DNA of 64,000 nucleotides from NCBI RefSeq assembly GCF_000165485.1, contig NC_014623.1, forward strand, positions 9,876,893-9,940,892, given 5' to 3'. Positions 1 through 64,000 of the stretch are shown here, piece after piece; position 1 is the stretch's first letter, and each line of letters starts with the position of its first letter. The translations under genes were made by a program, and so were the position numbers. The stretch comes from Stigmatella aurantiaca DW4/3-1. Lineage in GTDB: Bacteria; Myxococcota; Myxococcia; Myxococcales; Myxococcaceae. Under the pieces are notes generated by a model, which was not told the DNA's origin, made no database searches, and saw nothing but the letters and a program-made list of their open reading frames with translations.

Positions 1-1
1 C

Positions 2-340
2 AGTGGCGCGGTGTCCTGGGACTTCAACCGCCTGGGCGTCATCGAGGCCTCGCCGCCCGCGGCGGACACTGACGCCGAGACCGCCGCCATCGAAGCCGGG
101 GCGCAGGATGTGGAAAAGGGGGAGGAGGGCGGGGCGCGGTTCCTCACCGCGCCGACCGACCTGGACGCCGTGGGCCGCGCCCTCACCGGCCAGGGCTGGA
201 CGGTGAGCGCCTCGAACCTGGCCTGGATCGCCAAGAACCCGGTTCAGCTCGAAGGGGAGGCGCGCGGCGAGGTGGAGTCCTTCCTGGAGGCGATCGACGA
301 AGATGACGACGTGCAGAACATCTTCGTCGGCCTGCGATGA
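2..340 (+). CDS. YebC/PmpR (TACO1) family regulator, C-terminal part
   Basis: The reading frame is open from the window edge, so this is the last 112 or so codons of a protein of usual length near 240-250 residues. Recognised features are the SVSW-like segment (here [14 protein letters not shown]), the acidic alpha/beta domain with [11 protein letters not shown], and the family ending [13 protein letters not shown]. YebC proteins are cytosolic; members act as DNA-binding regulators and, more recently, as factors that help ribosomes through difficult peptide stretches. The N-terminal DNA- or RNA-binding domain lies outside the window. The next gene is convergent and abuts the stop codon with no spacer. 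Confidence 0.9.
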
Positions 341-718
341 TCACATGCTGCTGGGAGCGGAGGACGTCCGCGCCTCCAGCTCATAGCTGTGCTCGGGGTT
401 GTAGCCCATCACCCACAGGAACGGCACGAGCAGGAAGACGCCGCCAATGCAGGGGCCCACCTCGAACTGCTCGTTGCGTGAGATGACGGCCTCGAAATCC
501 TCGTAGCCCTCCTTCTTGAGCCTCACGCGGGTCGAGGACCCCACCGTCTTCGTGTCCGAGTGGGTGTACGGCGTCGAGCCCACCCGGCTGCCATCGATGT
601 AGACGGCCGCACCAGAAGGCTCGCTGCGGATGAGGGTCGAGCTGGTGCACCCCACGGAAAAGGTGAGCAGCAGGGAGGCCGCCACGAGACGCTGCGAAGA
701 GTGTCCAGTCTTCAACAT
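341..718 (-). CDS. PEGA-domain small lipoprotein
   Basis: The product has 125 residues if translation starts at the ATG of MLKTGHSSQ; an upstream in-frame ATG adds 18 residues but lacks a better signal. The N-terminus is a signal peptide ending in a lipobox-like SVGC, so it is probably a lipoprotein. Residues about 30-75 form a PEGA repeat (EPSGAAVYIDGSRVGSTPY), a surface beta domain common in myxobacterial envelope proteins, and a hydrophobic stretch (GGVFLLVPFLWVMGY) follows near the C-terminus. It is divergent from yidD with only 16 bases between start codons, so its promoter must lie inside the yidD gene. The function is unknown. Confidence 0.75.
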   Translation of the reverse strand: MLKTGHSSQRLVAASLLLTFSVGCTSSTLIRSEPSGAAVYIDGSRVGSTPYTHSDTKTVGSSTRVRLKKEGYEDFEAVISRNEQFEVGPCIGGVFLLVPFLWVMGYNPEHSYELEARTSSAPSSM

Positions 719-734
719 ATGCCTTTGGGATAGT

Positions 735-1145
735 ATGGCCTCCTCCATGCTGTCAATTTCCCCCCTGCTCACCGCCTGGGCGCTGGTGGCACTCCCGCCG
801 CCTCCGTTCGGGGATGCGCGTCATCCGGTGACGCACGAGGTGTCCCGAGTCCAGCCCTCGCGGCGGGAGGCGCCGGGCGACAGCCAATTTCTGGGCGTGG
901 CCTACCGCTTCTATCAAACCGTCGTGACGCCCATGGATGGGCCTCGCTGCGCGCACCGGCCCACCTGCTCGGCCTATGCGCGGCAGGCCATCGCGCGGCA
1001 TGGGCTGGTGGGGCTCTGGCTGGCTTATGACCGGCTGCTGCGCGATGCCCGCTCGTCGCAAGTCCGGGCCCTGCCGGTGGTCCTGGAACACGGGCGGTTC
1101 GTGTATCTGGATCCCCTGGAGGAGAGCACCTTCTGGTTACCCTGA
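735..1145 (+). CDS. yidD: Membrane protein insertion efficiency factor YidD, extended form
   Basis: The YidD core covers residues about 55-105: YRFYQTVVTPMDGPRCAHRP, then TCSAYA and a HGLVGLWLAYDRLL helix, including the paired Cys residues typical of the family. YidD is a membrane-associated protein that assists YidC/Sec-dependent insertion of inner membrane proteins. The family is usually 70-90 residues; this one has 136, with a hydrophobic N-terminal segment (SMLSISPLLTAWALVALPPP) and a C-terminal extension. It is not next to rnpA/yidC as in many bacteria but just before a TPR protein (2-base gap), so the two are probably co-transcribed. The start could also be the ATG four codons downstream. 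Confidence 0.8.
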   Translation: MASSMLSISPLLTAWALVALPPPPFGDARHPVTHEVSRVQPSRREAPGDSQFLGVAYRFYQTVVTPMDGPRCAHRPTCSAYARQAIARHGLVGLWLAYDRLLRDARSSQVRALPVVLEHGRFVYLDPLEESTFWLP

Positions 1146-1147
1146 CC

Positions 1148-1969
1148 TTGCTGGCCCTGGCACTCGCGGGCACCCCCGGGGCGGATGAGCAACTGGGCTT
1201 CGCCGGCGCGCTGCACGCCGAGGGCGACTATTACCGGGCGATCGGCGAGTACAAACGCTTTCTCTACCTCTACCCAGACGAGCCCCGGGCGGATGAGGCG
1301 CGGCTCTCCATCGGCCGGGCCTATGCGCAGGGCGGACAGGCCGACGCCGCCGAGGCCTATTTCCTGTCTCTGTCTGGCATCTCCCCCGCCTGGCGCTCCC
1401 GGTCGATGCTGGAGATCGGCTGGGCCCGCGCCATGGCGGGCCGGCCCGAGGCCGCGGCCCTGTCGCTCAAAGCCTTTCTCCGGGAGCCCGGCCCCCTGGC
1501 GGAGGACGGCGCGCACCGCGCCCGCTATCTGCTGGGTTGGTCCCTGCTGGAGCTGGGTCAGGGGAGCGAGGCCTCGCAGGCGTTCGCCGCCCTGCCCCCT
1601 TTTCCCGGGCAGGGGCGTCTCACCGAAGCGGCCCGGAGCTGGGGAGCCTTGCCGCGCAAGTCGCCCGTCCTGGCCGGCGTCCTGTCCCTCATCCCAGGGG
1701 CTGGGCACGTCTATATTGGAGAGCCCGTGGTGGGGCTCGCGGCCCTGGCCTGGAACGGCCTCTTCTCTTTCGCGCTCTACGAGTCCATCCGCCAGGAGCA
1801 GCTGGGCATCGCGGTGCTCCTGGGGGCGCTCGAGTCGCTCTGGTACACGGGCACGATCTTTGGCGCCGTCAGCGGGGCGCAGAAGTACAACCGGGACGTG
1901 CGCTGGCGGGCGCTCGATGCGCTGCGCCTGAGCGCCCCTGACCGCCCGGAGCGCTGGCCCCCCGGCTGA
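1148..1969 (+). CDS. Exported TPR protein with C-terminal membrane segments
   Basis: The product has 273 residues. A short hydrophobic N-terminus (LALALAGTPG) looks like a signal peptide. Residues about 15-150 hold TPR-like helical pairs (LHAEGDYYRAIGEYKRFLYL, RLSIGRAYAQGGQADAAEAY). The last 110 residues contain two or three membrane segments beginning with SLIPGAGHVYIG, a signature seen in TM2/DUF5683-type proteins. The TTG start lies two bases after the yidD stop, and no ATG is available in the area. Tight linkage to yidD suggests a role in envelope assembly; that is inference. The exact start is uncertain. Confidence 0.7.
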   Translation: MLALALAGTPGADEQLGFAGALHAEGDYYRAIGEYKRFLYLYPDEPRADEARLSIGRAYAQGGQADAAEAYFLSLSGISPAWRSRSMLEIGWARAMAGRPEAAALSLKAFLREPGPLAEDGAHRARYLLGWSLLELGQGSEASQAFAALPPFPGQGRLTEAARSWGALPRKSPVLAGVLSLIPGAGHVYIGEPVVGLAALAWNGLFSFALYESIRQEQLGIAVLLGALESLWYTGTIFGAVSGAQKYNRDVRWRALDALRLSAPDRPERWPPG

Positions 1970-1984
1970 GCCGCCCCGCCAGGG

Positions 1985-3160
1985 CTACGGCTTCGGGCAG
2001 GACTTCTGGTCGGCCTCGAGCTGCTTCCGGGCGTTGGCGAGGTCCTGCTGGGTGAGCCCCGAGGCCGCCTGGAGCTTCGCCTCCGCATCGGCCCACGAGG
2101 CCTCCTGCGCCTTGAGTTCCTGGGCGGTGGCCTGGGACTGCTGCTCCGCCTGGAGCTGGGCCTCGAGGGCGCCGATCCACTTCTCATCGGCCGCCGTGAG
2201 CGCGGCGCACGCCGGGGCCAGCTCCGGAATGAACCTGCGGCTCTTGGTCTTCTGCTGCCGAATCACCAGGGCGTCATAAGTGCTCGCGGCGCTGGTGCGC
2301 ACCCCGAGCGCCAGCGTCACCTCCGCCGTGCGCTGGTTGCGCACCAGCTCCCCTTGGAAGAACCGGAACTGGGGCGCCAGTCCCGGAGCGGGCGAGGTGG
2401 CCTTGGAGTTGAAGTGATTGAAGGTGCGGACGAACTTCAGCCCCTCGGCGGAGGGCGTGACCGGCACCGAGGCCAGCTTCTGCTTGAGGCAGGCGGCCAG
2501 GGCCTCCCCCTCCGGGCTTCCCGCGGGGGCGAAGGCGATCTCCCCCGGGGTGGCCTGGTCCTTCACCAGTTGGACGGTGGCCTCGAGCGTGGGCGGCACC
2601 TGGGAGGCATAGGGCGCATAGCAATCGCACCACTGGGGCTGGGCCAGACGCACCGCGCCCGAGTAATCCGAGGCGGCATTGGTCCCGAAGGTGACCGACA
2701 GGCTGCGTCCCTGCTCGTGGAGGAACTCGACCTCGGCGCTCACCGGCTGAGCCCCCTTGGCGAGCACCGTCAGCGGCACCGCGGCCTCCACGGCCTTGCG
2801 CACACAAGCCTCGCCCTCGGGCGTGAGGTTCGTCCCCGTGAGGGTGTGCTGGGTCTCCTGGTCCGAGGCGCTGGCCTTCCACAGCACGCGGCTGGTCTTC
2901 TCCGCGCCGCGCGAGGTGGGCGCCACCAGGCACTCCATCACATACGGCCGGGTGGCCATGAGCGCGCCCACCAGGATGTTCGGATCCGTGGGCGCGGGCA
3001 TCTGCTCGGCCAGGGGGGCCTGGCAGACGGCGATATCAAAGGGAATCTGATTGGTGATGCGGACCGGCGCGGCGGGCGCGGCCTGGGTCCCCTTCTTCAA
3101 GGGGGCACAGGCGGTCACGGTCAGAACAGCGGAGGCCACGGCAAGGCGTCGCGACAGCAT
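1985..3160 (-). CDS. Large lipoprotein of unknown function
   Basis: The product has 391 residues. A signal peptide ends in the lipobox VTAC (MLSRRLAVASAVLTVTAC), so the mature protein should be lipidated at Cys18. The body has scattered Cys residues (CVRKA, WCDCYAP, CLKQK, PACAAL) and no domain I recognise; the last 80 residues are a Gln/Glu/Ala-rich likely coiled coil ending in CPKP. The gene is downstream of gamma-glutamyltransferase on the same strand with a 41-base gap, so co-transcription is possible. I assign no function. Confidence 0.75.
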   Translation of the reverse strand: MLSRRLAVASAVLTVTACAPLKKGTQAAPAAPVRITNQIPFDIAVCQAPLAEQMPAPTDPNILVGALMATRPYVMECLVAPTSRGAEKTSRVLWKASASDQETQHTLTGTNLTPEGEACVRKAVEAAVPLTVLAKGAQPVSAEVEFLHEQGRSLSVTFGTNAASDYSGAVRLAQPQWCDCYAPYASQVPPTLEATVQLVKDQATPGEIAFAPAGSPEGEALAACLKQKLASVPVTPSAEGLKFVRTFNHFNSKATSPAPGLAPQFRFFQGELVRNQRTAEVTLALGVRTSAASTYDALVIRQQKTKSRRFIPELAPACAALTAADEKWIGALEAQLQAEQQSQATAQELKAQEASWADAEAKLQAASGLTQQDLANARKQLEADQKSCPKP

Positions 3161-3201
3161 GGGCAGTCTCTCCCGGGTTCGGGGATGGGACGCCCCCTCT
3201 A

Positions 3202-5067
3202 TCAGTTCCCGGGACGCGACACGGGCTCAACCACCATGGCGCTGCCCCCGCCCCGGCGCCGCGGCTCCGCGATGGCGGTGACGGTACCGTCCGGGTGGAA
3301 GCGGATGCCGGTGAGCGCCCCCATCGGGCCCACATTGGTGAAGACATGCCCCCGCGCTTGCAGCGCCGCGGCCTCCGGCGAGGCGATGAACTCGGGCTCT
3401 GCCTGGCTCTTGCCATCCGGCGTGTTGCGCTGGGAGACGCGCGGCGCCGCCACCGCCTCCAGCACGGGCATTCCGAAGTCCAGGTGGTGGATGAGCGTCT
3501 GGAGCACCGTGGTGATGATGGTGCTGCCCCCGGGGCTTCCCAGCGCGAGCACGGGGGCTCCGTCCTTGAACACCAGCGTCGGGCTCATGCTGCTGCGCGG
3601 ACGCTTGCCCGGCTCGGGGGTGTTGGCGTGCGGGGCTCCAGGCGCCGGCGGCACATCGAAGTCCGTCAGCTCGTTGTTGAGCAGGAAGCCGTAGCCGGGA
3701 ACCACCATGCCGTTGCCCCCCTCGTACTCGATGCTGCACGTGTACGCGACGATGTTGCCCACCTTGTCCGTGGTGGTGACGTGCGTCGTCTCGCGGTTGG
3801 GGATGTCCAGCGGCGAGGGGGCGAGCGCGGCCAGACCGGGCGCGGCGGACAGCGCGGCGGCGGACCGGGTGACGCTGGGGTCCACCTGGAAGGCGAAGGG
3901 GTTGCCCGCGAGCACTTCCCCCGAGGCGGCCTGAGCGGGCGGGAGCGCCTTGCGCCGCTCGGCGGCGTAGTCCTTGGAGAGCAGCCCCGCCACGGGCACG
4001 TCCACGTACTCGGGATCCGCGACGTAGGCGGTCCGGTCCGCGAAAGCCAGACGCGACGCCTCGAGGTAGCGGTGCAGGAAGTCCACCCGGCCCAGGGCGG
4101 AGGGCTCGTAGCCCTCCAGGATGTTCAGGGCCAGCTCCACGGTGATGCCACCGCTGGTGGGCGCGCCCATGCCATACACCGTGTACCCCCGGTAGGTGCT
4201 CTTCACCGGCTCACGGATGCGCGCCTCGTAGTCCGAGAGGTCCGCCAGCGTCATCACCCCTGGCCGCACGGGGTGCCCCGCCTCGGGGGCCATGGGGGGC
4301 CGGGCCACCGTGTCCACGATGGCCCGGGCGATGTCCCCCCGGTAGAAGGCCCGGCTGCCCTCTTGAGCCACCCGCCGGTAGGTCTTCGCCAGATCCGGGT
4401 TGCGGAAGATCGCGCCGACGGGGACGGGCTTCCCCTCGGCGGGCAGGAGCAGTTGGGCCGAGCTGGAGAACAGCTTGAAGCGCTCCACGTTGCGCGAGGT
4501 CTGCTCGAAGAACGTCTGATCCACCTCGAAGCCTTGCTCGGCAACGCGGATGGCGGGCTGGAGCACCTCGGCGAACCCTCGGGTGCCGTAACGAGACAGG
4601 GCCACCTCCCACCCCTGCACCATGCCCGGAACGCCCGCGGACACCCCGCTGGTCATCACCTCGGGCATGGGGATGGGCGTGTCCCCCGCGTAGAAGAGCC
4701 CCCGGCTCGACGCCCGAGGCGCCATCTCCCGGTGCTCCACGGTGATGACGCGCTGGTCCTCGGCCCGGTAGATGACCATGAAGCCGCCCCCGCCGATGCC
4801 ACAGGAGTACAGGTCCGTCGCGCCGAGCACGGCCGCCGCCGCCACCGCCGCGTCCACCGCGTTGCCACCGCCCTTGAGAATCTCGATGGCGGCGGAGGTC
4901 GCCCGGACATCCACCGTGGCCGCCGCGCCGCCCCGTCCCGTCGCCTCGGGTGTGGACGCGGGCGTGGACACGGGCGCGAGCGAGGCCCCGGAGGAGGCCC
5001 CGCTGCCATGGGTGCAGCTGACCGTCAGCAGCCAACCGGCTCCCGCCGCGATGAGGTGTCTGCGCAT
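3202..5067 (-). CDS. ggt: Gamma-glutamyltransferase (glutathione hydrolase), exported
   Basis: GGT cleaves the gamma-glutamyl bond of glutathione and transfers the glutamyl group to water or amino acids; it works in the periplasm or on the surface. The 621-residue protein has a signal peptide with lipobox-like TVSC, then the GGNAVDAAVAAAA motif at about residue 67 and CGIGGGGFMVIY at about 88. The autoprocessing Thr lies in NRETTHVTTTD (about residue 423), which starts the small subunit; PGGST and the C-terminal GGG motif are also in place. The Asn/Asp-rich gamma-glutamyl pocket (NNELTDF) is intact. The length and all key motifs are normal, so it should be active. Confidence 0.93.
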   Translation of the reverse strand: MRRHLIAAGAGWLLTVSCTHGSGASSGASLAPVSTPASTPEATGRGGAAATVDVRATSAAIEILKGGGNAVDAAVAAAAVLGATDLYSCGIGGGGFMVIYRAEDQRVITVEHREMAPRASSRGLFYAGDTPIPMPEVMTSGVSAGVPGMVQGWEVALSRYGTRGFAEVLQPAIRVAEQGFEVDQTFFEQTSRNVERFKLFSSSAQLLLPAEGKPVPVGAIFRNPDLAKTYRRVAQEGSRAFYRGDIARAIVDTVARPPMAPEAGHPVRPGVMTLADLSDYEARIREPVKSTYRGYTVYGMGAPTSGGITVELALNILEGYEPSALGRVDFLHRYLEASRLAFADRTAYVADPEYVDVPVAGLLSKDYAAERRKALPPAQAASGEVLAGNPFAFQVDPSVTRSAAALSAAPGLAALAPSPLDIPNRETTHVTTTDKVGNIVAYTCSIEYEGGNGMVVPGYGFLLNNELTDFDVPPAPGAPHANTPEPGKRPRSSMSPTLVFKDGAPVLALGSPGGSTIITTVLQTLIHHLDFGMPVLEAVAAPRVSQRNTPDGKSQAEPEFIASPEAAALQARGHVFTNVGPMGALTGIRFHPDGTVTAIAEPRRRGGGSAMVVEPVSRPGN

Positions 5068-5205
5068 GAAGTAACCCCGAAAAGGAGACGAATCCCCACC
5101 CTATCAACTTAGGCAGGAGGCGTCCCTTCGTGCGATAGTTCAGCCTCCCGGGGACGGCAGGCCCTGCGCCTCCCGCCGTCCATTCGCACGCCAAGGAGAA
5201 TTCCC

Positions 5206-5796
5206 ATGTCTGTCGGAGCATCGAAAGGCAGCACGTCCAGTCCGTCACGCCCAACCTCGACGCGCGAGATTTCAACCCCCGAGGCCACACGCCCCTCCCC
5301 TTCCGCCGAGGAAACCTCTCTCAAGACGGGGACGCAGACGGACCGGTTCGAGGTCGCCTCCGCCCAGGGCCCCACCGCCACCCGGCAGATCAGGGCCAGC
5401 ACCACGCCGCGCGGAACGTCGGGCATGAATGTCGACAGGGCGCTGGCTCACCTCAATGCCAACACCTTCTCCCAATCCCAGGGCAAGTGCGCGCTCCATG
5501 TCCGCCAGGCCATCGAGGCGGGCGGGGTCAGGCTGGATGTGAACACGCGGCCCGTGTCCGCCAAGGACTACGGTGCGTACCTCGGACGGCATGGTTTCAC
5601 GCCCGTCGATACCCAGAACTACGTGCCGCAGCGGGGCGATGTGGCGGTCATCCAGCCCTACCCAGGGGGCTCGCCGGACGGCCACATCGCGATGTACGAC
5701 GGCAACCAGTGGGTCTCGGACTTCCGGCAGCGAGACATGTGGAGCGGCCCTGGTTACCGCCAGGCGCAGCCTCCCTACGAAATTTATCGCCCCTGA
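5206..5796 (+). CDS. CHAP/NlpC-type peptidoglycan hydrolase without a signal peptide
   Basis: The product has 196 residues. The first 70 are Ser/Thr/Pro-rich and disordered, with no Sec signal. Residues about 75-196 resemble a CHAP-type cysteine amidase or peptidase: the nucleophile is probably the Cys in QGKCALHVRQA and the base the His in PDGHIAMYDG, followed by the WVSDF strand. Such enzymes cut peptide bonds in peptidoglycan. Lack of a signal fits a phage-type lysin or a secreted effector delivered by a type VI or other contact system; no immunity gene is recognised beside it. An AGGAG-like ribosome site precedes the ATG. The 3' end overlaps the convergent AraC gene by 13 bases. Confidence 0.7.
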   Translation: MSVGASKGSTSSPSRPTSTREISTPEATRPSPSAEETSLKTGTQTDRFEVASAQGPTATRQIRASTTPRGTSGMNVDRALAHLNANTFSQSQGKCALHVRQAIEAGGVRLDVNTRPVSAKDYGAYLGRHGFTPVDTQNYVPQRGDVAVIQPYPGGSPDGHIAMYDGNQWVSDFRQRDMWSGPGYRQAQPPYEIYRP

Positions 5797-6671
5797 GCCG
5801 CCCCGGCGGCGGCCCCAGGCTGTGACGGTGCCCACCTGAATCTGGCCAGATCGAGCCGCCGCGTGATGTACCGCGCGGGCGAAGTGCCGAGCGCCTTGCG
5901 AAACATGGTCACGAAGCTGCTCGCGCTCTCATAGCCCAAATCCAGGGCGACGTTCTGCACGGACGCGCCCCGCGTGAGCCACTGCAAGGCCAGGATGATG
6001 TGGAGTTGCTGGCGCCATCGGCCAAAGCTCATCCCGGTCTCATGAACGAGCAGGCGATTCAGCGTCCGCTCGCCCACGCCAATCCGCTGGGCCCATTCCT
6101 TCATGGTCGCGCCGTCCGCCGGCTGGGCGGTGATCATCTCGACGAGCCGGCGGAGCCGCGCATCCGTGGGCATCGGCAGCCGCAGCTTCTCCACCTGGGC
6201 TGCCCCCAGCTCGTCGAGCAGAACGGAGACCAGCCGGGTCTTCGGCCCATCGAGGGGATACAGGGCAGGCAACGCCGCGGCGCGGAACAGCAACTCTCGC
6301 AGGAGTGGGCTGACCGAAACCGCGCAGCACTCTGAAGGCAGCGTGGTGGCCGCTTCAGGCTCCACGAACAGCGAGAACACCTCCAGAGGGGCCCGGCCCT
6401 TGAGTCTGTGGCTCGTGCTACCTGGAATCCACAGCGCGGACTGAGGGGGGACGAGCCACAAGGCGTTTGACGCCTCACACGTCATCTCGCCACGGACCAT
6501 GAAGAACAGCTGTGCCTTGCGGTGACGGTGAAAGTCCAGCTCGAACCCCCCGGTCACCAAGCTCAGCCCCACCGCCAAGGCGGGCCGAGAGACCTCATCC
6601 GGATCGACAAAGGCGTCTTCTTCCAAACGGGGCATGGGGGCCGAGTCAGCGCCGTGGCTGAATCTCGACAT
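5784..6671 (-). CDS. AraC-family transcriptional regulator
   Basis: The 295-residue protein has an N-terminal cupin-like sensor (FELDFHRHRKAQLFFMVRGE) and a C-terminal AraC/XylS DNA-binding domain with two helix-turn-helix units (MKEWAQRIGVGERTLNRLL and the VALDLGYESASSFVTMFRKA signature). The HxHRKxQL sensor pattern is typical of the subgroup that binds a small ligand in a beta barrel. An alternative start 12 codons downstream (MPRLEEDAF) is possible. It is divergent from the O-methyltransferase, so it is the obvious candidate to control the methyltransferase and the Cys-rich peptide gene behind it. Confidence 0.88.
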   Translation of the reverse strand: MSRFSHGADSAPMPRLEEDAFVDPDEVSRPALAVGLSLVTGGFELDFHRHRKAQLFFMVRGEMTCEASNALWLVPPQSALWIPGSTSHRLKGRAPLEVFSLFVEPEAATTLPSECCAVSVSPLLRELLFRAAALPALYPLDGPKTRLVSVLLDELGAAQVEKLRLPMPTDARLRRLVEMITAQPADGATMKEWAQRIGVGERTLNRLLVHETGMSFGRWRQQLHIILALQWLTRGASVQNVALDLGYESASSFVTMFRKALGTSPARYITRRLDLARFRWAPSQPGAAAGAAQGR

Positions 6672-6726
6672 AAATTGTCCACATTTCGCGATGCGGTCAA
6701 GGGGGGAGGGAGGTCATGTTGAAAGC

Positions 6727-7410
6727 ATGGATACCCTTTCGACAGGCAAGGTTGCTGAAACGCTCAAGCGTCTCCACGAAGAAGCCCACCAAGCCGATCG
6801 CGCGTTGATGGAGTCCTTCGAGCGTTCGGATCTCAAGGAGCAACTCGCCGATTTCGTTCTGAGAGAGCAGACCGGGTACACGTCGCTGTACCAAAGTCTC
6901 TCCGGGAACTTCCTCAGTGTGTCTCCAGAGTTCGGCCGCTTCCTCTACAGTTGTGTGAGGGCGTGCAGGCCCCAGGTGGCCGTCGAGTTTGGGTCCTCCA
7001 TGGGCATCTCGGCCATCTACACGGCGTGCGCGCTGCGCGACAACGGCGGCGGCAAGCTGATTGGAACCGAGCTGGAAGCCTCCAAGGTGCAGCGGGCACG
7101 GGCGAACGTCGAGGCCGCCGGTCTCACCGGTCTCGTCGAGTTCCGCATCGGGGATGCGCTGGAGACGCTGAAGAACATCGAGGGCCAGATCGACCTGGTG
7201 CTGATGGATGGGGCGTTCATCCTCTACCTCCCCGTGCTCAAGCTCCTGGAGCCGCGCCTCAGGACGGGGGCACTGATCATCGGCGAGAACGCCATCGAGG
7301 ACGCGGGAGGCTACCTCGACTATGTGCGCAACCCCGCGAACGGCTATCTCTCCCAGCCCATCCCTTTCCAGGAGGGGCGCGGCAATGAGTTCACGGTCGT
7401 GACGCGATGA
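6727..7410 (+). CDS. Class I SAM-dependent O-methyltransferase
   Basis: The product has 227 residues when started at the ATG preceded by a GGGAGG ribosome site; longer readings run into the AraC promoter. It is a family-3 (CCoAOMT-like) methyltransferase: motif I is VAVEFGSSMGISA (about residue 78), the acidic residue that binds the ribose is in IGTELEASK, and the active loop is LVLMDGAF. The substrate is not predictable. The short Cys-rich peptide gene starts 49 bases downstream on the same strand, so the two may form one transcript under the divergent AraC gene. Confidence 0.88.
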   Translation: MDTLSTGKVAETLKRLHEEAHQADRALMESFERSDLKEQLADFVLREQTGYTSLYQSLSGNFLSVSPEFGRFLYSCVRACRPQVAVEFGSSMGISAIYTACALRDNGGGKLIGTELEASKVQRARANVEAAGLTGLVEFRIGDALETLKNIEGQIDLVLMDGAFILYLPVLKLLEPRLRTGALIIGENAIEDAGGYLDYVRNPANGYLSQPIPFQEGRGNEFTVVTR

Positions 7411-7459
7411 CTCCGGCTCGCGGATACGCTACCGTCTCTTTCCCCCCGTGGAGGTTCCC

Positions 7460-7594
7460 ATGAAGAAGACTCGCTCGAAGCAGGCCAATCAGCTCATCGC
7501 CGCGCTGGTGAAGGCCAATGCCAAGGACAAGGAGCCCGTGGACATCTGTGACATCTGCTTCATCTTCTGCAACATCTGTTCGATTCGTACCTGA
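7460..7594 (+). CDS. 44-residue peptide with a CxxC-x3-CxxC tail (possible RiPP precursor or metallopeptide)
   Basis: A GGAGG ribosome site lies just upstream of the ATG. The predicted peptide has a charged, helical N-terminal half (MKKTRSKQANQLIAALVKAN) and a short hydrophobic Cys-rich end: residues 27-44 are VDICDICFIFCNICSIRT, with Cys at 30, 33, 37 and 40. This leader-core look (basic amphipathic leader, then four regularly spaced Cys at the C-terminus) is typical of ribosomally made, modified peptides, but a small metal- or cluster-binding peptide is equally possible. It has no signal peptide. It follows the O-methyltransferase and converges on the SEC-C gene. I do not recognise the family. 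Confidence 0.6.
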   Translation: MKKTRSKQANQLIAALVKANAKDKEPVDICDICFIFCNICSIRT

Positions 7595-7666
7595 GAGAGG
7601 GGCTCCTGCACGCAGATCTTGACGAACTGAAGCGTGCTGGAGCCCGCCTTCCGGGAGCATCACCGC

Positions 7667-8863
7667 TCATGGCCCATGAGGAGCGGCGCGGCCATGAGCG
7701 CCCACAGAGAGCGCGGCCTGCATGTTGCGCCCAATCACATGAGAGAGGCTCATCGAGACGATCCGCTTCCATTCGGCGTCTGGGAGCCCCACATCCGCAG
7801 GCCGGGCCACCTCTGCGTCCTCGAGCGGCTTCTCGGTCCACATTCGATACATCCCTGGAATGTCCGTTCCCAGTGCAGCATAGAATCCGGAGGGCGCGAT
7901 GAAATCAGGCGTCCTCTTGATTTCGTACTGCCGTTTGGCTCGCCGCGTGAGTTTCAGCGAGCCCCCAGGACGGATGGGAATGCGAAAGATCGCCGGATGA
8001 AACACCTCCCACCAGGAGAAGGCCCCCCCCGCCCCCGGCACGATATTGGAGCGCGGATCATGCAGAATGAGCGGGTTGGGCGCGATCAGAGACCAGTCGA
8101 CCCACACCCGGATGGTCTCGGCACGATCCTTCGGCGCGAGGCGGTAAACCTCATGCTTGAACACCTGACCATCGTCCGTGATCAACCCGGCGATGGTGCC
8201 TTCTGGAGCCATGCCAACCTCCAGCATGTCATTCGGCCCGATGAGCTTCGCGACATTCGTGAAGTACGCATGGTGCGGAGAGACAAGCTCCGTCAATCCC
8301 TGGAAATTCCACTTGCTCGGAAGAAATCGAAGCGAGCCGTCGATCCCCTGGGCACCGGCGTCCGTCGTGTGATGGAAGAAACACACCTTCGTTCCTTCCG
8401 CCGGCAGCGCGAACAAGGACCCAAACGGGTCCCCGCTGAGGAACGCCTCCACATCAAGCTCATAGGTCCCCAGCCGCCACAATCCGCTCGGCTCCTTCTT
8501 GTCGCGGAAGTAAATACAAGCACGGATGGAGGGCGTCAGCATCATCTCGACAGAGACCCATCCATCATCCAGATACGCGACGCCATCAATCGACATCGGA
8601 CGGAGAAAACGGCCCTCGTGAATCAGCCCCACGGGATAGTGCATGACGCCAGCGGGCGTCGTCGCGATGAGGATGCGTGCCCGGAGCCGCGCCTTTTGGC
8701 TCGTATGATCCGCTGGGGTAAAATGACAGTACGTCTCCAAACGTTTTTCGGCGGTATTGGCAATCGGGTGATCGAGCAAGGCCCGGCGTAGCTCGGCGTC
8801 TGGGAGTTTCCCATGGCAGAGTTCTTTGGGACGTCCACTTCCACAACGGCAGTTGGTGATCAT
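7667..8863 (-). CDS. SEC-C motif protein of unknown function
   Basis: The start at MITNCRCGSGR is fixed by a strong AGGAGG site 7 bases upstream; the longer reading frame adds an unlikely leader. The 398-residue protein begins with a SEC-C-like zinc motif (CRCGSGRPKELCHG), as at the end of SecA, where it binds zinc and SecB or ribosomes. The rest is beta-rich with many Trp and His and no domain I know. Base composition is clearly lower in G+C than the flanking genes, which suggests acquisition. It is convergent with the Cys-rich peptide gene and divergent from a secreted protein, with a perfect palindrome between the two starts. Confidence 0.7.
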   Translation of the reverse strand: MITNCRCGSGRPKELCHGKLPDAELRRALLDHPIANTAEKRLETYCHFTPADHTSQKARLRARILIATTPAGVMHYPVGLIHEGRFLRPMSIDGVAYLDDGWVSVEMMLTPSIRACIYFRDKKEPSGLWRLGTYELDVEAFLSGDPFGSLFALPAEGTKVCFFHHTTDAGAQGIDGSLRFLPSKWNFQGLTELVSPHHAYFTNVAKLIGPNDMLEVGMAPEGTIAGLITDDGQVFKHEVYRLAPKDRAETIRVWVDWSLIAPNPLILHDPRSNIVPGAGGAFSWWEVFHPAIFRIPIRPGGSLKLTRRAKRQYEIKRTPDFIAPSGFYAALGTDIPGMYRMWTEKPLEDAEVARPADVGLPDAEWKRIVSMSLSHVIGRNMQAALSVGAHGRAAPHGP

Positions 8864-8940
8864 CGAGAACCTCCTGTTTGCCTCGATGGCTTCTTGCGCA
8901 AGCCTCTTAACGGCCCGCCTTAGTGTCACAACAACACCAT

Positions 8941-8963
8941 CATCGTGTTCTAAAGACACGATG
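8941..8963. promoter_or_regulatory. Perfect inverted repeat, candidate operator
   Basis: CATCGTGT and its exact reverse complement ACACGATG are separated by 7 bases. The site lies in the 191-base gap between the divergent SEC-C gene and the secreted-protein gene. No T-tract follows, so an operator is more likely than a terminator. No regulator is assigned. Confidence 0.45.
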
Positions 8964-9054
8964 TCAAGGCCCGCGGAAGGACCCGCTGTAGGTGCGTGTC
9001 GTCTATATTCAGACCCTGAGCCTTCTGTGAGAACGTCTCCTGAAAGGAGCCCCC

Positions 9055-9720
9055 TTGAACCTCTTGAGTGCCGTCGCCGTCCTCGTCCTCGCCTCGTCCA
9101 GTCCCGACAGCGCGCCTGTTCCCCCCGGGAGCAGTTCCGGCTGTGCCACCTCCAACATTGAAACCGCGCTCCGTCACCTGTTCGAACGTTACAAAGAGGG
9201 GGGGCCGCTGGACATCATCCGTGACACTGGAGAAGCCCTCTCGCCGGAGTTCATCACGACCCCGTTGAAGATTCTCGACGTGCCGAACGGCTACGCGACC
9301 CTCGAGGGCCCAGACCTCATCGAAAGCTTCGAAGCCGCCTTGTTCAAGAACCCGGAGGGCTATCATCTGGTGGTCACATCTTCGGGGACCTCCGCGAGCC
9401 GCCACGTCGTCTTCCGCTGCAACAAGGAAGGCCTGACCCCCGACAACACGGCCCTACAGTTCTCACTAGAGGACGAGATCAAGCTCTACGCCAGCGCAGG
9501 GCTTCTGTCGGCCAAGGGCAAGAAGGGCCTGACCGAGCAGTTCCTCAAGGATTGGGCGGGGCCCATCGTGCTCCTTGCCCTTCCACGCAAGGGAAGGGTC
9601 ATCACGCTCAAAGCCGGTGTCGATGAGCCGGGCAGCGTCTACGGAAAGAAGCTCGGAACGGTCGAGTACGCCAACGGCAAGTTCATCGTCCATCCCCTCG
9701 CCAAACAGGCTCGTCCATGA
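9055..9720 (+). CDS. Secreted protein of unknown function
   Basis: Translation starts at a TTG six bases after an AAAGGAG ribosome site; no ATG fits. The first 20 residues (MNLLSAVAVLVLASSS) are a signal peptide, followed by a Pro/Ser-rich linker. The 221-residue product then has a mixed alpha/beta body with no motif I recognise. It is transcribed away from the SEC-C gene and is not tightly linked to the next gene. It may be periplasmic or extracellular. Confidence 0.65.
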   Translation: MNLLSAVAVLVLASSSPDSAPVPPGSSSGCATSNIETALRHLFERYKEGGPLDIIRDTGEALSPEFITTPLKILDVPNGYATLEGPDLIESFEAALFKNPEGYHLVVTSSGTSASRHVVFRCNKEGLTPDNTALQFSLEDEIKLYASAGLLSAKGKKGLTEQFLKDWAGPIVLLALPRKGRVITLKAGVDEPGSVYGKKLGTVEYANGKFIVHPLAKQARP

Positions 9721-9901
9721 GCGTTCACCCCGGGAGCTGACGGAGCTGCACACGCCCTGAATGCCTGTGAAGCAGGGGTGGGGGCAGGCGCCCAAGGTTG
9801 GCTGCTCCACTTCCTCCCACGCCCTGGACGGATTCAACCGGCCAAAGCACGTTCTCCCCGTAGGAGCAGCGCCAGAACGGGCCCGCGGTGGGAGAAACTT
9901 C

Positions 9902-10543
9902 ATGCGTCTGGGAATCATCGGCAGTGGAAAGGTCGGCCGTGCGCTCGGCGCCTGGGCCGCCAAGCTGGGCGACGAGGTGGCCTTCACTTCTCGCACCGCG
10001 AGCCATGCTCAGGAAGCTGCGCGAAGTGCTGGGCATGGGGCCCGGGCCCTGGACCTGAACGCGCTCGTTCAGGACGCCGAGGTCCTTTTGCTGACCCTCC
10101 CGTACACGGAAATCCAGAGGACACTGGCGCCCCTGGGGGAAGCCCTCCGGGGCAAGATCCTCGTCGACGTCACCAATCCCATCACAGCCGATCACCGCGC
10201 GCTGAGCCTGGGTCACATCACGTCCGGTGCCGAGGAGATCGCCCGCCAGTTCCCCCTGGCGCACGTGGTGAAGGCCTTCAATGCCGTCTTCGCCGAGGTC
10301 TACGCCACCCATCAGGCGCAGCTCTCGGGGCGTCCCCTCACCCTGTTCTATGCGGGAGATGATGCGGCGTCGAAGCAGCAGGTCCGGAAGCTCATCTCCC
10401 GGATGGGCTTCGACGCCGTCGATGCGGGACCCCTCCAGAACGCGCGATACCTGGAGCCCCTGTCACTGCTCAACATTCACCTGGGCCGTGTGCTGGGCTT
10501 CGGGACGCACATCGGCCTGTCGTTGCTCCGCGAGCCGTCCTGA
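9902..10543 (+). CDS. NAD(P)-binding oxidoreductase, F420-reductase-like (DapB/NpdG type)
   Basis: The 213-residue protein starts at MRLGIIGSGKVGRALG, a complete Rossmann dinucleotide motif (GxGxxG) at the N-terminus; the longer frame upstream is dropped because a GGGAGA ribosome site precedes this ATG. The following features fit the NADPH:F420 oxidoreductase-like family: TSRTAS after strand 2, LLLTLPY, VDVTNPI, the AFNAVFAEVY segment and FYAGDD. Members reduce F420 or other small acceptors with NADPH. A wider role as a ketopantoate- or IDH-like reductase cannot be excluded. The TIR-flanked element starts 155 bases downstream. Confidence 0.8.
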   Translation: MRLGIIGSGKVGRALGAWAAKLGDEVAFTSRTASHAQEAARSAGHGARALDLNALVQDAEVLLLTLPYTEIQRTLAPLGEALRGKILVDVTNPITADHRALSLGHITSGAEEIARQFPLAHVVKAFNAVFAEVYATHQAQLSGRPLTLFYAGDDAASKQQVRKLISRMGFDAVDAGPLQNARYLEPLSLLNIHLGRVLGFGTHIGLSLLREPS

Positions 10544-10698
10544 ACGTTCCAGGAGGGACTTCAATCCAGACGGTCCAGGCCGCTGTTCGAGACCATCCCC
10601 TGCGGGTCCTTGCGGTCCCAGCCCGTCGCGGTGCGCTGCGAGGTCTCGAAGTGCAGCCATGACGGGCGTGCCCGTCTTCGCGGATGTCCTGAGCCTTA

Positions 10699-10726
10699 GA
10701 ACTCCTAACAAAAATAAGGTTTGAGG
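10699..10726 (+). repeat. Left terminal inverted repeat
   Basis: This 28-bp sequence is inverted at 12142-12169 with 27 of 28 matches. It is A/T-rich in its centre (CAAAAATAAGG), unlike the GC-rich surroundings, and is directly preceded by TTA. Confidence 0.85.
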
Positions 10727-10921
10727 TTCCGGAAGAAGATGAGGCAGCCGCTCAAAAAAAGGTCCAGGCGCGCCAGCGTTGATGGGCTGAGGCGTCGAGT
10801 GCTTCTGGCTGCGTCATCCAGGAGAAGAGAGGGAGAGTCTCCCAAGCGGGGCAAGCTCCCCCCCACCCTGTCAGCCCCAGGTGGTATCATGGCCCAGGCG
10901 GAAACAAGCAGGGGGGAGCAC

Positions 10922-12052
10922 ATGGAATGGGTGGGGCTTGTCGGACGAGTGGAGCAGGACCTGGAGCGGATGATTTCGCAAGGCCTGCTGCCCCAGGATG
11001 GATTGCTTCCCTCAGAAAACACTCTGGCCAAGCACTACGGACTTTCACGGAGCACCGTCCGTGAAGCACTGAAGCGCCTGGCCGCCAGAGCGTTGATTGA
11101 GCAGCACCCGGGCCGCCGCAGCCGAGCCCTCCCCTTGGAGGGGGCGGTGACCCTGGAGAACCTGGGAGTGGTGCTGGAGGGCCCGGGCGCCGCACACCCG
11201 GAGAGGCGGAAGCTGCTGGAGGGTTTTCTGGCCCTCAAGCGAGAGACGGCAGTGGAACTGCTGGCGGCGTGTTGCCAGCAGGCCTCTGCCAGGGACTTGG
11301 ACACGCTGGCAGGCCTGTGCTTCGAGTTGGCGGAGGAGGCCCGCTGGGGCGAACACCCCGAGAGGTGGGCGGAACTGGAGTTCGAGTTGCTGAGGCAGGC
11401 AGCCCGCGCGGTGGAGCGTCCCGGACAGGCGCTGCTGCTGCAATCCCTGGAGCGCTCGTACCGGGGACTGGCTCGGCGGCTGAGGCCGCACCTGAATGCG
11501 CAGGCCACTCGGCAGTGGGCACTCTGTGCGCTGCACGCCTTGGCTGCCAAGGACGCGCAGTCGCTGCGCCGGGAACTGCCCGCCTTGCTCCAGGCGAGCG
11601 ATGCGCACCTGCTCGCAGGCCTCCCACCCCCGCAGGAGCCCAGGGAGTCGTCACGGTCCCCACTCTGCGCAGAGACCACCCCCTCTCACCCCACCCCGGA
11701 GTACGCGGACGCCACGGAGAGGCTGCCGGAGGCGAAGGGTCCCAGCCTGTCTGCTTGTCCTACAGGTTCGAGCCAACGGCCACCCACGGGTGGCCCCCCA
11801 CCCGAGGCTCCCTTCTCTGACTCACACGACCCTCTGGGAGACGGGGTGCCCGGCTCGGAGGTGCCTCAGGGCCAGGAAGCGTCGCGAAGGGTTCCGCTTG
11901 GCCTCCAGGAGCGCCCGCCCCAGGCTCTGAGTGGCTCGGGCACTGGGGGTGAGTTCTTGGGCAGGCAGAGCGGACACCTCCTCCTGGATGGAACGAAGGA
12001 GAACGAACCAGGTGGAGCGTGTACGACTGTCTTTGGAGACGCGGACACTTGA
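10922..12052 (+). CDS. GntR-family transcriptional regulator (element passenger)
   Basis: The best start is the ATG of MEWVGLVGRVEQ behind a GGGGGGAG ribosome site; an ATG 11 codons upstream is also possible. Residues about 5-75 form a GntR winged helix-turn-helix with the signature LPSENTLAKHYGLSRSTVRE. Residues about 85-225 are all-helical and resemble an FCD-type ligand domain. After about residue 230 the protein becomes Pro/Ser/Gly-rich without structure, so the last 130 codons may be non-functional or a linker tail. The gene is inside the TIR-flanked element; whether it regulates transposition or a host gene is unknown. Confidence 0.7.
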   Translation: MEWVGLVGRVEQDLERMISQGLLPQDGLLPSENTLAKHYGLSRSTVREALKRLAARALIEQHPGRRSRALPLEGAVTLENLGVVLEGPGAAHPERRKLLEGFLALKRETAVELLAACCQQASARDLDTLAGLCFELAEEARWGEHPERWAELEFELLRQAARAVERPGQALLLQSLERSYRGLARRLRPHLNAQATRQWALCALHALAAKDAQSLRRELPALLQASDAHLLAGLPPPQEPRESSRSPLCAETTPSHPTPEYADATERLPEAKGPSLSACPTGSSQRPPTGGPPPEAPFSDSHDPLGDGVPGSEVPQGQEASRRVPLGLQERPPQALSGSGTGGEFLGRQSGHLLLDGTKENEPGGACTTVFGDADT

Positions 12053-12134
12053 CTCTCTCCCACAACGTGTCCGGTACGAGGTCGCGAGCTACGAGGCTCA
12101 GGTGCTCATGGCCCTCCCGTCCGTCCATCCCTGA
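11988..12134 (+). CDS. Short reading frame (48 residues) at the end of the element
   Basis: It overlaps the end of the GntR gene in another frame and ends just before the right inverted repeat. The peptide (MERRRTNQVERVRLSLETRT and on) is charged, with a plausible helical pattern including SLPQRVRYEVASYEAQVL, and codon choice looks coding. It could be the truncated start of a second gene of a larger parental transposon. The support is modest. Confidence 0.35.
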   Translation: MERRRTNQVERVRLSLETRTLDSLPQRVRYEVASYEAQVLMALPSVHP

Positions 12135-12141
12135 TTCCACC

Positions 12142-12169
12142 CCTCAAACCTTATTTTTGTTAGGAGCTC
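12142..12169 (-). repeat. Right terminal inverted repeat
   Basis: This is the inverted partner of the repeat at 10699-10726 (one mismatch) and is directly followed by TTA, the second copy of the presumed target duplication. Confidence 0.85.
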
Positions 12170-12314
12170 TTAACGTCCTGCCCCCGAGCCTCCCCGGGCT
12201 CCCCCACTCCCACTTCCGCCACCGCTGCGGCCTGCGCCTCCCACTCTCATGTCGAACCTCGGAATTCGATGAAGAAAGACTTTCCGGAATGGGAGCCAGA
12301 GAAAAGACCCTGAG

Positions 12315-13040
12315 TTAACCTGGCCCCAGCTCCTGTCTCGCTCTCTCCGAGACGCCATACCGGTTCGGCTCGCGAGTGGCCGTACGCCAGCGCCTCACGA
12401 GCGTGAACGTGTCCAGCTTCGGGTGTTGGTGATGCAGCGGATGCGTCACGAAGAGCGCCGGGAACAGGAAGCCCCTCCGGGCCAGCGCCGTGGCCACGGC
12501 CAGCAACGGCCGGGGCGGCTGGTGGGGCAGGAGCGCGGCCCAGGCCGGCATCGTCACGTGCAGCACCAGCGCCGTGAAGACGTAGAGCCGCCCCGCCGGA
12601 AACAGCGCGAGCGCTCCGAAGAAAATGACCACGGCCCGCCACTCGCGCCGCTGGAGGGCGCGCTCGGCGGGCGCATGCAACAGGCCCCAAGCCCTCAAGC
12701 CCAGGTAAACCGAGGGACCGGCTCGCAACGCGGCCCACAGCCCCTTCTTCGCCGCGTGTCCTTCGGGATCATCGTCCGCGAAGGGCCTCGCGTGGTGGCG
12801 CAGGTGGGCGCGCCGCGCGGCGTGGCCACTGACCCCCAACACCACACCGCTTCCACTCATCAGGAGTTCGTTCGCTCGCCGGGACAGGCCCAACGCGCCA
12901 TGGAGCGCGTCATGAAACAAGAAGAAGAGCATGAAGAAGAGAAGCACCGAGGCGGTCGCCTGAAGCTCGATTCGAGGGCTCGCGCCCCAAAGGACAAGGG
13001 CCAAGAGGACATGGAGGACGTGCCGGAACAAGGGGCTCAT
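12315..13040 (-). CDS. Membrane fatty-acid desaturase-like protein
   Basis: The 241-residue protein starts at MSPLFRHVLHVLL; the 50-codon upstream extension of the frame is repetitive promoter DNA. It has four or so hydrophobic helices and three histidine clusters in the expected order: HDALH (about residue 43), HLRHH (about 75) and HPLHHQH (about 205). These bind the di-iron centre of membrane desaturases and hydroxylases, so the likely reaction is O2-dependent desaturation or hydroxylation of a lipid. It is shorter than typical acyl desaturases (300+). It is divergent from the SRPBCC membrane protein and the two-component pair and shares their twin-palindrome promoter region. Confidence 0.8.
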   Translation of the reverse strand: MSPLFRHVLHVLLALVLWGASPRIELQATASVLLFFMLFFLFHDALHGALGLSRRANELLMSGSGVVLGVSGHAARRAHLRHHARPFADDDPEGHAAKKGLWAALRAGPSVYLGLRAWGLLHAPAERALQRREWRAVVIFFGALALFPAGRLYVFTALVLHVTMPAWAALLPHQPPRPLLAVATALARRGFLFPALFVTHPLHHQHPKLDTFTLVRRWRTATREPNRYGVSERARQELGPG

Positions 13041-13102
13041 GTCTCCAGCCCAAAGCAGCCCGCGTGCCGATGGCCTTCTTCGAGGCCAAGGGCCTGACGC
13101 GC

Positions 13103-13152
13103 TGTCCACCCCGTGGGCAATTCTCCCGCGCGCACTGTCCACGCCGTGGGCA
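13103..13152. promoter_or_regulatory. Twin palindromic sites between divergent genes
   Basis: Two 17-bp copies, TGTCCACCCCGTGGGCA at 13103 and TGTCCACGCCGTGGGCA at 13136, differ at one base and are spaced 33 bases apart start to start, about three helical turns. Each is itself a near-palindrome (TGtCCAC / GTGGgCA). A further GTCCC-GCT-GGGAC palindrome lies at about 13164-13176. The spacing and location between the desaturase and the SRPBCC/two-component operon suggest binding by a dimeric regulator, perhaps the NtrC-type protein encoded downstream (inference). Confidence 0.55.
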
Positions 13153-13212
13153 GTCCTCGGCCCGTCCCGCTGGGACAGATGCCTGGGCACGCGGGTTGCT
13201 CATGTCCCTGGC

Positions 13213-14298
13213 ATGACCACTGCCACATTGCTTCTGCTCGGGCTCGGTGTTCTGGGAGCCTTCGACATCGCCTGGTTTCACTCCTACAAAGCACGGCTCG
13301 TCACCCGCCCCGAGTGCCGCCGGGAAGCCATCTTCCACGCGGTGCGCGGCGGGGTGTATGCGGTCCAGTTCCTGTGCGTGCCGAACCTGCGCCTGACGGG
13401 GGCGTGGTACCTCGGGTGGCTGGTGCTCTTCGGGGTGGATGTGGCCGTGGCCTTCCTGGACGTGCGCGAGGAGCCCCGCTCGCGCGCCTCGCTGGGAGGC
13501 CTGTCGGGCGGCGAGTACCTCATGCACGTGGTGTTGTCCGTGGGCGTGGGCGCGCTCCTGCACGCGGTGTTCTCCACGACCTGGGGCGACTGGCGGCTGC
13601 CCACCCAGGTGCTCGGCTCGGAGGTGCCGTGGGTGCTCCGCCTGGCCGCGGGCTGCATGGCGGTGGGCTGCCTGAGCGTGTCGGCGCTGGAGGCGCTCGT
13701 GCTCGTGGAGACCCGCCTGGGCCCGCCCGTTCCCCTGCATGTGCGCGTGCGGCTGCCGGCCACGGTGGAGCAGGTGTGGAACCTCACCCAGGACCACCGG
13801 CTCCACCCTCGGTGGGACCACCGCTTCTCGTCCATCGTCATGCTGCACGAGGACACGCAGGGCCCCTGCGCCGCCCCCCTGGGAACGCCGGATCCCCGCA
13901 TCCAGACGGGCACGGTGATGCGGTATGAGAAAACGGTGCTCGGCGCTTCCATCCGGGGCTTGGGCCGGTACAAGCTCCACCGCCCCATGCAGCAGTCCAC
14001 CTTCGAGTTCTGGAGCGAGGAGCCCCTCTCGCTCATCGCGCGAGGCGCGGGGCTGTGGCGCTACACGGCGCTGCCCGAGGGAGGGATGGAGTTCGCCACC
14101 TCGTACACCTATGAGGTGCGGTGGGGGGTGCTCGGCCGGGTGGTGGACCGCTTCGTCTTCCGGCCCCTCTTCCAGCGCTACACCGAGCAGAGCTTCGCGC
14201 GGCTCGCGCGCCGGTACTTCGGCGTGCGCCACCCCCGGGTGCTCGGGCGGGAAGGGCGCAAGCCCCGGACGTTCGCTCCGCGCCTGGAGGCCGTGTGA
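13213..14298 (+). CDS. Membrane protein with C-terminal SRPBCC/START-like domain
   Basis: The product has 361 residues. The first 170 hold about five membrane helices (TTATLLLLGLGVLGAFDIAW, WYLGWLVLFGVDVAVAFL, YLMHVVLSVGVGALLHAVF and others). Residues about 175-350 resemble an SRPBCC (polyketide cyclase/START) lipid-binding fold (LPATVEQVWNLTQDHRLHPR at its start, ending with LARRYF). Such domains bind hydrophobic ligands. The start is the ATG of MTTATLLL; longer frames are non-coding. Its stop overlaps the start of the histidine kinase gene (GTGA), so the three genes form one operon. A lipid-sensing or lipid-transfer role is inference. Confidence 0.65.
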   Translation: MTTATLLLLGLGVLGAFDIAWFHSYKARLVTRPECRREAIFHAVRGGVYAVQFLCVPNLRLTGAWYLGWLVLFGVDVAVAFLDVREEPRSRASLGGLSGGEYLMHVVLSVGVGALLHAVFSTTWGDWRLPTQVLGSEVPWVLRLAAGCMAVGCLSVSALEALVLVETRLGPPVPLHVRVRLPATVEQVWNLTQDHRLHPRWDHRFSSIVMLHEDTQGPCAAPLGTPDPRIQTGTVMRYEKTVLGASIRGLGRYKLHRPMQQSTFEFWSEEPLSLIARGAGLWRYTALPEGGMEFATSYTYEVRWGVLGRVVDRFVFRPLFQRYTEQSFARLARRYFGVRHPRVLGREGRKPRTFAPRLEAV

Positions 14299-15839
14299 AC
14301 CTGCCCGCCGCGTTCCTGCTCTCGGGCGCCTGTGTGGCCCTCGCGGTGGCCTTGCAGACACTGCGGCTGGGCCGCCGCGGGGGGGCCGGCGTGGTGCTCC
14401 TCGCGAGTTTCCTGGCGCTGTGGATGATGGGGCTGTTCCTGCTGGAGCTGCGCACCGGTGAGTTGGCGGACCGGGTGCTCCCGCTGGGCATGCTGCTCGC
14501 GGCCGCCTTCGTCCAGGCGGCCAAGGACGTGATGGGCCAGGCTCCGCGCTGGCTGGTGCCCCTGGCGTGGAGCGGCTCGTTGGCGGTCGCGCTCACGGGG
14601 CTGATCGCCCCTCGTCTGCTCTACGGCCCGGGGGCATCGGGGACCGGTCCCGCGTTCTGGCCGCTCGCCGGGGTGAGCGCCGTGGCCACGCTCGCGATGA
14701 ACCTCCGGCTCGCCGCCCTGGTGCACGGCACGCAAGGACGTGAGCGGCGCAGGCGGCTGGCGCTGCTGGGCGCGAATGTCTTTGGCGCCCTGGGCGGGGG
14801 CGGGCTGATTGGCCTGCACGTGCTGGGGATACCCATCAGTGGATGGGGCGTCCTGTTCCTGGCCGTGAGCCTGTCGCTGGTGGCCTATGCCTCCTGGGCT
14901 CCGGAGGACCTGCGAGAGCGTGAGGGGCTCATTCAAGCCGCCGTGCAGAGCGCGGGCTTCGCCCTGCTGATGGCGCTGGCCACCACCGCCGCGAGCACCC
15001 TCCTGAACGTGAGGCCCGTCTGGGTCGCCGCGCTCCTGGGGGCCGCGTGCGCGCTTCCGGTGGATGCCTCGCGGCAGTTGCTCGTGGAGGCCGTCACCCG
15101 GAAGCTGTTCGCGCGGCCCCAGACCGTGCCCTTGCTCGTGGAGGCGGTGGAGAAGCAGACCTCCCGCGCCGAGCACGCGGAGACCCTGGCCGAGGTGGGC
15201 AAGCTCGCCTCGGCGGTGGCCCATGAGATCCGCAACCCCCTGGGCGTCATCCTCGCGGAGGCGAAGCTTCTGGAGCTCTCCGGCGCGGACGAGGAGAGCG
15301 TCCGGGCCATCCGGGACCAGGTCGCCCGGGCCAGCCGCTTCGTGGAGGACCTGCTCCACTACAGCCGCCCTCGCCCCTCGCGGATGCAGGAGTGGGATCT
15401 GGAGCAGGTGGTGGCCGGGGCGGTCTCACGGGCACGCCAGGCGTTTGGAGATGCCGCGCCCGAGGTGTCGCTCGGCCTGGAGCCCCTCCGGTGGGACGTG
15501 GATGGCGAGGCGCTGGGGGATGTCGTGGTGAACCTGGTGACCAACGCGCTCATCGCCGTGGAGACGATTCCCCAGGGCCGGGTGCAGGTGACGCAGCGGC
15601 GTGTGGCCGAGGGCGTGCGCATCGAGGTCGAGGACAATGGCCCAGGTGTGCCCGAAGCGCTCCTGCCCCGGCTGTTCGAGCCCTTCGTCACCGGCCGGGG
15701 AAGGGATGCCCGGCACCCGGGAACGGGCCTGGGGCTGGCCCTGTGCCGCAAATGGGTGCAGCGGCACGGTGGTACACTCACCCATGCACGGTCCGCCACC
15801 GGAGGCGCGCGGTTCGTGATTCTGCTGCCCAGGCCATGA
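14295..15839 (+). CDS. Membrane sensor histidine kinase
   Basis: The product has 514 residues from the GTG that overlaps the preceding stop by four bases. The N-terminal 270 residues contain seven or eight hydrophobic helices forming an integral membrane sensor. The H-box is VAHEIRNPLGVIL (about residue 307), the N-box VVVNLVTNALIAVE (about 415), the G1 box DNGPGVPEALLPRLFEPF and the G2 box TGLGLALCRKWVQ. The kinase core is therefore complete. There is no HAMP or PAS domain. The next gene overlaps by four bases (ATGA) and encodes the likely partner regulator. Confidence 0.9.
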   Translation: MNLPAAFLLSGACVALAVALQTLRLGRRGGAGVVLLASFLALWMMGLFLLELRTGELADRVLPLGMLLAAAFVQAAKDVMGQAPRWLVPLAWSGSLAVALTGLIAPRLLYGPGASGTGPAFWPLAGVSAVATLAMNLRLAALVHGTQGRERRRRLALLGANVFGALGGGGLIGLHVLGIPISGWGVLFLAVSLSLVAYASWAPEDLREREGLIQAAVQSAGFALLMALATTAASTLLNVRPVWVAALLGAACALPVDASRQLLVEAVTRKLFARPQTVPLLVEAVEKQTSRAEHAETLAEVGKLASAVAHEIRNPLGVILAEAKLLELSGADEESVRAIRDQVARASRFVEDLLHYSRPRPSRMQEWDLEQVVAGAVSRARQAFGDAAPEVSLGLEPLRWDVDGEALGDVVVNLVTNALIAVETIPQGRVQVTQRRVAEGVRIEVEDNGPGVPEALLPRLFEPFVTGRGRDARHPGTGLGLALCRKWVQRHGGTLTHARSATGGARFVILLPRP

Positions 15840-17203
15840 ACTCTCTCGTGCTTCTGGTGGATGACGACGCGGCGCTGCGCAGCGCCTGGCGCCGCCTGCT
15901 CAAGGGCGTGGGCTTCGAGGTGCTCGAAGCTCCAGACGCGGCGGTCGCGCGCCAGCTCTTCAAAGCCCATCCGGTGCACCTGGTCCTCCTGGACTTGATG
16001 CTGCCGCCCGAGCAGACCCCGGAAGCGGGCGCCGCGCTCCTGGGCGAGTTCCTGAGTGCCCGTCCCGATGCGAAGGTCGTGGTGGTGTCGGGAACGGGAG
16101 AGGCCTCGCTGGCGCTGTCGCTGGTTCAGCGCGGCGCGTATGACTTCTTCTCCAAGCCTGCGGATCCCGAGCACCTGCTGGCTGTCCTCGGCAGGGCCCA
16201 GGCGCGCATGGCCCTTGAATCGCGGGTGCGGGAGTTGGAGCAGTCGCTCGCGGCGCGGGAGGACCAGCTGCTCGGGCAGGCGCCCTCGTTCCTGGAGGCG
16301 AAACAACTGGCGGCCCGCGCGGCGGTGACCGACATCCCCATCCTGCTCACCGGCGCCTCGGGTTCCGGCAAGGAGGTGTTCGCCCGCTTCGTGCACGCGC
16401 ACAGCCGCCGCGCCGACAAACCCTTCGTCACCTTGAACTGTGGCGCCATCAGTCCCCAGCTCCTGGAGTCCACGCTCTTTGGTCACAAGAAGGGGGCGTT
16501 CACCGGCGCCACGGCGGACAGCAAGGGATTGTTCGCCGAAGCGCATGGGGGGACGCTGTTCCTCGATGAGATTGGGGATCTTCAATTGGATCTCCAGGTG
16601 AAGCTCTTGCGCGCCACCGAGAGCGGAGAGGTGCTGCCAGTAGGCGCGTCCCGGCCCGTGCAGGTGGACGTGCGGCTCGTATCGGCCACGCACCAACCTC
16701 TGCCCGAGCAGGTGGCGAACAAGCACTTCCGCGAGGACTTGTACTGGCGGCTGCGTGGCATCGAGGTCGCCCTGCCCCGGCTCGCCGAGCGGCCCGGAGA
16801 CGTGGTGCTTCTGGCACAGCACTTCCTGAACACGGCGCGCTCGCTGGTGCCTCACTCGGTGACGCCGGCGCTGTCCCCCGCGACGGTGCGCTGCCTGGAG
16901 TCCTACGACTGGCCCGGCAATCTGCGGGAGCTCCGGCACGAGATGCAGCGGGCCCTGGTGCTCTCGGGAGGGCGTGGGGAGATCCAACCCGAGGATCTAT
17001 CGCCCGCGCTGCGAGCCAAGGCACCCACCGAGGGAACAGACCGCGCAGCGCTGACGCTGGAGGAGAAGATCGAGCGGCTGGAGCGAGAGGAACTCACCCG
17101 GGCGCTCGCGGAGTGTGAGGGAAACCGCTCGCACGCGGCGGAGAAGCTGGGCCTGTCCCGCCAAGGGCTGCTCAACAAGATGGCCCGCTACGGGCTGCGG
17201 TAG
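15836..17203 (+). CDS. NtrC-family sigma-54-dependent response regulator
   Basis: The product has 455 residues. Residues 1-120 are a receiver domain with the acidic pocket VDDDAA and phospho-acceptor Asp in LVLLDLMLP. Residues about 140-370 are an AAA+ sigma-54 activator: Walker A GASGSGKE, the sigma-54 contact loop KGAFTGA, Walker B GGTLFLDEIGD and the arginine finger region FREDLYWRL. The C-terminus has a Fis-type helix-turn-helix (SHAAEKLGLSRQGLLNK). It should activate sigma-54 promoters once phosphorylated by the kinase encoded just upstream. Possible targets are the local desaturase/SRPBCC genes. Confidence 0.92.
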   Translation: MNSLVLLVDDDAALRSAWRRLLKGVGFEVLEAPDAAVARQLFKAHPVHLVLLDLMLPPEQTPEAGAALLGEFLSARPDAKVVVVSGTGEASLALSLVQRGAYDFFSKPADPEHLLAVLGRAQARMALESRVRELEQSLAAREDQLLGQAPSFLEAKQLAARAAVTDIPILLTGASGSGKEVFARFVHAHSRRADKPFVTLNCGAISPQLLESTLFGHKKGAFTGATADSKGLFAEAHGGTLFLDEIGDLQLDLQVKLLRATESGEVLPVGASRPVQVDVRLVSATHQPLPEQVANKHFREDLYWRLRGIEVALPRLAERPGDVVLLAQHFLNTARSLVPHSVTPALSPATVRCLESYDWPGNLRELRHEMQRALVLSGGRGEIQPEDLSPALRAKAPTEGTDRAALTLEEKIERLEREELTRALAECEGNRSHAAEKLGLSRQGLLNKMARYGLR

Positions 17204-17226
17204 CATGACGCTTCGGGAACTTTCTT

Positions 17227-17967
17227 CTGAACCAGCATTATCCCAGAATTCGAGTCCACTCGAAGGACGGCACGCTTCTCCTCTGTGAGGGGTTGAACTT
17301 CACCTTCTACATGCGTCACCCCCATTCCGAGGTGGCCCAGGGGGTCCTGACTGCGCTGGAGCATTACCGAAGCGCTATCGGCTCGGATGGATTGGACCTG
17401 TATGCCGACGATGACGGGGCATGGTGGAAGCGGGATGAGGAGGGGTGGGACCTCATTCTCCGCAAACTGCACAGGCCGCATCGAGCCAACATCCATCTCG
17501 TGGATGCGTCAGCAGATGGGCACCGCTACCGGTTCGATTATGACGGCAAGCGGCTTGGTTCTCCTGCCCTCGTCCATGAGCCTGGGGCAGTCTCCGCCGT
17601 GGCCTTCTGGCTTCCTACCGAATATCTGGAGGAGCAGGGCCCGGTACCCGGGGTTGGATATTCCCGATCTGGAGAGACACTCCTGGGACATTGGCACGAG
17701 GGTGAGGACCATCTCTTGGGGGCAACGGGCCTTCGCTCGCGATTGTCGTGCCCAGGCACCCAGGTCGAGGAGATGGAGGGTGGGCGTGCCGTGGTCACGC
17801 GGGGTGCCTCACCTGAGGCGGGAGATACAGAAGCAGGCCAGATGCTTCCAGGCTATCGGGAACTCGCTCAAGTCCTGGAGCCTTGGCTTTATCAAGAGAC
17901 GTTTCTGCCTGGCTCGGCGTTCTCCGAGGAAGAGCTGCGCCGATGGGAGCGCCGCTTCCTCGACTGA
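17227..17967 (+). pseudogene. Decayed DUF3396-type (type VI immunity family) gene
   Basis: The N-terminal part reads HYPRIRVHSKDGTLLLCEG in a frame with no start codon; the ATG at 17205 is in another frame. The body (EVAQGVLTALEHYRSAIG, LHLV-like IHLVDAS, SFWLPTEYLEE-like AFWLPTEYLEEQGP) then breaks. A conserved RYPGLDIPDLERHSW stretch lies in a second frame (about 17636-17730), and the end (GLRSRL, EEMEGGRAVVTRG, EAGDTEAG, EEELRRWERRFLD) is back in the first. Compared with intact relatives as I remember them, about 45 codons and a shorter piece are missing at the two frame changes. It is a pseudogene unless these are assembly errors. Confidence 0.6.
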
Positions 17968-18166
17968 GCCATGCAGGCGAAGTCTTAAAGTCGGCCTGAC
18001 TCAAGCAGCATGAGCATCCGCGCCGCCGCCTTGTGGGCCTGCGCGGAGATGTCGCTGGCCGACGGCGCTTGGATTCCGTGCACCGTGTCCTCGAACAGGC
18101 TCGAGCACGCGCCCTCCCCCGAGTCCAAGCTTCACCTGTTCCACCTGATGCCCTGGAACAACTTGC

Positions 18167-18502
18167 TTCGAAGAGCAGGAGGGCCCTGAGGCAAAGGTAG
18201 GGCTGCTCCATGCGGCCGTCACCGAGCCTGTGGGGGCCACGAAGGTTCCTCCTGGCGGGGAGGGCGTTGCCCTGGACTTGCCTCAGCGGCCACTCCCGGG
18301 ACAGCTCAAGCCCGATGCTTCGGGGAGATGTCCTGGGCGAAGTCACACCTCTCTCAACGGAGGATGCTGGCGAGCACTCGAAGGTGGCGAGGAGAAGTGC
18401 GCAGAGGACGAGTATGTCCACAAGGGCAAGTGCTACGCGCCCGTCTTCCCACGAGGGCGGCAACCCACCTCGGAAAGCTCACTGGATGCGGGCTCGCCTT
18501 GA
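18167..18502 (+). pseudogene. Remnant: 3' end of a Ser/Thr kinase gene
   Basis: These 336 bases match 21920-22255 without any gap and with few substitutions, and they end at the same TGA. They encode the extracytoplasmic tail of the kinase (GQLKPDASGRCPGRSHTSLN, EEKCAEDEYVHKG) but no kinase domain and no start. It marks an older copy of the kinase, joined upstream at 18167 to unrelated DNA. The region 17968-18166 before it holds no convincing gene. Confidence 0.8.
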
Positions 18503-18740
18503 GCCTCCAAGACCGCCCTGCCACGGCCAGACAAGGCGGAGAGGAAGCCAGACCGGGACGAGGGGGGATACGTTCCGTCCCGGTCGGCACAAGCAGTCTG
18601 TCTCCACCACGATGTCTGGGGCTTGTGTACAGTTCCATTGGACTTTGGTCCAATCTTCCTACTTCCTTACTCGAATCTCTGGAAACCTGTTGACGATAGA
18701 GACAATGCCTCCCTGCATCCGCTTGCGCAAGCGTTGCCGC

Positions 18741-19211
18741 TCACACCTCCTCGTCAGGCAAGAGCGTGCGGAGCAGTTCATCATCCGGGCCGAGCGGGCG
18801 CCAACCGGGCGGTGGCGGCCTGGCGAGGAGTGTCGCCATGAGCTGTCTGGCACGCGTCTTGTGCGTTTCTGGAGTAAAACCAATCCAGGAAGCCAATGTC
18901 TCGGCGACAGCAAAACGGGATTCGTCATCCAACACGTCCGGCCAGCCACCAGGGAGGCTCTCGGAGAACTCGCGCACGAGCTGTCCGCGTACCAAGCGAG
19001 TCACTTGATGGTTCCGCTCTGCCTCGTCCACCAAGCCGCTCCACAACTGCACCGCATTGAGGTCACCACCGCCAAGTTCCTCCGCCAACGCGTAGAGGGG
19101 AATGGCAGGATGGGCCTCAGCGAAGGCAGTGAGCGAAGCATAACCGCGCTCGCGGACTCGCTCATACATGCGGACTGTCCAATTACCAAGCCAGGAACGG
19201 CCCTCGCTCAT
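18741..19211 (-). CDS. Probable immunity protein of the toxin-immunity pair
   Basis: The 156-residue cytosolic protein starts MSEGRSWLGNWTVRMYERVR and has alternating helices ending in PPPPGWRPLGPDDELLRTLL. I recognise it as a myxobacterial family often found right after DUF2380-type lipoproteins (sometimes labelled NUDIX in databases, though no Nudix box is present). Its ATG overlaps the stop of the upstream toxin gene (ATGA), so the two are translationally coupled. Two related scars occur at 22291-22440 and 26109-26576. An immunity role is inferred from this pairing. The 238 bases between it and the kinase-tail remnant contain nothing recognisable. Confidence 0.65.
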   Translation of the reverse strand: MSEGRSWLGNWTVRMYERVRERGYASLTAFAEAHPAIPLYALAEELGGGDLNAVQLWSGLVDEAERNHQVTRLVRGQLVREFSESLPGGWPDVLDDESRFAVAETLASWIGFTPETHKTRARQLMATLLARPPPPGWRPLGPDDELLRTLLPDEEV

Positions 19212-20635
19212 CGCGTTCTCCCTGAGGTGAAACTCATGGGGATGTCATAATTTCTCATGTACCTTGCGACGATCTTCAGGATCTGATCCCGCGTCAACCT
19301 TCGGCCAGCGGCCGTCTCGGCGTCGCGCAGAACACTCATGATCATCTGATTCCACTCTTTGGGCCATGTACGCCCCAAACGCCAGTTGCCACCACCGTGG
19401 ATTGCTTGATGGTGCGCCATCTCTAACTCGACGCAGAATTGGTCGATGCTCATTGGGCCGGTAAAGCCTCGCTTTTCGAACCACTCTCGAAATTCAGCAG
19501 GCAGGACATGATGGCGCGGCCGTTCCGGCATGCCCGCCCCCGCTTTGCCTGTCTCGTGCATGGCCCGAACCTCGGGGCCGTCTCCCAGCGCGTCGCGCAC
19601 TCCCTGCGGCAAGTCCTGGCGCGTTTGCGCCATCATCACCTGGCCCGCTTGGATGCGCACCGCGGCGCTGACAGCGGTCACGGAGAGGATGCCCGCCTGG
19701 ACGAGCCGGCGCATCCTCTCCACCCACTCGGTGGTGACGATGAGCTGCGAGCCCATCATCACCCCGTTGGAGCCCATCACAAGCCCCACGCCCAGTAGGG
19801 CGGGAGCAGCGGGCGGCAGCCGCGACAGCGACATCTTCAACCCCGATACCAGGGTGAGCATCTCCATCGCCTGGGCTGCGGCCATGATCTGCCCCCCGCG
19901 CTCCGTGGCCACGCGCGCGGCATCACGGATGGACTGGAACTCACGGGTGAGCTGGCACATCAGTTCGGGCATCGCTGCTGCCGCTGCTTCGACGTGCCCT
20001 GGGTCCAGAGACGCGAGCGCCCTCATGGAGGGCTCAAGTCTCTTCTGCACGCGGTTCACGTCTGCCACGAGCCTCTCTGCGCTGTAGAGCGGACATTGCC
20101 GGAGCATCACCTCGGCGAGGTTCAGGAAATCGACCCATGCAGCAAGCAGGGCTGCACCGGACATGGCAGCTTGAAGCCGTGGGCCACCCATGCGGAGAAT
20201 GCCCAGTTCCATGTCCAGGTCCTCTGCCTCCGAAGCAGCCCCCGCAAGCGTGGCAGCCGCTCCGAGCGCACCGTGAATCCATTGCAGTTGCTGGGTGCCG
20301 TAGCCAATGGACCGGTTAAACGCGCCATTGGCCCTATTTCCGAGGCCCCCTCTTCCGGTGGAGAATTGGCGAAGCGAGGCAGCAATCCCACCCGTGGAGC
20401 GCTTCACGTCATCGATGGCACCGAGCAACGCTTGCTGCATTTGCGTCACGCGCTGACGCTCTGGGCCTGAAGCGGTGGGAAGCGCCGTTTTTTGGGAAGA
20501 GAACGTGCGCCCAGCGAGTCTCGCCGTCTGATTGTAGTGGCTGACAGCCTCGTCGCGAACCTCCGTGCGCCCGGCCCCCGCTGTACAGCCCGTGAGCAAG
20601 GCTGCCACACACCCCAACGCGACAGCCAGCTTCAT
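19208..20635 (-). CDS. DUF2380-like lipoprotein toxin with HNH-like C-terminus
   Basis: The 475-residue product starts at MKLAVALGCVAALLTGC, a signal peptide with lipobox LTGC. The middle is Ala/Met-rich helical, with a hydrophobic patch (PAAPALLGVGLVMGSNGVMM). The C-terminal 100 residues carry a histidine-rich nuclease-like pattern: RPRHHVLPAEFREWF, EMAHHQAIHGGGNW and WPKEWNQ. This matches the myxobacterial DUF2380 lipoproteins, which resemble SitA-type kin-discrimination toxins that are passed between cells by outer-membrane exchange (established for SitA; inference here). The immunity gene overlaps its stop codon. No frame damage is visible. Confidence 0.7.
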   Translation of the reverse strand: MKLAVALGCVAALLTGCTAGAGRTEVRDEAVSHYNQTARLAGRTFSSQKTALPTASGPERQRVTQMQQALLGAIDDVKRSTGGIAASLRQFSTGRGGLGNRANGAFNRSIGYGTQQLQWIHGALGAAATLAGAASEAEDLDMELGILRMGGPRLQAAMSGAALLAAWVDFLNLAEVMLRQCPLYSAERLVADVNRVQKRLEPSMRALASLDPGHVEAAAAAMPELMCQLTREFQSIRDAARVATERGGQIMAAAQAMEMLTLVSGLKMSLSRLPPAAPALLGVGLVMGSNGVMMGSQLIVTTEWVERMRRLVQAGILSVTAVSAAVRIQAGQVMMAQTRQDLPQGVRDALGDGPEVRAMHETGKAGAGMPERPRHHVLPAEFREWFEKRGFTGPMSIDQFCVELEMAHHQAIHGGGNWRLGRTWPKEWNQMIMSVLRDAETAAGRRLTRDQILKIVARYMRNYDIPMSFTSGRTR

Positions 20636-20830
20636 GCGTCCACCTGTGCCAACAAGAGCGTTGGAGGTTACCCTCACTCCGGCTCGGAGGGCGCGGAAGC
20701 CGCCGCCACGTTTGCCCTGCTCGAGGCGGCGAACCTGGCCGCGCTTCTGGAGCGCAGGCGCGCCGCCGCCGTGTGAGCTCCCGTCCCGGCTGCCCACCTC
20801 TGGGGTAGGGTACGGACGGAAGGAGCCTCC

Positions 20831-22255
20831 ATGGACAGAAGGTCGCAGCTCAACCCCGGTGCGTTGCCCCCAGGCACCCTCGTGGGGCCCTGGCAGGTGA
20901 CGGGATGGCGCGGCCGGGGCAACTACGGCACCGTGTACCAGGCCTTGAAGCGCGGGCATGAGGGCTCGGGCCTCGTGGCGCTCAAGCTGGCCCACTTCCC
21001 CGAGGACAAGCGCTTCGGCCGGGAGGCGGAGTTGCTCTCGCGCATTCACCACCCCCACGTGCCCCGGCTGCTGGATGCAGGGCACTGGCCCCACCCCTCC
21101 GGGGCCTTCTACCCTTACCTGGCCATGGAGTGGGTGGAGGGCGAGCCGCTGTACACCTGGGGCCAGGTGCACCAGCCCTCCTCGCGTCAGGTCCTGCGGG
21201 TGCTGGCCCAGCTCGCGCGAGCACTGGAGGCCACACAGGCCGCAGGTGGCGTGCACCGCGACGTCAAAGGCGACAACATCGTGGTGATGCCCGCAGAGGC
21301 ACAGGCCTATCTCATGGACTTTGGCTCGGGCATCTGGACCGGCGCTCCGCGCATCACCGAGGAAGTGTTGCCGCCGGGCACTCGGCCCTACCGCTCACCG
21401 GAGGCCTGGCGCTTCCAGGGGAAGCACCGCCTCCACCGCACGGTCCGGTACGAGGCCGCCCCCGGGGAGGATGTCTATGCCCTGGGGGTGACCGCCTACC
21501 GTCTGGTCACCGGCGTGTATCCTCCGCCTGCCTGGGAGCCCTCGGCGCGGGAGGACGGCCAGCGGTCCTCCACGCCCATCCGCAGTCCGCCCCAGGTGCT
21601 CAACGCGCGGGTGGCGCTCCCCCTGGCCGTGCTCATCGAAAGGATGTTGGCGGAGGCTCCCGACGTCCGCGGCAGCGCGGGCGCCATGGCGGAGGCACTG
21701 GAGGAAGCCGCCCAGCGTGCAGGACCGGAGGCGGATGTTCCCTTGTTCGGCTCGAAGAGGACGCAGGAGGCGCCCAGGCCTCTCCAGGAACATTCCCCTG
21801 TGTCCGCGCGCAAACCGGCCCGCAGGGGGATGCTCTGGAAGGCGGCTCCCGTCCTGGGCGTCCTGCTTGTGGGCTCATGGTGGCGTGCCAGCAGGCCCCA
21901 CTCCACTACTGGGACGCAGTTCGAAGAGCAGGAGGGCCCTGAGGCAAAGGTGGGGCTGCTCCATGCGGCCGTCACTGAGCCTGTGGGGGCCACGAAGGTT
22001 CCTCCTGGCGGGGAGGGAGTTGCCCTGGACTTGCCTCAGCGGCCACTCCCGGGACAGCTCAAGCCCGATGCTTCGGGGAGATGTCCTGGGCGAAGTCACA
22101 CCTCTCTCAACGGAGGATGCTGGCGAGCACTCAAAGGTGGCGAGGAGAAGTGCGCAGAGGACGAGTATGTCCACAAGGGAGAGTGCTACGCACCTGTCTT
22201 CTCACGAGGGCGGCAACCCACCTCGGAAAGCTCACTGGATGCGGGCTCGCCTTGA
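20831..22255 (+). CDS. Membrane-anchored Ser/Thr protein kinase
   Basis: The product has 474 residues behind a GGAAGGAG ribosome site. The kinase domain (about 15-290) has the Gly loop GRGNYGTVY, the ATP Lys in VALKLAHF, the catalytic HRDVKGDN, the metal-binding DFGSG and an activation segment ending RPYRSPEAW. One membrane helix follows at about 335 (APVLGVLLVGSWW), then a 120-residue outer tail with four Cys (GRCPGR, GGCW, EKCAED, GECYAP). The tail is duplicated at 18167-18502. The gene is divergent from the toxin gene; kinases of this type are common beside such loci in myxobacteria. Confidence 0.9.
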   Translation: MDRRSQLNPGALPPGTLVGPWQVTGWRGRGNYGTVYQALKRGHEGSGLVALKLAHFPEDKRFGREAELLSRIHHPHVPRLLDAGHWPHPSGAFYPYLAMEWVEGEPLYTWGQVHQPSSRQVLRVLAQLARALEATQAAGGVHRDVKGDNIVVMPAEAQAYLMDFGSGIWTGAPRITEEVLPPGTRPYRSPEAWRFQGKHRLHRTVRYEAAPGEDVYALGVTAYRLVTGVYPPPAWEPSAREDGQRSSTPIRSPPQVLNARVALPLAVLIERMLAEAPDVRGSAGAMAEALEEAAQRAGPEADVPLFGSKRTQEAPRPLQEHSPVSARKPARRGMLWKAAPVLGVLLVGSWWRASRPHSTTGTQFEEQEGPEAKVGLLHAAVTEPVGATKVPPGGEGVALDLPQRPLPGQLKPDASGRCPGRSHTSLNGGCWRALKGGEEKCAEDEYVHKGECYAPVFSRGRQPTSESSLDAGSP

Positions 22256-22261
22256 GCCTCC
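21920..22261. repeat. Direct repeat of 18167-18508 (kinase tail)
   Basis: The segment is colinear with 18167-18508 with no indel. Homology resumes after gaps: 22261-22290 matches 18672-18701 and 22286-22440 matches 19093-19247, so the right copy is a version of the left region with two internal deletions of about 163 and 396 bases. Confidence 0.85.
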
Positions 22262-22290
22262 GAATCGCTGGAAACCTGTTCACGATAGAG

Positions 22291-22440
22291 GGGTATGGCA
22301 GGACGGGCTCCAGCGAAGGCAGTGAGCGAAACATCACCGCGTTCGCGGACCCGCTCATACAGGCGGACCCTCCAATCGCCACGCCAAGAGCGTCCCTCGC
22401 TCATCGCGCTGTCCCTGAGGTGAAGCTCACGGGAATGCCT
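22291..22440 (-). pseudogene. Scar of a second toxin-immunity pair
   Basis: Read on the minus strand, 22405-22440 encodes the last dozen codons of a DUF2380-type toxin (VSFTSGTAR then stop), overlapping by ATGA the first 38 codons of the immunity gene (MSEGRSWRGDWRVRLYERVR and on). The reading then runs into the kinase-tail homology. Only fragments of both genes remain. Confidence 0.7.
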
Positions 22441-22491
22441 TCATTCGCCACGGAACCGGGCGCCCTCGCAGCAGATGGCTCGAAGGAGGCT

Positions 22492-22983
22492 TCACGCCGC
22501 GGGCGTTGTCAACTCCAAGAAGAGACGCTCGACAGCAAGCCGATGCTGTACGGAATTGAGGAGCCCGTTCCTTGCATCCTGCCGGAACGACTCGAACTCA
22601 CGGCGGGCTCTCGAGAGGCGGGCCTGGAGGGCATCGACCTTCGTCCTGTCTGCATGGCGGCCCAGAGTCCGGTTGAGCAGTGCTCCCCCGAGAGTTCCCA
22701 CCGCTGCGCCCAGAATAGTTCCTCCTCCGAGAGCGATGGAACTGAGGCCCTCCACCCCCCACTGCTTTCCCTTCGCATCAATGACTTCTCGGTTGGACCG
22801 AACCACCGCGAAGAGCCCCCCCGCGCCTAGCACCGCTCCGCCCGCCAGCAACACCGCCGCCAGCATGTCGTCCTGCTCTCTGAGGAGCTTCGCAAGCGCC
22901 TCTGTGCAGAAAATGGTCCAGTCCTCATAAAAAGCCTCTGGCCGATCAGGCCATTCCGTTGGCGGTTTAGGACTTGGGCTCAT
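22492..22983 (-). CDS. Small membrane protein of the sigma-54 activator operon
   Basis: The 163-residue product has two hydrophobic segments (MLAAVLLAGGAVLGAGGLFA at about 40 and IALGGGTILGAAVGTLGGAL at about 86) and a charged C-terminal coiled coil (RLSRARREFESFRQDAR). There is no signal peptide. It overlaps the end of the sigma-54 activator gene by 17 bases, so they are co-transcribed. I do not recognise the family. It could anchor or modulate the activator; that is inference. Confidence 0.65.
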   Translation of the reverse strand: MSPSPKPPTEWPDRPEAFYEDWTIFCTEALAKLLREQDDMLAAVLLAGGAVLGAGGLFAVVRSNREVIDAKGKQWGVEGLSSIALGGGTILGAAVGTLGGALLNRTLGRHADRTKVDALQARLSRARREFESFRQDARNGLLNSVQHRLAVERLFLELTTPAA

Positions 22984-24289
22984 GTTCCTTGAGCAGCTTC
23001 CTCAGCGTTCCGCGGTCTACGCCGAGACGCTCAGCTGCCTCCGATAGGTTAGGGGAGAGCCCTCGGACATGGGCCGCGTACCATGACCTCACCTGCTCGA
23101 TCGTCCAAGTGCCATCGCTCAGCGCTTCGGGAAGATGACCTCCGTGCCCTGCTGGGTGGGGAGCAGCGTGCGGCTCCAATCCGAGTGCCAGGGCCCTCAC
23201 GACCTTGCTCAACTCGCGGACATTCCCAGGCCAGGCATAGTCCTTCTTTTTCTCGATGAAGCGGGTGAACCGGTCCTTGAGCTCAGGCCTCACGCTCGCA
23301 TCGGCTTTCTCGATCTCAGCCTCGGCGATCAGCGGAATGTCCTCGCGGCGGTCCCGGAGCGGGGGCAACTGAATAATGACCGACGAGAGGCGATGGTAGA
23401 GATCCTCACGAAAGCGCCCCTTCCGCATGTGGTCTTCCAACGGTTGGTGGGTTGCCGAGACCACACGTGGCGCGGCGGGAGCATCCCTCTTGGAGCCCAA
23501 TGGCCGTACCTTCCCCTCTTGAAGCGCCCGCAGGAGCGACACCTGCGTTTTGAGAGGCAGTTCGGCGACTTCATCGAGGAACACCACCCCTTCGTGGCAG
23601 AGTTCGAAGACCCCTTTCATCTCGCCCGCCCCCGTAAACGACCCCTTCTTGTGGCCAAAGAGCGTACTCTCCACCAATGTGTCGGGCAGCGCAGCCAGAT
23701 GCACTGACTGGGAGGGCGGAGGGGTCCACGTTCCATCTCTCCATGTTCCTGGCATCGACCGGCAGAGTGCCTGCCCCACCAGTTCCTTGCCCGTCCCCGT
23801 CTCTCCTCGGATCAGCACAGGCGTTGTCTGGATGAGCGGCGCCAGTCCCCGCACCAGCGCGAGGTTTTGCCCAAAGGCTGCTCCCCAGGCCTCCTGCCGA
23901 ACCCGGCGCATCATCTCGGTGTCACCCACGATCAAGTCGAGCGCGTCCTTCACAGCCAAGCACCGCGCCGCGAGTTCCGCGCAGGCCTCCCTGAACTTCA
24001 CAGGCAGAATCTGTGCCGCCTCATGGATGTGCACGCGACGCGACTCAGCAGGGGCCATCCTGCTCACACCAACACACAGGATGAGCCCAACGGCGTCATC
24101 CTGCTGGGCGAAGGGGGAAAGCGCCGCCCACCAGCGTGCCCACTCAGCGACGCTCCCGGGCAAAGCTTCTTCGGCCCGGAGGCTGTTCCACGTCCCGCGC
24201 ACCTCCGGCAGGTAGGGGTTGCCGAGCAACGCCACTTCCAGTTCGCCGAGGCGCTGGGGGAATGGCTGGGCCGATGAAGATCGCGACAT
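22967..24289 (-). CDS. Sigma-54-dependent activator with a GSFTGA loop
   Basis: The 440-residue protein starts at MSRSSSAQPFPQRL. Residues 1-130 are an unrecognised input domain, not a receiver, FHA or GAF that I can see. Residues about 140-350 form the AAA+ core: Walker A GETGTGKE, Walker B GVVFLDEVAE, FREDLYHRLSS. The sigma-54 contact loop reads GSFTGA rather than GAFTGA; changes here can weaken sigma-54 engagement. The C-terminus has a Fis-like helix-turn-helix (LSEAAERLGVDRGTLRKLL). It is divergent from the radical SAM gene, whose upstream region carries a sigma-54-like promoter, so that gene is the likely target. Confidence 0.85.
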   Translation of the reverse strand: MSRSSSAQPFPQRLGELEVALLGNPYLPEVRGTWNSLRAEEALPGSVAEWARWWAALSPFAQQDDAVGLILCVGVSRMAPAESRRVHIHEAAQILPVKFREACAELAARCLAVKDALDLIVGDTEMMRRVRQEAWGAAFGQNLALVRGLAPLIQTTPVLIRGETGTGKELVGQALCRSMPGTWRDGTWTPPPSQSVHLAALPDTLVESTLFGHKKGSFTGAGEMKGVFELCHEGVVFLDEVAELPLKTQVSLLRALQEGKVRPLGSKRDAPAAPRVVSATHQPLEDHMRKGRFREDLYHRLSSVIIQLPPLRDRREDIPLIAEAEIEKADASVRPELKDRFTRFIEKKKDYAWPGNVRELSKVVRALALGLEPHAAPHPAGHGGHLPEALSDGTWTIEQVRSWYAAHVRGLSPNLSEAAERLGVDRGTLRKLLKEHEPKS

Positions 24290-24339
24290 GGTGAAAAATT
24301 CGCCAGGGAGTGATGCTCTTTTCACCACGTACTACAAGT

Positions 24340-24373
24340 CTCGGTGTGCTTCCACTCTTGTGGAGAGGCCGAG
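24340..24373. promoter_or_regulatory. Imperfect dyad, candidate activator-binding site
   Basis: CTCGG and CCGAG flank an inner TCCAC / GTGGA pair. The dyad lies between the sigma-54 activator and radical SAM genes, about 50-85 bases upstream of the predicted start of transcription for the radical SAM gene, a suitable place for an enhancer. Confidence 0.4.
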
Positions 24374-24402
24374 CACGAGAGGACTGGCCTCCTCGACGGC
24401 GT

Positions 24403-24418
24403 TGGCACGCACCTTGGA
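24403..24418 (+). promoter_or_regulatory. Sigma-54-like promoter of the radical SAM gene
   Basis: The sequence TGGCACGCACCTTGGA fits the consensus TGGCACR-N4-TTGCW with one mismatch (G for the C in the -12 element). The spacing between the -24 GG and the -12 position is exact. It lies 27 bases before the GTG start of the radical SAM gene, on the correct strand, beside a sigma-54 activator gene. Confidence 0.5.
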
Positions 24419-24445
24419 TTGTCAGCGAGGAGACCCAAGGGGGAG

Positions 24446-25801
24446 GTGGCGTTGACCACGCAAATCCGTCTGGATGTGCAGGCATTCAAGGAACGGGAGA
24501 GCAGGCGCCGTCCGGTCTTCGTGCTAGCGCTGGACTGGACACGCGCCAAGGATCCCCGCGTCCCGTTAGGCCATGCCTCCCTTGTCGCCAGCCTGCGCGC
24601 GGCCGCTGGGATCGAGGTGTCTCACCGTTCATTCCATCTCAACTCCGCGGATTTCCAATTGGAGTCCGTCGTCGAGGCTGTCCTCGACTGGGATCGCGGG
24701 ACCCGTGGGCAATCGGGTGATTTGGGAATCGGTGTCTACATCTGGAACGAGCACCTCGTGCACTGTCTGCTGGGGGAACTCCGCCGCCGTGGATTCAGCG
24801 GCCGGATCGTGCTCGGCGGACCACAGATTTCCTACGCGCCCGCTGGAGTCGAGCAACTCTACCCAGAGGCAGACTGCTTCATCCGCGGTTACGGGGAGAC
24901 AGCGTTCGCGGCCGTGGTGGCCACCCGCGAGCAGATCACGCACCCGGGCGTGACCTGGAGGGGACAGGCAGAAGCCACTTCACGGGCCGAGGCAGACTTG
25001 GCGTCTCTGCCTTCACCGCTCCTGACAGGGCTCATTCCCAGCGAGGGCCAGCGGTACCTGCGATGGGAGACTCAACGTGGGTGCCCTTATCGCTGCACCT
25101 TCTGCCAGCACCGAGAGTCAGGTGCCCGGCTGCGCAACACCCGCTTCCCCATGCAGAGGCTGCGCGAAGAGATCGCGCTGTTTGCCCGCGCGGGGACCCA
25201 GGAAATCGATGTCCTCGACCCCATCTTCAACCTTGGGCAGGAGCCTCTTCTCGTCCTGGAAGAACTGGTCCGCCAGCGCATTCAAGCCCGGATCTCGCTG
25301 CAATGCCGTTTTGAGCTACTGAAGCCCGAGTTCCTGGAACTCTGCACCCAACTGAATGTGTTTCCAGAGTTCGGGCTACAGACGATCCACACAGAGGAGG
25401 GACGTCTCGTCCAGCGGCAGAACGACATGACTCGCGTCGAGACCGCCATGGGAGAGCTGGCACGGCGCGGAATCGCCTACATGGTGACGCTCATCTACGG
25501 GCTGCCGGGGCAGACGCTGGAGTCTTTCCATGCGACCGTGGAGTTCTGTCTGAAGCGAGGGGTTCACGTGGTGCGTGCCTTTCCTCTCAACCTTCTGCGC
25601 GGCACTGAGTTGGAGCGCGACAAAGCACGATGGGGCTTGGTGGAGAGCGATGATCCCATCCCGATGGTGATCCGCAGCAACTCTTTTGATGAGGCCGACT
25701 GGCACCAAATGCGCGGGCTCGCGGCGTTGCTCTCGAAGACTGAAGGGCACCATCCGGCATCGGTGGCGCAATTACTGCATCAGAAGTTGAACGCAGCTTG
25801 A
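24446..25801 (+). CDS. B12-binding-type radical SAM enzyme
   Basis: The product has 451 residues from this GTG; a TTG two codons downstream is better spaced to the AAGGGGGAGG ribosome site and may be the true start. Residues about 70-190 resemble a cobalamin-binding Rossmann domain (GVYIWNEHLVHCLLGELRRR, IVLGGPQIS, ADCFIRGYGE). The radical SAM core begins with the 4Fe-4S motif CPYRCTFC (about 210) and includes EIDVLDPIFN and LIYGLPGQT. Such enzymes often methylate unactivated carbon or rearrange peptides and small molecules. A 64-residue peptide gene follows within 30 bases. The substrate is unknown. Confidence 0.85.
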   Translation: MALTTQIRLDVQAFKERESRRRPVFVLALDWTRAKDPRVPLGHASLVASLRAAAGIEVSHRSFHLNSADFQLESVVEAVLDWDRGTRGQSGDLGIGVYIWNEHLVHCLLGELRRRGFSGRIVLGGPQISYAPAGVEQLYPEADCFIRGYGETAFAAVVATREQITHPGVTWRGQAEATSRAEADLASLPSPLLTGLIPSEGQRYLRWETQRGCPYRCTFCQHRESGARLRNTRFPMQRLREEIALFARAGTQEIDVLDPIFNLGQEPLLVLEELVRQRIQARISLQCRFELLKPEFLELCTQLNVFPEFGLQTIHTEEGRLVQRQNDMTRVETAMGELARRGIAYMVTLIYGLPGQTLESFHATVEFCLKRGVHVVRAFPLNLLRGTELERDKARWGLVESDDPIPMVIRSNSFDEADWHQMRGLAALLSKTEGHHPASVAQLLHQKLNAA

Positions 25802-25831
25802 TGAACTCAACCGTCCATAGAGGATACCGAA

Positions 25832-26026
25832 ATGAAATCCATGACCAGGTCCAATCGCAGCTCGATGCAGGTCCAGCGGTTCACCCCTGAGGCACGCTCC
25901 ACGGTTGCCATTGCCGTGACGCCCCAGCGAACGAATGTGTCTATCCCCCATAAGCCGGAGGCGCTCGTGGCAACAGGAGCGATCCTCGTCTTCGCTGGCT
26001 TGGTTCTGGCTGCCCTCGACGAGTAG
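25832..26026 (+). CDS. 64-residue peptide with C-terminal hydrophobic helix
   Basis: A GAGGAT ribosome site precedes the ATG, 30 bases after the radical SAM gene. The N-terminal half is basic and Ser/Thr/Arg-rich (MKSMTRSNRSSMQVQRF), and the end is a membrane-type helix (LVATGAILVFAGLVLAALDE). It may be a small membrane protein or the substrate of the radical SAM enzyme; neither is shown. There is no family I recognise. Confidence 0.5.
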   Translation: MKSMTRSNRSSMQVQRFTPEARSTVAIAVTPQRTNVSIPHKPEALVATGAILVFAGLVLAALDE

Positions 26027-26108
26027 GCAAGGCTCGGATTACGCTCCCATCGTTCGCGATGCCATGCGCCGCGTAGCCCCCCCTCCACAAGAGGGGGGCG
26101 TAAGGGTC

Positions 26109-26576
26109 TCACTCAGCGTCTGGCAAAAGCGTGCGGAGGAACTCGTCATCCGGGCCAGGCGGGCGCCAACCGGGCGGCGGTGGCATGGCGAGGAGCGTTG
26201 CCGCGATCTGCCTTGCGCGATCCTGAAGCGGCTCTGGGGTATAACCGATCCAACGGGCGAGTGCTTGGGCGGCCTCGAACCGGTTTGCATCATCCAGCAC
26301 GGCGGGCCAGCCCTCGGGAAATCCCTCGGACAACTCGCGCACGAGCACATCCCGAACCAAATGCATGACTTGATTGCGCTATTCCGCCTTGGCATGCAAT
26401 GCGCTCAACAGCTGCACGGCAGCAACATCATCCTGCCCGAGCTCATCGGCCAGCACATACAACGGGACCGCTGGACGCCCTGCGGCAAAGGCGGTGAGCG
26501 AATCGTAGCCTCGCGCACGGACCCGCTCATACATCCGGACCCTCCAATTGCCGCTCCAGGAGCCCCCCTCGCTCAT
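26109..26576 (-). pseudogene. Third immunity-gene copy, broken by an in-frame amber codon
   Basis: The frame starts MSEGGSWSGNWRVRMYERVR and continues to LHAKAE, then an in-frame TAG (26379-26381), and goes on in the same frame as RNQVMHLVRD to PPPPGWRPPGPDDEFLRTLL. In the intact relative at 18741-19211 the TAG position is Arg (DEAERNHQV). Just upstream (26573-26605) the last 11 codons of a toxin (GIALTPGRVR, stop) survive with the ATGA overlap. So this is a scar of the same cassette with the toxin deleted and the immunity gene point-mutated. Confidence 0.75.
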
Positions 26577-26628
26577 CGCACTCTCCCTGGGGTCAGAGCG
26601 ATCCCCTTCATTCCGGCTCCGGCCGCGA

Positions 26629-28026
26629 TCAGCCCCGTGACAGCAGCCACACCACGCCGAAGCCCGCCGCGCACGCGCCCAGAAAGAGGCCCGCGGCCAT
26701 CAGCGCCAGCCGCTTCCGGGGCGGGGAGGCCTCCAGTTCCAGTGTGTCCGGCACGCCGTCTCCCGCCCCGTCGCCCTCGATGGCGCGCACCAGCGGCAGC
26801 TTGCGCGCCTCCACCAACCCTCCCCCGGGCTCTTCTTCCACATCCACGCCGAAGCTGAGCCGCGCCTCGCGCGTCTCCCGCCGCCCCTGCGGCACGAACT
26901 TGGACGCCGCCCCCACGTGCGACGGCTCCTCCCCGGGAATGTAGTCCTCGGGCGCATCCAGGCCGCTGTGCTCGAAGGCCAGCGCCGTCGGCGGCGCCAA
27001 CATGGCCGGCATCGCCTGCTCCGTGAGCGCCCGCGAGGGGTCTTGCCCCAGCAGCTCCGCCAGCACCGCGTCCTCCGCCACCTTCTCCTCGGCGAAGGCC
27101 TCGCGCATCAGCCGCGCCACGTCCGCGTCTCCCACGTGGGGCGCCATCTTCGCCTTGAGCCTTCCCAGCTCCGCCCCGAAGGCCGCCGCGTCCGGAAAGC
27201 GCTGCCCCGGATCCACCGACAGCGCCTTCGCCAACAGCGCATCCACGGCCGGAGGCACCTCGACGCGGTGGCGGCTCGCGGGCTCCCACTTCGGGTAGGC
27301 CGCCCGGCGCCAACGCTCCAGCGGATCTCCCCGCTGCGGCAGCGGGTGCCACGCGAACAGCTCCCACAGCACCACCGCCGCCGCGTACACATCCGCCCGC
27401 CGGTCCACGAACTTCTTCCGCGCCTGCTCCGGGGACATGTACGTCAGGTTGCCGATGACCACCCGGGGCGCCGTCTGCTGCTCCTTCAGCGTGGACTGCG
27501 AGGCGCCGAAGTCGATGATCTTCAGCTCGCCGTCATAGGACAGGCAGATGTTCGCCGGGGACAGGTCCCGGTGCACCAGGTGCAGCGGCTGGCCCTGCCC
27601 ATCCCGCGCCTCGTGCGCATACGCCAATCCCTCGCACAGCCGCTGCCCCAGGTGCAGGATGAGCCCCAGGGACATCGCCTGGCCGTGCTGGCGCACCCGG
27701 TGGGCCAGGCGGCTGAGCGTCTTGCCCTGCACATACTCCATCGCCAGGTAGAACTGCCCCTCCACCTCGCCCATCGCGTACACCCGCGCGATGTTCGGGT
27801 GCCGCAGGTGCACCACCACCCGCGCCTCGTCCCGGAACCGGCCGAGGAACTGCTTGTTCTCCACCAGCTTCGGCAGCACCTTCTTCACCACGCACGCGCG
27901 GCGGGGGGCCTCCTCCCGCGCCAGGTACACCTCCCCCATCCCCCCCGCGCCAATCCGCCGGGCCAGGGTATAGGGACCGAAGCGAATGAGCCCCTGCGGG
28001 GCGTCCGTCTCGGAAGGACTAGGCAA
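26629..28026 (-). CDS. Membrane-anchored Ser/Thr protein kinase
   Basis: The product has 465 residues. The kinase domain (about 18-290) has the Gly loop RIGAGGMGEVYLA, the Lys in ACVVKKVLP, the catalytic motif in VHRDLSPANI, and DFGAS. The activation-segment region contains NLTYMSPEQARKKFVDRRAD. A long linker leads to one C-terminal membrane helix (LALMAAGLFLGACAAGFGVVW) with almost nothing outside, unlike the kinase at 20831. It overlaps the hemL stop by eight bases, so the two are likely co-transcribed, an unusual partner for hemL. Confidence 0.9.
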   Translation of the reverse strand: MPSPSETDAPQGLIRFGPYTLARRIGAGGMGEVYLAREEAPRRACVVKKVLPKLVENKQFLGRFRDEARVVVHLRHPNIARVYAMGEVEGQFYLAMEYVQGKTLSRLAHRVRQHGQAMSLGLILHLGQRLCEGLAYAHEARDGQGQPLHLVHRDLSPANICLSYDGELKIIDFGASQSTLKEQQTAPRVVIGNLTYMSPEQARKKFVDRRADVYAAAVVLWELFAWHPLPQRGDPLERWRRAAYPKWEPASRHRVEVPPAVDALLAKALSVDPGQRFPDAAAFGAELGRLKAKMAPHVGDADVARLMREAFAEEKVAEDAVLAELLGQDPSRALTEQAMPAMLAPPTALAFEHSGLDAPEDYIPGEEPSHVGAASKFVPQGRRETREARLSFGVDVEEEPGGGLVEARKLPLVRAIEGDGAGDGVPDTLELEASPPRKRLALMAAGLFLGACAAGFGVVWLLSRG

Positions 28027-29305
28027 GCGAGCGGAAGGCCTTTCGCGCCGCCGCGAGGATGTGCGCCACCTCCGCCTCGCCCAGGGCCAGCGAGACGAAC
28101 GCCGCCTCGAACTGGCTCGGCGGCAGGTAGACCCCCTCGTTCAGCATGGCGTGGAAGAAGCGGCCGAAGCGCGCCGTGTCCGCCTTCTTCGCGCTGACGT
28201 AGTCGTACACCGGCGTGTCGCAGAAGAAGACCGTCAGCATGCTGCCCACGCGGTTGAGCGTCACCGGCACGCCCGCCGCCTTCGCCTCCGCCAGCAGGCC
28301 CTCCTCCAGCATCGCGCCCAGCTGCTCCAGCCGCGCGTAGGTGCCCGGCGCCGCCAGCGCCTTGAGGCACGCCAGCCCCGCCGCCACCGCCACCGGGTTC
28401 CCCGACAGCGTGCCCGACTGGTACACCGGCCCCTCGGGGGCGATCTTCGCCATGATGTCGCGCCGGCCCCCGTAGGCCCCCAGCGGCATGCCTCCGCCCA
28501 CCACCTTGGCGAAGGTGCTCAGGTCCGGCTTCAGCCCGTACACCTCCTGCGCCCCGCCGCGCGCCAGCCGGAAGCCCGTCATCACTTCATCCAGCACGAA
28601 GAGCACGCCGTGCTTGCGGCACAGCTCCTGGAGCCCCTGGAGGTACCCCGGCTTGGGCACCAGCACGCCCATGTTGCCCACCACCGGCTCGATGATGGCG
28701 CAGGCGATCTCCTGGCCCTTCTCCGCGAACAGGCGCTCCACCGCCCCCAGGTCATTATAAGGAACGGTGAGCGTGAGCTTCGCCAGCGCCGCCGGCACGC
28801 CCGGCGAGTCCGGCAGCCCCAGCGTCTCCACGCCGCTGCCCGCCTTCACCAGGAACGGGTCTCCCGCGCCGTGGAAGCAGCCCTCGAACTTGAGAATGAA
28901 GTCCCGGCCGGTGAAGCCGCGCGCCAGCCGGATGGCCGCCACCGTGGCCTCGGTGCCGCTGGAGACCAGGCGCACTTTCTCCACGCTCGGCACGGTGGCG
29001 CACAAGAACTCCGCCAGCTCCACCTCCGCCGGCGCGGGCGCCCCGTAGGTGGTGCCCCGGCGGGCCGCGTCGATGATGGCCTCGACGATGGGCGGGTAGG
29101 CATGGCCGAGGATGAGCGGCCCCCAGCTTCCCACCAGGTCCACGTAGCGGTTGCCGTCCACATCCGTCATCCACGCGCCCGTGGCCTCGCGGAAGAAGAC
29201 GGGGTCCCCCCCCACGCCCCGAAAGGCGCGCACGGGTGAGTTCACGCCCCCCGGGATGCGCTCCTGGGCTCGGGCGAAGAGGGCCTTGCTGTGGGAGTGG
29301 TTCAT
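28019..29305 (-). CDS. hemL: Glutamate-1-semialdehyde 2,1-aminomutase
   Basis: HemL converts glutamate-1-semialdehyde to 5-aminolevulinate, the C5-pathway precursor of haem and cobalamin, using PLP in the cytosol. The 428-residue length is normal. Signatures are RIPGGVNSPVRAF at the N-terminus, SSGTEATVAAIRLAR at about 120, CFHGAGD, the PLP-ring Asp in VLFVLDEVMTGFR, and the Schiff-base Lys in FAKVVGGGMPLGA. The start at MNHSHSKALF removes a long non-coding extension. A Ser/Thr kinase gene follows with an eight-base overlap. Confidence 0.96.
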   Translation of the reverse strand: MNHSHSKALFARAQERIPGGVNSPVRAFRGVGGDPVFFREATGAWMTDVDGNRYVDLVGSWGPLILGHAYPPIVEAIIDAARRGTTYGAPAPAEVELAEFLCATVPSVEKVRLVSSGTEATVAAIRLARGFTGRDFILKFEGCFHGAGDPFLVKAGSGVETLGLPDSPGVPAALAKLTLTVPYNDLGAVERLFAEKGQEIACAIIEPVVGNMGVLVPKPGYLQGLQELCRKHGVLFVLDEVMTGFRLARGGAQEVYGLKPDLSTFAKVVGGGMPLGAYGGRRDIMAKIAPEGPVYQSGTLSGNPVAVAAGLACLKALAAPGTYARLEQLGAMLEEGLLAEAKAAGVPVTLNRVGSMLTVFFCDTPVYDYVSAKKADTARFGRFFHAMLNEGVYLPPSQFEAAFVSLALGEAEVAHILAAARKAFRSLA

Positions 29306-29470
29306 GCCGCGCTGCATACCACGCGGGCGCCGGTGACAGGAGCCGGCTCTTTCCGGGCCACCCGCCCGGTCTGTTCTCTGGCGCAACGTGGCATGATTCC
29401 GTCCCCCCGAGGGCTGTATGCGCGCCCCCTTGCTTGGAAAAGGAGCCGGGGGCAGCCGAGACTGCGCCCC

Positions 29471-30400
29471 ATGATCCGCACCACGCAGCGCCGGACGCTC
29501 CTCCTCGAGGCCCCGGAAGAACCCGGGCGCGCCCCGCATGTCGCCGCCGCCAGCGGGCTCGTGGCCGTGGGCCCCTGGCTCTACGTCGTCGCCGATGACT
29601 CGCTGCACCTGGCCGTCTTCCCCCGGCACGGCGCGGGCCTGGGGCGCACCGTGCGCCTCTTCCCCGGGGAGCTGCCCCCGGAGCCGAAGGCACGCAAGGC
29701 CGCCAAGCCGGACCTGGAGGCCCTCTGTGCCCTGGAGCCCTTTGCCGGTTGCCCCCAGGGCGCCCTGCTGGCGGTGCCCTCGGGCTCCACGGCTGAGCGC
29801 CACCGGGGCGCGCTCCTCCCGCTGGCGGCCGACGGCACCCTCTCCGGCGAGGCGCGCCCCCTGGACTTCACCGGCCTGTATGGGCACCTGGCCCGGCAGG
29901 TGGGCCCGCTCAACATCGAGGGCGCCGCGGGGGTGGGCGGGCGGCTGCGGCTGCTCCAGCGGGGCAATGGGGACCTGGGCGTGGATGCCCTGCTGGACCT
30001 GGACCTGGAGCGTGTCCTGCGCGCGCTGGAGGCAGGCCAGGCGCCGGGAGCCGATGCGCTGAGGGCCGTGCGGCGCTGGGAGCTGGGGCGCTCGGGCACG
30101 GTGCGCCTGTCCTTCACGGATGCCGCCCCGCTGCCGGATGGGCGCATGGTGTTCACCGCCGCCGCCGAGGACTCGCGCGACGCCTACGCGGATGGCGCCG
30201 TGGCCGGCTCGGCGGTGGGGGTGATGGCCCCGGATGGCTCGCCGCTGTTTCTCAACGCGGTGGACGCGAAGGTGAAGCTGGAGGGCGTCAGCGCCTGGAC
30301 GGAGCCGGGGCGGATCCACCTGCTGCTGGTGGCGGATGGGGATGACCCGGCGGCTCCCGCCCCCTTGCTGGAGGCGGTGCTGGAGAACGTGCCCGGCTGA
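29471..30400 (+). CDS. DUF6929-like protein, probable beta-propeller
   Basis: The 309-residue protein has no signal peptide. The repeating pattern of short strands with GLVAVGPWLYVVADDSLHLA, PLNIEGAAGVGGRLRLLQRG, LSFTDAAPLPDGRMVFTAAA and KLEGVSAW is like the DUF6929 family, probably a beta-propeller. No catalytic residues stand out. The start ATG follows the sequence GCGCCCC without a clear ribosome site. It converges on the TPR lipoprotein gene seven bases away. Confidence 0.6.
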   Translation: MIRTTQRRTLLLEAPEEPGRAPHVAAASGLVAVGPWLYVVADDSLHLAVFPRHGAGLGRTVRLFPGELPPEPKARKAAKPDLEALCALEPFAGCPQGALLAVPSGSTAERHRGALLPLAADGTLSGEARPLDFTGLYGHLARQVGPLNIEGAAGVGGRLRLLQRGNGDLGVDALLDLDLERVLRALEAGQAPGADALRAVRRWELGRSGTVRLSFTDAAPLPDGRMVFTAAAEDSRDAYADGAVAGSAVGVMAPDGSPLFLNAVDAKVKLEGVSAWTEPGRIHLLLVADGDDPAAPAPLLEAVLENVPG

Positions 30401-30406
30401 AGCGCC

Positions 30407-31333
30407 TCAGTCCCCGTGGTCGCGCGAGGCTTCCTCGGCGGTGCCGCCCGCGGCCTCCACCGAGGTGCGCGGGGCGCGGGCCGAAGGGGGCGGCGCCTGC
30501 GCATGGTCGAAGGCCTTGGCGCGCTCCCCGATGCTCCCTGGCGTGGTATCGGCGATGCGGCGGCGCGCCCGGGAGATGTAGTCCTGCACCAGCGCGGGGT
30601 CCGGGTGGGACTTGAGGGCCTGCACCCACAGCTCGATGGCCTTCTCGTTCTCGCCGGCCTCGGCGCGCAGCCGGCCCATCTCCACCGTGGCGTGCGCGGC
30701 CAGCTCCGAGTCCGGGAAGCGGGTGCGCAGGTCCGCGTACGCCCGCGAGGCCTCCTGGCGGCGGCCCTCCATCATCTGAATGGCCTGGGCCCGGAGAAAC
30801 AGGGCATCGTCCACGTAGGCGCTGGTGGCGAAGCGCTCGGCGAGCCGCGTCGCCTCCAGCTCACACTGCGCGTAGTCCGCCAGCTCGAAGTAGAGCTTGG
30901 CCACCTGGTAGTGCAGCTCGGCGCCCTGGGGCGGGTTGCGCTGGAGGGCCGCGGTGAGCTGGTCGATGGCGCCGCGCAGGTCGTTGTAGTGCACCCGCAG
31001 CAGCTCCGCGAGGATGATCCGCGCCTCGAGCGCCTCGGGCGACTCGGGGCACTGCACGAGCAGCTCCTTGTAGACGCTGACCGCCTCCTTCACCTTGCGC
31101 TGCTCGAGCCAGTAGACGTCCGCGGCGCCCTTGAGCGCCCGGGCACGCAGCACCAGGGACTGCGGGGTGTCGTCCCGGCGGAGCAGGTCGACGGCCTTGC
31201 GGTACTCGACGAGCGCCTCGTCCGGACGCTTCTCGAAGACGGCATCCCGCGCCCGCTGGAGGTGATCCGCGGGGGTGTCCCGGCAGCCCGCGAGCGCCGC
31301 GAGCAGCGCGCATGCCAGGACGAGCCTCCTCAA
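30407..31333 (-). CDS. TPR-repeat lipoprotein
   Basis: The product has 308 residues from a TTG that overlaps the stop of the upstream gene (TTGA). The signal peptide LRRLVLACALLAALAGC ends in lipobox LAGC. The rest is TPR-like: FEKRPDEALVEYRKAVDLL, KGAADVYWLEQRKVKEAVSV, ELHYQVAKLYFELADYAQCE, RQEASRAYADLRTRF. The C-terminus is low complexity. TPR lipoproteins commonly scaffold outer-membrane or periplasmic complexes. It is coupled to the small Cys-rich lipoprotein. Confidence 0.8.
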   Translation of the reverse strand: MRRLVLACALLAALAGCRDTPADHLQRARDAVFEKRPDEALVEYRKAVDLLRRDDTPQSLVLRARALKGAADVYWLEQRKVKEAVSVYKELLVQCPESPEALEARIILAELLRVHYNDLRGAIDQLTAALQRNPPQGAELHYQVAKLYFELADYAQCELEATRLAERFATSAYVDDALFLRAQAIQMMEGRRQEASRAYADLRTRFPDSELAAHATVEMGRLRAEAGENEKAIELWVQALKSHPDPALVQDYISRARRRIADTTPGSIGERAKAFDHAQAPPPSARAPRTSVEAAGGTAEEASRDHGD

Positions 31334-31587
31334 TTGCAGGACTCCGGAATGATGCGGGTGCAGACGGTATCCGAGCACGTGACACACTCCTGCTCGGGGG
31401 AGACGTCGGTGACGCAGACGAAGACACGCGAGGAGCGCGGGCAATCCTCCGCCGTGGTGCAGCGATAGGCGTTGCCATCCGTGGCCAGGAGGGTCTCCCG
31501 CCGCGAGCCGCACACCTCGAGGTCATTGCATCCCAGGAGGCCCGCCGCGGAGATGGCGGCAAACCCCACGCGCCCTAGAAATCGCAC
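31330..31587 (-). CDS. Small Cys-rich lipoprotein
   Basis: The 85-residue protein has a signal peptide (MRFLGRVGFAAISAAGLLGC) with lipobox LLGC. The mature part has eight more Cys (EVCGSR, YRCTTAEDCP, VFVCVT, QECVTCSDTVCT, ESCN), likely in disulfides, so it would sit in the periplasm or outer membrane. Its TGA overlaps the TTG start of the TPR lipoprotein. The function is unknown. Confidence 0.75.
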   Translation of the reverse strand: MRFLGRVGFAAISAAGLLGCNDLEVCGSRRETLLATDGNAYRCTTAEDCPRSSRVFVCVTDVSPEQECVTCSDTVCTRIIPESCN

Positions 31588-31629
31588 GCCCCCGTTCTAA
31601 CCGGATTCGGAAGCGCCGTCACGGAACCA

Positions 31630-31700
31630 CTCGCCGGGGCAGTGCTTTCCTGCCCCCCAGACAGGCGAGGGCGATGCAGACTCCCCAAGACCCCCTCGCC
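31630..31700. other. Structured intergenic segment with alternative stems
   Basis: CTCGCC at 31630 followed by GGGGCAG, a 7-base loop and CTGCCCC, then GGCGAG at 31664, can form one long hairpin. The same GGCGAGGG can instead pair with CCCTCGCC at 31693-31700. The mutually exclusive pairing is in the gap before the 31810 operon. It may be a structured RNA leader or a terminator; there is no T-tract. The remaining gap 31588-31809 shows no gene. Confidence 0.3.
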
Positions 31701-31809
31701 GGTTCAGTAACTGCCAGCGAGGTGTCGTGAATCCAGTATAGCACTGGACACCGCCAGGATAAATGCACCGCAGGACGCGGCTTGGCGGTACTGGCGCGGT
31801 GCGCTATGC

Positions 31810-32202
31810 ATGCCCGTCATGGCTTTCACCCCGAATCTGCCCGCTGCAGCACGTCGACATCTTGAGGCAGCCGAGGAACTTGTCACCGGCACCCGTCAAG
31901 ACGTTGCTGGGTACCTGTACGGCATCGCGGCTGAGTGCGCCGTCAAAGCAATGATGGAGAACATCCCTCTCGTGCGTCGCGACGAAGCGTTCTACGCCCA
32001 TTTTCCAGAACTCCGTACAATCTTGCGTGACGCTCTCCAAGGAAGAGTTGCCCGCCCCCTGTCGGCTTTGATCAACGACGACAGGTTCCTCAACAACTGG
32101 CATGTCCGGATGCGGTATGCGGACAGTCGGCAAATCTTGAGCGACTGGGTGGCTGCATGGAGTGAGCAGGCGCGGCGCGCCGTCAACGCCATGGGGAGCT
32201 GA
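31810..32202 (+). CDS. HEPN-like small protein, first gene of a defence-like operon
   Basis: The product has 130 residues (or 127 from the second ATG, MAFTPNL). It is all-helical, with AAARRHLEAAEELVTG and YLYGIAAECAVKAMM, the pattern of HEPN-type bundles found in toxin and defence systems. The catalytic RNase motif Rx4-6H is not visible, so it may be structural or a sensor. It is followed after two bases by the KGGVGR ATPase gene, so it belongs to a tight three-gene operon. G+C content drops here compared with the gene upstream. Confidence 0.6.
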   Translation: MPVMAFTPNLPAAARRHLEAAEELVTGTRQDVAGYLYGIAAECAVKAMMENIPLVRRDEAFYAHFPELRTILRDALQGRVARPLSALINDDRFLNNWHVRMRYADSRQILSDWVAAWSEQARRAVNAMGS

Positions 32203-32204
32203 CG

Positions 32205-33578
32205 ATGGCCAAGTCAATCGTGCGGTTCGATGACAGCCTGCCGATTCTTACCGAAGTGGTTGCTAGCGAGTTGGGCCACGAGACATTGGCTGCTGGTACA
32301 ATCTTGAGAGACACGATGGGCCGATTGGCCTTCTTCTCAGCTACGGCACTTCCCGAGGAGACCGTTACTCATCTCTCCATACGCCTTCAGGAAGCGCTTG
32401 GCGCTTACGCACGAACGGACCGCATCGTTGCTAGCGCCAGTGACTACGGCACAGCACCCGTGCTCACAGATCCTTTGACGCTGCGGATCACCATTGGACC
32501 ACACAGTGTCCGGTTGCTGGATAGAAGGCTTGTGGGGGCCGACTGGTTGCGTGCGCCCGCCCCGCCCGCCCCTCCCCCCCCTCGTTTCGTTTTCTCCAGC
32601 CTCAAGGGCGGCGTCGGACGGTCTACGGCGCTGACCGTCGCTGCAGCCCACCTAGCGGGGCGCGGCGGGCGCGTGCTTGCAATCGACCTAGACATGGAAG
32701 CCCCTGGCCTCGGCTCGGTTCTTCTTAACTCCGATACTCTGCCCGAGTACGGCATCATTGATGCGCTGGTCGAAAACGGGCTCACCCCACTAGACGAAAG
32801 CTTCTACGCGGATCTGATCGGTCCATCAGCGCTCGGAGGTCAACGCGGACGCATCGACGTCATTCCGGCTTTCGGGCGCCGCTCCATGAAGCATCCTGCC
32901 GACGTGCTAGCCAAGATCGCGAGAGCCTATGCCGAGGAATCACAACCTGACGGTTCGGTAGCCACGATTCTCGACCAGGTGCGCGCTATCGTGAATCATT
33001 TCGCGACACCGGCACGCTATGATGCCATCTTGGTAGATGCACGTGCCGGATTGCACGAAACCACAGCCTCTTCTGTCCTAGGGTTGGGTGCCGAGGTTCT
33101 GTTGTTCGGCCTAGACGAGCCGCAAACATTTCAGGGTTATGCTGCGCTATTGGCACACCTCGCACGATTCGTTCCAGCCAATGGACCACCACCGGAATGG
33201 CTTGAACGCCTGACAATGGTCCAAGGCAAAGCACCCTTGGATCCCGAAGAGCGCGCTGGCTTCGAGCAGCGGTGCAGCACGCTCTTTGCCGAGATTGGCT
33301 TAGGTCCACGGCCGTCCAGAGCTACCAGAGAGGCTCCTTTCCCGGCGGGCCCATTTCATGACGTCCCCTGGGATGAAGACGTGCCCGACGAGGAAGTCCT
33401 GCCCGAAGAATGGGGCCCTCGCAATCCCCTCGCTGTGCTTGATGATGCACGCTTCCAGCGATTCAACCCACACCTGCGGCGCGACCTCCTATCCGAAGCC
33501 GTGTATCAAACCGCCTACGGTGCGCTCCTCAACCGGATCGAAAACGCCGTCTTCGCCAAGCCTCCATCGAACCCGTGA
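32205..33578 (+). CDS. KGGVGR-variant ParA/MinD-like ATPase
   Basis: The 457-residue protein has an N-terminal 120-residue domain of unknown type, a Pro-rich linker (APAPPAPPPPRF) and a deviant Walker A ATPase: FSSLKGGVGRSTALTV (KGGVGR in place of KGGVGKT), switch AIDLDMEAPGLGS, and DAILVDARAGLHE. ParA/MinD-type proteins dimerise on ATP and act as switches on DNA or membranes. This variant is one I associate with conserved cassettes that include a second P-loop ATPase. The stop overlaps the start of the next gene (GTGA). Codon use is less GC-biased than in neighbouring host genes. Confidence 0.75.
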   Translation: MAKSIVRFDDSLPILTEVVASELGHETLAAGTILRDTMGRLAFFSATALPEETVTHLSIRLQEALGAYARTDRIVASASDYGTAPVLTDPLTLRITIGPHSVRLLDRRLVGADWLRAPAPPAPPPPRFVFSSLKGGVGRSTALTVAAAHLAGRGGRVLAIDLDMEAPGLGSVLLNSDTLPEYGIIDALVENGLTPLDESFYADLIGPSALGGQRGRIDVIPAFGRRSMKHPADVLAKIARAYAEESQPDGSVATILDQVRAIVNHFATPARYDAILVDARAGLHETTASSVLGLGAEVLLFGLDEPQTFQGYAALLAHLARFVPANGPPPEWLERLTMVQGKAPLDPEERAGFEQRCSTLFAEIGLGPRPSRATREAPFPAGPFHDVPWDEDVPDEEVLPEEWGPRNPLAVLDDARFQRFNPHLRRDLLSEAVYQTAYGALLNRIENAVFAKPPSNP

Positions 33579-35032
33579 AACTTACCGCTGCCGAGTACCA
33601 GGACATTCGCAAGGCCATCGCATCCTTGCCCGCTGATGTGTCCAATGACGCGATCGGCAATCATGCCCCCAAGCTTGAAGAACTCTATGCACCGGAGACG
33701 CACGCAGCCGCTCTCGATCCTGAAGCGCCCATCGTTTTGGGGGTCCGCGGAACAGGAAAAAGCTTCTGGGCGGGGGTTCTCGGCAAAGAGGAATTAAGGG
33801 AAGCTGCAGCCACGGCGTATCCCAAGCTGGGTCTAAATCATCTGAATGTCCAGTTTGGCTTCACTGGTCTAGACAGTCTCAACGGAATTGGCCGCGAGAA
33901 GTTAGATGCCTGTGTTCCTGCCAATGCCGGGATTGATGAAGCCCGCTTTTTCTGGTGGGCCACCATCCTCTATGGCCTTGCTCAAGCAGAGGGAAAACAG
34001 CCGACCAAACTTTCCAAACTGCTGCCTGCTGCCCGTGACCTTGAGGAACGAGAGGCAATCCTCGACCGTCATGAGAAAGCGCTTCATGCGCGCAGCCGAA
34101 CACTGCTGATCGTCTACGACGCACTGGACACGATGGCGATCTCCTGGCCACGGCGGCAACTGCTGACTCAGGCGCTGTTGGAGGTTGTTTGGTCCATGAG
34201 AGCGTATCGCGCCATCCGGCTCAAATTGTTCCTGCGTCCGGATCAGCTTGAGGATGATGCTCTCCGATTCGTCGAGCTACCAAAGCTCCGGACGGGGGCG
34301 GTTCGATTGACGTGGCCCGGAACCGACCTCTACGGTTTGCTCTTCGCACGATTGGCACTCAGTGATGCCTCTGTCTCTTTCGGGCGCCTACTTGAGAGCT
34401 TGGGTCTGCGCATGGGCTCTAGAACAGAAATTCTCGCGCGGCATTGGTCTCTCGGGCACGACGTTTCTGATCAAAAGCGTCTGATGACCGCACTGACAGG
34501 GCCTTACATGGCCGATGGGGCTCATGGTTACAAAAAAGGCAATACATACGATTGGCCCCTTGCACATCTAGGTGATGCCTTTAACGAAGTGACCCCCCGC
34601 AGCTTCTTGGGCTTGGCCATCGCCGCAGCAACATATGGAGCGGCTCCCCCGGATCGCGTTCTCACCCCCGATGGTATTCGACACGGCCTGCGGGCCGCAT
34701 CGAAGACCCGGGTCGATCAGCTGCACCAAGAGTTTCCATGGATCAAGGGCGTGCTTGCGCCGCTCGCAGGGCTCTTACTTCCACAGGAAGAGAAGGAGGT
34801 CTTTACCGTCTGGCGCAAAACGCGCACGTTACCCAACGCCATCGCGGACGCTCAGAAAGAGGACTACCTCCCCCCATTTCCAGAGAGCGGGAGCAACGAC
34901 GAGCGTAGCCTATACATGGCACTTGAGCGCATCGGAGTGATGTTGCGGCGCAAGGACGGACGGCTCGATATGCCCGATCTGTTTCGGGTGGCAGCAAAGC
35001 TCCTCAAGAAAGGCGCGACGGCGCCACTTTAA
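33575..35032 (+). CDS. P-loop ATPase of the defence-like operon (Sll1717-like)
   Basis: The 485-residue product starts with GTG overlapping the preceding stop by four bases. Walker A is GVRGTGKSFW (about residue 55), and Walker B with its acidic residues is LLIVYDALDTMA (about 178). The rest is helical with a C-terminal charged domain. It resembles the P-loop ATPase, Sll1717 family found in putative defence or conflict systems. No nuclease, transmembrane or TPR part is recognisable, so the effector activity is unknown. The operon ends 28 bases before the ISL3 inverted repeat. Confidence 0.65.
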   Translation: MKLTAAEYQDIRKAIASLPADVSNDAIGNHAPKLEELYAPETHAAALDPEAPIVLGVRGTGKSFWAGVLGKEELREAAATAYPKLGLNHLNVQFGFTGLDSLNGIGREKLDACVPANAGIDEARFFWWATILYGLAQAEGKQPTKLSKLLPAARDLEEREAILDRHEKALHARSRTLLIVYDALDTMAISWPRRQLLTQALLEVVWSMRAYRAIRLKLFLRPDQLEDDALRFVELPKLRTGAVRLTWPGTDLYGLLFARLALSDASVSFGRLLESLGLRMGSRTEILARHWSLGHDVSDQKRLMTALTGPYMADGAHGYKKGNTYDWPLAHLGDAFNEVTPRSFLGLAIAAATYGAAPPDRVLTPDGIRHGLRAASKTRVDQLHQEFPWIKGVLAPLAGLLLPQEEKEVFTVWRKTRTLPNAIADAQKEDYLPPFPESGSNDERSLYMALERIGVMLRRKDGRLDMPDLFRVAAKLLKKGATAPL

Positions 35033-35060
35033 GCGACCACTTTTACACTCTTACACTGAG

Positions 35061-35099
35061 CCTGCCCCGGTTTTGTGGCTCTCCCGCACTTCGTGTGGA
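35061..35099 (+). repeat. ISL3 left inverted repeat
   Basis: The repeat contains GGCTCTCCCGCACTT and pairs with 36811-36849 in inverted orientation, with three mismatches over 39 bp. Confidence 0.85.
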
Positions 35100-36752
35100 T
35101 TACACAGCGAGAAGCACGCGCCGCCGCAGCAAATCGAAGCTGGCTCGTCCGTACATCTGACGCTTGAGGAACTTGAGCCTCGTGACCTGTCCTTCCACCT
35201 GGGCATTGCTCCACGGCGTGGTCAGTGCGGCGCGGATCGCCTCCCCCTCCTGTTCAAGTCCTGCGGCGAATGTCTCCACCGCGCGCACCCCGCAGGTGCA
35301 TGCCTCTCGGAGCCACGCCTCAAAGGCTTTGCAAGAAGGATTCGGCTTGGCGGCGTGGGTGATGCCCCTTTCACGCACCAATTGAGTGAATCGACGCGCC
35401 AGCGCGATGACATGGGCGGCTTCCTCATCCTGCTCGATGCGGACCAGCAGGGCCTTGTCGGTGGGACTGAGCGCTGAGAGCGGCTGCACGCACAGCCATG
35501 CCAGCTGCCTCGGCGAGGGGAGAGAGTTAGCGCAGGCTTCTGTCGGCGTGGACCGATTGTCGCGGCGGGCACGTGGCGTCGAGCGTGCCGGAGCAGCCCG
35601 CCGTGTCTGGAGCCAGCGGTGAACTTGACGCGAGGAGCCAGGATAGCCCTTGGCGCGAAGCTCTCGCCAAAGAAGGAGCGCGTTCTCACAGCCCTCCGCC
35701 TGCCGCCGCGCGAGGTGCTCCAGGTACGGGTCGAGGAGACTCGGCCCCGGGCGTCGAACGGCACGCTCAGGAAAAGCCTCCGCGAGGGCATACTTGCGCA
35801 CCGTCTCCCGAGCCAGCTTCAGGGCACGGCGGATGGTCAGCAACGGCTCCCCGGCCAAGTGGCGGCGGCGCACCTCTTGGTACGTGGCCAGGCGGCGTGT
35901 CCGGCTCTCTTCACCCGCGCTCACCTCGCTGCGCGTCCTTGGGAAGCTGGAACGACGGGGCCTCGGTGAAGCGGACGACTTCGGCACGCAGGGCAGCGCC
36001 CGCAGGCGCGCGTGCGCACCTGTGAGCCAGCGCTCCACCATTTGCCTTCCATTGAGCAGCAGGTGCCAGCGGTCTGCGACCTGCTGGGCTTTGGGGGCGC
36101 CCGCTTGGGCTGCCCGTGCATACTCGCTGGAGCGGTCCCGGGTGATGACTTGGACTCCGCGATGCCGCTGGAGCCACTGACTCACTGTGGGTGCCGAACG
36201 GTCAGGCAGCACGTCGACCACGCGATGGGCTTCCAAGTCGACGAGGATGGAACCGTAGGTTCGCCCTTTGCGCAGGGCCCAATCATCCACTCCCAACACT
36301 CGCGGTTTCTTCTCAGCAGGCCGCGGCGCACGGTGCATCAGCCGCAGGAGCGTATCGGGGCTGGCAGGCATCGCCAGGGGCTTGAGAAGCCTGGCCCCCG
36401 CTTCGGCCCCGGCTGTCATGCCCACCGCACACTGGGCTGTGGCCAGCCGTCGTGTCCGCCGAGCCCGAGCCGCCAAAAGGCGGGACACTGGCTCGGTAAA
36501 GGTGCGCCGAGAGCACTCTGGATTGCGGCAGTAGAAGCGGCGCACCCGCAGCTCAAGCTGAACTGGGCGCCCTGCGCATGGCAGGTCGGTGGGGTGCCGG
36601 ACGTAGGTGCTGTGGGGCGCGGTGCTGCGACTCTTGCAGGAGGGGCACTGCGCGCCCACGGACTCGGAACGCACTGTCAGGCGGGCTTGGGCGGAGCCCC
36701 TGCGCGCCACTCGCTCCACGTGGCAGCCCGGTATCGAATACAACGATGTCAT
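35100..36752 (-). CDS. ISL3-family transposase
   Basis: The 550-residue product starts at MTSLYSIPGCHVERV. The N-terminal zinc ribbon has CPSCKSR and FYCRNPECS, then a helix-turn-helix. The DDE core is recognised by GVDDWALRKGRTYGSILVDL and VQVITRDRSSEYARA; the C-terminal helical part ends with NAQVEGQVTRLKFLKRQMYG, containing the catalytic Glu region. The frame is intact, so it may be active. The ISL3 inverted repeats lie just beyond both ends of the gene. Confidence 0.93.
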   Translation of the reverse strand: MTSLYSIPGCHVERVARRGSAQARLTVRSESVGAQCPSCKSRSTAPHSTYVRHPTDLPCAGRPVQLELRVRRFYCRNPECSRRTFTEPVSRLLAARARRTRRLATAQCAVGMTAGAEAGARLLKPLAMPASPDTLLRLMHRAPRPAEKKPRVLGVDDWALRKGRTYGSILVDLEAHRVVDVLPDRSAPTVSQWLQRHRGVQVITRDRSSEYARAAQAGAPKAQQVADRWHLLLNGRQMVERWLTGAHARLRALPCVPKSSASPRPRRSSFPRTRSEVSAGEESRTRRLATYQEVRRRHLAGEPLLTIRRALKLARETVRKYALAEAFPERAVRRPGPSLLDPYLEHLARRQAEGCENALLLWRELRAKGYPGSSRQVHRWLQTRRAAPARSTPRARRDNRSTPTEACANSLPSPRQLAWLCVQPLSALSPTDKALLVRIEQDEEAAHVIALARRFTQLVRERGITHAAKPNPSCKAFEAWLREACTCGVRAVETFAAGLEQEGEAIRAALTTPWSNAQVEGQVTRLKFLKRQMYGRASFDLLRRRVLLAV

Positions 36753-36810
36753 CTTCGATTGTAACCGCTTCACCGGCAGCCTGCTGCCTTGGCCGGTTCC
36801 GCATGCTGGC

Positions 36811-36849
36811 TCCACACAAAGTGCGGGAGAGCCACCAAACCGGGGCAAG
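36811..36849 (-). repeat. ISL3 right inverted repeat
   Basis: This is the inverted partner of 35061-35099. It lies beyond the transposase start, as expected for the family. Confidence 0.85.
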
Positions 36850-36866
36850 CCCACACCGGTACAACA

Positions 36867-37250
36867 TCAATTGTGACCGCTCTGGGCCACCTTGCCGGAG
36901 GTGAGCACCGCCGTGTCCACGGCGGCCACGCTGCGGCGCTTGTTCAGCCGGGCCTTCTCCTCCTGCTTCTGCTGGTGGGCCAGAATGGCCGTCGTGTGCT
37001 CGTCGGCATGTTGGCAGTGCACCGCGGACACCTGCCGGTGCCGCCGGCCCAGCTCCTGCCACAACTGAACCTGGGCCTGGCTTCCGAGGAGCCGCTCCTC
37101 GACGGTGTCCAGCGCCTCGTCCATCTTCTGGCCCTCGGCCTCCAGGGCCAGCAGCCGCGCCTCGGCATCCGGCGGAGGCGAGAAGCATCCCGTCGACCCT
37201 GACAGCGCCAGCGCCGCCATGCCCAGACCGATCGCTCGCTTCCCAACCAT
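36867..37250 (-). CDS. Small lipoprotein with coiled coil, next to the IS
   Basis: The 127-residue product has a signal peptide (MVGKRAIGLGMAALALSG) with Cys in GSTGC, then a Glu/Gln-rich coiled coil (EARLLALEAEGQKMDEALDT, AHQQKQEEKARLNKRR). Its end (KVAQSGHN) is only 18 bases from the ISL3 right end, so the insertion may have changed the last residues. The function is unknown. The 157 bases upstream to kdsC hold nothing clear. Confidence 0.65.
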   Translation of the reverse strand: MVGKRAIGLGMAALALSGSTGCFSPPPDAEARLLALEAEGQKMDEALDTVEERLLGSQAQVQLWQELGRRHRQVSAVHCQHADEHTTAILAHQQKQEEKARLNKRRSVAAVDTAVLTSGKVAQSGHN

Positions 37251-37407
37251 TACACACCCACCTCGTGTCTTCCGCCGTGAGAGCCGCTTGCTCGGAAGCC
37301 CAAGGTAGGGAGCCCCTCCCGGAGGGACAACCCGACCTCACACCGGGACGAAGGGTTTTTCGAGGAGCCGACGTTTCAGGGTAGGTGAATGTCCGATGGG
37401 GCGGCCG

Positions 37408-37917
37408 TCAAGGGGCCTGCCGGTGGCGGAGGATGAACTCGCACACCTCGCGCGCCGCGCCGAACCCGGCGGCCTTCTGGGCCACATAGTGCACCTGGGC
37501 GCGCACCTCGTCCGGGGCCTCCGGCGGCGCGGCGGAGAAGCCCACCGCCTTCAGCAGCGGCAGGTCCACCACCTCGTCCCCCATGTAGCCACAGCGGTCC
37601 GCGGACACCTTCAGCAACTCCAGCAGCTTCTCGAAGTGCGCCACCTTGTCCTGGCTGCCGAAGTGCACGTGCCGCAACCCCAGGGACTGCATGCGCATCT
37701 GCGCCGAGAGGCTGTCGCCCCCGGAGATGGCCGCCACCTCGATGCCCACCTCTTGCAGCCGCTTGATGCCCATGCCGTCGCGCACGCTGTACATCTGCGT
37801 CCAGCCGGAGTTGGGCACCCAGAAGATGCGCCCGTCGGTGAGCGTCCCGTCGATGTCGAAGATCATCACCGACAGGTGCCGTACCCGGGCCTTGAGCGAC
37901 TCGAGGTCCTGGTTCAT
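37408..37917 (-). CDS. kdsC: 3-deoxy-D-manno-octulosonate 8-phosphate phosphatase (KdsC)
   Basis: KdsC removes the phosphate from KDO-8-P in lipopolysaccharide synthesis, in the cytosol. The 169-residue length is typical for this capless HAD enzyme. HAD motif I is FDIDGTLTDG (residues 20-29), motif II Ser is in AAISGGDS, the Lys is in FGSQDKVAHF, and motif III is MGDEVVDLPLL. It is the last of a run of minus-strand genes and starts six bases after the MXAN_5187-like stop, in an envelope-biogenesis cluster. Confidence 0.93.
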   Translation of the reverse strand: MNQDLESLKARVRHLSVMIFDIDGTLTDGRIFWVPNSGWTQMYSVRDGMGIKRLQEVGIEVAAISGGDSLSAQMRMQSLGLRHVHFGSQDKVAHFEKLLELLKVSADRCGYMGDEVVDLPLLKAVGFSAAPPEAPDEVRAQVHYVAQKAAGFGAAREVCEFILRHRQAP

Positions 37918-37923
37918 CCGCGG

Positions 37924-39336
37924 CTACTTCGGCACGGCCTTGAGCGTGGCCTTGCCGTCCTTGATGACGACCTTGAACTCCACGTTCTTGGCGTTGTGCT
38001 GCTTGAGCAAGTCCGGCACCTGCTTGCGCAGGTTGGCGGCCACCGACTCGAAGCTCATCTTGGAGGTGTCCTCCTGGTTGCGCTTCTTGGCGGTGACGTA
38101 GGCGTCGTAGACAGCCCGGAGCTTGTCATCCGAGAGCCCTCCGCCCCCTGCCGCCGGGGCGGGCCGGGAGGCGGCGGGAGCGGCGGTCCCCGCGGGCCGC
38201 GCCGCCCCAGGGGCACCTGGACGGGCCCCCGCGGGAGCGCCTGGACGGGCCGCGGCCGAGGGAGCGCGGGCCGCCGGGGCGGAGGTCAACGGCTCATCGG
38301 TGAGCCCCTCGAGCGCGGCGGCGATGCCCCCGCCCCCTGGAGACGAGGCGCCAAAGGAGGGAACCCCTCGCACGGGCGTCCCACCGGGAGTCCCCCGGGC
38401 GGGCGTTCCCCCCGCGGGGCCCGGCGCGGCCCCCCGGGCGGGGGCTCCCGTGGCAGGGGCCGCGCCCCGGGCGGGAGATGCCACCGGATCCGGGGTGACA
38501 GGCCCCCGCACGGGCGCCACGGAGGGCACCACCGCGGGCACGGAGGGCACGGCGGCCACGGGGGCAATCGCCGGCGTCCCCCGGAACGGCGTGCCCGCCA
38601 CGGGCGCGACCGCCGGAATCGCGGGGGTGCCCCCGGAGGCCACCGGGGGCGAGGCGCGGAACGGCGTGCCCGCCACGGGCGCGACCGCCGGAATCACCGG
38701 CGCCACCGCCGGGGTGAGGGGCGCCATGGTGGGCACCGACGGCACGGAGGCCCCCGCGGGGGTGCCCCGGAACGAGACCGCCCCGGCGGTGGGCTCCACC
38801 GGCTGGGGAACGAAGGCGGGCTTGGCCACCTTCGTTGGCAGGGGCTCGTTGGGGATGATGTCCGACACGTCCTCGAGGTCCGCGTCGGAGATCTCCTCCG
38901 TCAGGTCATGCGCCTCCTGGCGGCGCTCGCCCGCGTTGGCCTTCTGGGCGCGGCGCTTGGCCTTGAGGAGGTCGCGCTTGTAGGTGCCCGCCTCGATTTC
39001 CTGGAGGGTGCGCGTCCACAACCGCTCGTAGGTGAGGAACTTGTTCTGGAGCGAGTTGAGCCGGAACTTCGCGGCGGTGTTGCGCACATTGCTGCCCTTG
39101 AGCTTCAGCAGCCGCTTCTTGAAGTCCTCATGGTCCCGGAGGGGCGGAAAGCGCTCGTTGCCGAGAAAGTATTGCTCGTAGGTGGCCCTCAGGGCCGCCA
39201 GCTCCTCCTCGAGCGCCGAGGTCTCCTGGAGGGCCATCTCGCTGTTGGACTTCTTCTGTCCAGCCTTGTCGTCCCCCAGGCTCTTGGCGGGGGCAGACTT
39301 GGCACTGGACGTGGACTTTCCGGGCTCCGGTGGCAT
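37924..39336 (-). CDS. MXAN_5187-like protein with Ala/Pro-rich linker
   Basis: The product has 470 residues. Residues 1-150 form a charged helical domain (LEEELAALRATYEQYFLG, DHEDFKKRLLKLKGSNVRNT). A 230-residue Ala/Pro/Gly/Val linker with repeats of the type PAVAPVAGTPFRG follows. The last 75 residues are a compact domain (DDKLRAVYDAYVTAKKRNQE, VEFKVVIKDGKATLK). I recognise the architecture from Myxococcus protein MXAN_5187. It has no signal or membrane segment. It lies between lgt and kdsC in a minus-strand run. The function is unknown. Confidence 0.75.
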   Translation of the reverse strand: MPPEPGKSTSSAKSAPAKSLGDDKAGQKKSNSEMALQETSALEEELAALRATYEQYFLGNERFPPLRDHEDFKKRLLKLKGSNVRNTAAKFRLNSLQNKFLTYERLWTRTLQEIEAGTYKRDLLKAKRRAQKANAGERRQEAHDLTEEISDADLEDVSDIIPNEPLPTKVAKPAFVPQPVEPTAGAVSFRGTPAGASVPSVPTMAPLTPAVAPVIPAVAPVAGTPFRASPPVASGGTPAIPAVAPVAGTPFRGTPAIAPVAAVPSVPAVVPSVAPVRGPVTPDPVASPARGAAPATGAPARGAAPGPAGGTPARGTPGGTPVRGVPSFGASSPGGGGIAAALEGLTDEPLTSAPAARAPSAAARPGAPAGARPGAPGAARPAGTAAPAASRPAPAAGGGGLSDDKLRAVYDAYVTAKKRNQEDTSKMSFESVAANLRKQVPDLLKQHNAKNVEFKVVIKDGKATLKAVPK

Positions 39337-39377
39337 TCGACCTCAGAGTGTCCCCAAGACGCGGTCCCTTATCAACC

Positions 39378-40676
39378 TCAGGCAGGGCTCGGCGTGGGCC
39401 CAAGCCCCTCCGCCTCGCTCAGCCGCCTGCTGCGTTGATAGAGAAGAGTTGCGCCGAAGGTGAACATGCACAGGGAGATGAACTGGCTGGTGGACACGTT
39501 GTACCAAGCCTCCAATGGCACCCAGTGTGCGAGGGAAGGCGCATTGTCGGACAGCAACCCATGCAGGGTGCCACGCTCGGTGTCGCCGCGGAACAGCTCC
39601 ACGGTGGAGCGCAGGACGGCGTAGGCCATCAGCCAGAAGGCGAAAATCTGCCCATGGAAGCGGCGGTGGCGGCGCAGGGCCAGCAGCCCCACGAAGAGCA
39701 GCGTCTGCCCCACGGACTCGAAGAGCTGCGTGGGGTGCACCGGCAGGGTGGTGCCATGCTGGGCCGCCCACTCGGAGATGCGCACCGCGCCGGGGGCCGC
39801 CTGGTGGAGCACCTCGCCGGTGGCCTCGACGACGTAGCGCGCATCCTTCACCTGGGAGTGGAAGGCATTGCTGCCGTTGCCGGTCAGGTGCCCGAACAAG
39901 TCCCGCGCCACCTTGCCCCCCGGAAAGCGCACGGCCAGGGGCGCGTGGGTGCCCGCGGTGCCGCCCCAGCAGCACCCCGCGGAGAAGCAGCCCAGCCGCC
40001 CCAGCGCCTGCCCCAGGGAGACGGTGGGCATGGCCAGGTCCGCCAGCCGCAGGAAGTCCAGGCCGTGCACGCGCGAGAAGGCGTAGGCCGCCCCCGCCGC
40101 GCCGATGAGGCCGCCGTAGAAGACCAGGCCCCCGCCCAGGGAGAAGATGCTCGTCCAGTTGCCGGCGTAGTCCTTCCAGTTGACGAGGATGAAGAGCAGG
40201 CGGCTGCCCACCAACCCTCCGATGAGCACCCAGAGGGCCAGGTCCAACACCTGCTCGCGCCTGCGGGGGCCCTCGAGGTCCACGAAGCCCCGGCCATCCA
40301 CCCACTCCGGCTTGCGCCACTCCTCCTGGGCCAGCCGGGCCGCCACGCTCACCGCGCAGAGAAAACCCAGGGCGAGCAGCACCCCGTAGGTATGCACGGG
40401 AATCCCATCCCCCTTGCCGCCCGGGAAGGCGCTCGCCGGCAGCGCGTACTGGAGGCCATAGAACGCCAGGACCGCGCCCACCCCTCCGAAGAGGGCCGCG
40501 CGCTGCACCCGGTCCCCGCGCGTGGCCGGGGCCCTCGGCCCGGGGCCCGTCCCCGCCCCGGTGGCGCCCCGCCACCCATTGAAGGCGATGTAGCCCACCA
40601 GGGCCAGGGCCGCGGCGTACAGCAACACCTGAGACCAGAGCGACTCGAAGGAGAGGCGGAAGAGGATGGGGAGCAT
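39378..40676 (-). CDS. lgt: Prolipoprotein diacylglyceryl transferase
   Basis: Lgt adds diacylglycerol to the lipobox Cys of prolipoproteins, in the inner membrane. The 432-residue protein is longer than most (260-330), with an extra N-terminal hydrophobic part and an inserted loop. Key regions are VHTYGVLLALGFL, the GGGLVFYGGLIGA segment corresponding to the Lgt signature, GQALGRLGCFSAGCCWG, and HPTQLFES. It lies downstream of two signal peptidase II genes, so all lipobox-processing steps except Lnt are together. The start is the ATG of MLPILFRLSFES. Confidence 0.92.
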   Translation of the reverse strand: MLPILFRLSFESLWSQVLLYAAALALVGYIAFNGWRGATGAGTGPGPRAPATRGDRVQRAALFGGVGAVLAFYGLQYALPASAFPGGKGDGIPVHTYGVLLALGFLCAVSVAARLAQEEWRKPEWVDGRGFVDLEGPRRREQVLDLALWVLIGGLVGSRLLFILVNWKDYAGNWTSIFSLGGGLVFYGGLIGAAGAAYAFSRVHGLDFLRLADLAMPTVSLGQALGRLGCFSAGCCWGGTAGTHAPLAVRFPGGKVARDLFGHLTGNGSNAFHSQVKDARYVVEATGEVLHQAAPGAVRISEWAAQHGTTLPVHPTQLFESVGQTLLFVGLLALRRHRRFHGQIFAFWLMAYAVLRSTVELFRGDTERGTLHGLLSDNAPSLAHWVPLEAWYNVSTSQFISLCMFTFGATLLYQRSRRLSEAEGLGPTPSPA

Positions 40677-40785
40677 GGGTCCTGCCGGAGGGAACGGCCG
40701 CGAGAGCCTACCGCCCCGCGAGGCCTTCAGAACGCCCCAGGCCCGGCGCGTGTTCCCGGCCGCCCCGGCAGGAGGCGGGCAACCC

Positions 40786-41391
40786 TCAGGTCCGGGCGGT
40801 CGCGGCCGGATGCTCCTTGCGCACGAAGGCGTCGAGGATGAGCAGGCCCACACCCACGCAGATGGCCATGTCCGCCACGTTGAACGAGGGCCAGTAGGCC
40901 TTGTCCATCCAGTGGGCCTGGATGAAGTCCACGACGAAGCCACGGGCGATGCGGTCGATGTAATTGCCCAGCGCCCCGCCGAGCACGAGGCTCAGGCCCC
41001 ACAGCGCCCACTTCTCCGCCGGGTCCGTGCCGGACAACTTGGTGAAGTAGTAGCCGATGAGCAGCACCGCGCCGATGCTCACCACATGGAACAGGGGGCC
41101 GCGCGTGCTGGGGGGGAGGCTGCGGAACATGCCCCAGGCGGCGCCGGGGTTCTCCTCGTAGCGCAGGCGCAGGAAGGACTCCGACACATCGATGGAGCGC
41201 TTGGAGCGGAAGTGCCGTCCGTCCATGCCCAGCGGTGGAGGCTCTCCGTACATCGCCTTGAGGCGCTCGCCGGAGGTCTCCAGGCCATCGAAGCGCGTGG
41301 TGAGCTCGCCCACGACGGCAAACTTCGTCCACTGGTCCAGCGCGATGAGGACCAGCGTGACGACAAGAAGGATGAGGTATTTGCGCGGCAC
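40786..41391 (-). CDS. lspA: Lipoprotein signal peptidase (signal peptidase II), copy 1
   Basis: LspA cuts the signal peptide of diacylated prolipoproteins. The 201-residue protein (from GTG at VPRKYLILL; a TTG seven codons upstream is possible) has four membrane helices, the NPGAAWGMF signature, the first catalytic Asp in GALGNYIDRIARGFVVDF and the second in FNVADMAI. A 45-residue insertion near the N-terminus (FRSKRSIDV) resembles that of the other copy. It lies between lgt and the second lspA. Confidence 0.92.
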   Translation of the reverse strand: MPRKYLILLVVTLVLIALDQWTKFAVVGELTTRFDGLETSGERLKAMYGEPPPLGMDGRHFRSKRSIDVSESFLRLRYEENPGAAWGMFRSLPPSTRGPLFHVVSIGAVLLIGYYFTKLSGTDPAEKWALWGLSLVLGGALGNYIDRIARGFVVDFIQAHWMDKAYWPSFNVADMAICVGVGLLILDAFVRKEHPAATART

Positions 41392-41424
41392 GGGGGGCGG
41401 CTTACACCACAAGCCCCCCGCCCG

Positions 41425-42048
41425 TCACGGATTGGGACTCTCGGCGAGCGGACGCGAGGGCGCGGGGGCGGGGCGACGCAGCGAGTCCATCAGCATGAGC
41501 GCCACGCCCACACAGATGGCGGCATCCGCCACATTGAAGGTCGGCCAACGCATGCCAGGCTGGTTGCGCCAGTGCCAGTCGATGAAGTCGATGACGTAGC
41601 CGCGCAGCAGCCGGTCCACGAAGTTGCCCAGGGCCCCTCCCACCACCAGCGCCAGGGACAGACGCACCAGGCGCTGGGACGGCTCCGAGCGCACATACAT
41701 GACGAAGATGAAGGTCAGCGCCACCAGGCTGGCCCCTTGGAAGAAGAAGCGGCGCACGCTCTCCGGCAGGTCGCCGAACATGCCCCAAGCAGCCCCGGGG
41801 TTCTCCACATAGCGGAAGTGCCAGTAGTCCTCGATGAAGCGGTGGGGCCGGGTGGCCCGGTAGCGGCCCCCTTCCGCGGGCGGCTGGTTGTCCAGGTTCT
41901 GTTCCGTCAAGAACCCTTGCACCCGGGACAGCCCCGTCCGGCCGTCCAGGGCATCCGTCAGGCGGGCCACAGCCAGGTACTTGGTCACCTGATCGGCGGC
42001 GAGCACCGCGAAGGCGACCAGGATCAGGAGGCGCAGGGAGTTCTTCAT
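41425..42048 (-). CDS. lspA: Lipoprotein signal peptidase (signal peptidase II), copy 2
   Basis: The 207-residue protein is a paralogue of the neighbouring copy: NPGAAWGMF, GALGNFVDRLLRGYVIDFI and FNVADAAI hold both catalytic Asp. It too has an enlarged periplasmic loop (PPAEGGRYRATRPHRFIEDY). M. xanthus has several lspA paralogues, and variation in them affects resistance to the LspA inhibitor myxovirescin (antibiotic TA), so tandem copies are expected in this group. It is the first gene of the lspA-lspA-lgt run. Confidence 0.92.
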   Translation of the reverse strand: MKNSLRLLILVAFAVLAADQVTKYLAVARLTDALDGRTGLSRVQGFLTEQNLDNQPPAEGGRYRATRPHRFIEDYWHFRYVENPGAAWGMFGDLPESVRRFFFQGASLVALTFIFVMYVRSEPSQRLVRLSLALVVGGALGNFVDRLLRGYVIDFIDWHWRNQPGMRWPTFNVADAAICVGVALMLMDSLRRPAPAPSRPLAESPNP

Positions 42049-42162
42049 CGCCCCTGTCCTTTATCCTGCTCGCCCAAGTCCTGACAACCCAGCAAGCCTG
42101 CCTGCCCTCCCCGGAGGCGGCCCCCGTTTCCCGCCACCCCAGGTTTCGGGCATGGTGGGGCC

Positions 42163-42531
42163 ATGCCTCCTGTTGAGCCTTCCGTGAAGCCTACCTCGAC
42201 CGACACTGTCGCGGCCCCGGCCGCGGCCCCCAAACCCTCGCTGCTCGAACGCTTCAAGCTGCTGGTGGTGGAGTACGGGCCGCTGGCCATCATCATCAAC
42301 TTCGCGCTGCTCTTCCTCACGGTGGCGGGGTTCTTCGTGGCCATCCAGCTGGGCTTCCAGGCGGAGGGCTCGGGCGCCACGGCGGGCTCGCTGGCGGCCG
42401 CCTACGCGGCCTCCCAGGTGGTGAAGCCGTTCCGCTTCGCCGCCGTCTTCGCGCTCACGCCCCTGGTGGGGCGCATCCCCGGGGTGGCCCGCTGGCTCCA
42501 GCGCAACCGGCCGCCGGAGCCGAGGGCCTAG
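42163..42531 (+). CDS. DUF1279-like small membrane protein
   Basis: The 122-residue product has a Pro/Ala-rich N-terminus, the segment ERFKLLVVEYGPLAIIINFA and a membrane helix continuing LLFLTVAGFFVAIQLG, then AYAASQVVKPFRFAAVFALT and PLVGRIPG. This matches DUF1279 (FAM210-like) proteins, membrane-anchored and of unclear function. Its end overlaps the convergent nuclease-like gene by four bases. Confidence 0.7.
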   Translation: MPPVEPSVKPTSTDTVAAPAAAPKPSLLERFKLLVVEYGPLAIIINFALLFLTVAGFFVAIQLGFQAEGSGATAGSLAAAYAASQVVKPFRFAAVFALTPLVGRIPGVARWLQRNRPPEPRA

Positions 42532-43937
42532 TTCAGCGGCACCCGGAAGTCCTTGATGACGCCCATGTGCTGCATGTTGGAGGCGGCACTGTCGCCGCTC
42601 TGCACCGGGGCGATCTCCGAGAGCGGCGTGTAGACCCGGCTGTCGAGCACCAGCCCATTGGGGAAGCTGCTCGCGCCGATGACCGTCGCCGTCTGGTAGG
42701 CGCGCAGGTCCGCATCCACCAACACGTGGTCATACGGCTTGCCGCGGGACGCGTTGGTCCCCTCCGTGCCGTTCTTGTCCGCCGGGTGGGGGCCCGTGGT
42801 CGTCACCACCTGGGCGAAGGTGGTGAAGCAGGACTCCGAACGGCTGTCCGTGTTGAAGTCTCCCCCGATGGCCAGGTAGTCCCCCACGGGGATGTTGGCC
42901 TTGATCTTCGCGACGAGGGAGAGGGCCTCCGTGTTGCGGGTCGAGGCGTTCCGGGTGAGCAGGTGCACGCTCACCACCCAGAGATCCTTGGGCCCCGGGA
43001 TGTCGATGCGCGCCCAGGCGAAGTCCCGGTTGTCGACCTCCGGATCGTCCCACTCGCCCGAGGCGAGGATGGGCCAGCGGCTGATGACCCCGTTGGGGAT
43101 CTGCGCTCCGGACTCCTGGTAGTAATAGAAGCCCGGGAACGTGGTGTTCACCAGGTCGCTGATGGAGCCGGACTTGTAGTTGAACTCCTGGACCATCACG
43201 ACGTCTGGCTTGGCGCCCTGCATCAACCGGATGCCCGGCGCCTCATAGGCCTGATAGTTCCCGCTGGTGACGTTGGACGCCATGAGCCGGACGCGCGCGA
43301 AACCCGCGTCCGGAGTGCCCGCGTCGACGCCTGCATCGACGCTTCCGTCGGGGGAACCTGCATCCTGCGCGGGACCTCCATCCACGCCTGCATCGGGAGC
43401 GGGACCTCCATCCATGCCTGCATCGGGGGCAGGGCCTCCATCCACCCCCGCATCCTGCGCCGGGCCTCCGTCCACGCCCGCGTCGGGAGCAGGGCCTCCA
43501 TCCATGCCCGCATCCTGCGCCGGGCCGCCATCCAGAACAGGGCCGAGACCTCCGTCCTCCCCGTTCTGCCCATCCCCACCGGCATCCAGGCCGCTCCCCG
43601 CATCCGGAGAGCCCGCATCCGGCGGGGTGCACGCATCCTTGGGCAGGCAGTACCCTGCGGCCCCGGTCTCCTCACCGCTGGGGCAACACAGGATCTCCGA
43701 ATCCCCGCACCCGGTGGCCAGTTCACAGGGGCTCACACACAGCGAGCGCTCATAGGCCTCAATGAACCGGCAGCTCTGACCCGGGGCACAGCTGCCCGCA
43801 TCCTGCTCATCACAGTCAACCCACGCGCCGCCATCCGGGAGCGGCGGCGGAGGCACCGGATTCGACTCTCCACACCCTTGCGTCACCAGCACGAGTGCCA
43901 GTCCCGCCCCCAGCAGCCCCAAAAAAGTCTTTCTCAT
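42528..43937 (-). CDS. Lipoprotein of the endonuclease/exonuclease/phosphatase family
   Basis: The product has 469 residues. The signal peptide ends at VTQGC. Residues about 25-110 are Cys-rich (CDEQDAGSCAPGQSC, CCPSGEE), followed by a long Asp/Ala/Gly/Pro repeat linker (about 110-210). The C-terminal 250 residues are an EEP domain: VRLMASNVTSG at its start, VVMVQEFN with the metal-binding Glu, SVHLLT, GGDFNTDS, and the final His in PYDHVLVDADL. It should cleave phosphodiesters or phosphate esters outside the cell or on its surface. The intact catalytic residues suggest activity; the substrate is unknown. Confidence 0.85.
   Translation of the reverse strand: MRKTFLGLLGAGLALVLVTQGCGESNPVPPPPLPDGGAWVDCDEQDAGSCAPGQSCRFIEAYERSLCVSPCELATGCGDSEILCCPSGEETGAAGYCLPKDACTPPDAGSPDAGSGLDAGGDGQNGEDGGLGPVLDGGPAQDAGMDGGPAPDAGVDGGPAQDAGVDGGPAPDAGMDGGPAPDAGVDGGPAQDAGSPDGSVDAGVDAGTPDAGFARVRLMASNVTSGNYQAYEAPGIRLMQGAKPDVVMVQEFNYKSGSISDLVNTTFPGFYYYQESGAQIPNGVISRWPILASGEWDDPEVDNRDFAWARIDIPGPKDLWVVSVHLLTRNASTRNTEALSLVAKIKANIPVGDYLAIGGDFNTDSRSESCFTTFAQVVTTTGPHPADKNGTEGTNASRGKPYDHVLVDADLRAYQTATVIGASSFPNGLVLDSRVYTPLSEIAPVQSGDSAASNMQHMGVIKDFRVPLN
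43357..43533 (-). repeat. 30-bp coding tandem repeat (DGGPAPDAGV linker)
   Basis: About six imperfect units of ten codons encode DGGPA(P/Q)DAG(V/M). The repeat links the Cys-rich region to the EEP catalytic domain of the surrounding gene and likely forms a flexible spacer. Confidence 0.8.
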
Positions 43938-44104
43938 GAAACAACCAATTCCTTGCTACCGGGGAAAAGCGGGCCGACGGTCGCGCCGGCACGCGGACAC
44001 CGGAACGATTATACGGAACGAGCCCCGTATCGCCAGCCACCTCGTAGAATTCCGCTACAGGTGACTCTTGGTCCCGATGAACGTGACGCAATGTGACACA
44101 TGCC

Positions 44105-44122
44105 TGTCCAGTGGACTGGACA
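44105..44122. promoter_or_regulatory. Perfect palindrome upstream of the Mut7-C gene
   Basis: TGTCCAGT-GG-ACTGGACA has eight-base arms with a two-base centre. It lies 37 bases before the start of the Mut7-C gene, where it could overlap the promoter. The form is that of a MarR- or TetR-type operator; no regulator is known. The rest of the 43938-44158 gap holds no gene. Confidence 0.5.
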
Positions 44123-44158
44123 CTCTCAATGCATGAGAGCCTTGGAGAAACCGAGGCC

Positions 44159-44911
44159 ATGATGCCAAAGCAGGTGACGGTGCGCCTCCATGGCGCGTTG
44201 AACGATTTCCTCCCGCCTGAGCGGCGAGGAACCGAGTTCATCCACCGCTTCACGGGGACACCGTCGGTCAAGGATCTGCTCGAATCGCTGGGGCCCCCAC
44301 ACCCGGAGGTGGAGCTCATTTTCGTGGATGGGAAAGCGGTGGACTTCACCCACCGCGTCGAGGCGGGTTCGCGTGTGGCGGCCTATCCCGCATTCCACGC
44401 ATTGGAGGTGACTGCGCTGATCCGGGTGGGCATGCCCTTGCCCGCCGTGAGGCGCTTCGTGCTCGACGTGGGGTTGGGGCGGCTCGCGGGGTTTCTCCGG
44501 ATGCTCGGCTTCGACACCCTGTGGCGCAACGACTTCGAAGACAGCGCACTCGCCCGGCTGTCACAAGAGGACGCGCGCATTCTCCTCACACGAGACCTGG
44601 GGCTGCTCAAGCGCGCCGAAGTCCTTCACGGCTATTTCCCTCGCAACACGAATCCCTCCCATCAGCTCGTGGAAGTGGTGCTCCGGTTTCAACTCGCCCC
44701 ATGGATGCAACCGTTCACCCGCTGTATGGCTTGTAATGCATTGCTCGCGGTGGCGGAACGGAACGACGTGCTCGGCCGCGTTCCCGCCGGTGTGGCGGCC
44801 ATGCACATTCACTTCCAGCAATGCCCCTCGTGCCAACGTGTCTACTGGCCCGGCACACATCATCAACGCATGCAGGCATGGGTCGACACGCTTCGCCAGC
44901 TCGAAGATTGA
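44159..44911 (+). CDS. Mut7-C RNase-domain protein with ubiquitin-like N-terminus
   Basis: The 250-residue product (from the first of two consecutive ATG codons) has an N-terminal beta-grasp domain (VTVRLHGALNDFLPPERRG, VELIFVDGKAVDF, VAAYPAF) of the Mut7-C ubiquitin type. The C-terminal Mut7-C PIN-like domain reads RFVLDVGLGRLAGFLRMLGFD, then ARILLTRDLGLLKR, and ends in a zinc ribbon CMACNALL and CPSCQRVYWPGTHH. This fusion is known in bacteria; the domain is predicted to be an RNase. A perfect palindrome lies just upstream. Confidence 0.85.
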   Translation: MMPKQVTVRLHGALNDFLPPERRGTEFIHRFTGTPSVKDLLESLGPPHPEVELIFVDGKAVDFTHRVEAGSRVAAYPAFHALEVTALIRVGMPLPAVRRFVLDVGLGRLAGFLRMLGFDTLWRNDFEDSALARLSQEDARILLTRDLGLLKRAEVLHGYFPRNTNPSHQLVEVVLRFQLAPWMQPFTRCMACNALLAVAERNDVLGRVPAGVAAMHIHFQQCPSCQRVYWPGTHHQRMQAWVDTLRQLED

Positions 44912-44990
44912 TGGGTCAAGCGCGGCCCTGGATGTGAGTCAATTCCTATCCCAGAAGACAGCCCGTTCGCGCCAGAGCTCCCCTGCGTCC

Positions 44991-45442
44991 ATGCTGCTCG
45001 CCCTGCTCGCCCTCGGGCCGGCCTGTGGCGAAGCCCTCTCCGGCGAGCCTTCCGAGGAAGGCCTCCTTCCCTCGCGTGATGTCGCCGCGCTCGCCGACGC
45101 CAACCTGTCCGACTCGTTTACCCAGGCCAACAGCGCCATCACCGTCGGAAGCCTCATTTCCTGACGAAGTTCGTGGCCGGAACCCAGACACTCCCGCTCC
45201 AGATTGCCCAGGCACCCGCCGCCGGGGACGTGCTCGAAGTCCGCACCTCCGGCACCCGGATCGGCGTCTACATCCATGGCGTGCTCAAAGGCGGCGTCGA
45301 CGAGTTCAAGATCGAAACCTCGGCCCCAATGGCCCCGGCGCCCGGCGCGTTCCGCTGCTGCCAGAGCTGGCCCCGGCGCTGTAAAGCCTTCGAAGGGACC
45401 GTGGAGGCGCCACCCGTCCGGCGGCCTCTCCTCTGTCCCTGA
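44991..45442 (+). pseudogene. Frameshifted gene for a small secreted protein
   Basis: The ATG opens a signal peptide (MLLALLALGPACG, lipobox-like) and reads to TQANSAITVGSLIS before TGA at 45162. A shifted frame then continues smoothly with LTKFVAGTQTLPLQIAQAPA, GDVLEVRTSGTRIGVYIHG and VDEFKIETSA before ending at 45442. The two parts look like one protein of about 140 residues broken by a one-base shift near 45155. A sequencing error is possible. No family is recognised. Confidence 0.4.
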
Positions 45443-45589
45443 AAGTACAATATCCCTGTTGAGCTCCTCGCGCGCACGCCTGCGTCGCGTTCCAAAACCA
45501 ACCTTTCCGCGCCATCGCAGCGTTTGCCCTCGTCCCGGAAAGCGAGGGCCTTCTACAGTGCCCCCTCGAAATCTCCGTGGGGGGTAAAC
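45406..45589 (+). promoter_or_regulatory. Upstream region duplicated at 48055-48238
   Basis: The 184 bases before the GTG of the 45590 gene match the same interval before the paralogue at 48239 (roughly 75-80% by eye). Shared blocks are ACAATATCCCTGTTGAGC, CCAACCTTTCC and a TCTACA close to the start (about 35 bases before it), which could be the -10 region. Confidence 0.45.
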
Positions 45590-46639
45590 GTGGCTGAACA
45601 TGACTCCGGCCAGAAGCGCGTGCGTCCTCCCATCGCATCCCAGGGCGTGGTGGCGCTTCTGGAGCGATGGGTTTTTGAGATGGAGACGAGGCGCGAGGAG
45701 GCCCCTCCAAAACCAGACGTTCTCCTCTCACCTCCCCCTGGGAGCACGCCCGCCGAAGCGAGCCCTCGCGCATCCGGCGCGGGACAGGAGCGGGCCTCCG
45801 CCATCCGCGCAGCCCTTGAGGAGATCCGCCCCCAAGGCGCTGTGTTCACCCTCCCGGGCCCCGCGCAGATCGTCCTGGCCCATGAAGACGGCAAGCTCAT
45901 CCACCGAGGCACCGTTGGCATCCGTGGGCCCTGCGCTCCCTCCAGCGAGGAATGGCTCGGGATTGGATTGAAGAAAGCCCAGGCCCAGGCCCTGGAGTTC
46001 GTCCTTGCGTGGTTCGGCGCTCCGTTCGACGCGGCCACGGGCGGGGAGGAGCCGTGCTGGGGAACGTGGCCCTTCTCGGGACGCGCCCTCATCGAAGTCC
46101 TGGCGCGCTGGAAGCGCCTGGACGCCGCGGCGTTCAACGCACGGCTCGGCCGGTGGGGCGTCGACGTCACCCCAGGGCCCTCCTCCAGCCCCTCTTCGCT
46201 CACCGTCATCGACACGGAGCAAGGCCGCCCCTTGGAAGGACAGGAAGCCTTGTCCCTGCTGGGAGAGGATGCGCGCCTGTTCGCCGCCCTCGCGCACGCC
46301 GGCAGGGAGCGCAGCGCACAGCTCGCACAGCTCCGCTTCATCGCCGAGAAGGCGCTCCTGCCCCTGCTGGCCCGGACCAGGCAAGAGCCCTCGTCTCCCC
46401 TGGGGCTGGCTCTGACCCCACGCATGCTGGCCCTGTTGCTCCACTCGGAGCTTCGGTTGGGCTTCCGGGGCTCCGCCAAGCTGGCCGCGCTGGCGCGCGA
46501 GGACATTGGGAAACCCAGGGCCGAAGAGCACACGGCCCAGCGCTTCGCGGCGGAGCTTCACGCCTCCGGGCGCCCACGGGAGGCCTCCGAGGTGCGCCGC
46601 ATCCTTTATTCTCCCGAGTTGGCCGCCGCCCTGGCCTGA
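45590..46639 (+). CDS. Hypothetical protein, paralogue A
   Basis: The 349-residue product starts at the GTG after a GGGGGGTAA stretch. It is cytosolic with a short disordered N-terminal linker. Conserved blocks are GAVFTLPGPAQIVLAHEDGK, EEPCWGTWPFSGRALIEVL, FNARLGRWGVDVT, LTPRMLALLLHSELRLGFRG and EVRRILYSPEL. The layout vaguely resembles phage muramidase-like domains (WGTWPFSG, then repeated helical units), but no catalytic residue can be fixed. It is 75-80% alike to the gene at 48239, with which it shares upstream DNA. Confidence 0.6.
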   Translation: MAEHDSGQKRVRPPIASQGVVALLERWVFEMETRREEAPPKPDVLLSPPPGSTPAEASPRASGAGQERASAIRAALEEIRPQGAVFTLPGPAQIVLAHEDGKLIHRGTVGIRGPCAPSSEEWLGIGLKKAQAQALEFVLAWFGAPFDAATGGEEPCWGTWPFSGRALIEVLARWKRLDAAAFNARLGRWGVDVTPGPSSSPSSLTVIDTEQGRPLEGQEALSLLGEDARLFAALAHAGRERSAQLAQLRFIAEKALLPLLARTRQEPSSPLGLALTPRMLALLLHSELRLGFRGSAKLAALAREDIGKPRAEEHTAQRFAAELHASGRPREASEVRRILYSPELAAALA

Positions 46640-46649
46640 GCCGCCGCGC

Positions 46650-47933
46650 TCACGCTCCGGACAAGAACCGCCGTTTGAGCCGAGAAAGCCTGCCCACCGC
46701 GGAGCGGCCCCGGGACCGGAGCCGATTCACCCATTGCTCCCGGAGCCCCTGAAGGAGGGGAGACGCGGCGGCGGCCGCGGCAGGGGGTGCGGCCTGCAGA
46801 TAACGGGAGATCCACTGGTCCCGGATCGCCCGGAGCGGCTTTTCTGCCTGGCGGAAGCGCTCGAGGGCTTCTTCCAGGGAAGCCGGATCCAACGGATCCG
46901 CGACCTGACACCGGGCCAGGAGCGTCGGCAACGACTCGGGCTCTAGAATGCCTGGCTCCCCCCGTCCCCGGTGCTGACTGTGCCGCCGGTAGAAGAGCAC
47001 CTCGTGGTGGCGCAGCATCAGCTCCATCCGCGCCGTGTAGTACTCCCGCTTCAAGGCGTGCCAGCGTCCAACGTGTGGGGGGCCAGCCTGGACGAGCGCC
47101 TCGAGCCGCGCCTCGTAGTGTGCGGGCTTCCGCGCCTCCACGACGAAGCTGGCCGCCAAGCTCCGGTGGGAGAACTCATCGAACGAGGAGAGCAGCGGAT
47201 TGCGGCGGGTGGTGTCCGCCCGCATCTGCTCGAGCACCTGAGTGAGCGGCATCTCCAAGAGCCGTGCTTTGTCTTCCGGGGCAAGAAACACCAGGAAGCG
47301 ATCCAGCAGCGAGAGGGTGGTCATCAGGGGCGTCGCGCTGTCCGGCACGTACGCCTGCGTCAGGAGGAAATCATCCGCGAGGACCGCCTCCACCGCCTGT
47401 GGGGTCATGTTGAAGTAGTGCCCCGGGAAGCCGTGGTACCCCTGCATGAAGGCTGTATCGATGCGGAAAAAGCCGCCCGGCTTCAGGACGCGCTTCACCT
47501 CGGCGATCGCGGCCACCGGATCATAGAGGTGCTCGAACACGGCACTCGACTCCACGTAGTCGATCGTCCCGTCCTGAAAGGGGAGCGCCTCGGCTTCGGC
47601 GACCATGTCCGCGTTCTTGCAGGGCAGAATGTCCAAGGAAATGACGCGAGGGTCGGCGCAGGGAACATTTCCAGAACCCAGGTGGAGGATGACCGCCTGA
47701 GGATCCGTCAGGGCCTGGGGGACGGAATAAGAGGCGATGTTCTGAGAAATCTTCTCCTCGCTGGGAGGCGTGACGTGAAGCTTCTGGATGCCTTTGACCA
47801 GCACCGGCTTGCCGTTCACCAGGGGGTACAGCTCACCGGACTCCGAGGCCAGCTGGCCGTCCCGCAGGTGCAATCGGCCGTGAGACCGAGGGCACCTGAG
47901 AATGTGCACGAACTGCTCGACGGTCTTGCTCAT
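46650..47933 (-). CDS. SAM-dependent methyltransferase with Trm112-like N-terminus
   Basis: The product has 427 residues. Residues 10-50 resemble a Trm112 zinc-less domain (LRCPRSHGRLHLRDGQLASE, YPLVNGKPVLV). The methyltransferase core has motif I in VILHLGSGNVPC, VISLDILPC, and post-motif ESSAVFEHLYDP then VLKPGGFFRID. The C-terminal 150 residues are helical and basic. Such enzymes act in surface polysaccharide or secondary metabolism; the substrate is not clear. It lies between the two paralogues, convergent with paralogue A. Confidence 0.8.
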   Translation of the reverse strand: MSKTVEQFVHILRCPRSHGRLHLRDGQLASESGELYPLVNGKPVLVKGIQKLHVTPPSEEKISQNIASYSVPQALTDPQAVILHLGSGNVPCADPRVISLDILPCKNADMVAEAEALPFQDGTIDYVESSAVFEHLYDPVAAIAEVKRVLKPGGFFRIDTAFMQGYHGFPGHYFNMTPQAVEAVLADDFLLTQAYVPDSATPLMTTLSLLDRFLVFLAPEDKARLLEMPLTQVLEQMRADTTRRNPLLSSFDEFSHRSLAASFVVEARKPAHYEARLEALVQAGPPHVGRWHALKREYYTARMELMLRHHEVLFYRRHSQHRGRGEPGILEPESLPTLLARCQVADPLDPASLEEALERFRQAEKPLRAIRDQWISRYLQAAPPAAAAAASPLLQGLREQWVNRLRSRGRSAVGRLSRLKRRFLSGA

Positions 47934-48238
47934 GACGCCCTCTTCTACATGCCGGCCCGGAAAGGGTTGCGACCGTACTACACCCCCCAGCGTCAGCGGC
48001 GGAATGCATCGCGTTGAAGTGCTCAGGCCGGGGACACGGGTGCGCCGCGCCGTGCCCGCCCCTCCGGCGGCCTCTCCTCTTGTACCTGAAGCACAATATC
48101 CCTGTTGAGCGGCCCCAAGCCCACGCTGCCTTCACGTTTCCAAACCAACCTTTCCGTGCCGGCCCGGCCTTTGCCCTCCTCCCGGAAAGCACGGGCCCTC
48201 TACATTGCCTCTCTTGAAATCTCCGTGGGGGGGTAACC
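47934..48238 (+). promoter_or_regulatory. Intergenic region with duplicated promoter segment
   Basis: The 305-base gap holds no gene. Its right part (48055-48238) duplicates the region before paralogue A, including ACAATATCCCTGTTGAGC and TCTACATTGCC. The left part is the promoter side of the divergent methyltransferase. Confidence 0.5.
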
Positions 48239-49384
48239 GTGGCTGAACATGACTCCGGCCGAAAGCGCGCGCGTCCTCCCATCGCATCCCAGGGCGTGGT
48301 GGCGCTTCTGGAGCGGTGGGTCTCACAACTCGAACGAGGGTCCTCCCGGGCAGCGCTGGAACCGGAAGCCCCCTCCCCGCCCAACCTGCATGACCCTTCA
48401 CGGCAAGACCCCGAGCCCTTCTCGGAGACATGGAGCGAGGAGGGCCTTCCAAAGCCAGACATCCACCCCTCACCGGGGCGCACGCCGGCCGAAGCGAACC
48501 CTCCTGCCTCCAGAGCCGAGCAGGAGCAGGCCTCCGCCGCCCGCGCAGCCCGGGCGGAGATCCGCCCCCAAGGCGCTGTGTTCACCCTCCCGGGGCCCAC
48601 GCAGATTGTTCTGGCCCACGAAGACGGCAAGCTCATCCACAGTGGCACCATTGGCATCCGCGGGCCCTGCGCTCCCTCCAGAGAGGAATGGCTCGGGCTC
48701 GGATTGAAGAAAGCCCAGGCCCTGGCCCTGGAGTTCGTCCTCGTGTGGTTCGGCGCTCCGTTCGACGCGGCCACGGGCGGGGAAGAGCCGTGCTGGGGAA
48801 CGTGGCCCTTCTCGGGACGCGCCTTCATCGAAGTCCTGGCGCACTGGAAGCACCTGGACGCCGCGGCGTTCAACGCACGGCTCGGCCGGTGGGGCGTCGA
48901 CGTCACCTTGGGACAACCCGCCGCCCCCTCTTCGCTCACCGTCATCGACACGGAGCAAGGCCGCCCCTTGGGAGGACGGGAAGCCCTGTCCCTGCTGGGG
49001 AAGGATGCGCGCCTGTTCGCCGCCCTCGCGCACGCCGGCAGGGAGCGCAGCGCACAGCTCGCACAGCTCCGCTTCATCGCCGAGAAGACCCTCCCGACCC
49101 TGCTGGCCCGGGCCGGGCAAGAGCCCCCCGCGGCAGAGTCCTCCCCTGAACTGGCTCTGACCCCACGCATGCTGGCCCTGTTGCTCCACGCGGAGCTTCG
49201 GTTGGGCTTTCGGGGCTCCGCCAAGCTGGCCGCGCTGGCGCGCGAGGACGCCGGAAGACCCAGGGCCGAAGAGCACGCGGCCCAGCGCTTCGCGGCGGAG
49301 CTTTACGCCTTCGGGCGCCCACGGGAGGCCGCCGAGGTACGCCGCATCCTCTACTCTCCCGAGCTGGCCACCGCCCTGGCCTGA
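48239..49384 (+). CDS. Hypothetical protein, paralogue B
   Basis: The 381-residue product starts at GTG, like paralogue A, and is colinear with it except for an insertion of about 30 residues in the disordered N-terminal linker (LHDPSRQDPEPFSETW). The blocks GAVFTLPGPTQIVLAHEDGK, WGTWPFSGRAFIEVLAHW and LLLHAELRLGFRG are conserved. The G+C-rich third positions show both copies are under coding constraint. The function is unknown; a LuxR-type regulator follows 21 bases later. Confidence 0.6.
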   Translation: MAEHDSGRKRARPPIASQGVVALLERWVSQLERGSSRAALEPEAPSPPNLHDPSRQDPEPFSETWSEEGLPKPDIHPSPGRTPAEANPPASRAEQEQASAARAARAEIRPQGAVFTLPGPTQIVLAHEDGKLIHSGTIGIRGPCAPSREEWLGLGLKKAQALALEFVLVWFGAPFDAATGGEEPCWGTWPFSGRAFIEVLAHWKHLDAAAFNARLGRWGVDVTLGQPAAPSSLTVIDTEQGRPLGGREALSLLGKDARLFAALAHAGRERSAQLAQLRFIAEKTLPTLLARAGQEPPAAESSPELALTPRMLALLLHAELRLGFRGSAKLAALAREDAGRPRAEEHAAQRFAAELYAFGRPREAAEVRRILYSPELATALA

Positions 49385-49405
49385 GCCGCCACGATAGGAC
49401 ACGCC

Positions 49406-49804
49406 ATGCGGACTCCGCTTCCACCGGGGAGCCGGTCGCTGCTCGTTTTCCCAGCGCCCAGCTCCCCCCATGCGCCCGGGTCCGGGGGACCTGTTCCCGC
49501 CGGTGAGCTCATCATCGACGGCCAGCGCTACCACCTCGTGCCCGCCCTGGAGGCGCCAGGGCTCGCGCCGCCCCTGCCCGCTCCGGCCGCGCGGGTGCTC
49601 ACCGCCCGCGAGCTCCAGATCGCCTCGCACGTCGCCGCGGGCCGGGTGAACAAGGAGATTGCCGCGGCGCTGGACATCAGCACGTGGACCGTGGCGGCCC
49701 ACCTGCGGCGCATCTTCTCCAAGCTCGGAGTCGACACGCGGGCGGCCATGGTCTCGCGCTGCTTCAGCGGGGCCCCGGGGGCGGCGCCCCCGGCGAGGCC
49801 GTGA
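49406..49804 (+). CDS. LuxR-type helix-turn-helix regulator
   Basis: The 132-residue protein has a 60-residue Pro/Ala-rich N-terminal part and a LuxR DNA-binding domain: LTARELQIASHVAAGRVNKE and DISTWTVAAHLRRIFSKLGV. No ligand or receiver domain is present, so it acts as a stand-alone binding unit or with a partner. It follows paralogue B at a short distance. The three downstream genes run the other way. Confidence 0.85.
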   Translation: MRTPLPPGSRSLLVFPAPSSPHAPGSGGPVPAGELIIDGQRYHLVPALEAPGLAPPLPAPAARVLTARELQIASHVAAGRVNKEIAAALDISTWTVAAHLRRIFSKLGVDTRAAMVSRCFSGAPGAAPPARP

Positions 49805-49816
49805 CCTTCAGTAGGC

Positions 49817-50535
49817 TCACCGGCGCGCCGCGAGCTCCGCCCGCCGCCGCAGCCCCAGCACCAGCGCGAGGTTGGCCAGCGGCGAGCGCACCAGGTGGAG
49901 CCGCTCCGCCAACCAGAGCGAATCGAGCCGGAAGCGGCACCGCAGCCCGGCATCCGAGAGCTGAATGTCCAGATCGCCGATTCCATGTGGTCCGCCGCCA
50001 GCCCGGCGGCGGAGTCCCCCACGCGCCGGTTGAGGACGATGCCCTTACTGCCCAGCAACAGCCTCGGAACGCCGTCCCGGCCGATGCGGTCGGGAGAACT
50101 CCCGCACGATGCTGCCGCCCTCGTCTGCCCGGGCGCGGTCCAACGAGGCGAAGGGCCCTGGCAGCGCCAGGTTCAGCAGCCGGGAGCCCGCGCCAGGCTG
50201 GAGAACGCCTCGATGAACAATCTGCGAGAAGCTGTGCTCCAAGGAGGTCAGCGGCTTGAGCAGCGGGGAGGGCAACAGGTCCGGCGCGGCGCTCCGAACG
50301 ACCTGGAAGCAGCCCGCGGCGACGGCATCACACGCCGCGAGCGCGGGGGCGAACCGCGTGCCCCACTGGCTGAAGACATCGAAGAAGAGGCCGAACGCCC
50401 GGGTGGAGCGGTCGATCTCCCGCTCCACCCGGGCCGTCCGGTTCAAGATCCGTTCCGCCGGCAAGGTGGATCGCGGATCTCCTGGGCCAGGGGACGAGGG
50501 CCCGCTGCACCAAGCGGTCGATGATCTCTTCTCAC
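49817..50535 (-). pseudogene. Heavily frameshifted gene downstream of the acidic-repeat proteins
   Basis: Coding-like stretches occur in all three minus frames: EEIIDRLVQRALVP, LAQEIRDPP, then AERILNRTARVEREIDRSTR to LLKPLTSLEHSFS, FIEAFSSLARAPG, LLNLALPGPFASLDRARADE, GSKGIVLNRRVGDSAAGLAA, and a clean end DLDIQLSDAGLRCRFRLDSL to ELAARR stop. At least five frame changes are needed to join them. The likely start is the GTG overlapping the stop of the 50532 gene. Either the gene is decaying or the sequence has many indel errors here. No family is recognised. Confidence 0.55.
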
Positions 50536-51581
50536 CGCACCACGATGCGCACGGGACCGTGGAGGGTGATGGTCCGGATCCCTCCCACCCCGGCCCCCCG
50601 GATCCCCCCTCCCTGCCTCCGGATCCGGGAGGACGTGGCAGGACGGCGGACCCCTGCCCGCGTCCGGAGTTGCCGAGCGGCGGCGGTGGGCCGGGCCAGC
50701 CGGCGCACCGCCTGATGGCTCGCCACCACCCGGCCGCCAATGCGGCGGATCATCCGTGGCACGGCCTGCGGACTCGCACCCTGCTCACGCACCAGCCGCG
50801 TCACCTGGCGGACCACGCGGGTGACCGCCGGCAGCGCCCGCGCACCGTAACGCTGGACGAACCGCCGGGCGATCCGCGTGGTCACCCGGCCCACGGCCCG
50901 GCCAAGCGCCCGCACCTGCCGGGCCTGCCGACGCCGCCTCGCGGGAGGAATCGTGGAGCGCACCACGTGGCGCGCCGCGAGTCCGCCGAGCACCGAGGTG
51001 AACGCGTCCAGATCCTCGTCGCTGGCGTAATCCGCGGCCGCATCCGCGAAGCCATCCATGGCGTCCGCCTGGAGCAACCCCGCGAGGGTGCGGCCAATCT
51101 CCTGGCCCGCGATTCCTCCAACTTGAGGGGCCGCCTGCCGCACCATCCGGACGGCAATGGGCAGCGCCCGGCGGCCAATGCGCTGGAGCGTGGGCCCGGC
51201 CACCCGTGCCGCCGTGCTGAGCGCTCCCCGCAGGCGCCTGAGGAACTCGTCCTCGCTCTGGGCGTCCATCGCCTCGGCGAAGGCGTCCTCGAGCGCGTGC
51301 GACTCCTCGCCCTCGAAGCCTTCGGCCTCGAAGCCTTCTCCTTCGGCCTCGAAGCCCTCTGCCTCGAAGCCTTCGGCCTCGAAGCCTTCTCCTTCGGCCT
51401 CGAAGCCCTCTGCCTCGAAGCCTTCTCCTTCGGCCTCGAAGCCTTCGGCCTCGAAGCCTTCTCCTTCGGCCTCGAAGCCTGCGCCCTCGAAGCCCTCCTC
51501 CAGGCCTTCCTCACCTTCGGCCATCAGGTCGGACATCTCATCGGCCTGGCCGGAAAACTCCTCCTCGAAAGGCTGTTGCAT
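50532..51581 (-). CDS. Acidic FEAEGE-repeat protein with basic C-terminus
   Basis: The 349-residue product has a very acidic N-terminal half with about a dozen FEAEG/FEAEGEG repeats (about 30-95). It is followed by SEDEFLRRLRGALSTAARVA, a Gly/Ala-rich helical part, and an Arg-rich C-terminal third (RQARQVRALGRAVGRVTTRI). There is no signal or membrane segment. The charge polarity and the similar plan of the upstream gene suggest a family of packaging or scaffold-like proteins; the function is unknown. It is the second of a three-gene minus-strand set. Confidence 0.6.
   Translation of the reverse strand: MQQPFEEEFSGQADEMSDLMAEGEEGLEEGFEGAGFEAEGEGFEAEGFEAEGEGFEAEGFEAEGEGFEAEGFEAEGFEAEGEGFEAEGFEGEESHALEDAFAEAMDAQSEDEFLRRLRGALSTAARVAGPTLQRIGRRALPIAVRMVRQAAPQVGGIAGQEIGRTLAGLLQADAMDGFADAAADYASDEDLDAFTSVLGGLAARHVVRSTIPPARRRRQARQVRALGRAVGRVTTRIARRFVQRYGARALPAVTRVVRQVTRLVREQGASPQAVPRMIRRIGGRVVASHQAVRRLARPTAAARQLRTRAGVRRPATSSRIRRQGGGIRGAGVGGIRTITLHGPVRIVVR
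51312..51499 (-). repeat. Tandem coding repeat (FEAEGEG units)
   Basis: CTTCGGCCTCGAAGC-type units of 15 and 21 bases alternate over about 190 bases and encode FEAEG and FEAEGEG. Length variation between strains is likely. It is in-frame coding DNA and not a CRISPR array. Confidence 0.85.
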
Positions 51582-51635
51582 CGTTACTCCTCCTGTTCTT
51601 GGACACGGAAAAGACTGGATGGACGCGCAAGACCG

Positions 51636-52193
51636 CTAGGCGAACGCCTGACGGAGGCTCTCGGCACTGAGCGAGACCACCGGCACGCGGCGGAGGATCT
51701 GCCGCCGGGTCGGGGGGATGACGCCCACGCGAGGCGCTGCCGCGGCCCGTGCCACCACCCGCTGCACTCCCCGGGCGACGCCCCTCACGGCCCCCCGGAG
51801 GCCCCGGGCGATGCGGCGGAAGAACGCCTCGGCGTCATCCGCGTCCACGGACTCGAGCACGAAAGGATTGAGGCCCCGGGCAAGCGCGACGGCCGCCGGG
51901 CCACTGACGAGGCGGGGGCCGGAGGAGGGAATGTAGAGGCCACTGGTCTGGCTTCTCTCGAAGCCATCGAAACCGTCCTCCTCGAATCCCTCGACGTCCT
52001 CGCCGAACAACTCAGCGAAGTCATCTTCTTGAGAGAAGCCATCGAGCGCATCGAGGTCGTCGGAGACAAACTCCAGCGCCTCGGCCTCCTCATCCGCTTC
52101 CCACGCCTCCATCTCGTCGAAGGCAGCCGCGAAGTCATCCATCCCGGCATCGGATTCAAAGGCTTCTTCCGAGAATGACTCGGCGCTGGTCAT
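51636..52193 (-). CDS. Acidic protein with Arg-rich C-terminus
   Basis: The 185-residue product has an acidic N-terminal 85 residues (FAAAFDEMEAWEADEEAEAL, GFEEDGFDGFE). A middle part (SGPAAVALARGLNPFVLES) then leads to DADDAEAFFRRIARGLRGAV and an Arg/Val-rich end (RRVPVVSLSAESLRQAF). The plan matches the downstream 50532 gene, especially the (D/E)xFxRRxxxGLxxA segment. It starts the three-gene set; the gap to the next gene is 54 bases. The function is unknown. Confidence 0.6.
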   Translation of the reverse strand: MTSAESFSEEAFESDAGMDDFAAAFDEMEAWEADEEAEALEFVSDDLDALDGFSQEDDFAELFGEDVEGFEEDGFDGFERSQTSGLYIPSSGPRLVSGPAAVALARGLNPFVLESVDADDAEAFFRRIARGLRGAVRGVARGVQRVVARAAAAPRVGVIPPTRRQILRRVPVVSLSAESLRQAFA

Positions 52194-52278
52194 TGCTTTC
52201 CCCCATCAGGCACACCGCGATCCTGCAAGGCCGGCAGGTTAGGGTGACCCGGGGGAAGGGGGCAGTCACTCGTTCGAG

Positions 52279-54631
52279 CTAGTCTGGAACGCCTGCGCCA
52301 ACGGACTCCGGGAAGCCCGCGAGGAAGACGCTCTCCGCCTTCTTCCCGGGCAGGGCTTGCCACACGTCTTCGGCCGTGAAGCTCGAGAGCGGGGCCACCA
52401 AGCGCGCCAGGGTGGAGGCCACCTCGTACAGCGCCGTCTGGGCGCTGCGCCGCGCCGTGCCCTCCGGGAGGCTGTCGAAGGACTCGGTGGACCGCACGTC
52501 CGCACAGAAGTCCCCCACCGCCGCGACGACCTCGTGGAACTCGCCGTTCTCATAGGCCGGACGGACCCGCGCCACCACCTCCGCCAATTGTTCCCGAATC
52601 CGCGCATCCTGAGGCAGCAACGCCTCCGGGGGCACCGCGTCGCGGTCAGGGTCGAAGCCGTCCAGATGGCTCAGCGCGGCGTGCAGGGTGCTCCGCACCT
52701 GCGCATGGTCCTGGCTCACCGCCGCTAGGGCGTCTTCCCGCAGGCGCGGATCCTGACGAGCGCCTTGGGGTGGCCACCCAGAGCCGAAGGACCTCCGCGC
52801 CGTACTGCTGACGGAGCGTCTCCACGGGAAAGACTCTGCCCGGGGACACCTCGGGGCCATGCGTGAGGCAGGCCAACGCCAGCGCCTGCGCACGGATCCC
52901 CGCCCCCACCTGCAAGGACGCGAGGAACCAACCCCCGTGAGGCGCGACGCCCTCCAGGCAGAGGTCCGCGGCACGGCGCTGCCACCGCTCCAGCACCGCC
53001 GGGAACATGCACGCCGCGTCGAACCGCGCGTCCAGAACCTCCGTCCCCCGCCGGAAAGCGCTCCCGCCACACCGCGCGCACCGGACGTCCGGGCCCAGGA
53101 ACGCTTCGACCGGCGTGCGGAACCAGACGCCCACGCCTTCTTTCTCCACGGCGTCGGCCACGCGCTCCATCGCCTCGGGCAGGGCGAGGGCCTCATCGCA
53201 CCCCTCACAGAAGGCCACGGGCAGCGGAACGCCCCAGCGCCGCTGCCGGCCGAGGCCCCGCTCCTTCTGCCCTTCCAGCGCACGGCGGATGCGGCCGTGC
53301 GCCTCCTCGGGCAACCACCTCACCCGGTCCACGGCCTCCAGCGCCAGTTCGCGCGGCGTCTTTCCCCCCTCGAGCGCGCGATCCATCGGGATGCACCACT
53401 GGTCCAGGGGCTGGTGGAGCACGGGCTGGTGACAGAACCGGCAGTGCGGCACAGGGTGCTCCACCGTGTCCGTCTTCTCGTTGAGCAGCGCGCCCCGCTC
53501 CGCCAGCAACTCCACGGAGCGCCCGTCCTCGCGCACGGCGCTGGAGAGGTCCACGCCCTGGGCACCAGGCTCTGGAGGTGTGAGCACGCATCCCGTGCCC
53601 ACCTCGTCCGTCACTTGGGGGCTGAGCACCACCCGGCCCGTCCGCTCCAGCCAAGGGTGCTGGTAGGTGAGGTGCTCCAGGTCCTCGCCGCTCGCGTACG
53701 CGAGGATTCGCCGGGGATCCTCGAAGCCCACCGTCTCGACGTCTCCGCCCCGCAGGTGCGCCGTCTTCTTCACCAGCTCGTCCCCCTTCACCTCGGCCAG
53801 CGCCTTCGCGAGCAACGTCCGGGCCGCGCAGATGACACGCTCGCCCAGCTGATAGAAGACGTACTCGAAGTCCCCGTTCACCGAGAGGCTCTGGTTCGCC
53901 GGCAGCATCCAGGGCGCCGAGGTCCACACGAGGAAGAAGACCTCCCGGCCCGCGAGCATCGGCAACCGCTCGGCCAGCTCCGGCCCAGCCCGGAAGGCCA
54001 TATATAAGGAGGGGCTCTGGCGAGGCGCGTCCTCCACTTCCTCCTCGCCCAGCACCGTCTGGTCCCGCGGGCACCAGAACGCCGGCTTCTGGAGCCGGGT
54101 GAGCCCTCCCTGGCGCGCGAGGGCGGCCAGCTCCCGCAGCTCCCGCGCCGCGAAGGAAGCCTCCAGCGTCCAGAACGGGGGGGCTCCGCCTCCCCACACC
54201 CCCCACCGCTGAAGCTCCGCCTCCTGGAGGCCGTTGCACTCCCGTACGTACGCGCGGCACCGCTCCAGGAACCCTTCCGGAGACAGCGCTTGCCGGTCCG
54301 CGTTCTCTTCCTGGAGCCGCTGCTCCACGGCTCGCTCCAGGGCCAGACCGTGCACACTCCACCCCGGGAGGACGTCACACCGGCGCCCGGAGAGGTGGCG
54401 GAACTTCGCCACGACGTCCTGGAGGATCCGGGTGGACGCGGCGTCCACCGAGAGAACGGGCTGGGCGTCCACGGGCCCGCCTGCCACCACGAAGGGCGCC
54501 GCGGCCGCGTTCTTCTCCTGGAGCCGCGCCCAGATGCCGCGCTCGGCCCACCAGGCGAGCCTCTGGGACTCGCGCCGCGCCAGGGTCTGGGGGTCCTGGA
54601 AGTCGCTCGGGGGCATGCCAGCGTCGCTCAT
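52279..54631 (-). pseudogene. IleRS-like gene with one frameshift and no HIGH or KMSKS motifs
   Basis: Reading from MSDAGMPPSDFQDP, the frame follows isoleucyl-tRNA synthetase: LQDVVAKFRHLSGRRCDVLP and GWSVHGLALE (as GWDTHGLPIE), the editing-domain VWTSAPWMLPANQSLSVN and VGTGCVLTPP, then QYGAEVLRLWVATP. There the frame shifts at a G4 run (52767-52770); the second frame gives QDPRLREDALAAV to TAEDVWQALPG. The HIGH site reads DAQPVLSV, and the KMSKS site reads EVSPGRVF. About 783 codons would be joined. It is unlikely to be a working synthetase; it could be a pseudogene or a repurposed paralogue with a sequencing error. Confidence 0.7.
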
Positions 54632-54698
54632 GGGCCCCGGGCCGTAACATGCCCCCTGGGAGCCCCGCAATCCGCTCCGGGAGCGGCGAGGGCCCTTC

Positions 54699-56129
<1,431 letters not shown>

Positions 56130-56207
56130 CCAGCGCGGAGGATATCAAACAGGGACGTCTGAGCTGCTCGGTCCCTCACCTGCTCGTGCTAGGCTCCCGC
56201 GCCCTCC

Positions 56208-57227
56208 ATGCCCCCCTCCAAGGCGAAGAAGAAAAAGGTGCGAGCCCCGGCCCGCGCCGAGGCATCCCCCCGTGCCCCGGCGCCCGCGGCTCGTCCCTCG
56301 CGACGCCGGGCGAAGAAGACCGTGGTGCTCCTGTCCCGCAAGCGCTCGCTGTATTCCACCGGGCGGCTGGTGGAGGCCATCAAGGAGCGGGGCCACCGGC
56401 CGCTGGTGCTCGACACCCTGCGCTGCACCATGATTCTGGCCAAGGACCACCCGCGGATGATGTACCGGGGCGTGGAGATCCGAGGCGTGGACGTGGTGAT
56501 TCCGCGCATTGGCGCCTCCATCACCGCCTACGGCCTGGCGGTGGTGACGCACTTCGAGATGATGGGGGTTCCGGTGGTGAACGAAGCCGGGTCCATCCTG
56601 CGCAGCCGGGACAAGCTGCGGTGTCTGCAATACCTGTCGCGGGCGGGGCTGGACATCCCCCGGACGGTGATGGCGCACGACCGGAGCAACGTGCGCAGGC
56701 TGGTGGAGGAGGTGGGGGGACTGCCCCTCATCATCAAGCTCATCCGGGGCACGCAAGGGGTGGGGGTGATGATCGCCCACACCCTGCAAGAGGTGCAGAG
56801 CATCGTGGACACCTTCTGGGATTTGGGCCAGGAGATCGTCCTCCAGGAGTTCGTCGCCGAGAGCAAGGGCAAGGACGTGCGCGCCTTGGTGGTGGGCAAC
56901 CGGGTGGTGGGGGCGATGCGGCGGCAGGCGAAGAAGGGCGAATTCCGCTCCAACATCCACCGGGGCGGCGAGGGCCAACCGATCGAGCTGTCCCCTGCCT
57001 ACGTGGAGGCCGCGGTGACCGCGGCCCGCATCACCGGCTTGGGCATCGCCGGGGTGGACATGCTGGAGGGGCACGCCGGACCCAGGTTGATGGAGATCAA
57101 CTCCAGCCCTGGCTTCGAGGGGTTGGAGGCGGCCACGGGCAAGGACATCGCCGGGGCGATGGTGGACCACGCGCTGACCTTCGCCGAGGCCAAGCAGGGA
57201 GGCGAGCGGGTTCGGCAGCCTCTCTGA
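56208..57227 (+). CDS. rimK: RimK-type ATP-grasp ligase
   Basis: RimK adds glutamate to the C-terminus of ribosomal protein S6 or acts on related substrates using ATP. The 339-residue protein has a 35-residue Lys/Ala/Pro-rich N-terminal extension (KAKKKKVRAPAR). The core follows: TVVLLSRKRSLYSTGRLVEA, VVIPRIGAS, then ATP-grasp LPLIIKLIRGTQGVGVM, DVRALVVGNRVVGAM and metal-binding LMEINSSPGFEGLE. All catalytic parts are present. The substrate may differ from S6, since many RimK-like enzymes have other targets. Confidence 0.9.
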   Translation: MPPSKAKKKKVRAPARAEASPRAPAPAARPSRRRAKKTVVLLSRKRSLYSTGRLVEAIKERGHRPLVLDTLRCTMILAKDHPRMMYRGVEIRGVDVVIPRIGASITAYGLAVVTHFEMMGVPVVNEAGSILRSRDKLRCLQYLSRAGLDIPRTVMAHDRSNVRRLVEEVGGLPLIIKLIRGTQGVGVMIAHTLQEVQSIVDTFWDLGQEIVLQEFVAESKGKDVRALVVGNRVVGAMRRQAKKGEFRSNIHRGGEGQPIELSPAYVEAAVTAARITGLGIAGVDMLEGHAGPRLMEINSSPGFEGLEAATGKDIAGAMVDHALTFAEAKQGGERVRQPL

Positions 57228-57343
57228 GAGGTGCCGGGCATCCAAGCCCTCTACTTCGTGCGTCCTTCGGGAATGAGCATCGGCGCCAGATGTCAGGAGG
57301 GGATTGGCAGTCGGAGGGCGCCCTTCTAATCTGGGCGCCCTTG

Positions 57344-58021
57344 ATGAAGACCCTGCTGCCCAAGACGCTGCAGATTACCGTGTACCAGGATGTGCTGTGC
57401 GCCTGGTGCTACATCGCCGACATGCGCCTGGAGACGCTGCGCCACGAGTTTGGTGACGCCGTCCGCTGGCGCGTGCGGCCCTACCCGCTGCGCGTCCAGG
57501 ACACGCTGCCTTCGGAGCGCGAATTGCGCGGACTGTCCGAGGAGGTGAAGCGCGCGAGCCACGAGCCGGAGCCCGTGGCGCGGCTCCTGTCCACGGACCT
57601 GTGGCTGGGAGGAGATCCGCCGCGCTCGAGCCTGCCGGGACTGGCGGCGCTGGAGGCCGCGCGGCTCCAGGGTCCGCAGGCGCGGGCGTTCATGGCGAGG
57701 GCCATGCAGCGCGCGGCGCTGGAGCAGGGCGTGAACGTGTCGCGGCCGGACGTGGTGTTCGAGCTGGCCAGCCGCGTGGGGCTGGCGATGAACGACTTCT
57801 CCGCGGCGTTCCACTCGGAGGAGACGCGCCGGTTGATCCTCGACGAGCACCGGCTGGCCTCCAGCCGTGGCGTGCGCGGCGTGCCCACCGTCATCATCGG
57901 CGGCCGGTGGATGGTCTGCGGGCTGCGCGAGGTGTCCGAGTACCGCGAGCACATCCTGGCCTGCATGGGGAAGATGGTCACCCCGCGCTCGGGCGGCTCG
58001 TCCGAGCGGCTGGTGCACTGA
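57344..58021 (+). CDS. DsbA/FrnE-family thioredoxin-fold protein
   Basis: The 225-residue cytosolic protein has no signal peptide. The redox-like motif is CAWC (VLCAWCYIADMRLE) at the start of the thioredoxin fold, with the helical insert at about 60-150 and the closing GVRGVPTVIIGGRWMVCGLR with cis-Pro. The family includes FrnE-type disulfide isomerases and HCCA isomerases; the CxxC favours the first. It follows rimK after 116 bases, where no gene is seen. Confidence 0.85.
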   Translation: MKTLLPKTLQITVYQDVLCAWCYIADMRLETLRHEFGDAVRWRVRPYPLRVQDTLPSERELRGLSEEVKRASHEPEPVARLLSTDLWLGGDPPRSSLPGLAALEAARLQGPQARAFMARAMQRAALEQGVNVSRPDVVFELASRVGLAMNDFSAAFHSEETRRLILDEHRLASSRGVRGVPTVIIGGRWMVCGLREVSEYREHILACMGKMVTPRSGGSSERLVH

Positions 58022-58066
58022 GGCGGAGGACCGGTGTGAGGGCTCCTGCGCGAGGAGCCCCCGGGC

Positions 58067-59038
58067 TCAGCCGTGCGTGTCCCCGCCGGTGCGCAGCGAC
58101 AGGTAGAGCGCCGCCATCAGCAGGTAGCTCAGCCCCAGCGCGGGCAGGAGGCCCACGCAGCACGCCAGCATCCCCGCGAAGATGACGAGCCCGTTCACGA
58201 GCGAGAAGCCGAAGACGGGCAGCCGCTGGCCGCGCATGTAGGCGTAGCAGTTGCGGAGGGCCTGCATCGGCGAGGGGTGCTCTTCGTAGGCCAGCTCGGC
58301 CTGGAGCAGATAGAGCGGAAGGAAGAGGTAGATCAGCACGGGCAGGGAGAGCAATCCCACGAACCCCGCGAGGATCAGCCGCGACGAATCCCACTGCACC
58401 TGCGAGAAGTCCGAGAAGGTCGAGGGCAAGGCGCCTCCCGGCACGGCGATGAGGAACAGGATTCCGCCCAGCACCACGAAGACCCCGATCATCGCCAGGA
58501 AGAGCAGCAGCAGCGTGCCAAGGTAGGCCCACACCTTGTGAAGCTGACTGAACAGCTTTCCAATGTCCGCCCGGCGCCCGTGGAGCACATCGAACAGCAT
58601 CCGCATGAGGCCCAGCCCCAGCACGCCCTGCACCACGTTCTGCACGAAGAACGAGGCCACGGTCAGAACGATCGAGAGGGCCTGACCGCCCAGCGCCTCG
58701 CCCACCAGGGGCAGGATGTTGGAGATGAGCTGCGCGATGAGGGTAATGCCCAGAAAGACGAGCACGCTCACCGAGAGCATCACCCACTCGCGCTTGAAGA
58801 TCTCGAAGCAGTAGTTCCACAACCCGCTGAAGCTCCAGGTGTCGCGGCGGAACGGAAACTCCCGCCCGCTCCCCAGCCGGGCCCGGCAGGTGGGGCAGCT
58901 GGACTGGGTGCCCCCTTCGGTGCACGTGGCGCACATGAAGTTGCCGCACCGCACGCAGGTGCGCTGGGCCAGAAACTCTGGGTGCAGGGCGCAATGCGCG
59001 CCTGCCTGGTGACCCCCGCCCCAATCCATCTCCGACAT
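58067..59038 (-). CDS. Zinc-finger (B-box-like) membrane protein
   Basis: The 323-residue product begins with a Cys/His cluster (HCALHP, RTCVRCGNFMCATC, SSCPTCRARL) that resembles a B-box zinc-binding region. It continues with at least five or six membrane helices (MLSVSVLVFLGITLIAQL, LLLLFLAMIGVFVVLGGIL, LILAGFVGLLSLPVLIYL, VIFAGMLACCVGLLPALG). No further domain is recognised. Such proteins are common and uncharacterised in myxobacteria. Confidence 0.75.
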   Translation of the reverse strand: MSEMDWGGGHQAGAHCALHPEFLAQRTCVRCGNFMCATCTEGGTQSSCPTCRARLGSGREFPFRRDTWSFSGLWNYCFEIFKREWVMLSVSVLVFLGITLIAQLISNILPLVGEALGGQALSIVLTVASFFVQNVVQGVLGLGLMRMLFDVLHGRRADIGKLFSQLHKVWAYLGTLLLLFLAMIGVFVVLGGILFLIAVPGGALPSTFSDFSQVQWDSSRLILAGFVGLLSLPVLIYLFLPLYLLQAELAYEEHPSPMQALRNCYAYMRGQRLPVFGFSLVNGLVIFAGMLACCVGLLPALGLSYLLMAALYLSLRTGGDTHG

Positions 59039-59274
59039 CCGCTCTCCCTCGCGCCCGGGGGAGACCGTCCCCTCGGAAGCCCGCGCGTAAGTCCCCTATA
59101 TCCCAGGGGTTACCGTGGCCTCCAGGGGGTGAACGCCGGGCCCGGCCGCCTCGGGGCGCCCCCCAGGCCTTCCCCAGGGAAGCGCGGCTGAATTTCCGGG
59201 CGATCTGTTCGTCTGCTCGGGTGTCGTCGTAAGACAGAAGCGGACCGGAGGCCCTGGTCCCGGAGAGTCCTCAC

Positions 59275-60384
59275 ATGCTTCGCCTCCTTGCCCTCGTCGT
59301 CCCGTTGGCCCTGCTGGCAGGCACCGGCTGCGTCGTCACCCCCTACCACAGCCACCGCACCGCCTATCGCGCCGTGAGTGTGGTGGAGTACCGCTACGGG
59401 GGCGTGCACCCCATCCCGCACTCGGGCGGCTGGTGCCATGAGTCCGCCTACCACGTGCACGATTACGAGCCGGAGCGGGACTACTACGTGTACACGAACG
59501 ATGTGTACACGTACCGGGGCCCCACCCTGGTGTGGTACCTCGACCTGCACCCCATCCCGTCGGGCGGATACTGCCGCCTGAGTGGCCGGCATCACCACGA
59601 CTACCACGCACGGCAGTACGACGGCTGGTCGTACGCGTGGGACCGGAACCGCGAGGTCTATGTCTACAACTCGCCCCGCGGTGGGCACGGCGCCTCGGCG
59701 GCCCCCGGCTACCAGGCCCCGAGCCCCGTGCGGCATGCCCAGCCTGTCTCTCCGCCGAGCAACAATGACCGGTGGGGCCGCTCGCCTCCGAGCGGCGTGG
59801 GCCACGGTGGATCGACGCCTCCGGGCGGCGGCTGGGGCAATCCGCGTCCTCCCTCGGGCGGAGGCAACTACCCGCCCCCGTCTTCGCCTCCTCCCTCGTC
59901 TCCTCCTCCCTCGTCTCCTCCTCCCGGCGGGGGCTACGGTGGCGGCCACGGCAACAACGGCGGGGGCCACGGCAACAACGGCGGGGGCCACGGCAACAAC
60001 GGCGGGGACCACAACGGCGGCGGCAACAGCGGCGGCGGCAACAGCGGCGGCGGCTACGGCGGTGGTAACAGCGGCGGTGGTAACAGCGGCGGCGGCAACA
60101 GCGGTGGCGGCAACAGCGGTGGCGGCAACAGCGGTGGCGGTTGGGGTCGTCCCGGCAGTGGCGGTGGAAACAACGACAACGGGGGTTACCAGCGTCCGGG
60201 AAGCGGCCGCGGTGGCAGCAGCGGCGGCGGCAGCAGCGGCGGCAGCAGCGGCAGTGGTTGGGGCAACGGCGGCAGCAGCGGCGGCGGCAGCCGGAGCAGC
60301 GGCTCTCCTCCATCGGGCCGTGGCTCCCAGGGGTCTTCTGGGCGCAGCTCGTCCTCTTCTGGGAGTGGCAACTCCCGCTGGTAG
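59275..60384 (+). CDS. Gly/Ser/Asn-rich lipoprotein
   Basis: The 369-residue protein has a signal peptide (MLRLLALVVPLALLAGTGC) with Cys19 as likely lipidation site. Residues about 20-150 are His/Tyr-rich (YHSHRTAYRA, ESAYHVHDYEPERDYYVY, HHHDYHARQYD) and may bind metal. The rest is a low-complexity tail of GGGNS, GGGHGNN and GSSGGG repeats with a PPPSSP section. It is likely on the cell surface or in the periplasm. A strong hairpin follows the stop. Confidence 0.75.
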   Translation: MLRLLALVVPLALLAGTGCVVTPYHSHRTAYRAVSVVEYRYGGVHPIPHSGGWCHESAYHVHDYEPERDYYVYTNDVYTYRGPTLVWYLDLHPIPSGGYCRLSGRHHHDYHARQYDGWSYAWDRNREVYVYNSPRGGHGASAAPGYQAPSPVRHAQPVSPPSNNDRWGRSPPSGVGHGGSTPPGGGWGNPRPPSGGGNYPPPSSPPPSSPPPSSPPPGGGYGGGHGNNGGGHGNNGGGHGNNGGDHNGGGNSGGGNSGGGYGGGNSGGGNSGGGNSGGGNSGGGNSGGGWGRPGSGGGNNDNGGYQRPGSGRGGSSGGGSSGGSSGSGWGNGGSSGGGSRSSGSPPSGRGSQGSSGRSSSSSGSGNSRW

Positions 60385-60412
60385 CCCATTCGTCCGCCAG
60401 GGGACGGTTGAC

Positions 60413-60436
60413 GGCGGGGTGGATTGCCACCCCGCC
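60413..60436 (+). terminator. Strong hairpin after the Gly-rich lipoprotein gene
   Basis: GGCGGGGTGG and its exact complement CCACCCCGCC are separated by the loop ATTG, 28 bases after the stop codon. No T-run follows, so it may act as a weak intrinsic terminator or RNA stabiliser. The next lipoprotein gene starts 28 bases downstream. Confidence 0.5.
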
Positions 60437-60463
60437 TCCTCATGAAAATCTTGGCCAGCAGCC

Positions 60464-61321
60464 ATGAAGCATCCTTGTCTGCTTGCTCTCTGTTTCCTGT
60501 TGGGGTTGGGTCTTTCTGCCTGCGGCGGTGGTTCCATCCCGGACCCAGGCGTGATCACCGAAGATGCCCAGCCGGTGGACCTGGATCACCTCCTCGTCAC
60601 GGTCCGCGGCCAGGCCGAGCTCTTCCCCGAGGCCGCCCAGCGGATGGCCGCCCAGGGACAGCCCATTCCCTCCCTCGAGGGCCTCTCGCTGGTCATCGAT
60701 GAGCCCTTGCGCGTGGGGGTGAATGATCCTGCGGCGTCCTTCGGCACGGGAGACACCTCCGAAGGCGGGGCGTTCTCCATCTCCGGCATCCCGGTGAAGG
60801 ACATCCACACGAGCCTCGCGGCGAGCCTGGAGCACCCAGGCATGGCGCCCACCTCCACCATCGTCTTCGACACGGCCTTCACCGGCTCTCGGCCGCGCAC
60901 GGACATCACCGGCGCCAAGGCCTGGGCGCTCCCCCTGTCCTTCCAGGACGCCCTCACCCAGTCGGTGGGCGAAGCAGCCATCGGCACGCACACCCAGGGG
61001 CAGGCGCGAACCCTCCTGGACGCGGGGTTCATCTTGGGCCGCGTCGTGGATGCGCAGGGGCGGCCCGTCGCGGGGGCCCGCGTCCAAATCGAACCCGGAA
61101 CGCTGGCCGACCGCCTCTACTACCCCTCCGAGGACTTCACCCGGGCGGGCCAGGAAGCCACCAGCGGCAACGGACTCTTCGTGTATGTGCACTCGGGGGT
61201 GGGAGCGGAGGCGTTCCTGCTGGCCGTCCACGGCTCCGAGGCCTACACCTGGCGCAACGCAGGGGCGATGCCGCACAGGGGTTTGGTGCTCACCCTGCAC
61301 CCCGGTGGCCTGGCTCCCTGA
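60464..61321 (+). CDS. Lipoprotein with carboxypeptidase-regulatory-like domain
   Basis: The 285-residue protein has a signal peptide ending in lipobox LSAC (MKHPCLLALCFLLGLGLSAC). Residues about 185-285 resemble a CarboxypepD_reg-like beta sandwich (GRVVDAQGRPVAGARVQIEP, TSGNGLFVYVHSG). The middle part is unassigned. It is likely an outer-membrane or surface protein. It is followed by a histidine kinase gene with its own predicted promoter. Confidence 0.75.
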   Translation: MKHPCLLALCFLLGLGLSACGGGSIPDPGVITEDAQPVDLDHLLVTVRGQAELFPEAAQRMAAQGQPIPSLEGLSLVIDEPLRVGVNDPAASFGTGDTSEGGAFSISGIPVKDIHTSLAASLEHPGMAPTSTIVFDTAFTGSRPRTDITGAKAWALPLSFQDALTQSVGEAAIGTHTQGQARTLLDAGFILGRVVDAQGRPVAGARVQIEPGTLADRLYYPSEDFTRAGQEATSGNGLFVYVHSGVGAEAFLLAVHGSEAYTWRNAGAMPHRGLVLTLHPGGLAP

Positions 61322-61370
61322 GCCGTTCCGCATCCTCCACTCCCACGCTCTTTCCCAGGAAAAAAGGGCT

Positions 61371-61406
61371 CTGACGCTTGACGCTTGCCGTCAGGGGCGT
61401 GATGGT
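61371..61406 (+). promoter_or_regulatory. Sigma-70-like promoter with an overlapping inverted repeat
   Basis: TTGACG (61378) and GATGGT (61401) are separated by 17 bases, 40 bases before the kinase start. CTGACG at 61371 and CGTCAG at 61389 form an inverted repeat across the -35 element, a possible operator. The -10 match is weak. Confidence 0.35.
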
Positions 61407-61445
61407 TAGCCCTTGAGGGCGCTGCATTCCTGGGGGGGATGCGCC

Positions 61446-63428
61446 ATGTCCGCCGAGTCCAGTTCTCGCGACGTTCGCATCATCCATGGCCTTGTGTGGG
61501 CCGCAGCCTTGGGCGTCGCCCTGGTGGGTACACCCGTGCTGTTGCGGCACTCCTGGGCCATCCTGTCCACCACGCCGGGCTTGAGTGTCCGGGAAGTCCA
61601 CACCGCCTTGGGCCTTCTCTTCGGAGGCCTGGCCCTGGTCCTTCTCTCCCCACAAGCCACCGGCCGGCTCCGCTGGACGCTGGGCATGTGCTGCGCGGGC
61701 GGCTTGTTCCTCATCGGCGCCGCCACCCTCGTCCACCACTTCAGCGGCCTGGAACTCCCCTTTCCCCCGCCCCTCTTTCCCTGGCAGCACTGGGCCCCCG
61801 AGGCGCTTCCGGACGCATCCGCCGCGGGCACCGCCTTCTGCTTCATGCTCATCGGCAGCGCGCTGCTGCTGCTGGGGCGGTGGACGGAGCTGTCCGCGCG
61901 GTGGGCGGATCTCTTCGTCATCCCGGCGCTCATCACCACCCTGCTGGCCTTCAATGGCTACTTCCACGATGCCCTCTTGCTGCTGCCCCCCCACTTCCTC
62001 CAGCAGACGGGCATGGGGCTGCCGGCCTCGGCCGCGCTGCTCTTGCTGTGCGTGGGACTGCTGTGCGCCAGGCCCCAGCAGGGGTTGATGGTCCACATCA
62101 CCCAGAACACCCTCGGGGGATTTCTCGCCCGGCGCCTCGTCCCGATCACCCTGCTGGGCCCCCCCCTGTTTGGCGCCCTGCTCAAGGTGCTCGACACCCA
62201 TGGGTACCTGGACCCCTCGATGAAGATCCCCCTCTTCGCCACGGTGGCGAGCGTGAGCGGCGTGGGGCTCGTACTCCTGTCCACCACGGCCCTGGATCGC
62301 ATCGACACCGAGCGCCACCGCGCCAGCGCCCGCGCCGACCGCGAGCGCAACCTGCTGCGCACCGTCGTGGACAATGCCCCCGTGGGCATCCTCTTCGTGG
62401 ACGCCCTCACCCAGGAGGTTCAGGCCAACTCCGCCTTCCAATCCCTCGTGGGCCACCCGCTGCTGCCGGGTGGCGGCCAGCGGCAGTTTCTCGGGCACCT
62501 GCGCCACCCGGATGGCCGGCCCGTGCGTGCCGAGGAGTTCCCCTCGTTCCGGGGCCTGGAGGGCCAGGCGGTCTCCCCCGAGGAGTACGTCATCGTCCAA
62601 CCGGACCGGCAGTTCCCCGTGCTCTCCTCGGCTGCCCCCGTGCACGAGGACTCCGGCCACGTGCGCGGGGTGGTCGTCACCATCCAGGACATCACCGCCC
62701 GGCGCGAGTTGGAGCGTCTGCGCGAGGAGTATGTGGGGCTCATCTCGCACGACCTGCGCAACCCCTTGCAGCTCATCACCCTGCGGGCCAGCCTCCTGCA
62801 GCGCAAGCTCCAGGAGAGGGCGCTCCCGTCCGAGGCCGCCATGGCCGAGGCCCTGCTCCAGAACACGCAGCAGATGAGCGGCATGGTCGAGGAGCTGCTC
62901 GAAAGCTCCCGTCTGGAGGCCAAGCAGGTGGAGCTGCGCCGCGAGCCCACCAACATCCTCCACTTCCTCGAGGCGGTGCTCGACCGGGACATCGCGCCCG
63001 ACGCCCGCGAGCGCCTCCGGCTGGAGGTGGGGGCCCCGGTGTCCCAGGTGCTGATGGATGTGCACCGCGTGGAGCGCGTGATGGTGAACCTGCTCACCAA
63101 CGCCCTCAAGTACAGCCGGCCCGCCACCCCGGTGGTGGTGCGCCTGGATCAAACCGGCCCCTCGGTGGAAATTTCGGTGCGCGATCAGGGCGCGGGCCTG
63201 TCCCCCGAGAGCGCCGCGCACCTCTTCGAGAAGTACTACCGCACCCGCGAGGGGAGAACCTCGGACGTCATGGGGCTGGGGCTGGGGCTCTACATCAGCC
63301 GGCTCATCATCGAGGCGCACGGGGGCGCCATCCGCGCCGAGAGCATCCAGGGCCAGGGCACCACCTTCACCTTCACCTTGCCCCGGCTGCCCGCGTGTCC
63401 AGAGCAGGAGCAGCGCCGGGTCTCCTGA
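61446..63428 (+). CDS. Membrane PAS-domain sensor histidine kinase
   Basis: The product has 660 residues starting at MSAESSSRDV. Residues about 15-285 contain eight or so hydrophobic helices, a membrane sensor. A PAS domain lies at about 310-420 (VVDNAPVGILFVDALTQEV, GVVVTIQDITARRELERL). The kinase part has the H-box LISHDLRNPLQLI, N-box VMVNLLTNALKYS, G1 DQGAGLSPESAAHLFEKYYR and G2 GLGLGLYISRLIIEAHGG. The core is complete. No partner regulator is adjacent, so it may be an orphan. Confidence 0.92.
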   Translation: MSAESSSRDVRIIHGLVWAAALGVALVGTPVLLRHSWAILSTTPGLSVREVHTALGLLFGGLALVLLSPQATGRLRWTLGMCCAGGLFLIGAATLVHHFSGLELPFPPPLFPWQHWAPEALPDASAAGTAFCFMLIGSALLLLGRWTELSARWADLFVIPALITTLLAFNGYFHDALLLLPPHFLQQTGMGLPASAALLLLCVGLLCARPQQGLMVHITQNTLGGFLARRLVPITLLGPPLFGALLKVLDTHGYLDPSMKIPLFATVASVSGVGLVLLSTTALDRIDTERHRASARADRERNLLRTVVDNAPVGILFVDALTQEVQANSAFQSLVGHPLLPGGGQRQFLGHLRHPDGRPVRAEEFPSFRGLEGQAVSPEEYVIVQPDRQFPVLSSAAPVHEDSGHVRGVVVTIQDITARRELERLREEYVGLISHDLRNPLQLITLRASLLQRKLQERALPSEAAMAEALLQNTQQMSGMVEELLESSRLEAKQVELRREPTNILHFLEAVLDRDIAPDARERLRLEVGAPVSQVLMDVHRVERVMVNLLTNALKYSRPATPVVVRLDQTGPSVEISVRDQGAGLSPESAAHLFEKYYRTREGRTSDVMGLGLGLYISRLIIEAHGGAIRAESIQGQGTTFTFTLPRLPACPEQEQRRVS

Positions 63429-63432
63429 AGGC

Positions 63433-64000
63433 TCAGCGCGGGACGAACCAGCGCGGCAACCAGTCGGGGCCCTTCGCCGTGGTCAACCGCGTCTGCCCGC
63501 TGCCATCCGCGCGCATCAGCCACAGGTCCACGTCCCCCTGCCGCTCCGCCACGAACACCAGGTACTTGCCGTCCGGGCTCCACGCGGGCGCATCGTCCCG
63601 GCTCCGGCCATCCGTGAGCGCCACCGGCGCGCCGCCGTCCACGGCCGCCACCCAGAGGCGGCTCTTCGCCTCCGGCAGCCGCTCCACGAAGACCACCTTC
63701 TTGCTGTCCGGGCTCCACGCCAGCTCGCGCTCGTCGAGCTTCGTGGCCTCCCCGGACACCGCGCGCAGGGACGTCCCATCCGGGCGCACCAGGAAATAGC
63801 GCTCCCGGCCCTCGCGGTTGCTGATGAAGGAGAGCCACTGTCCATCCGGGCTCCAGCGCGGCTCCCGGTCCTCCTGGTGGAAGGCGGTGATGCGGCGCTC
63901 GTCCGTGCCGTCCGCCTTCATCACGTAGATCTCCGGGTCTCCCTCCCGGCTGGAGACGAACGCCACCTCGCGCCCATCCGGTGAGACGGCCGGCTCGAAG
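63433..64000 (-). CDS. TolB/WD40-like beta-propeller protein, C-terminal part
   Basis: The frame is open to the right window edge. It contains four or more TolB-type PD40 repeats: [53 protein letters not shown] and [20 protein letters not shown]. Such proteins form periplasmic or surface propellers, often in Tol-Pal or peptidase contexts. The N-terminus is outside the window, so signal peptide and fusion partners cannot be judged. It converges on the histidine kinase four bases away. Confidence 0.85.

What the first reader, a model, noticed from the sequence alone, without database searches (positions are those of the whole stretch)
22492..26026. Divergent sigma-54 activator / radical SAM / small peptide unit
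A stand-alone sigma-54 activator with a co-transcribed two-helix membrane protein faces a B12-type radical SAM enzyme and a 64-residue peptide with a hydrophobic C-terminal helix. Between them are a sigma-54-like promoter (TGGCAC-N5-TTGGA) correctly placed before the radical SAM gene and a dyad suited to enhancer binding. This could be a regulated peptide- or lipid-modification pathway.
Basis: partly seen in the sequence, partly recalled or inferred. Interest (0 to 1): 0.75.

Follow-up and report, generated by a model that had tools for sequence, protein, structure and literature searches.

The report
Sigma-54-controlled B12 radical enzyme, defence candidate
A myxobacterium-like genome carries a rare vitamin-B12-dependent radical enzyme, already on a list of untested anti-phage candidates, next to its own probable on-switch; the small peptide beside it was not found with the enzyme elsewhere.

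Summary
The described anatomy is real: a sigma-54 activator overlapping a 163-aa membrane-like protein, divergent from a B12/radical SAM gene and a 64-aa ORF, with a plausible -24/-12 site. The reading as a conserved enzyme-peptide unit fails: activator, membrane protein and peptide are in 0 of 17 homologous loci. The enzyme matches the PADLOC phage-defence candidate PDC-M51A over its full length (459.8 bits); the family is sharply separated from other radical SAMs and patchy (10 of 96 family genomes). It folds like the cobalamin methylases TokK and CysS, with an invariant Trp at the position of TokK W76, under the cobalt. Nine myxobacterial relatives carry a different conserved promoter-like element. 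Several relatives lie near BREX, McrBC, HamA/LmuB-like or SIR2 genes, but random control loci also rang, so enrichment is not shown. The partner PDC-M51B was not found nearby. Best reading: an inducible C-methylase of a small molecule, possibly in phage defence; substrate unknown.

The parts
22492..22983 (-). 163-aa protein with two hydrophobic Gly-rich segments (about residues 39-61 and 85-103), ORF overlapping the activator by 17 nt
   Evidence: only a sub-threshold bPH_10 hit (E 0.022); one marginal match elsewhere in 96 family genomes
22967..24289 (-). stand-alone sigma-54 AAA+ activator, 440 aa (alternative GTG start at 24328); N-terminal 140 aa unassigned, Fis-like HTH at the C-terminus
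   Evidence: Pfam; PADLOC best RtcR_PspF2 E 5e-69 over residues 83-435 and profile positions 132-477, so the profile's N-terminal part is not matched; no family orthologue at E <= 1e-70
24286..24330 (.). 12-nt inverted repeat ACATGGTGAAAA-N21-TTTTCACCACGT, possible enhancer site
   Evidence: binding is inference
24403..24418 (+). sigma-54-like -24/-12 site TGGCACGCACCTTGGA
24442..24446 (+). Shine-Dalgarno-like GGAGG, 5 nt before the TTG
   Evidence: sequence
24452..25801 (+). B12-binding / radical SAM enzyme, 449 aa, PDC-M51A family; CxxxCxxC at C211, C215, C218; Trp98 at the TokK W76 position
25832..26026 (+). 64-aa ORF with hydrophobic C-terminal helix, 30 nt downstream of the enzyme gene
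   Evidence: no homologue in 95 other family genomes
26076..26099 (+). GC-rich hairpin after the 64-aa ORF (GCCCCCCCTC-CACAA-GAGGGGGGC), without a T run
   Evidence: sequence and fold; not called by the terminator scan

Best explanation
The core is a cobalamin-dependent radical SAM C-methylase of the PDC-M51A family, probably acquired with a foreign low-GC3 island. Here it sits under its own sigma-54 switch: the divergent activator binds the dyad near -120, loops to sigma-54 polymerase at 24403-24418 and turns on the enzyme plus the 64-aa ORF when its orphan N-terminal domain (perhaps with the membrane protein it overlaps) senses a stress. The enzyme then methylates an unactivated carbon of a small molecule supplied by the cell, most likely as part of an inducible anti-phage or stress response. 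Shown: gene content, family membership, predicted fold, Trp position, lack of conserved partners in the loci examined. Inferred: acquisition, regulation, methylation, substrate, defence role.
For: PDC-M51A profile: 459.8 bits, positions 4-416 of 420. In 18 genomes the 18 family places score 305-507 bits and the next 112 or less. Closest solved structures TokK and CysS by sequence (3e-29, 4e-28) and by fold (Foldseek 8e-24, 4e-24, model pLDDT 83.3). W98, invariant in 15 of 15 aligned members, aligns with TokK W76, the residue under the cobalt (passages of PMC9692996 and PMC13331322). Sigma-54 site, start codon spacing and intact activator fit. Patchy occurrence: 10 of 96 family genomes, 13 of 195 of the phylum including those, 4 of 392 in a sample around a planctomycete, itself one of the four. 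Defence-type neighbours in L007 (BREX brxA, brxB, brxC, pglX, and PDC-S01), L057 (AAA_5 protein with a type II restriction-enzyme match, McrC-like, HipAB), L031 (HamA/LmuA- and LmuB-like), L033 (SIR2_2, AlbA_2, RTasPDDEXK), L027 (SIR2_2), and PDC-M28ABC in the window.
Against: No experiment on any member known to me; PDC-M51 is in 0 papers of the library and most PDCs are called unvalidated (passages of PMC12988326). The second catalogue gene is missing: of the PDC-M51B places listed in 18 genomes the nearest on the enzyme's contig is about 63 kb off, and two thymidylate-kinase queries hit 0 of 17 loci. My control does not show defence enrichment: 57 PADLOC families at E <= 1e-15 among 101 neighbour proteins against 55 among 121 from control loci. 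Single scans of neighbours in L006 (1), L043 (1) and L029 (2) gave nothing strong and in L032 (1) a partial 2e-11 match; neighbours in L028, L034 and L035 were never scanned singly. The window's PDC-M28ABC is separated from the unit by high-GC3 genes at 26.6-31.6 kb. No close relative in viral contigs (63 loci, at most 26% identity). The -12 element lacks the usual C.
Confidence: 0.42

Rival explanations
1. Ordinary accessory metabolism: the enzyme C-methylates a lipid or secondary metabolite, as TokK, CysS or KedN5 do, and its place near defence genes is only that of any mobile cargo gene.
For: The nearest characterised enzymes are natural-product methylases. Nine myxobacterial relatives stand in varied surroundings. 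The control loci also hit many PADLOC models.
Against: I recognised no biosynthetic gene cluster in the gene lists, but the neighbours were not annotated systematically for this. The family is shorter than TokK and CysS (449 against 681 and 645 aa) and lacks most of their C-terminal part.
Confidence: 0.33
2. RiPP-like unit: the enzyme modifies the 64-aa peptide, whose hydrophobic C-terminus then acts on membranes.
For: The peptide gene follows 30 nt downstream with coding-like base usage, and B12 radical SAMs of RiPP pathways exist (sub-threshold ApyD hit, E 5e-15).
Against: 0 of 17 homologous loci encode the peptide; no conserved DNA follows the nine orphan relatives and no shared small ORF was seen by eye; peptide unique among 96 family genomes.
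Confidence: 0.12
3. Decaying remnant: the unit is a degraded piece of an island and is not expressed usefully.
For: It lies among truncated duplicates and uses a TTG start and an imperfect -12 element.
Against: The enzyme carries every invariant column of the 15-member alignment, by definition, and has no stop inside; activator motifs are intact.
Confidence: 0.08

Closest known systems
PADLOC PDC-M51 (phage-defence candidate; A = B12 radical SAM, B = thymidylate-kinase-like)
   Same: Full-length match to the A profile at 459.8 bits.
   Different: No B gene found nearby; a divergent sigma-54 activator, membrane protein and 64-aa ORF instead. That A and B form one system is read from the shared name; that B is thymidylate-kinase-like is inferred.
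TokK and CysS (class 1 cobalamin radical SAM methylases)
   Same: B12 domain plus radical SAM barrel, WET-RGC with CxxxCxxC (TokK), Trp of the YVWN motif.
   Different: 20-22% identity in the structural alignments; about 200 aa shorter; no natural-product cluster recognised.
Prokaryotic viperin and OxsB (radical SAM makers of antiviral nucleotides)
   Same: General logic only: radical SAM enzyme, defence catalogue, kinase-like partner in the catalogue; OxsB shares the B12 radical SAM fold (Foldseek E 3e-14).
   Different: Weak similarity (OxsB E 2e-4; mouse viperin E 2e-5, TM 0.34); Trp rather than the Asn-water arrangement reported for OxsB. That viperins sit with nucleotide kinases is recalled.
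RtcR / PspF2-type sigma-54 activators
   Same: AAA+ and HTH, best PADLOC hit E 5e-69.
   Different: N-terminal part of that profile not matched; 210.9 bits against the RtcR cut-off of 650.

Membership tests
PDC-M51A protein family | profile match over nearly the whole length, well above other radical SAMs | tested here: met
   459.8 bits, positions 4-416 of 420; family 305-507 bits against 112 or less for the rest in 18 genomes; 3 of 14 control genomes ring at E <= 1e-10
PDC-M51 system (A + B) | adjacent PDC-M51B gene | tested here: not met
   no listed PDC-M51B place within 60 kb of the enzyme in 18 genomes; 0 of 17 loci by tblastn with two thymidylate-kinase sequences
Cobalamin-dependent radical SAM enzymes, class 1 | N-terminal Rossmann-type B12 domain, CxxxCxxC radical SAM barrel, residue blocking the cobalt's lower face | tested here: met
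   PF02310, PF04055; model and Foldseek; W98 aligns with TokK W76
Cobalamin-dependent radical SAM enzymes, class 1 | bound cobalamin and methyl transfer | not testable with these tools
   needs protein
KedN5 subfamily (NF033712) | score above 700 bits | tested here: not met
   97 bits
RtcR RNA-repair activator (NF038308) | score above 650 bits, with CARF sensor | tested here: not met
   210.9 bits over residues 146-368; N-terminal part of the PADLOC profile not aligned
Sigma-54 AAA+ activators | PF00158, Walker A, GAFTGA-like loop | tested here: met
   GETGTGKE and GSFTGA; motif meanings recalled
RiPP enzyme with precursor | conserved adjacent precursor | tested here: not met
Anti-phage defence gene | protection from phage | not testable with these tools
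   needs plaque assays
Anti-phage defence gene | neighbourhood enriched in defence genes against control loci | tested here: inconclusive
   57 families hit in 101 proteins against 55 in 121; members per locus not countable from the output

The most novel reading that the evidence does not exclude
The PDC-M51A enzymes are a cobalamin-dependent counterpart of viperin: they C-methylate a nucleotide (in catalogue systems then phosphorylated by the thymidylate-kinase-like partner) to give a phage-blocking analogue, and this genome has made the enzyme infection-inducible through a private sigma-54 activator.
Probability: 0.13. Interest if true: 0.88.

Novelty: new variant of a known kind. Interest (0 to 1): 0.48.

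Why it matters
No B12-dependent radical SAM enzyme is known to me as an anti-phage effector (recalled). The family is small, sharply bounded and carries a residue-level prediction (Trp under cobalt, methyl transfer), so its chemistry and any phage phenotype can be tested directly. The locus also suggests one enzyme placed under two different specialised promoters, which hints that it must be kept off until needed.

Tried and rejected
Enzyme-peptide pair: rejected, not conserved. Activator with a CARF sensor: not supported; the activator model is unusable (pLDDT 42, single sequence). PDC-M51B partner: looked for and not found. Viral origin: no close relative in viral contigs or phage records (9 records, best listed 29% over 44% of the query); plasmids: 47 records, 8 listed, best listed 28%. 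Papers: PDC-M51 in none; the PADLOC server paper does not mention PDCs in the text searched (passages); listings gave nothing on this family that I saw; passages of PMC11514479 and PMC10250203 only mention PDCs, or a radical SAM gene flanking a hotspot.

Defence enrichment: inconclusive. Limits: the output shows only 25 families a set; three hits of the test set (PDC-S37, Hhe, PD-Lambda-1) could not be assigned to a locus; kinases make up the commonest hits in both sets; the test set covers 14 of the 17 homologous loci and not the window; control regions were 12 positions that I picked by hand in genomes that carry the enzyme; 3 of 124 control ORFs were left out to fit the size limit; ORFs of 120 aa or more came from my own simple caller.

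Conserved promoter of relatives: TGAAT-N16-CGTC (7) or CGTT (2) lies at -81 to -90 in 9 of 9 myxobacterial orphans, in 0 of 5 others tested and not before the window gene; 15 sites in 691,024 nt, the nine included. The pattern was made from the same nine, so this is no independent test. A stricter form occurs in 3 of 10 genomes, once each and before the enzyme gene, so no wider regulon was seen. That it looks like an ECF-sigma promoter is recalled.

Flaws: L017 and L002 were read on the wrong strand, so their lack of a match says nothing; L018 (113 bits) is the only valid outsider there, and one search replaces that control. The tree holds the wrong-strand L017; one search replaces it: there the window enzyme groups with the nine orphans at 86/85 on a long branch, midpoint root. 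Two of the 18 family places are imperfect: G195 has a TGA in the frame as searched and G354 is a partial frame. Genome searches scored only some candidates per genome (at most 18, 8, 4), so misses are possible. Weak antisense matches of the peptide to the enzyme gene of the six relatives shown (best E 0.12) were taken as chance.
Full report
What was checked. The window is 64 kb of a single-contig 10.26 Mb genome. The radical SAM ORF as listed starts at GTG 24344, which would put the -24/-12 site inside it. The TTG at 24452 is the better start: GGAGG stands 5 nt before it, and in the alignment of 15 family members it lies at about the distance at which relatives begin before the first conserved residues.

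Promoter and activator. TGGCAC-N5-TTGGA at 24403-24418 is the only perfect match to TGGCACG-N4-TTGSW in the window. With looser rules such sites are no more common than in shuffled DNA, the -12 C is a G, and a similar site lies inside the activator gene (23175-23190, -). Its value is positional: right strand, right distance, beside an intact sigma-54 activator (PF00158, GETGTGKE, GSFTGA). The 12-nt inverted repeat at 24286-24330 is about 120 nt before the predicted start of transcription. The sigma-70-type scan found 0 sites in 22300-26200, with 0.4 expected. Regulation is an inference.

The enzyme. Pfam gives B12-binding and radical SAM. NCBIfam gives only sub-threshold hits, KedN5 first at 97 bits against a cut-off of 700. 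PADLOC-DB gives PDC-M51A, E 2e-138 over residues 19-432. Six relatives score 355-503 bits. Over 18 genomes the 18 family places score 305-507 and the next 112 or less; of 14 control genomes 3 ring at E <= 1e-10. So this is a compact, well-separated family. Its nearest solved relatives are TokK and CysS by profile and by fold (AlphaFold2 model pLDDT 83.3 from 15 sequences). W98 of the GVYIWN stretch, invariant in the 15, falls on TokK W76. Two reviews, of which I read passages, place W76 under the cobalt and speak of a hydrophobic surrounding there; the second says that TokK is thought to transfer the methyl group by a radical mechanism (PMC9692996; PMC13331322). Methylation of an unactivated carbon is thus the likeliest chemistry, by inference.

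Distribution. In the family, 20 of 96 genomes match at E <= 1e-20, of which 10 (own included) at 52-100% identity and 10 at about 30%. In the phylum 13 of 195 at E <= 1e-50, in a planctomycete-centred sample 4 of 392, the centre included. Two named metagenome-assembled records, a Polyangia and a Planctomycetota bacterium, came from the genome collection.

Partners. The activator, membrane protein and peptide are each absent from 17 of 17 homologous loci of 3.8 to 16 kb (tblastn E <= 1e-3). Elsewhere in the family the activator was found in 0 of 95 other genomes at E <= 1e-70, the peptide in 0 of 95, the 163-aa protein in 1 of 95 and only marginally (28% identity, E 3e-4). The activator's first 140 residues match 2 of 194 other phylum genomes, marginally. 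In five relatives outside the nine-orphan clade another gene stands directly upstream: three overlap the enzyme gene by 4 nt (L006, L007, L044) and two lie 118 and 65 nt away (L043, L057). No two of these five proteins match each other better than E 0.56 by BLASTP; one has TPRs, one a sub-threshold DUF4258 match, one an FGE-sulfatase part. The enzyme thus seems to be paired with changing partners, and the window's arrangement is one more.

Second promoter type. Nine myxobacterial orphans share TGAAT-N16-CGTC/T at -81 to -90 and a G-rich stretch before ATG, while the aligned DNA further up and downstream shows little conservation. A strict form was found in three of ten genomes and only at the enzyme gene. 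Window and orphans thus appear to use different specialised promoters for one enzyme.

Defence context. PDC-M51 is a catalogue candidate with no paper in the library; one paper says that PDCs were found by guilt-by-embedding and are mostly unvalidated (PMC12988326, passages). Near the relatives I saw BREX genes with PDC-S01 (L007), an AAA_5/McrC-like pair and HipAB (L057), HamA/LmuA- and LmuB-like genes (L031), SIR2_2, AlbA_2 and an RTasPDDEXK match (L033), SIR2_2 (L027) and a piece with a partial PDC-M27C match (L044). In the window a complete PDC-M28A/B/C lies at 31810-35032, but high-GC3 genes at 26.6-31.6 kb lie between it and the unit. Against enrichment, 101 neighbour proteins hit 57 PADLOC families and 121 control proteins 55, with DrmD/DpdE-type, ThsB and PDC-S28 hits among the controls. 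I therefore do not claim enrichment. Neighbours of L028, L034 and L035 were not scanned singly.

Island. GC at third codon positions is 0.67-0.76 for the called frames from 17.3 to 26.6 kb except one 59-aa ORF (0.85), and 0.83-0.94 for those at 12.3-17.2 and 26.6-31.6 kb; some called frames may be false. The unit probably came in with foreign DNA; it stands between copies of a small repeated gene.

Verdict. Anatomy confirmed, conserved peptide pathway rejected, enzyme re-identified as PDC-M51A. Most likely an inducible cobalamin radical methylase of unknown small-molecule substrate, possibly defensive. The bold reading, a B12 counterpart of viperin, is not excluded.

Noticed in passing
window 31810-35032 (+): Complete PDC-M28A/B/C phage-defence candidate (E 2e-25, 7e-96, 6e-114): HEPN-like (sub-threshold), ParA/CbiA-like NTPase and a 485-aa protein, low GC3, beside an ISL3-type transposase at 35100-36815(-).
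   Followed up: partly
window 17293-17967 (+): TsiV-like immunity protein for a VRR-NUC effector (PF11876, E 1e-28), matched in two stretches; also PDC-M20B.
   Followed up: no
window 18741-19252, 22286-22445, 26109-26617 (-): Three copies (one a fragment, one split over two frames) of a small gene starting MSEGxSW, next to a frame with a sub-threshold DUF2380 match (19208-20656, -); looks like a toxin-immunity array with decaying immunity copies, by inference.
   Followed up: partly
window 18167-18466 and 21920-22219: 300-nt direct repeat, 97% identical: the second copy is the 3' part of a Ser/Thr kinase gene (20831-22255), the first a stranded duplicate.
   Followed up: no
L027-L035, 81-90 nt before the enzyme start: Conserved TGAAT-N16-CGTC/T promoter-like element before nine orphan relatives.
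   Followed up: partly
L061 1417-3038: Thymidylate-kinase-like frame followed by a frame that by eye looks like a MoaA-type radical SAM protein, in another genome of the order; reminiscent (recalled) of prokaryotic viperin loci.
   Followed up: no
L006, L007, L043, L044, L057: The enzyme gene follows five mutually dissimilar genes, three of them overlapping it by 4 nt, so its likely operon partner changes from genome to genome.
   Followed up: partly
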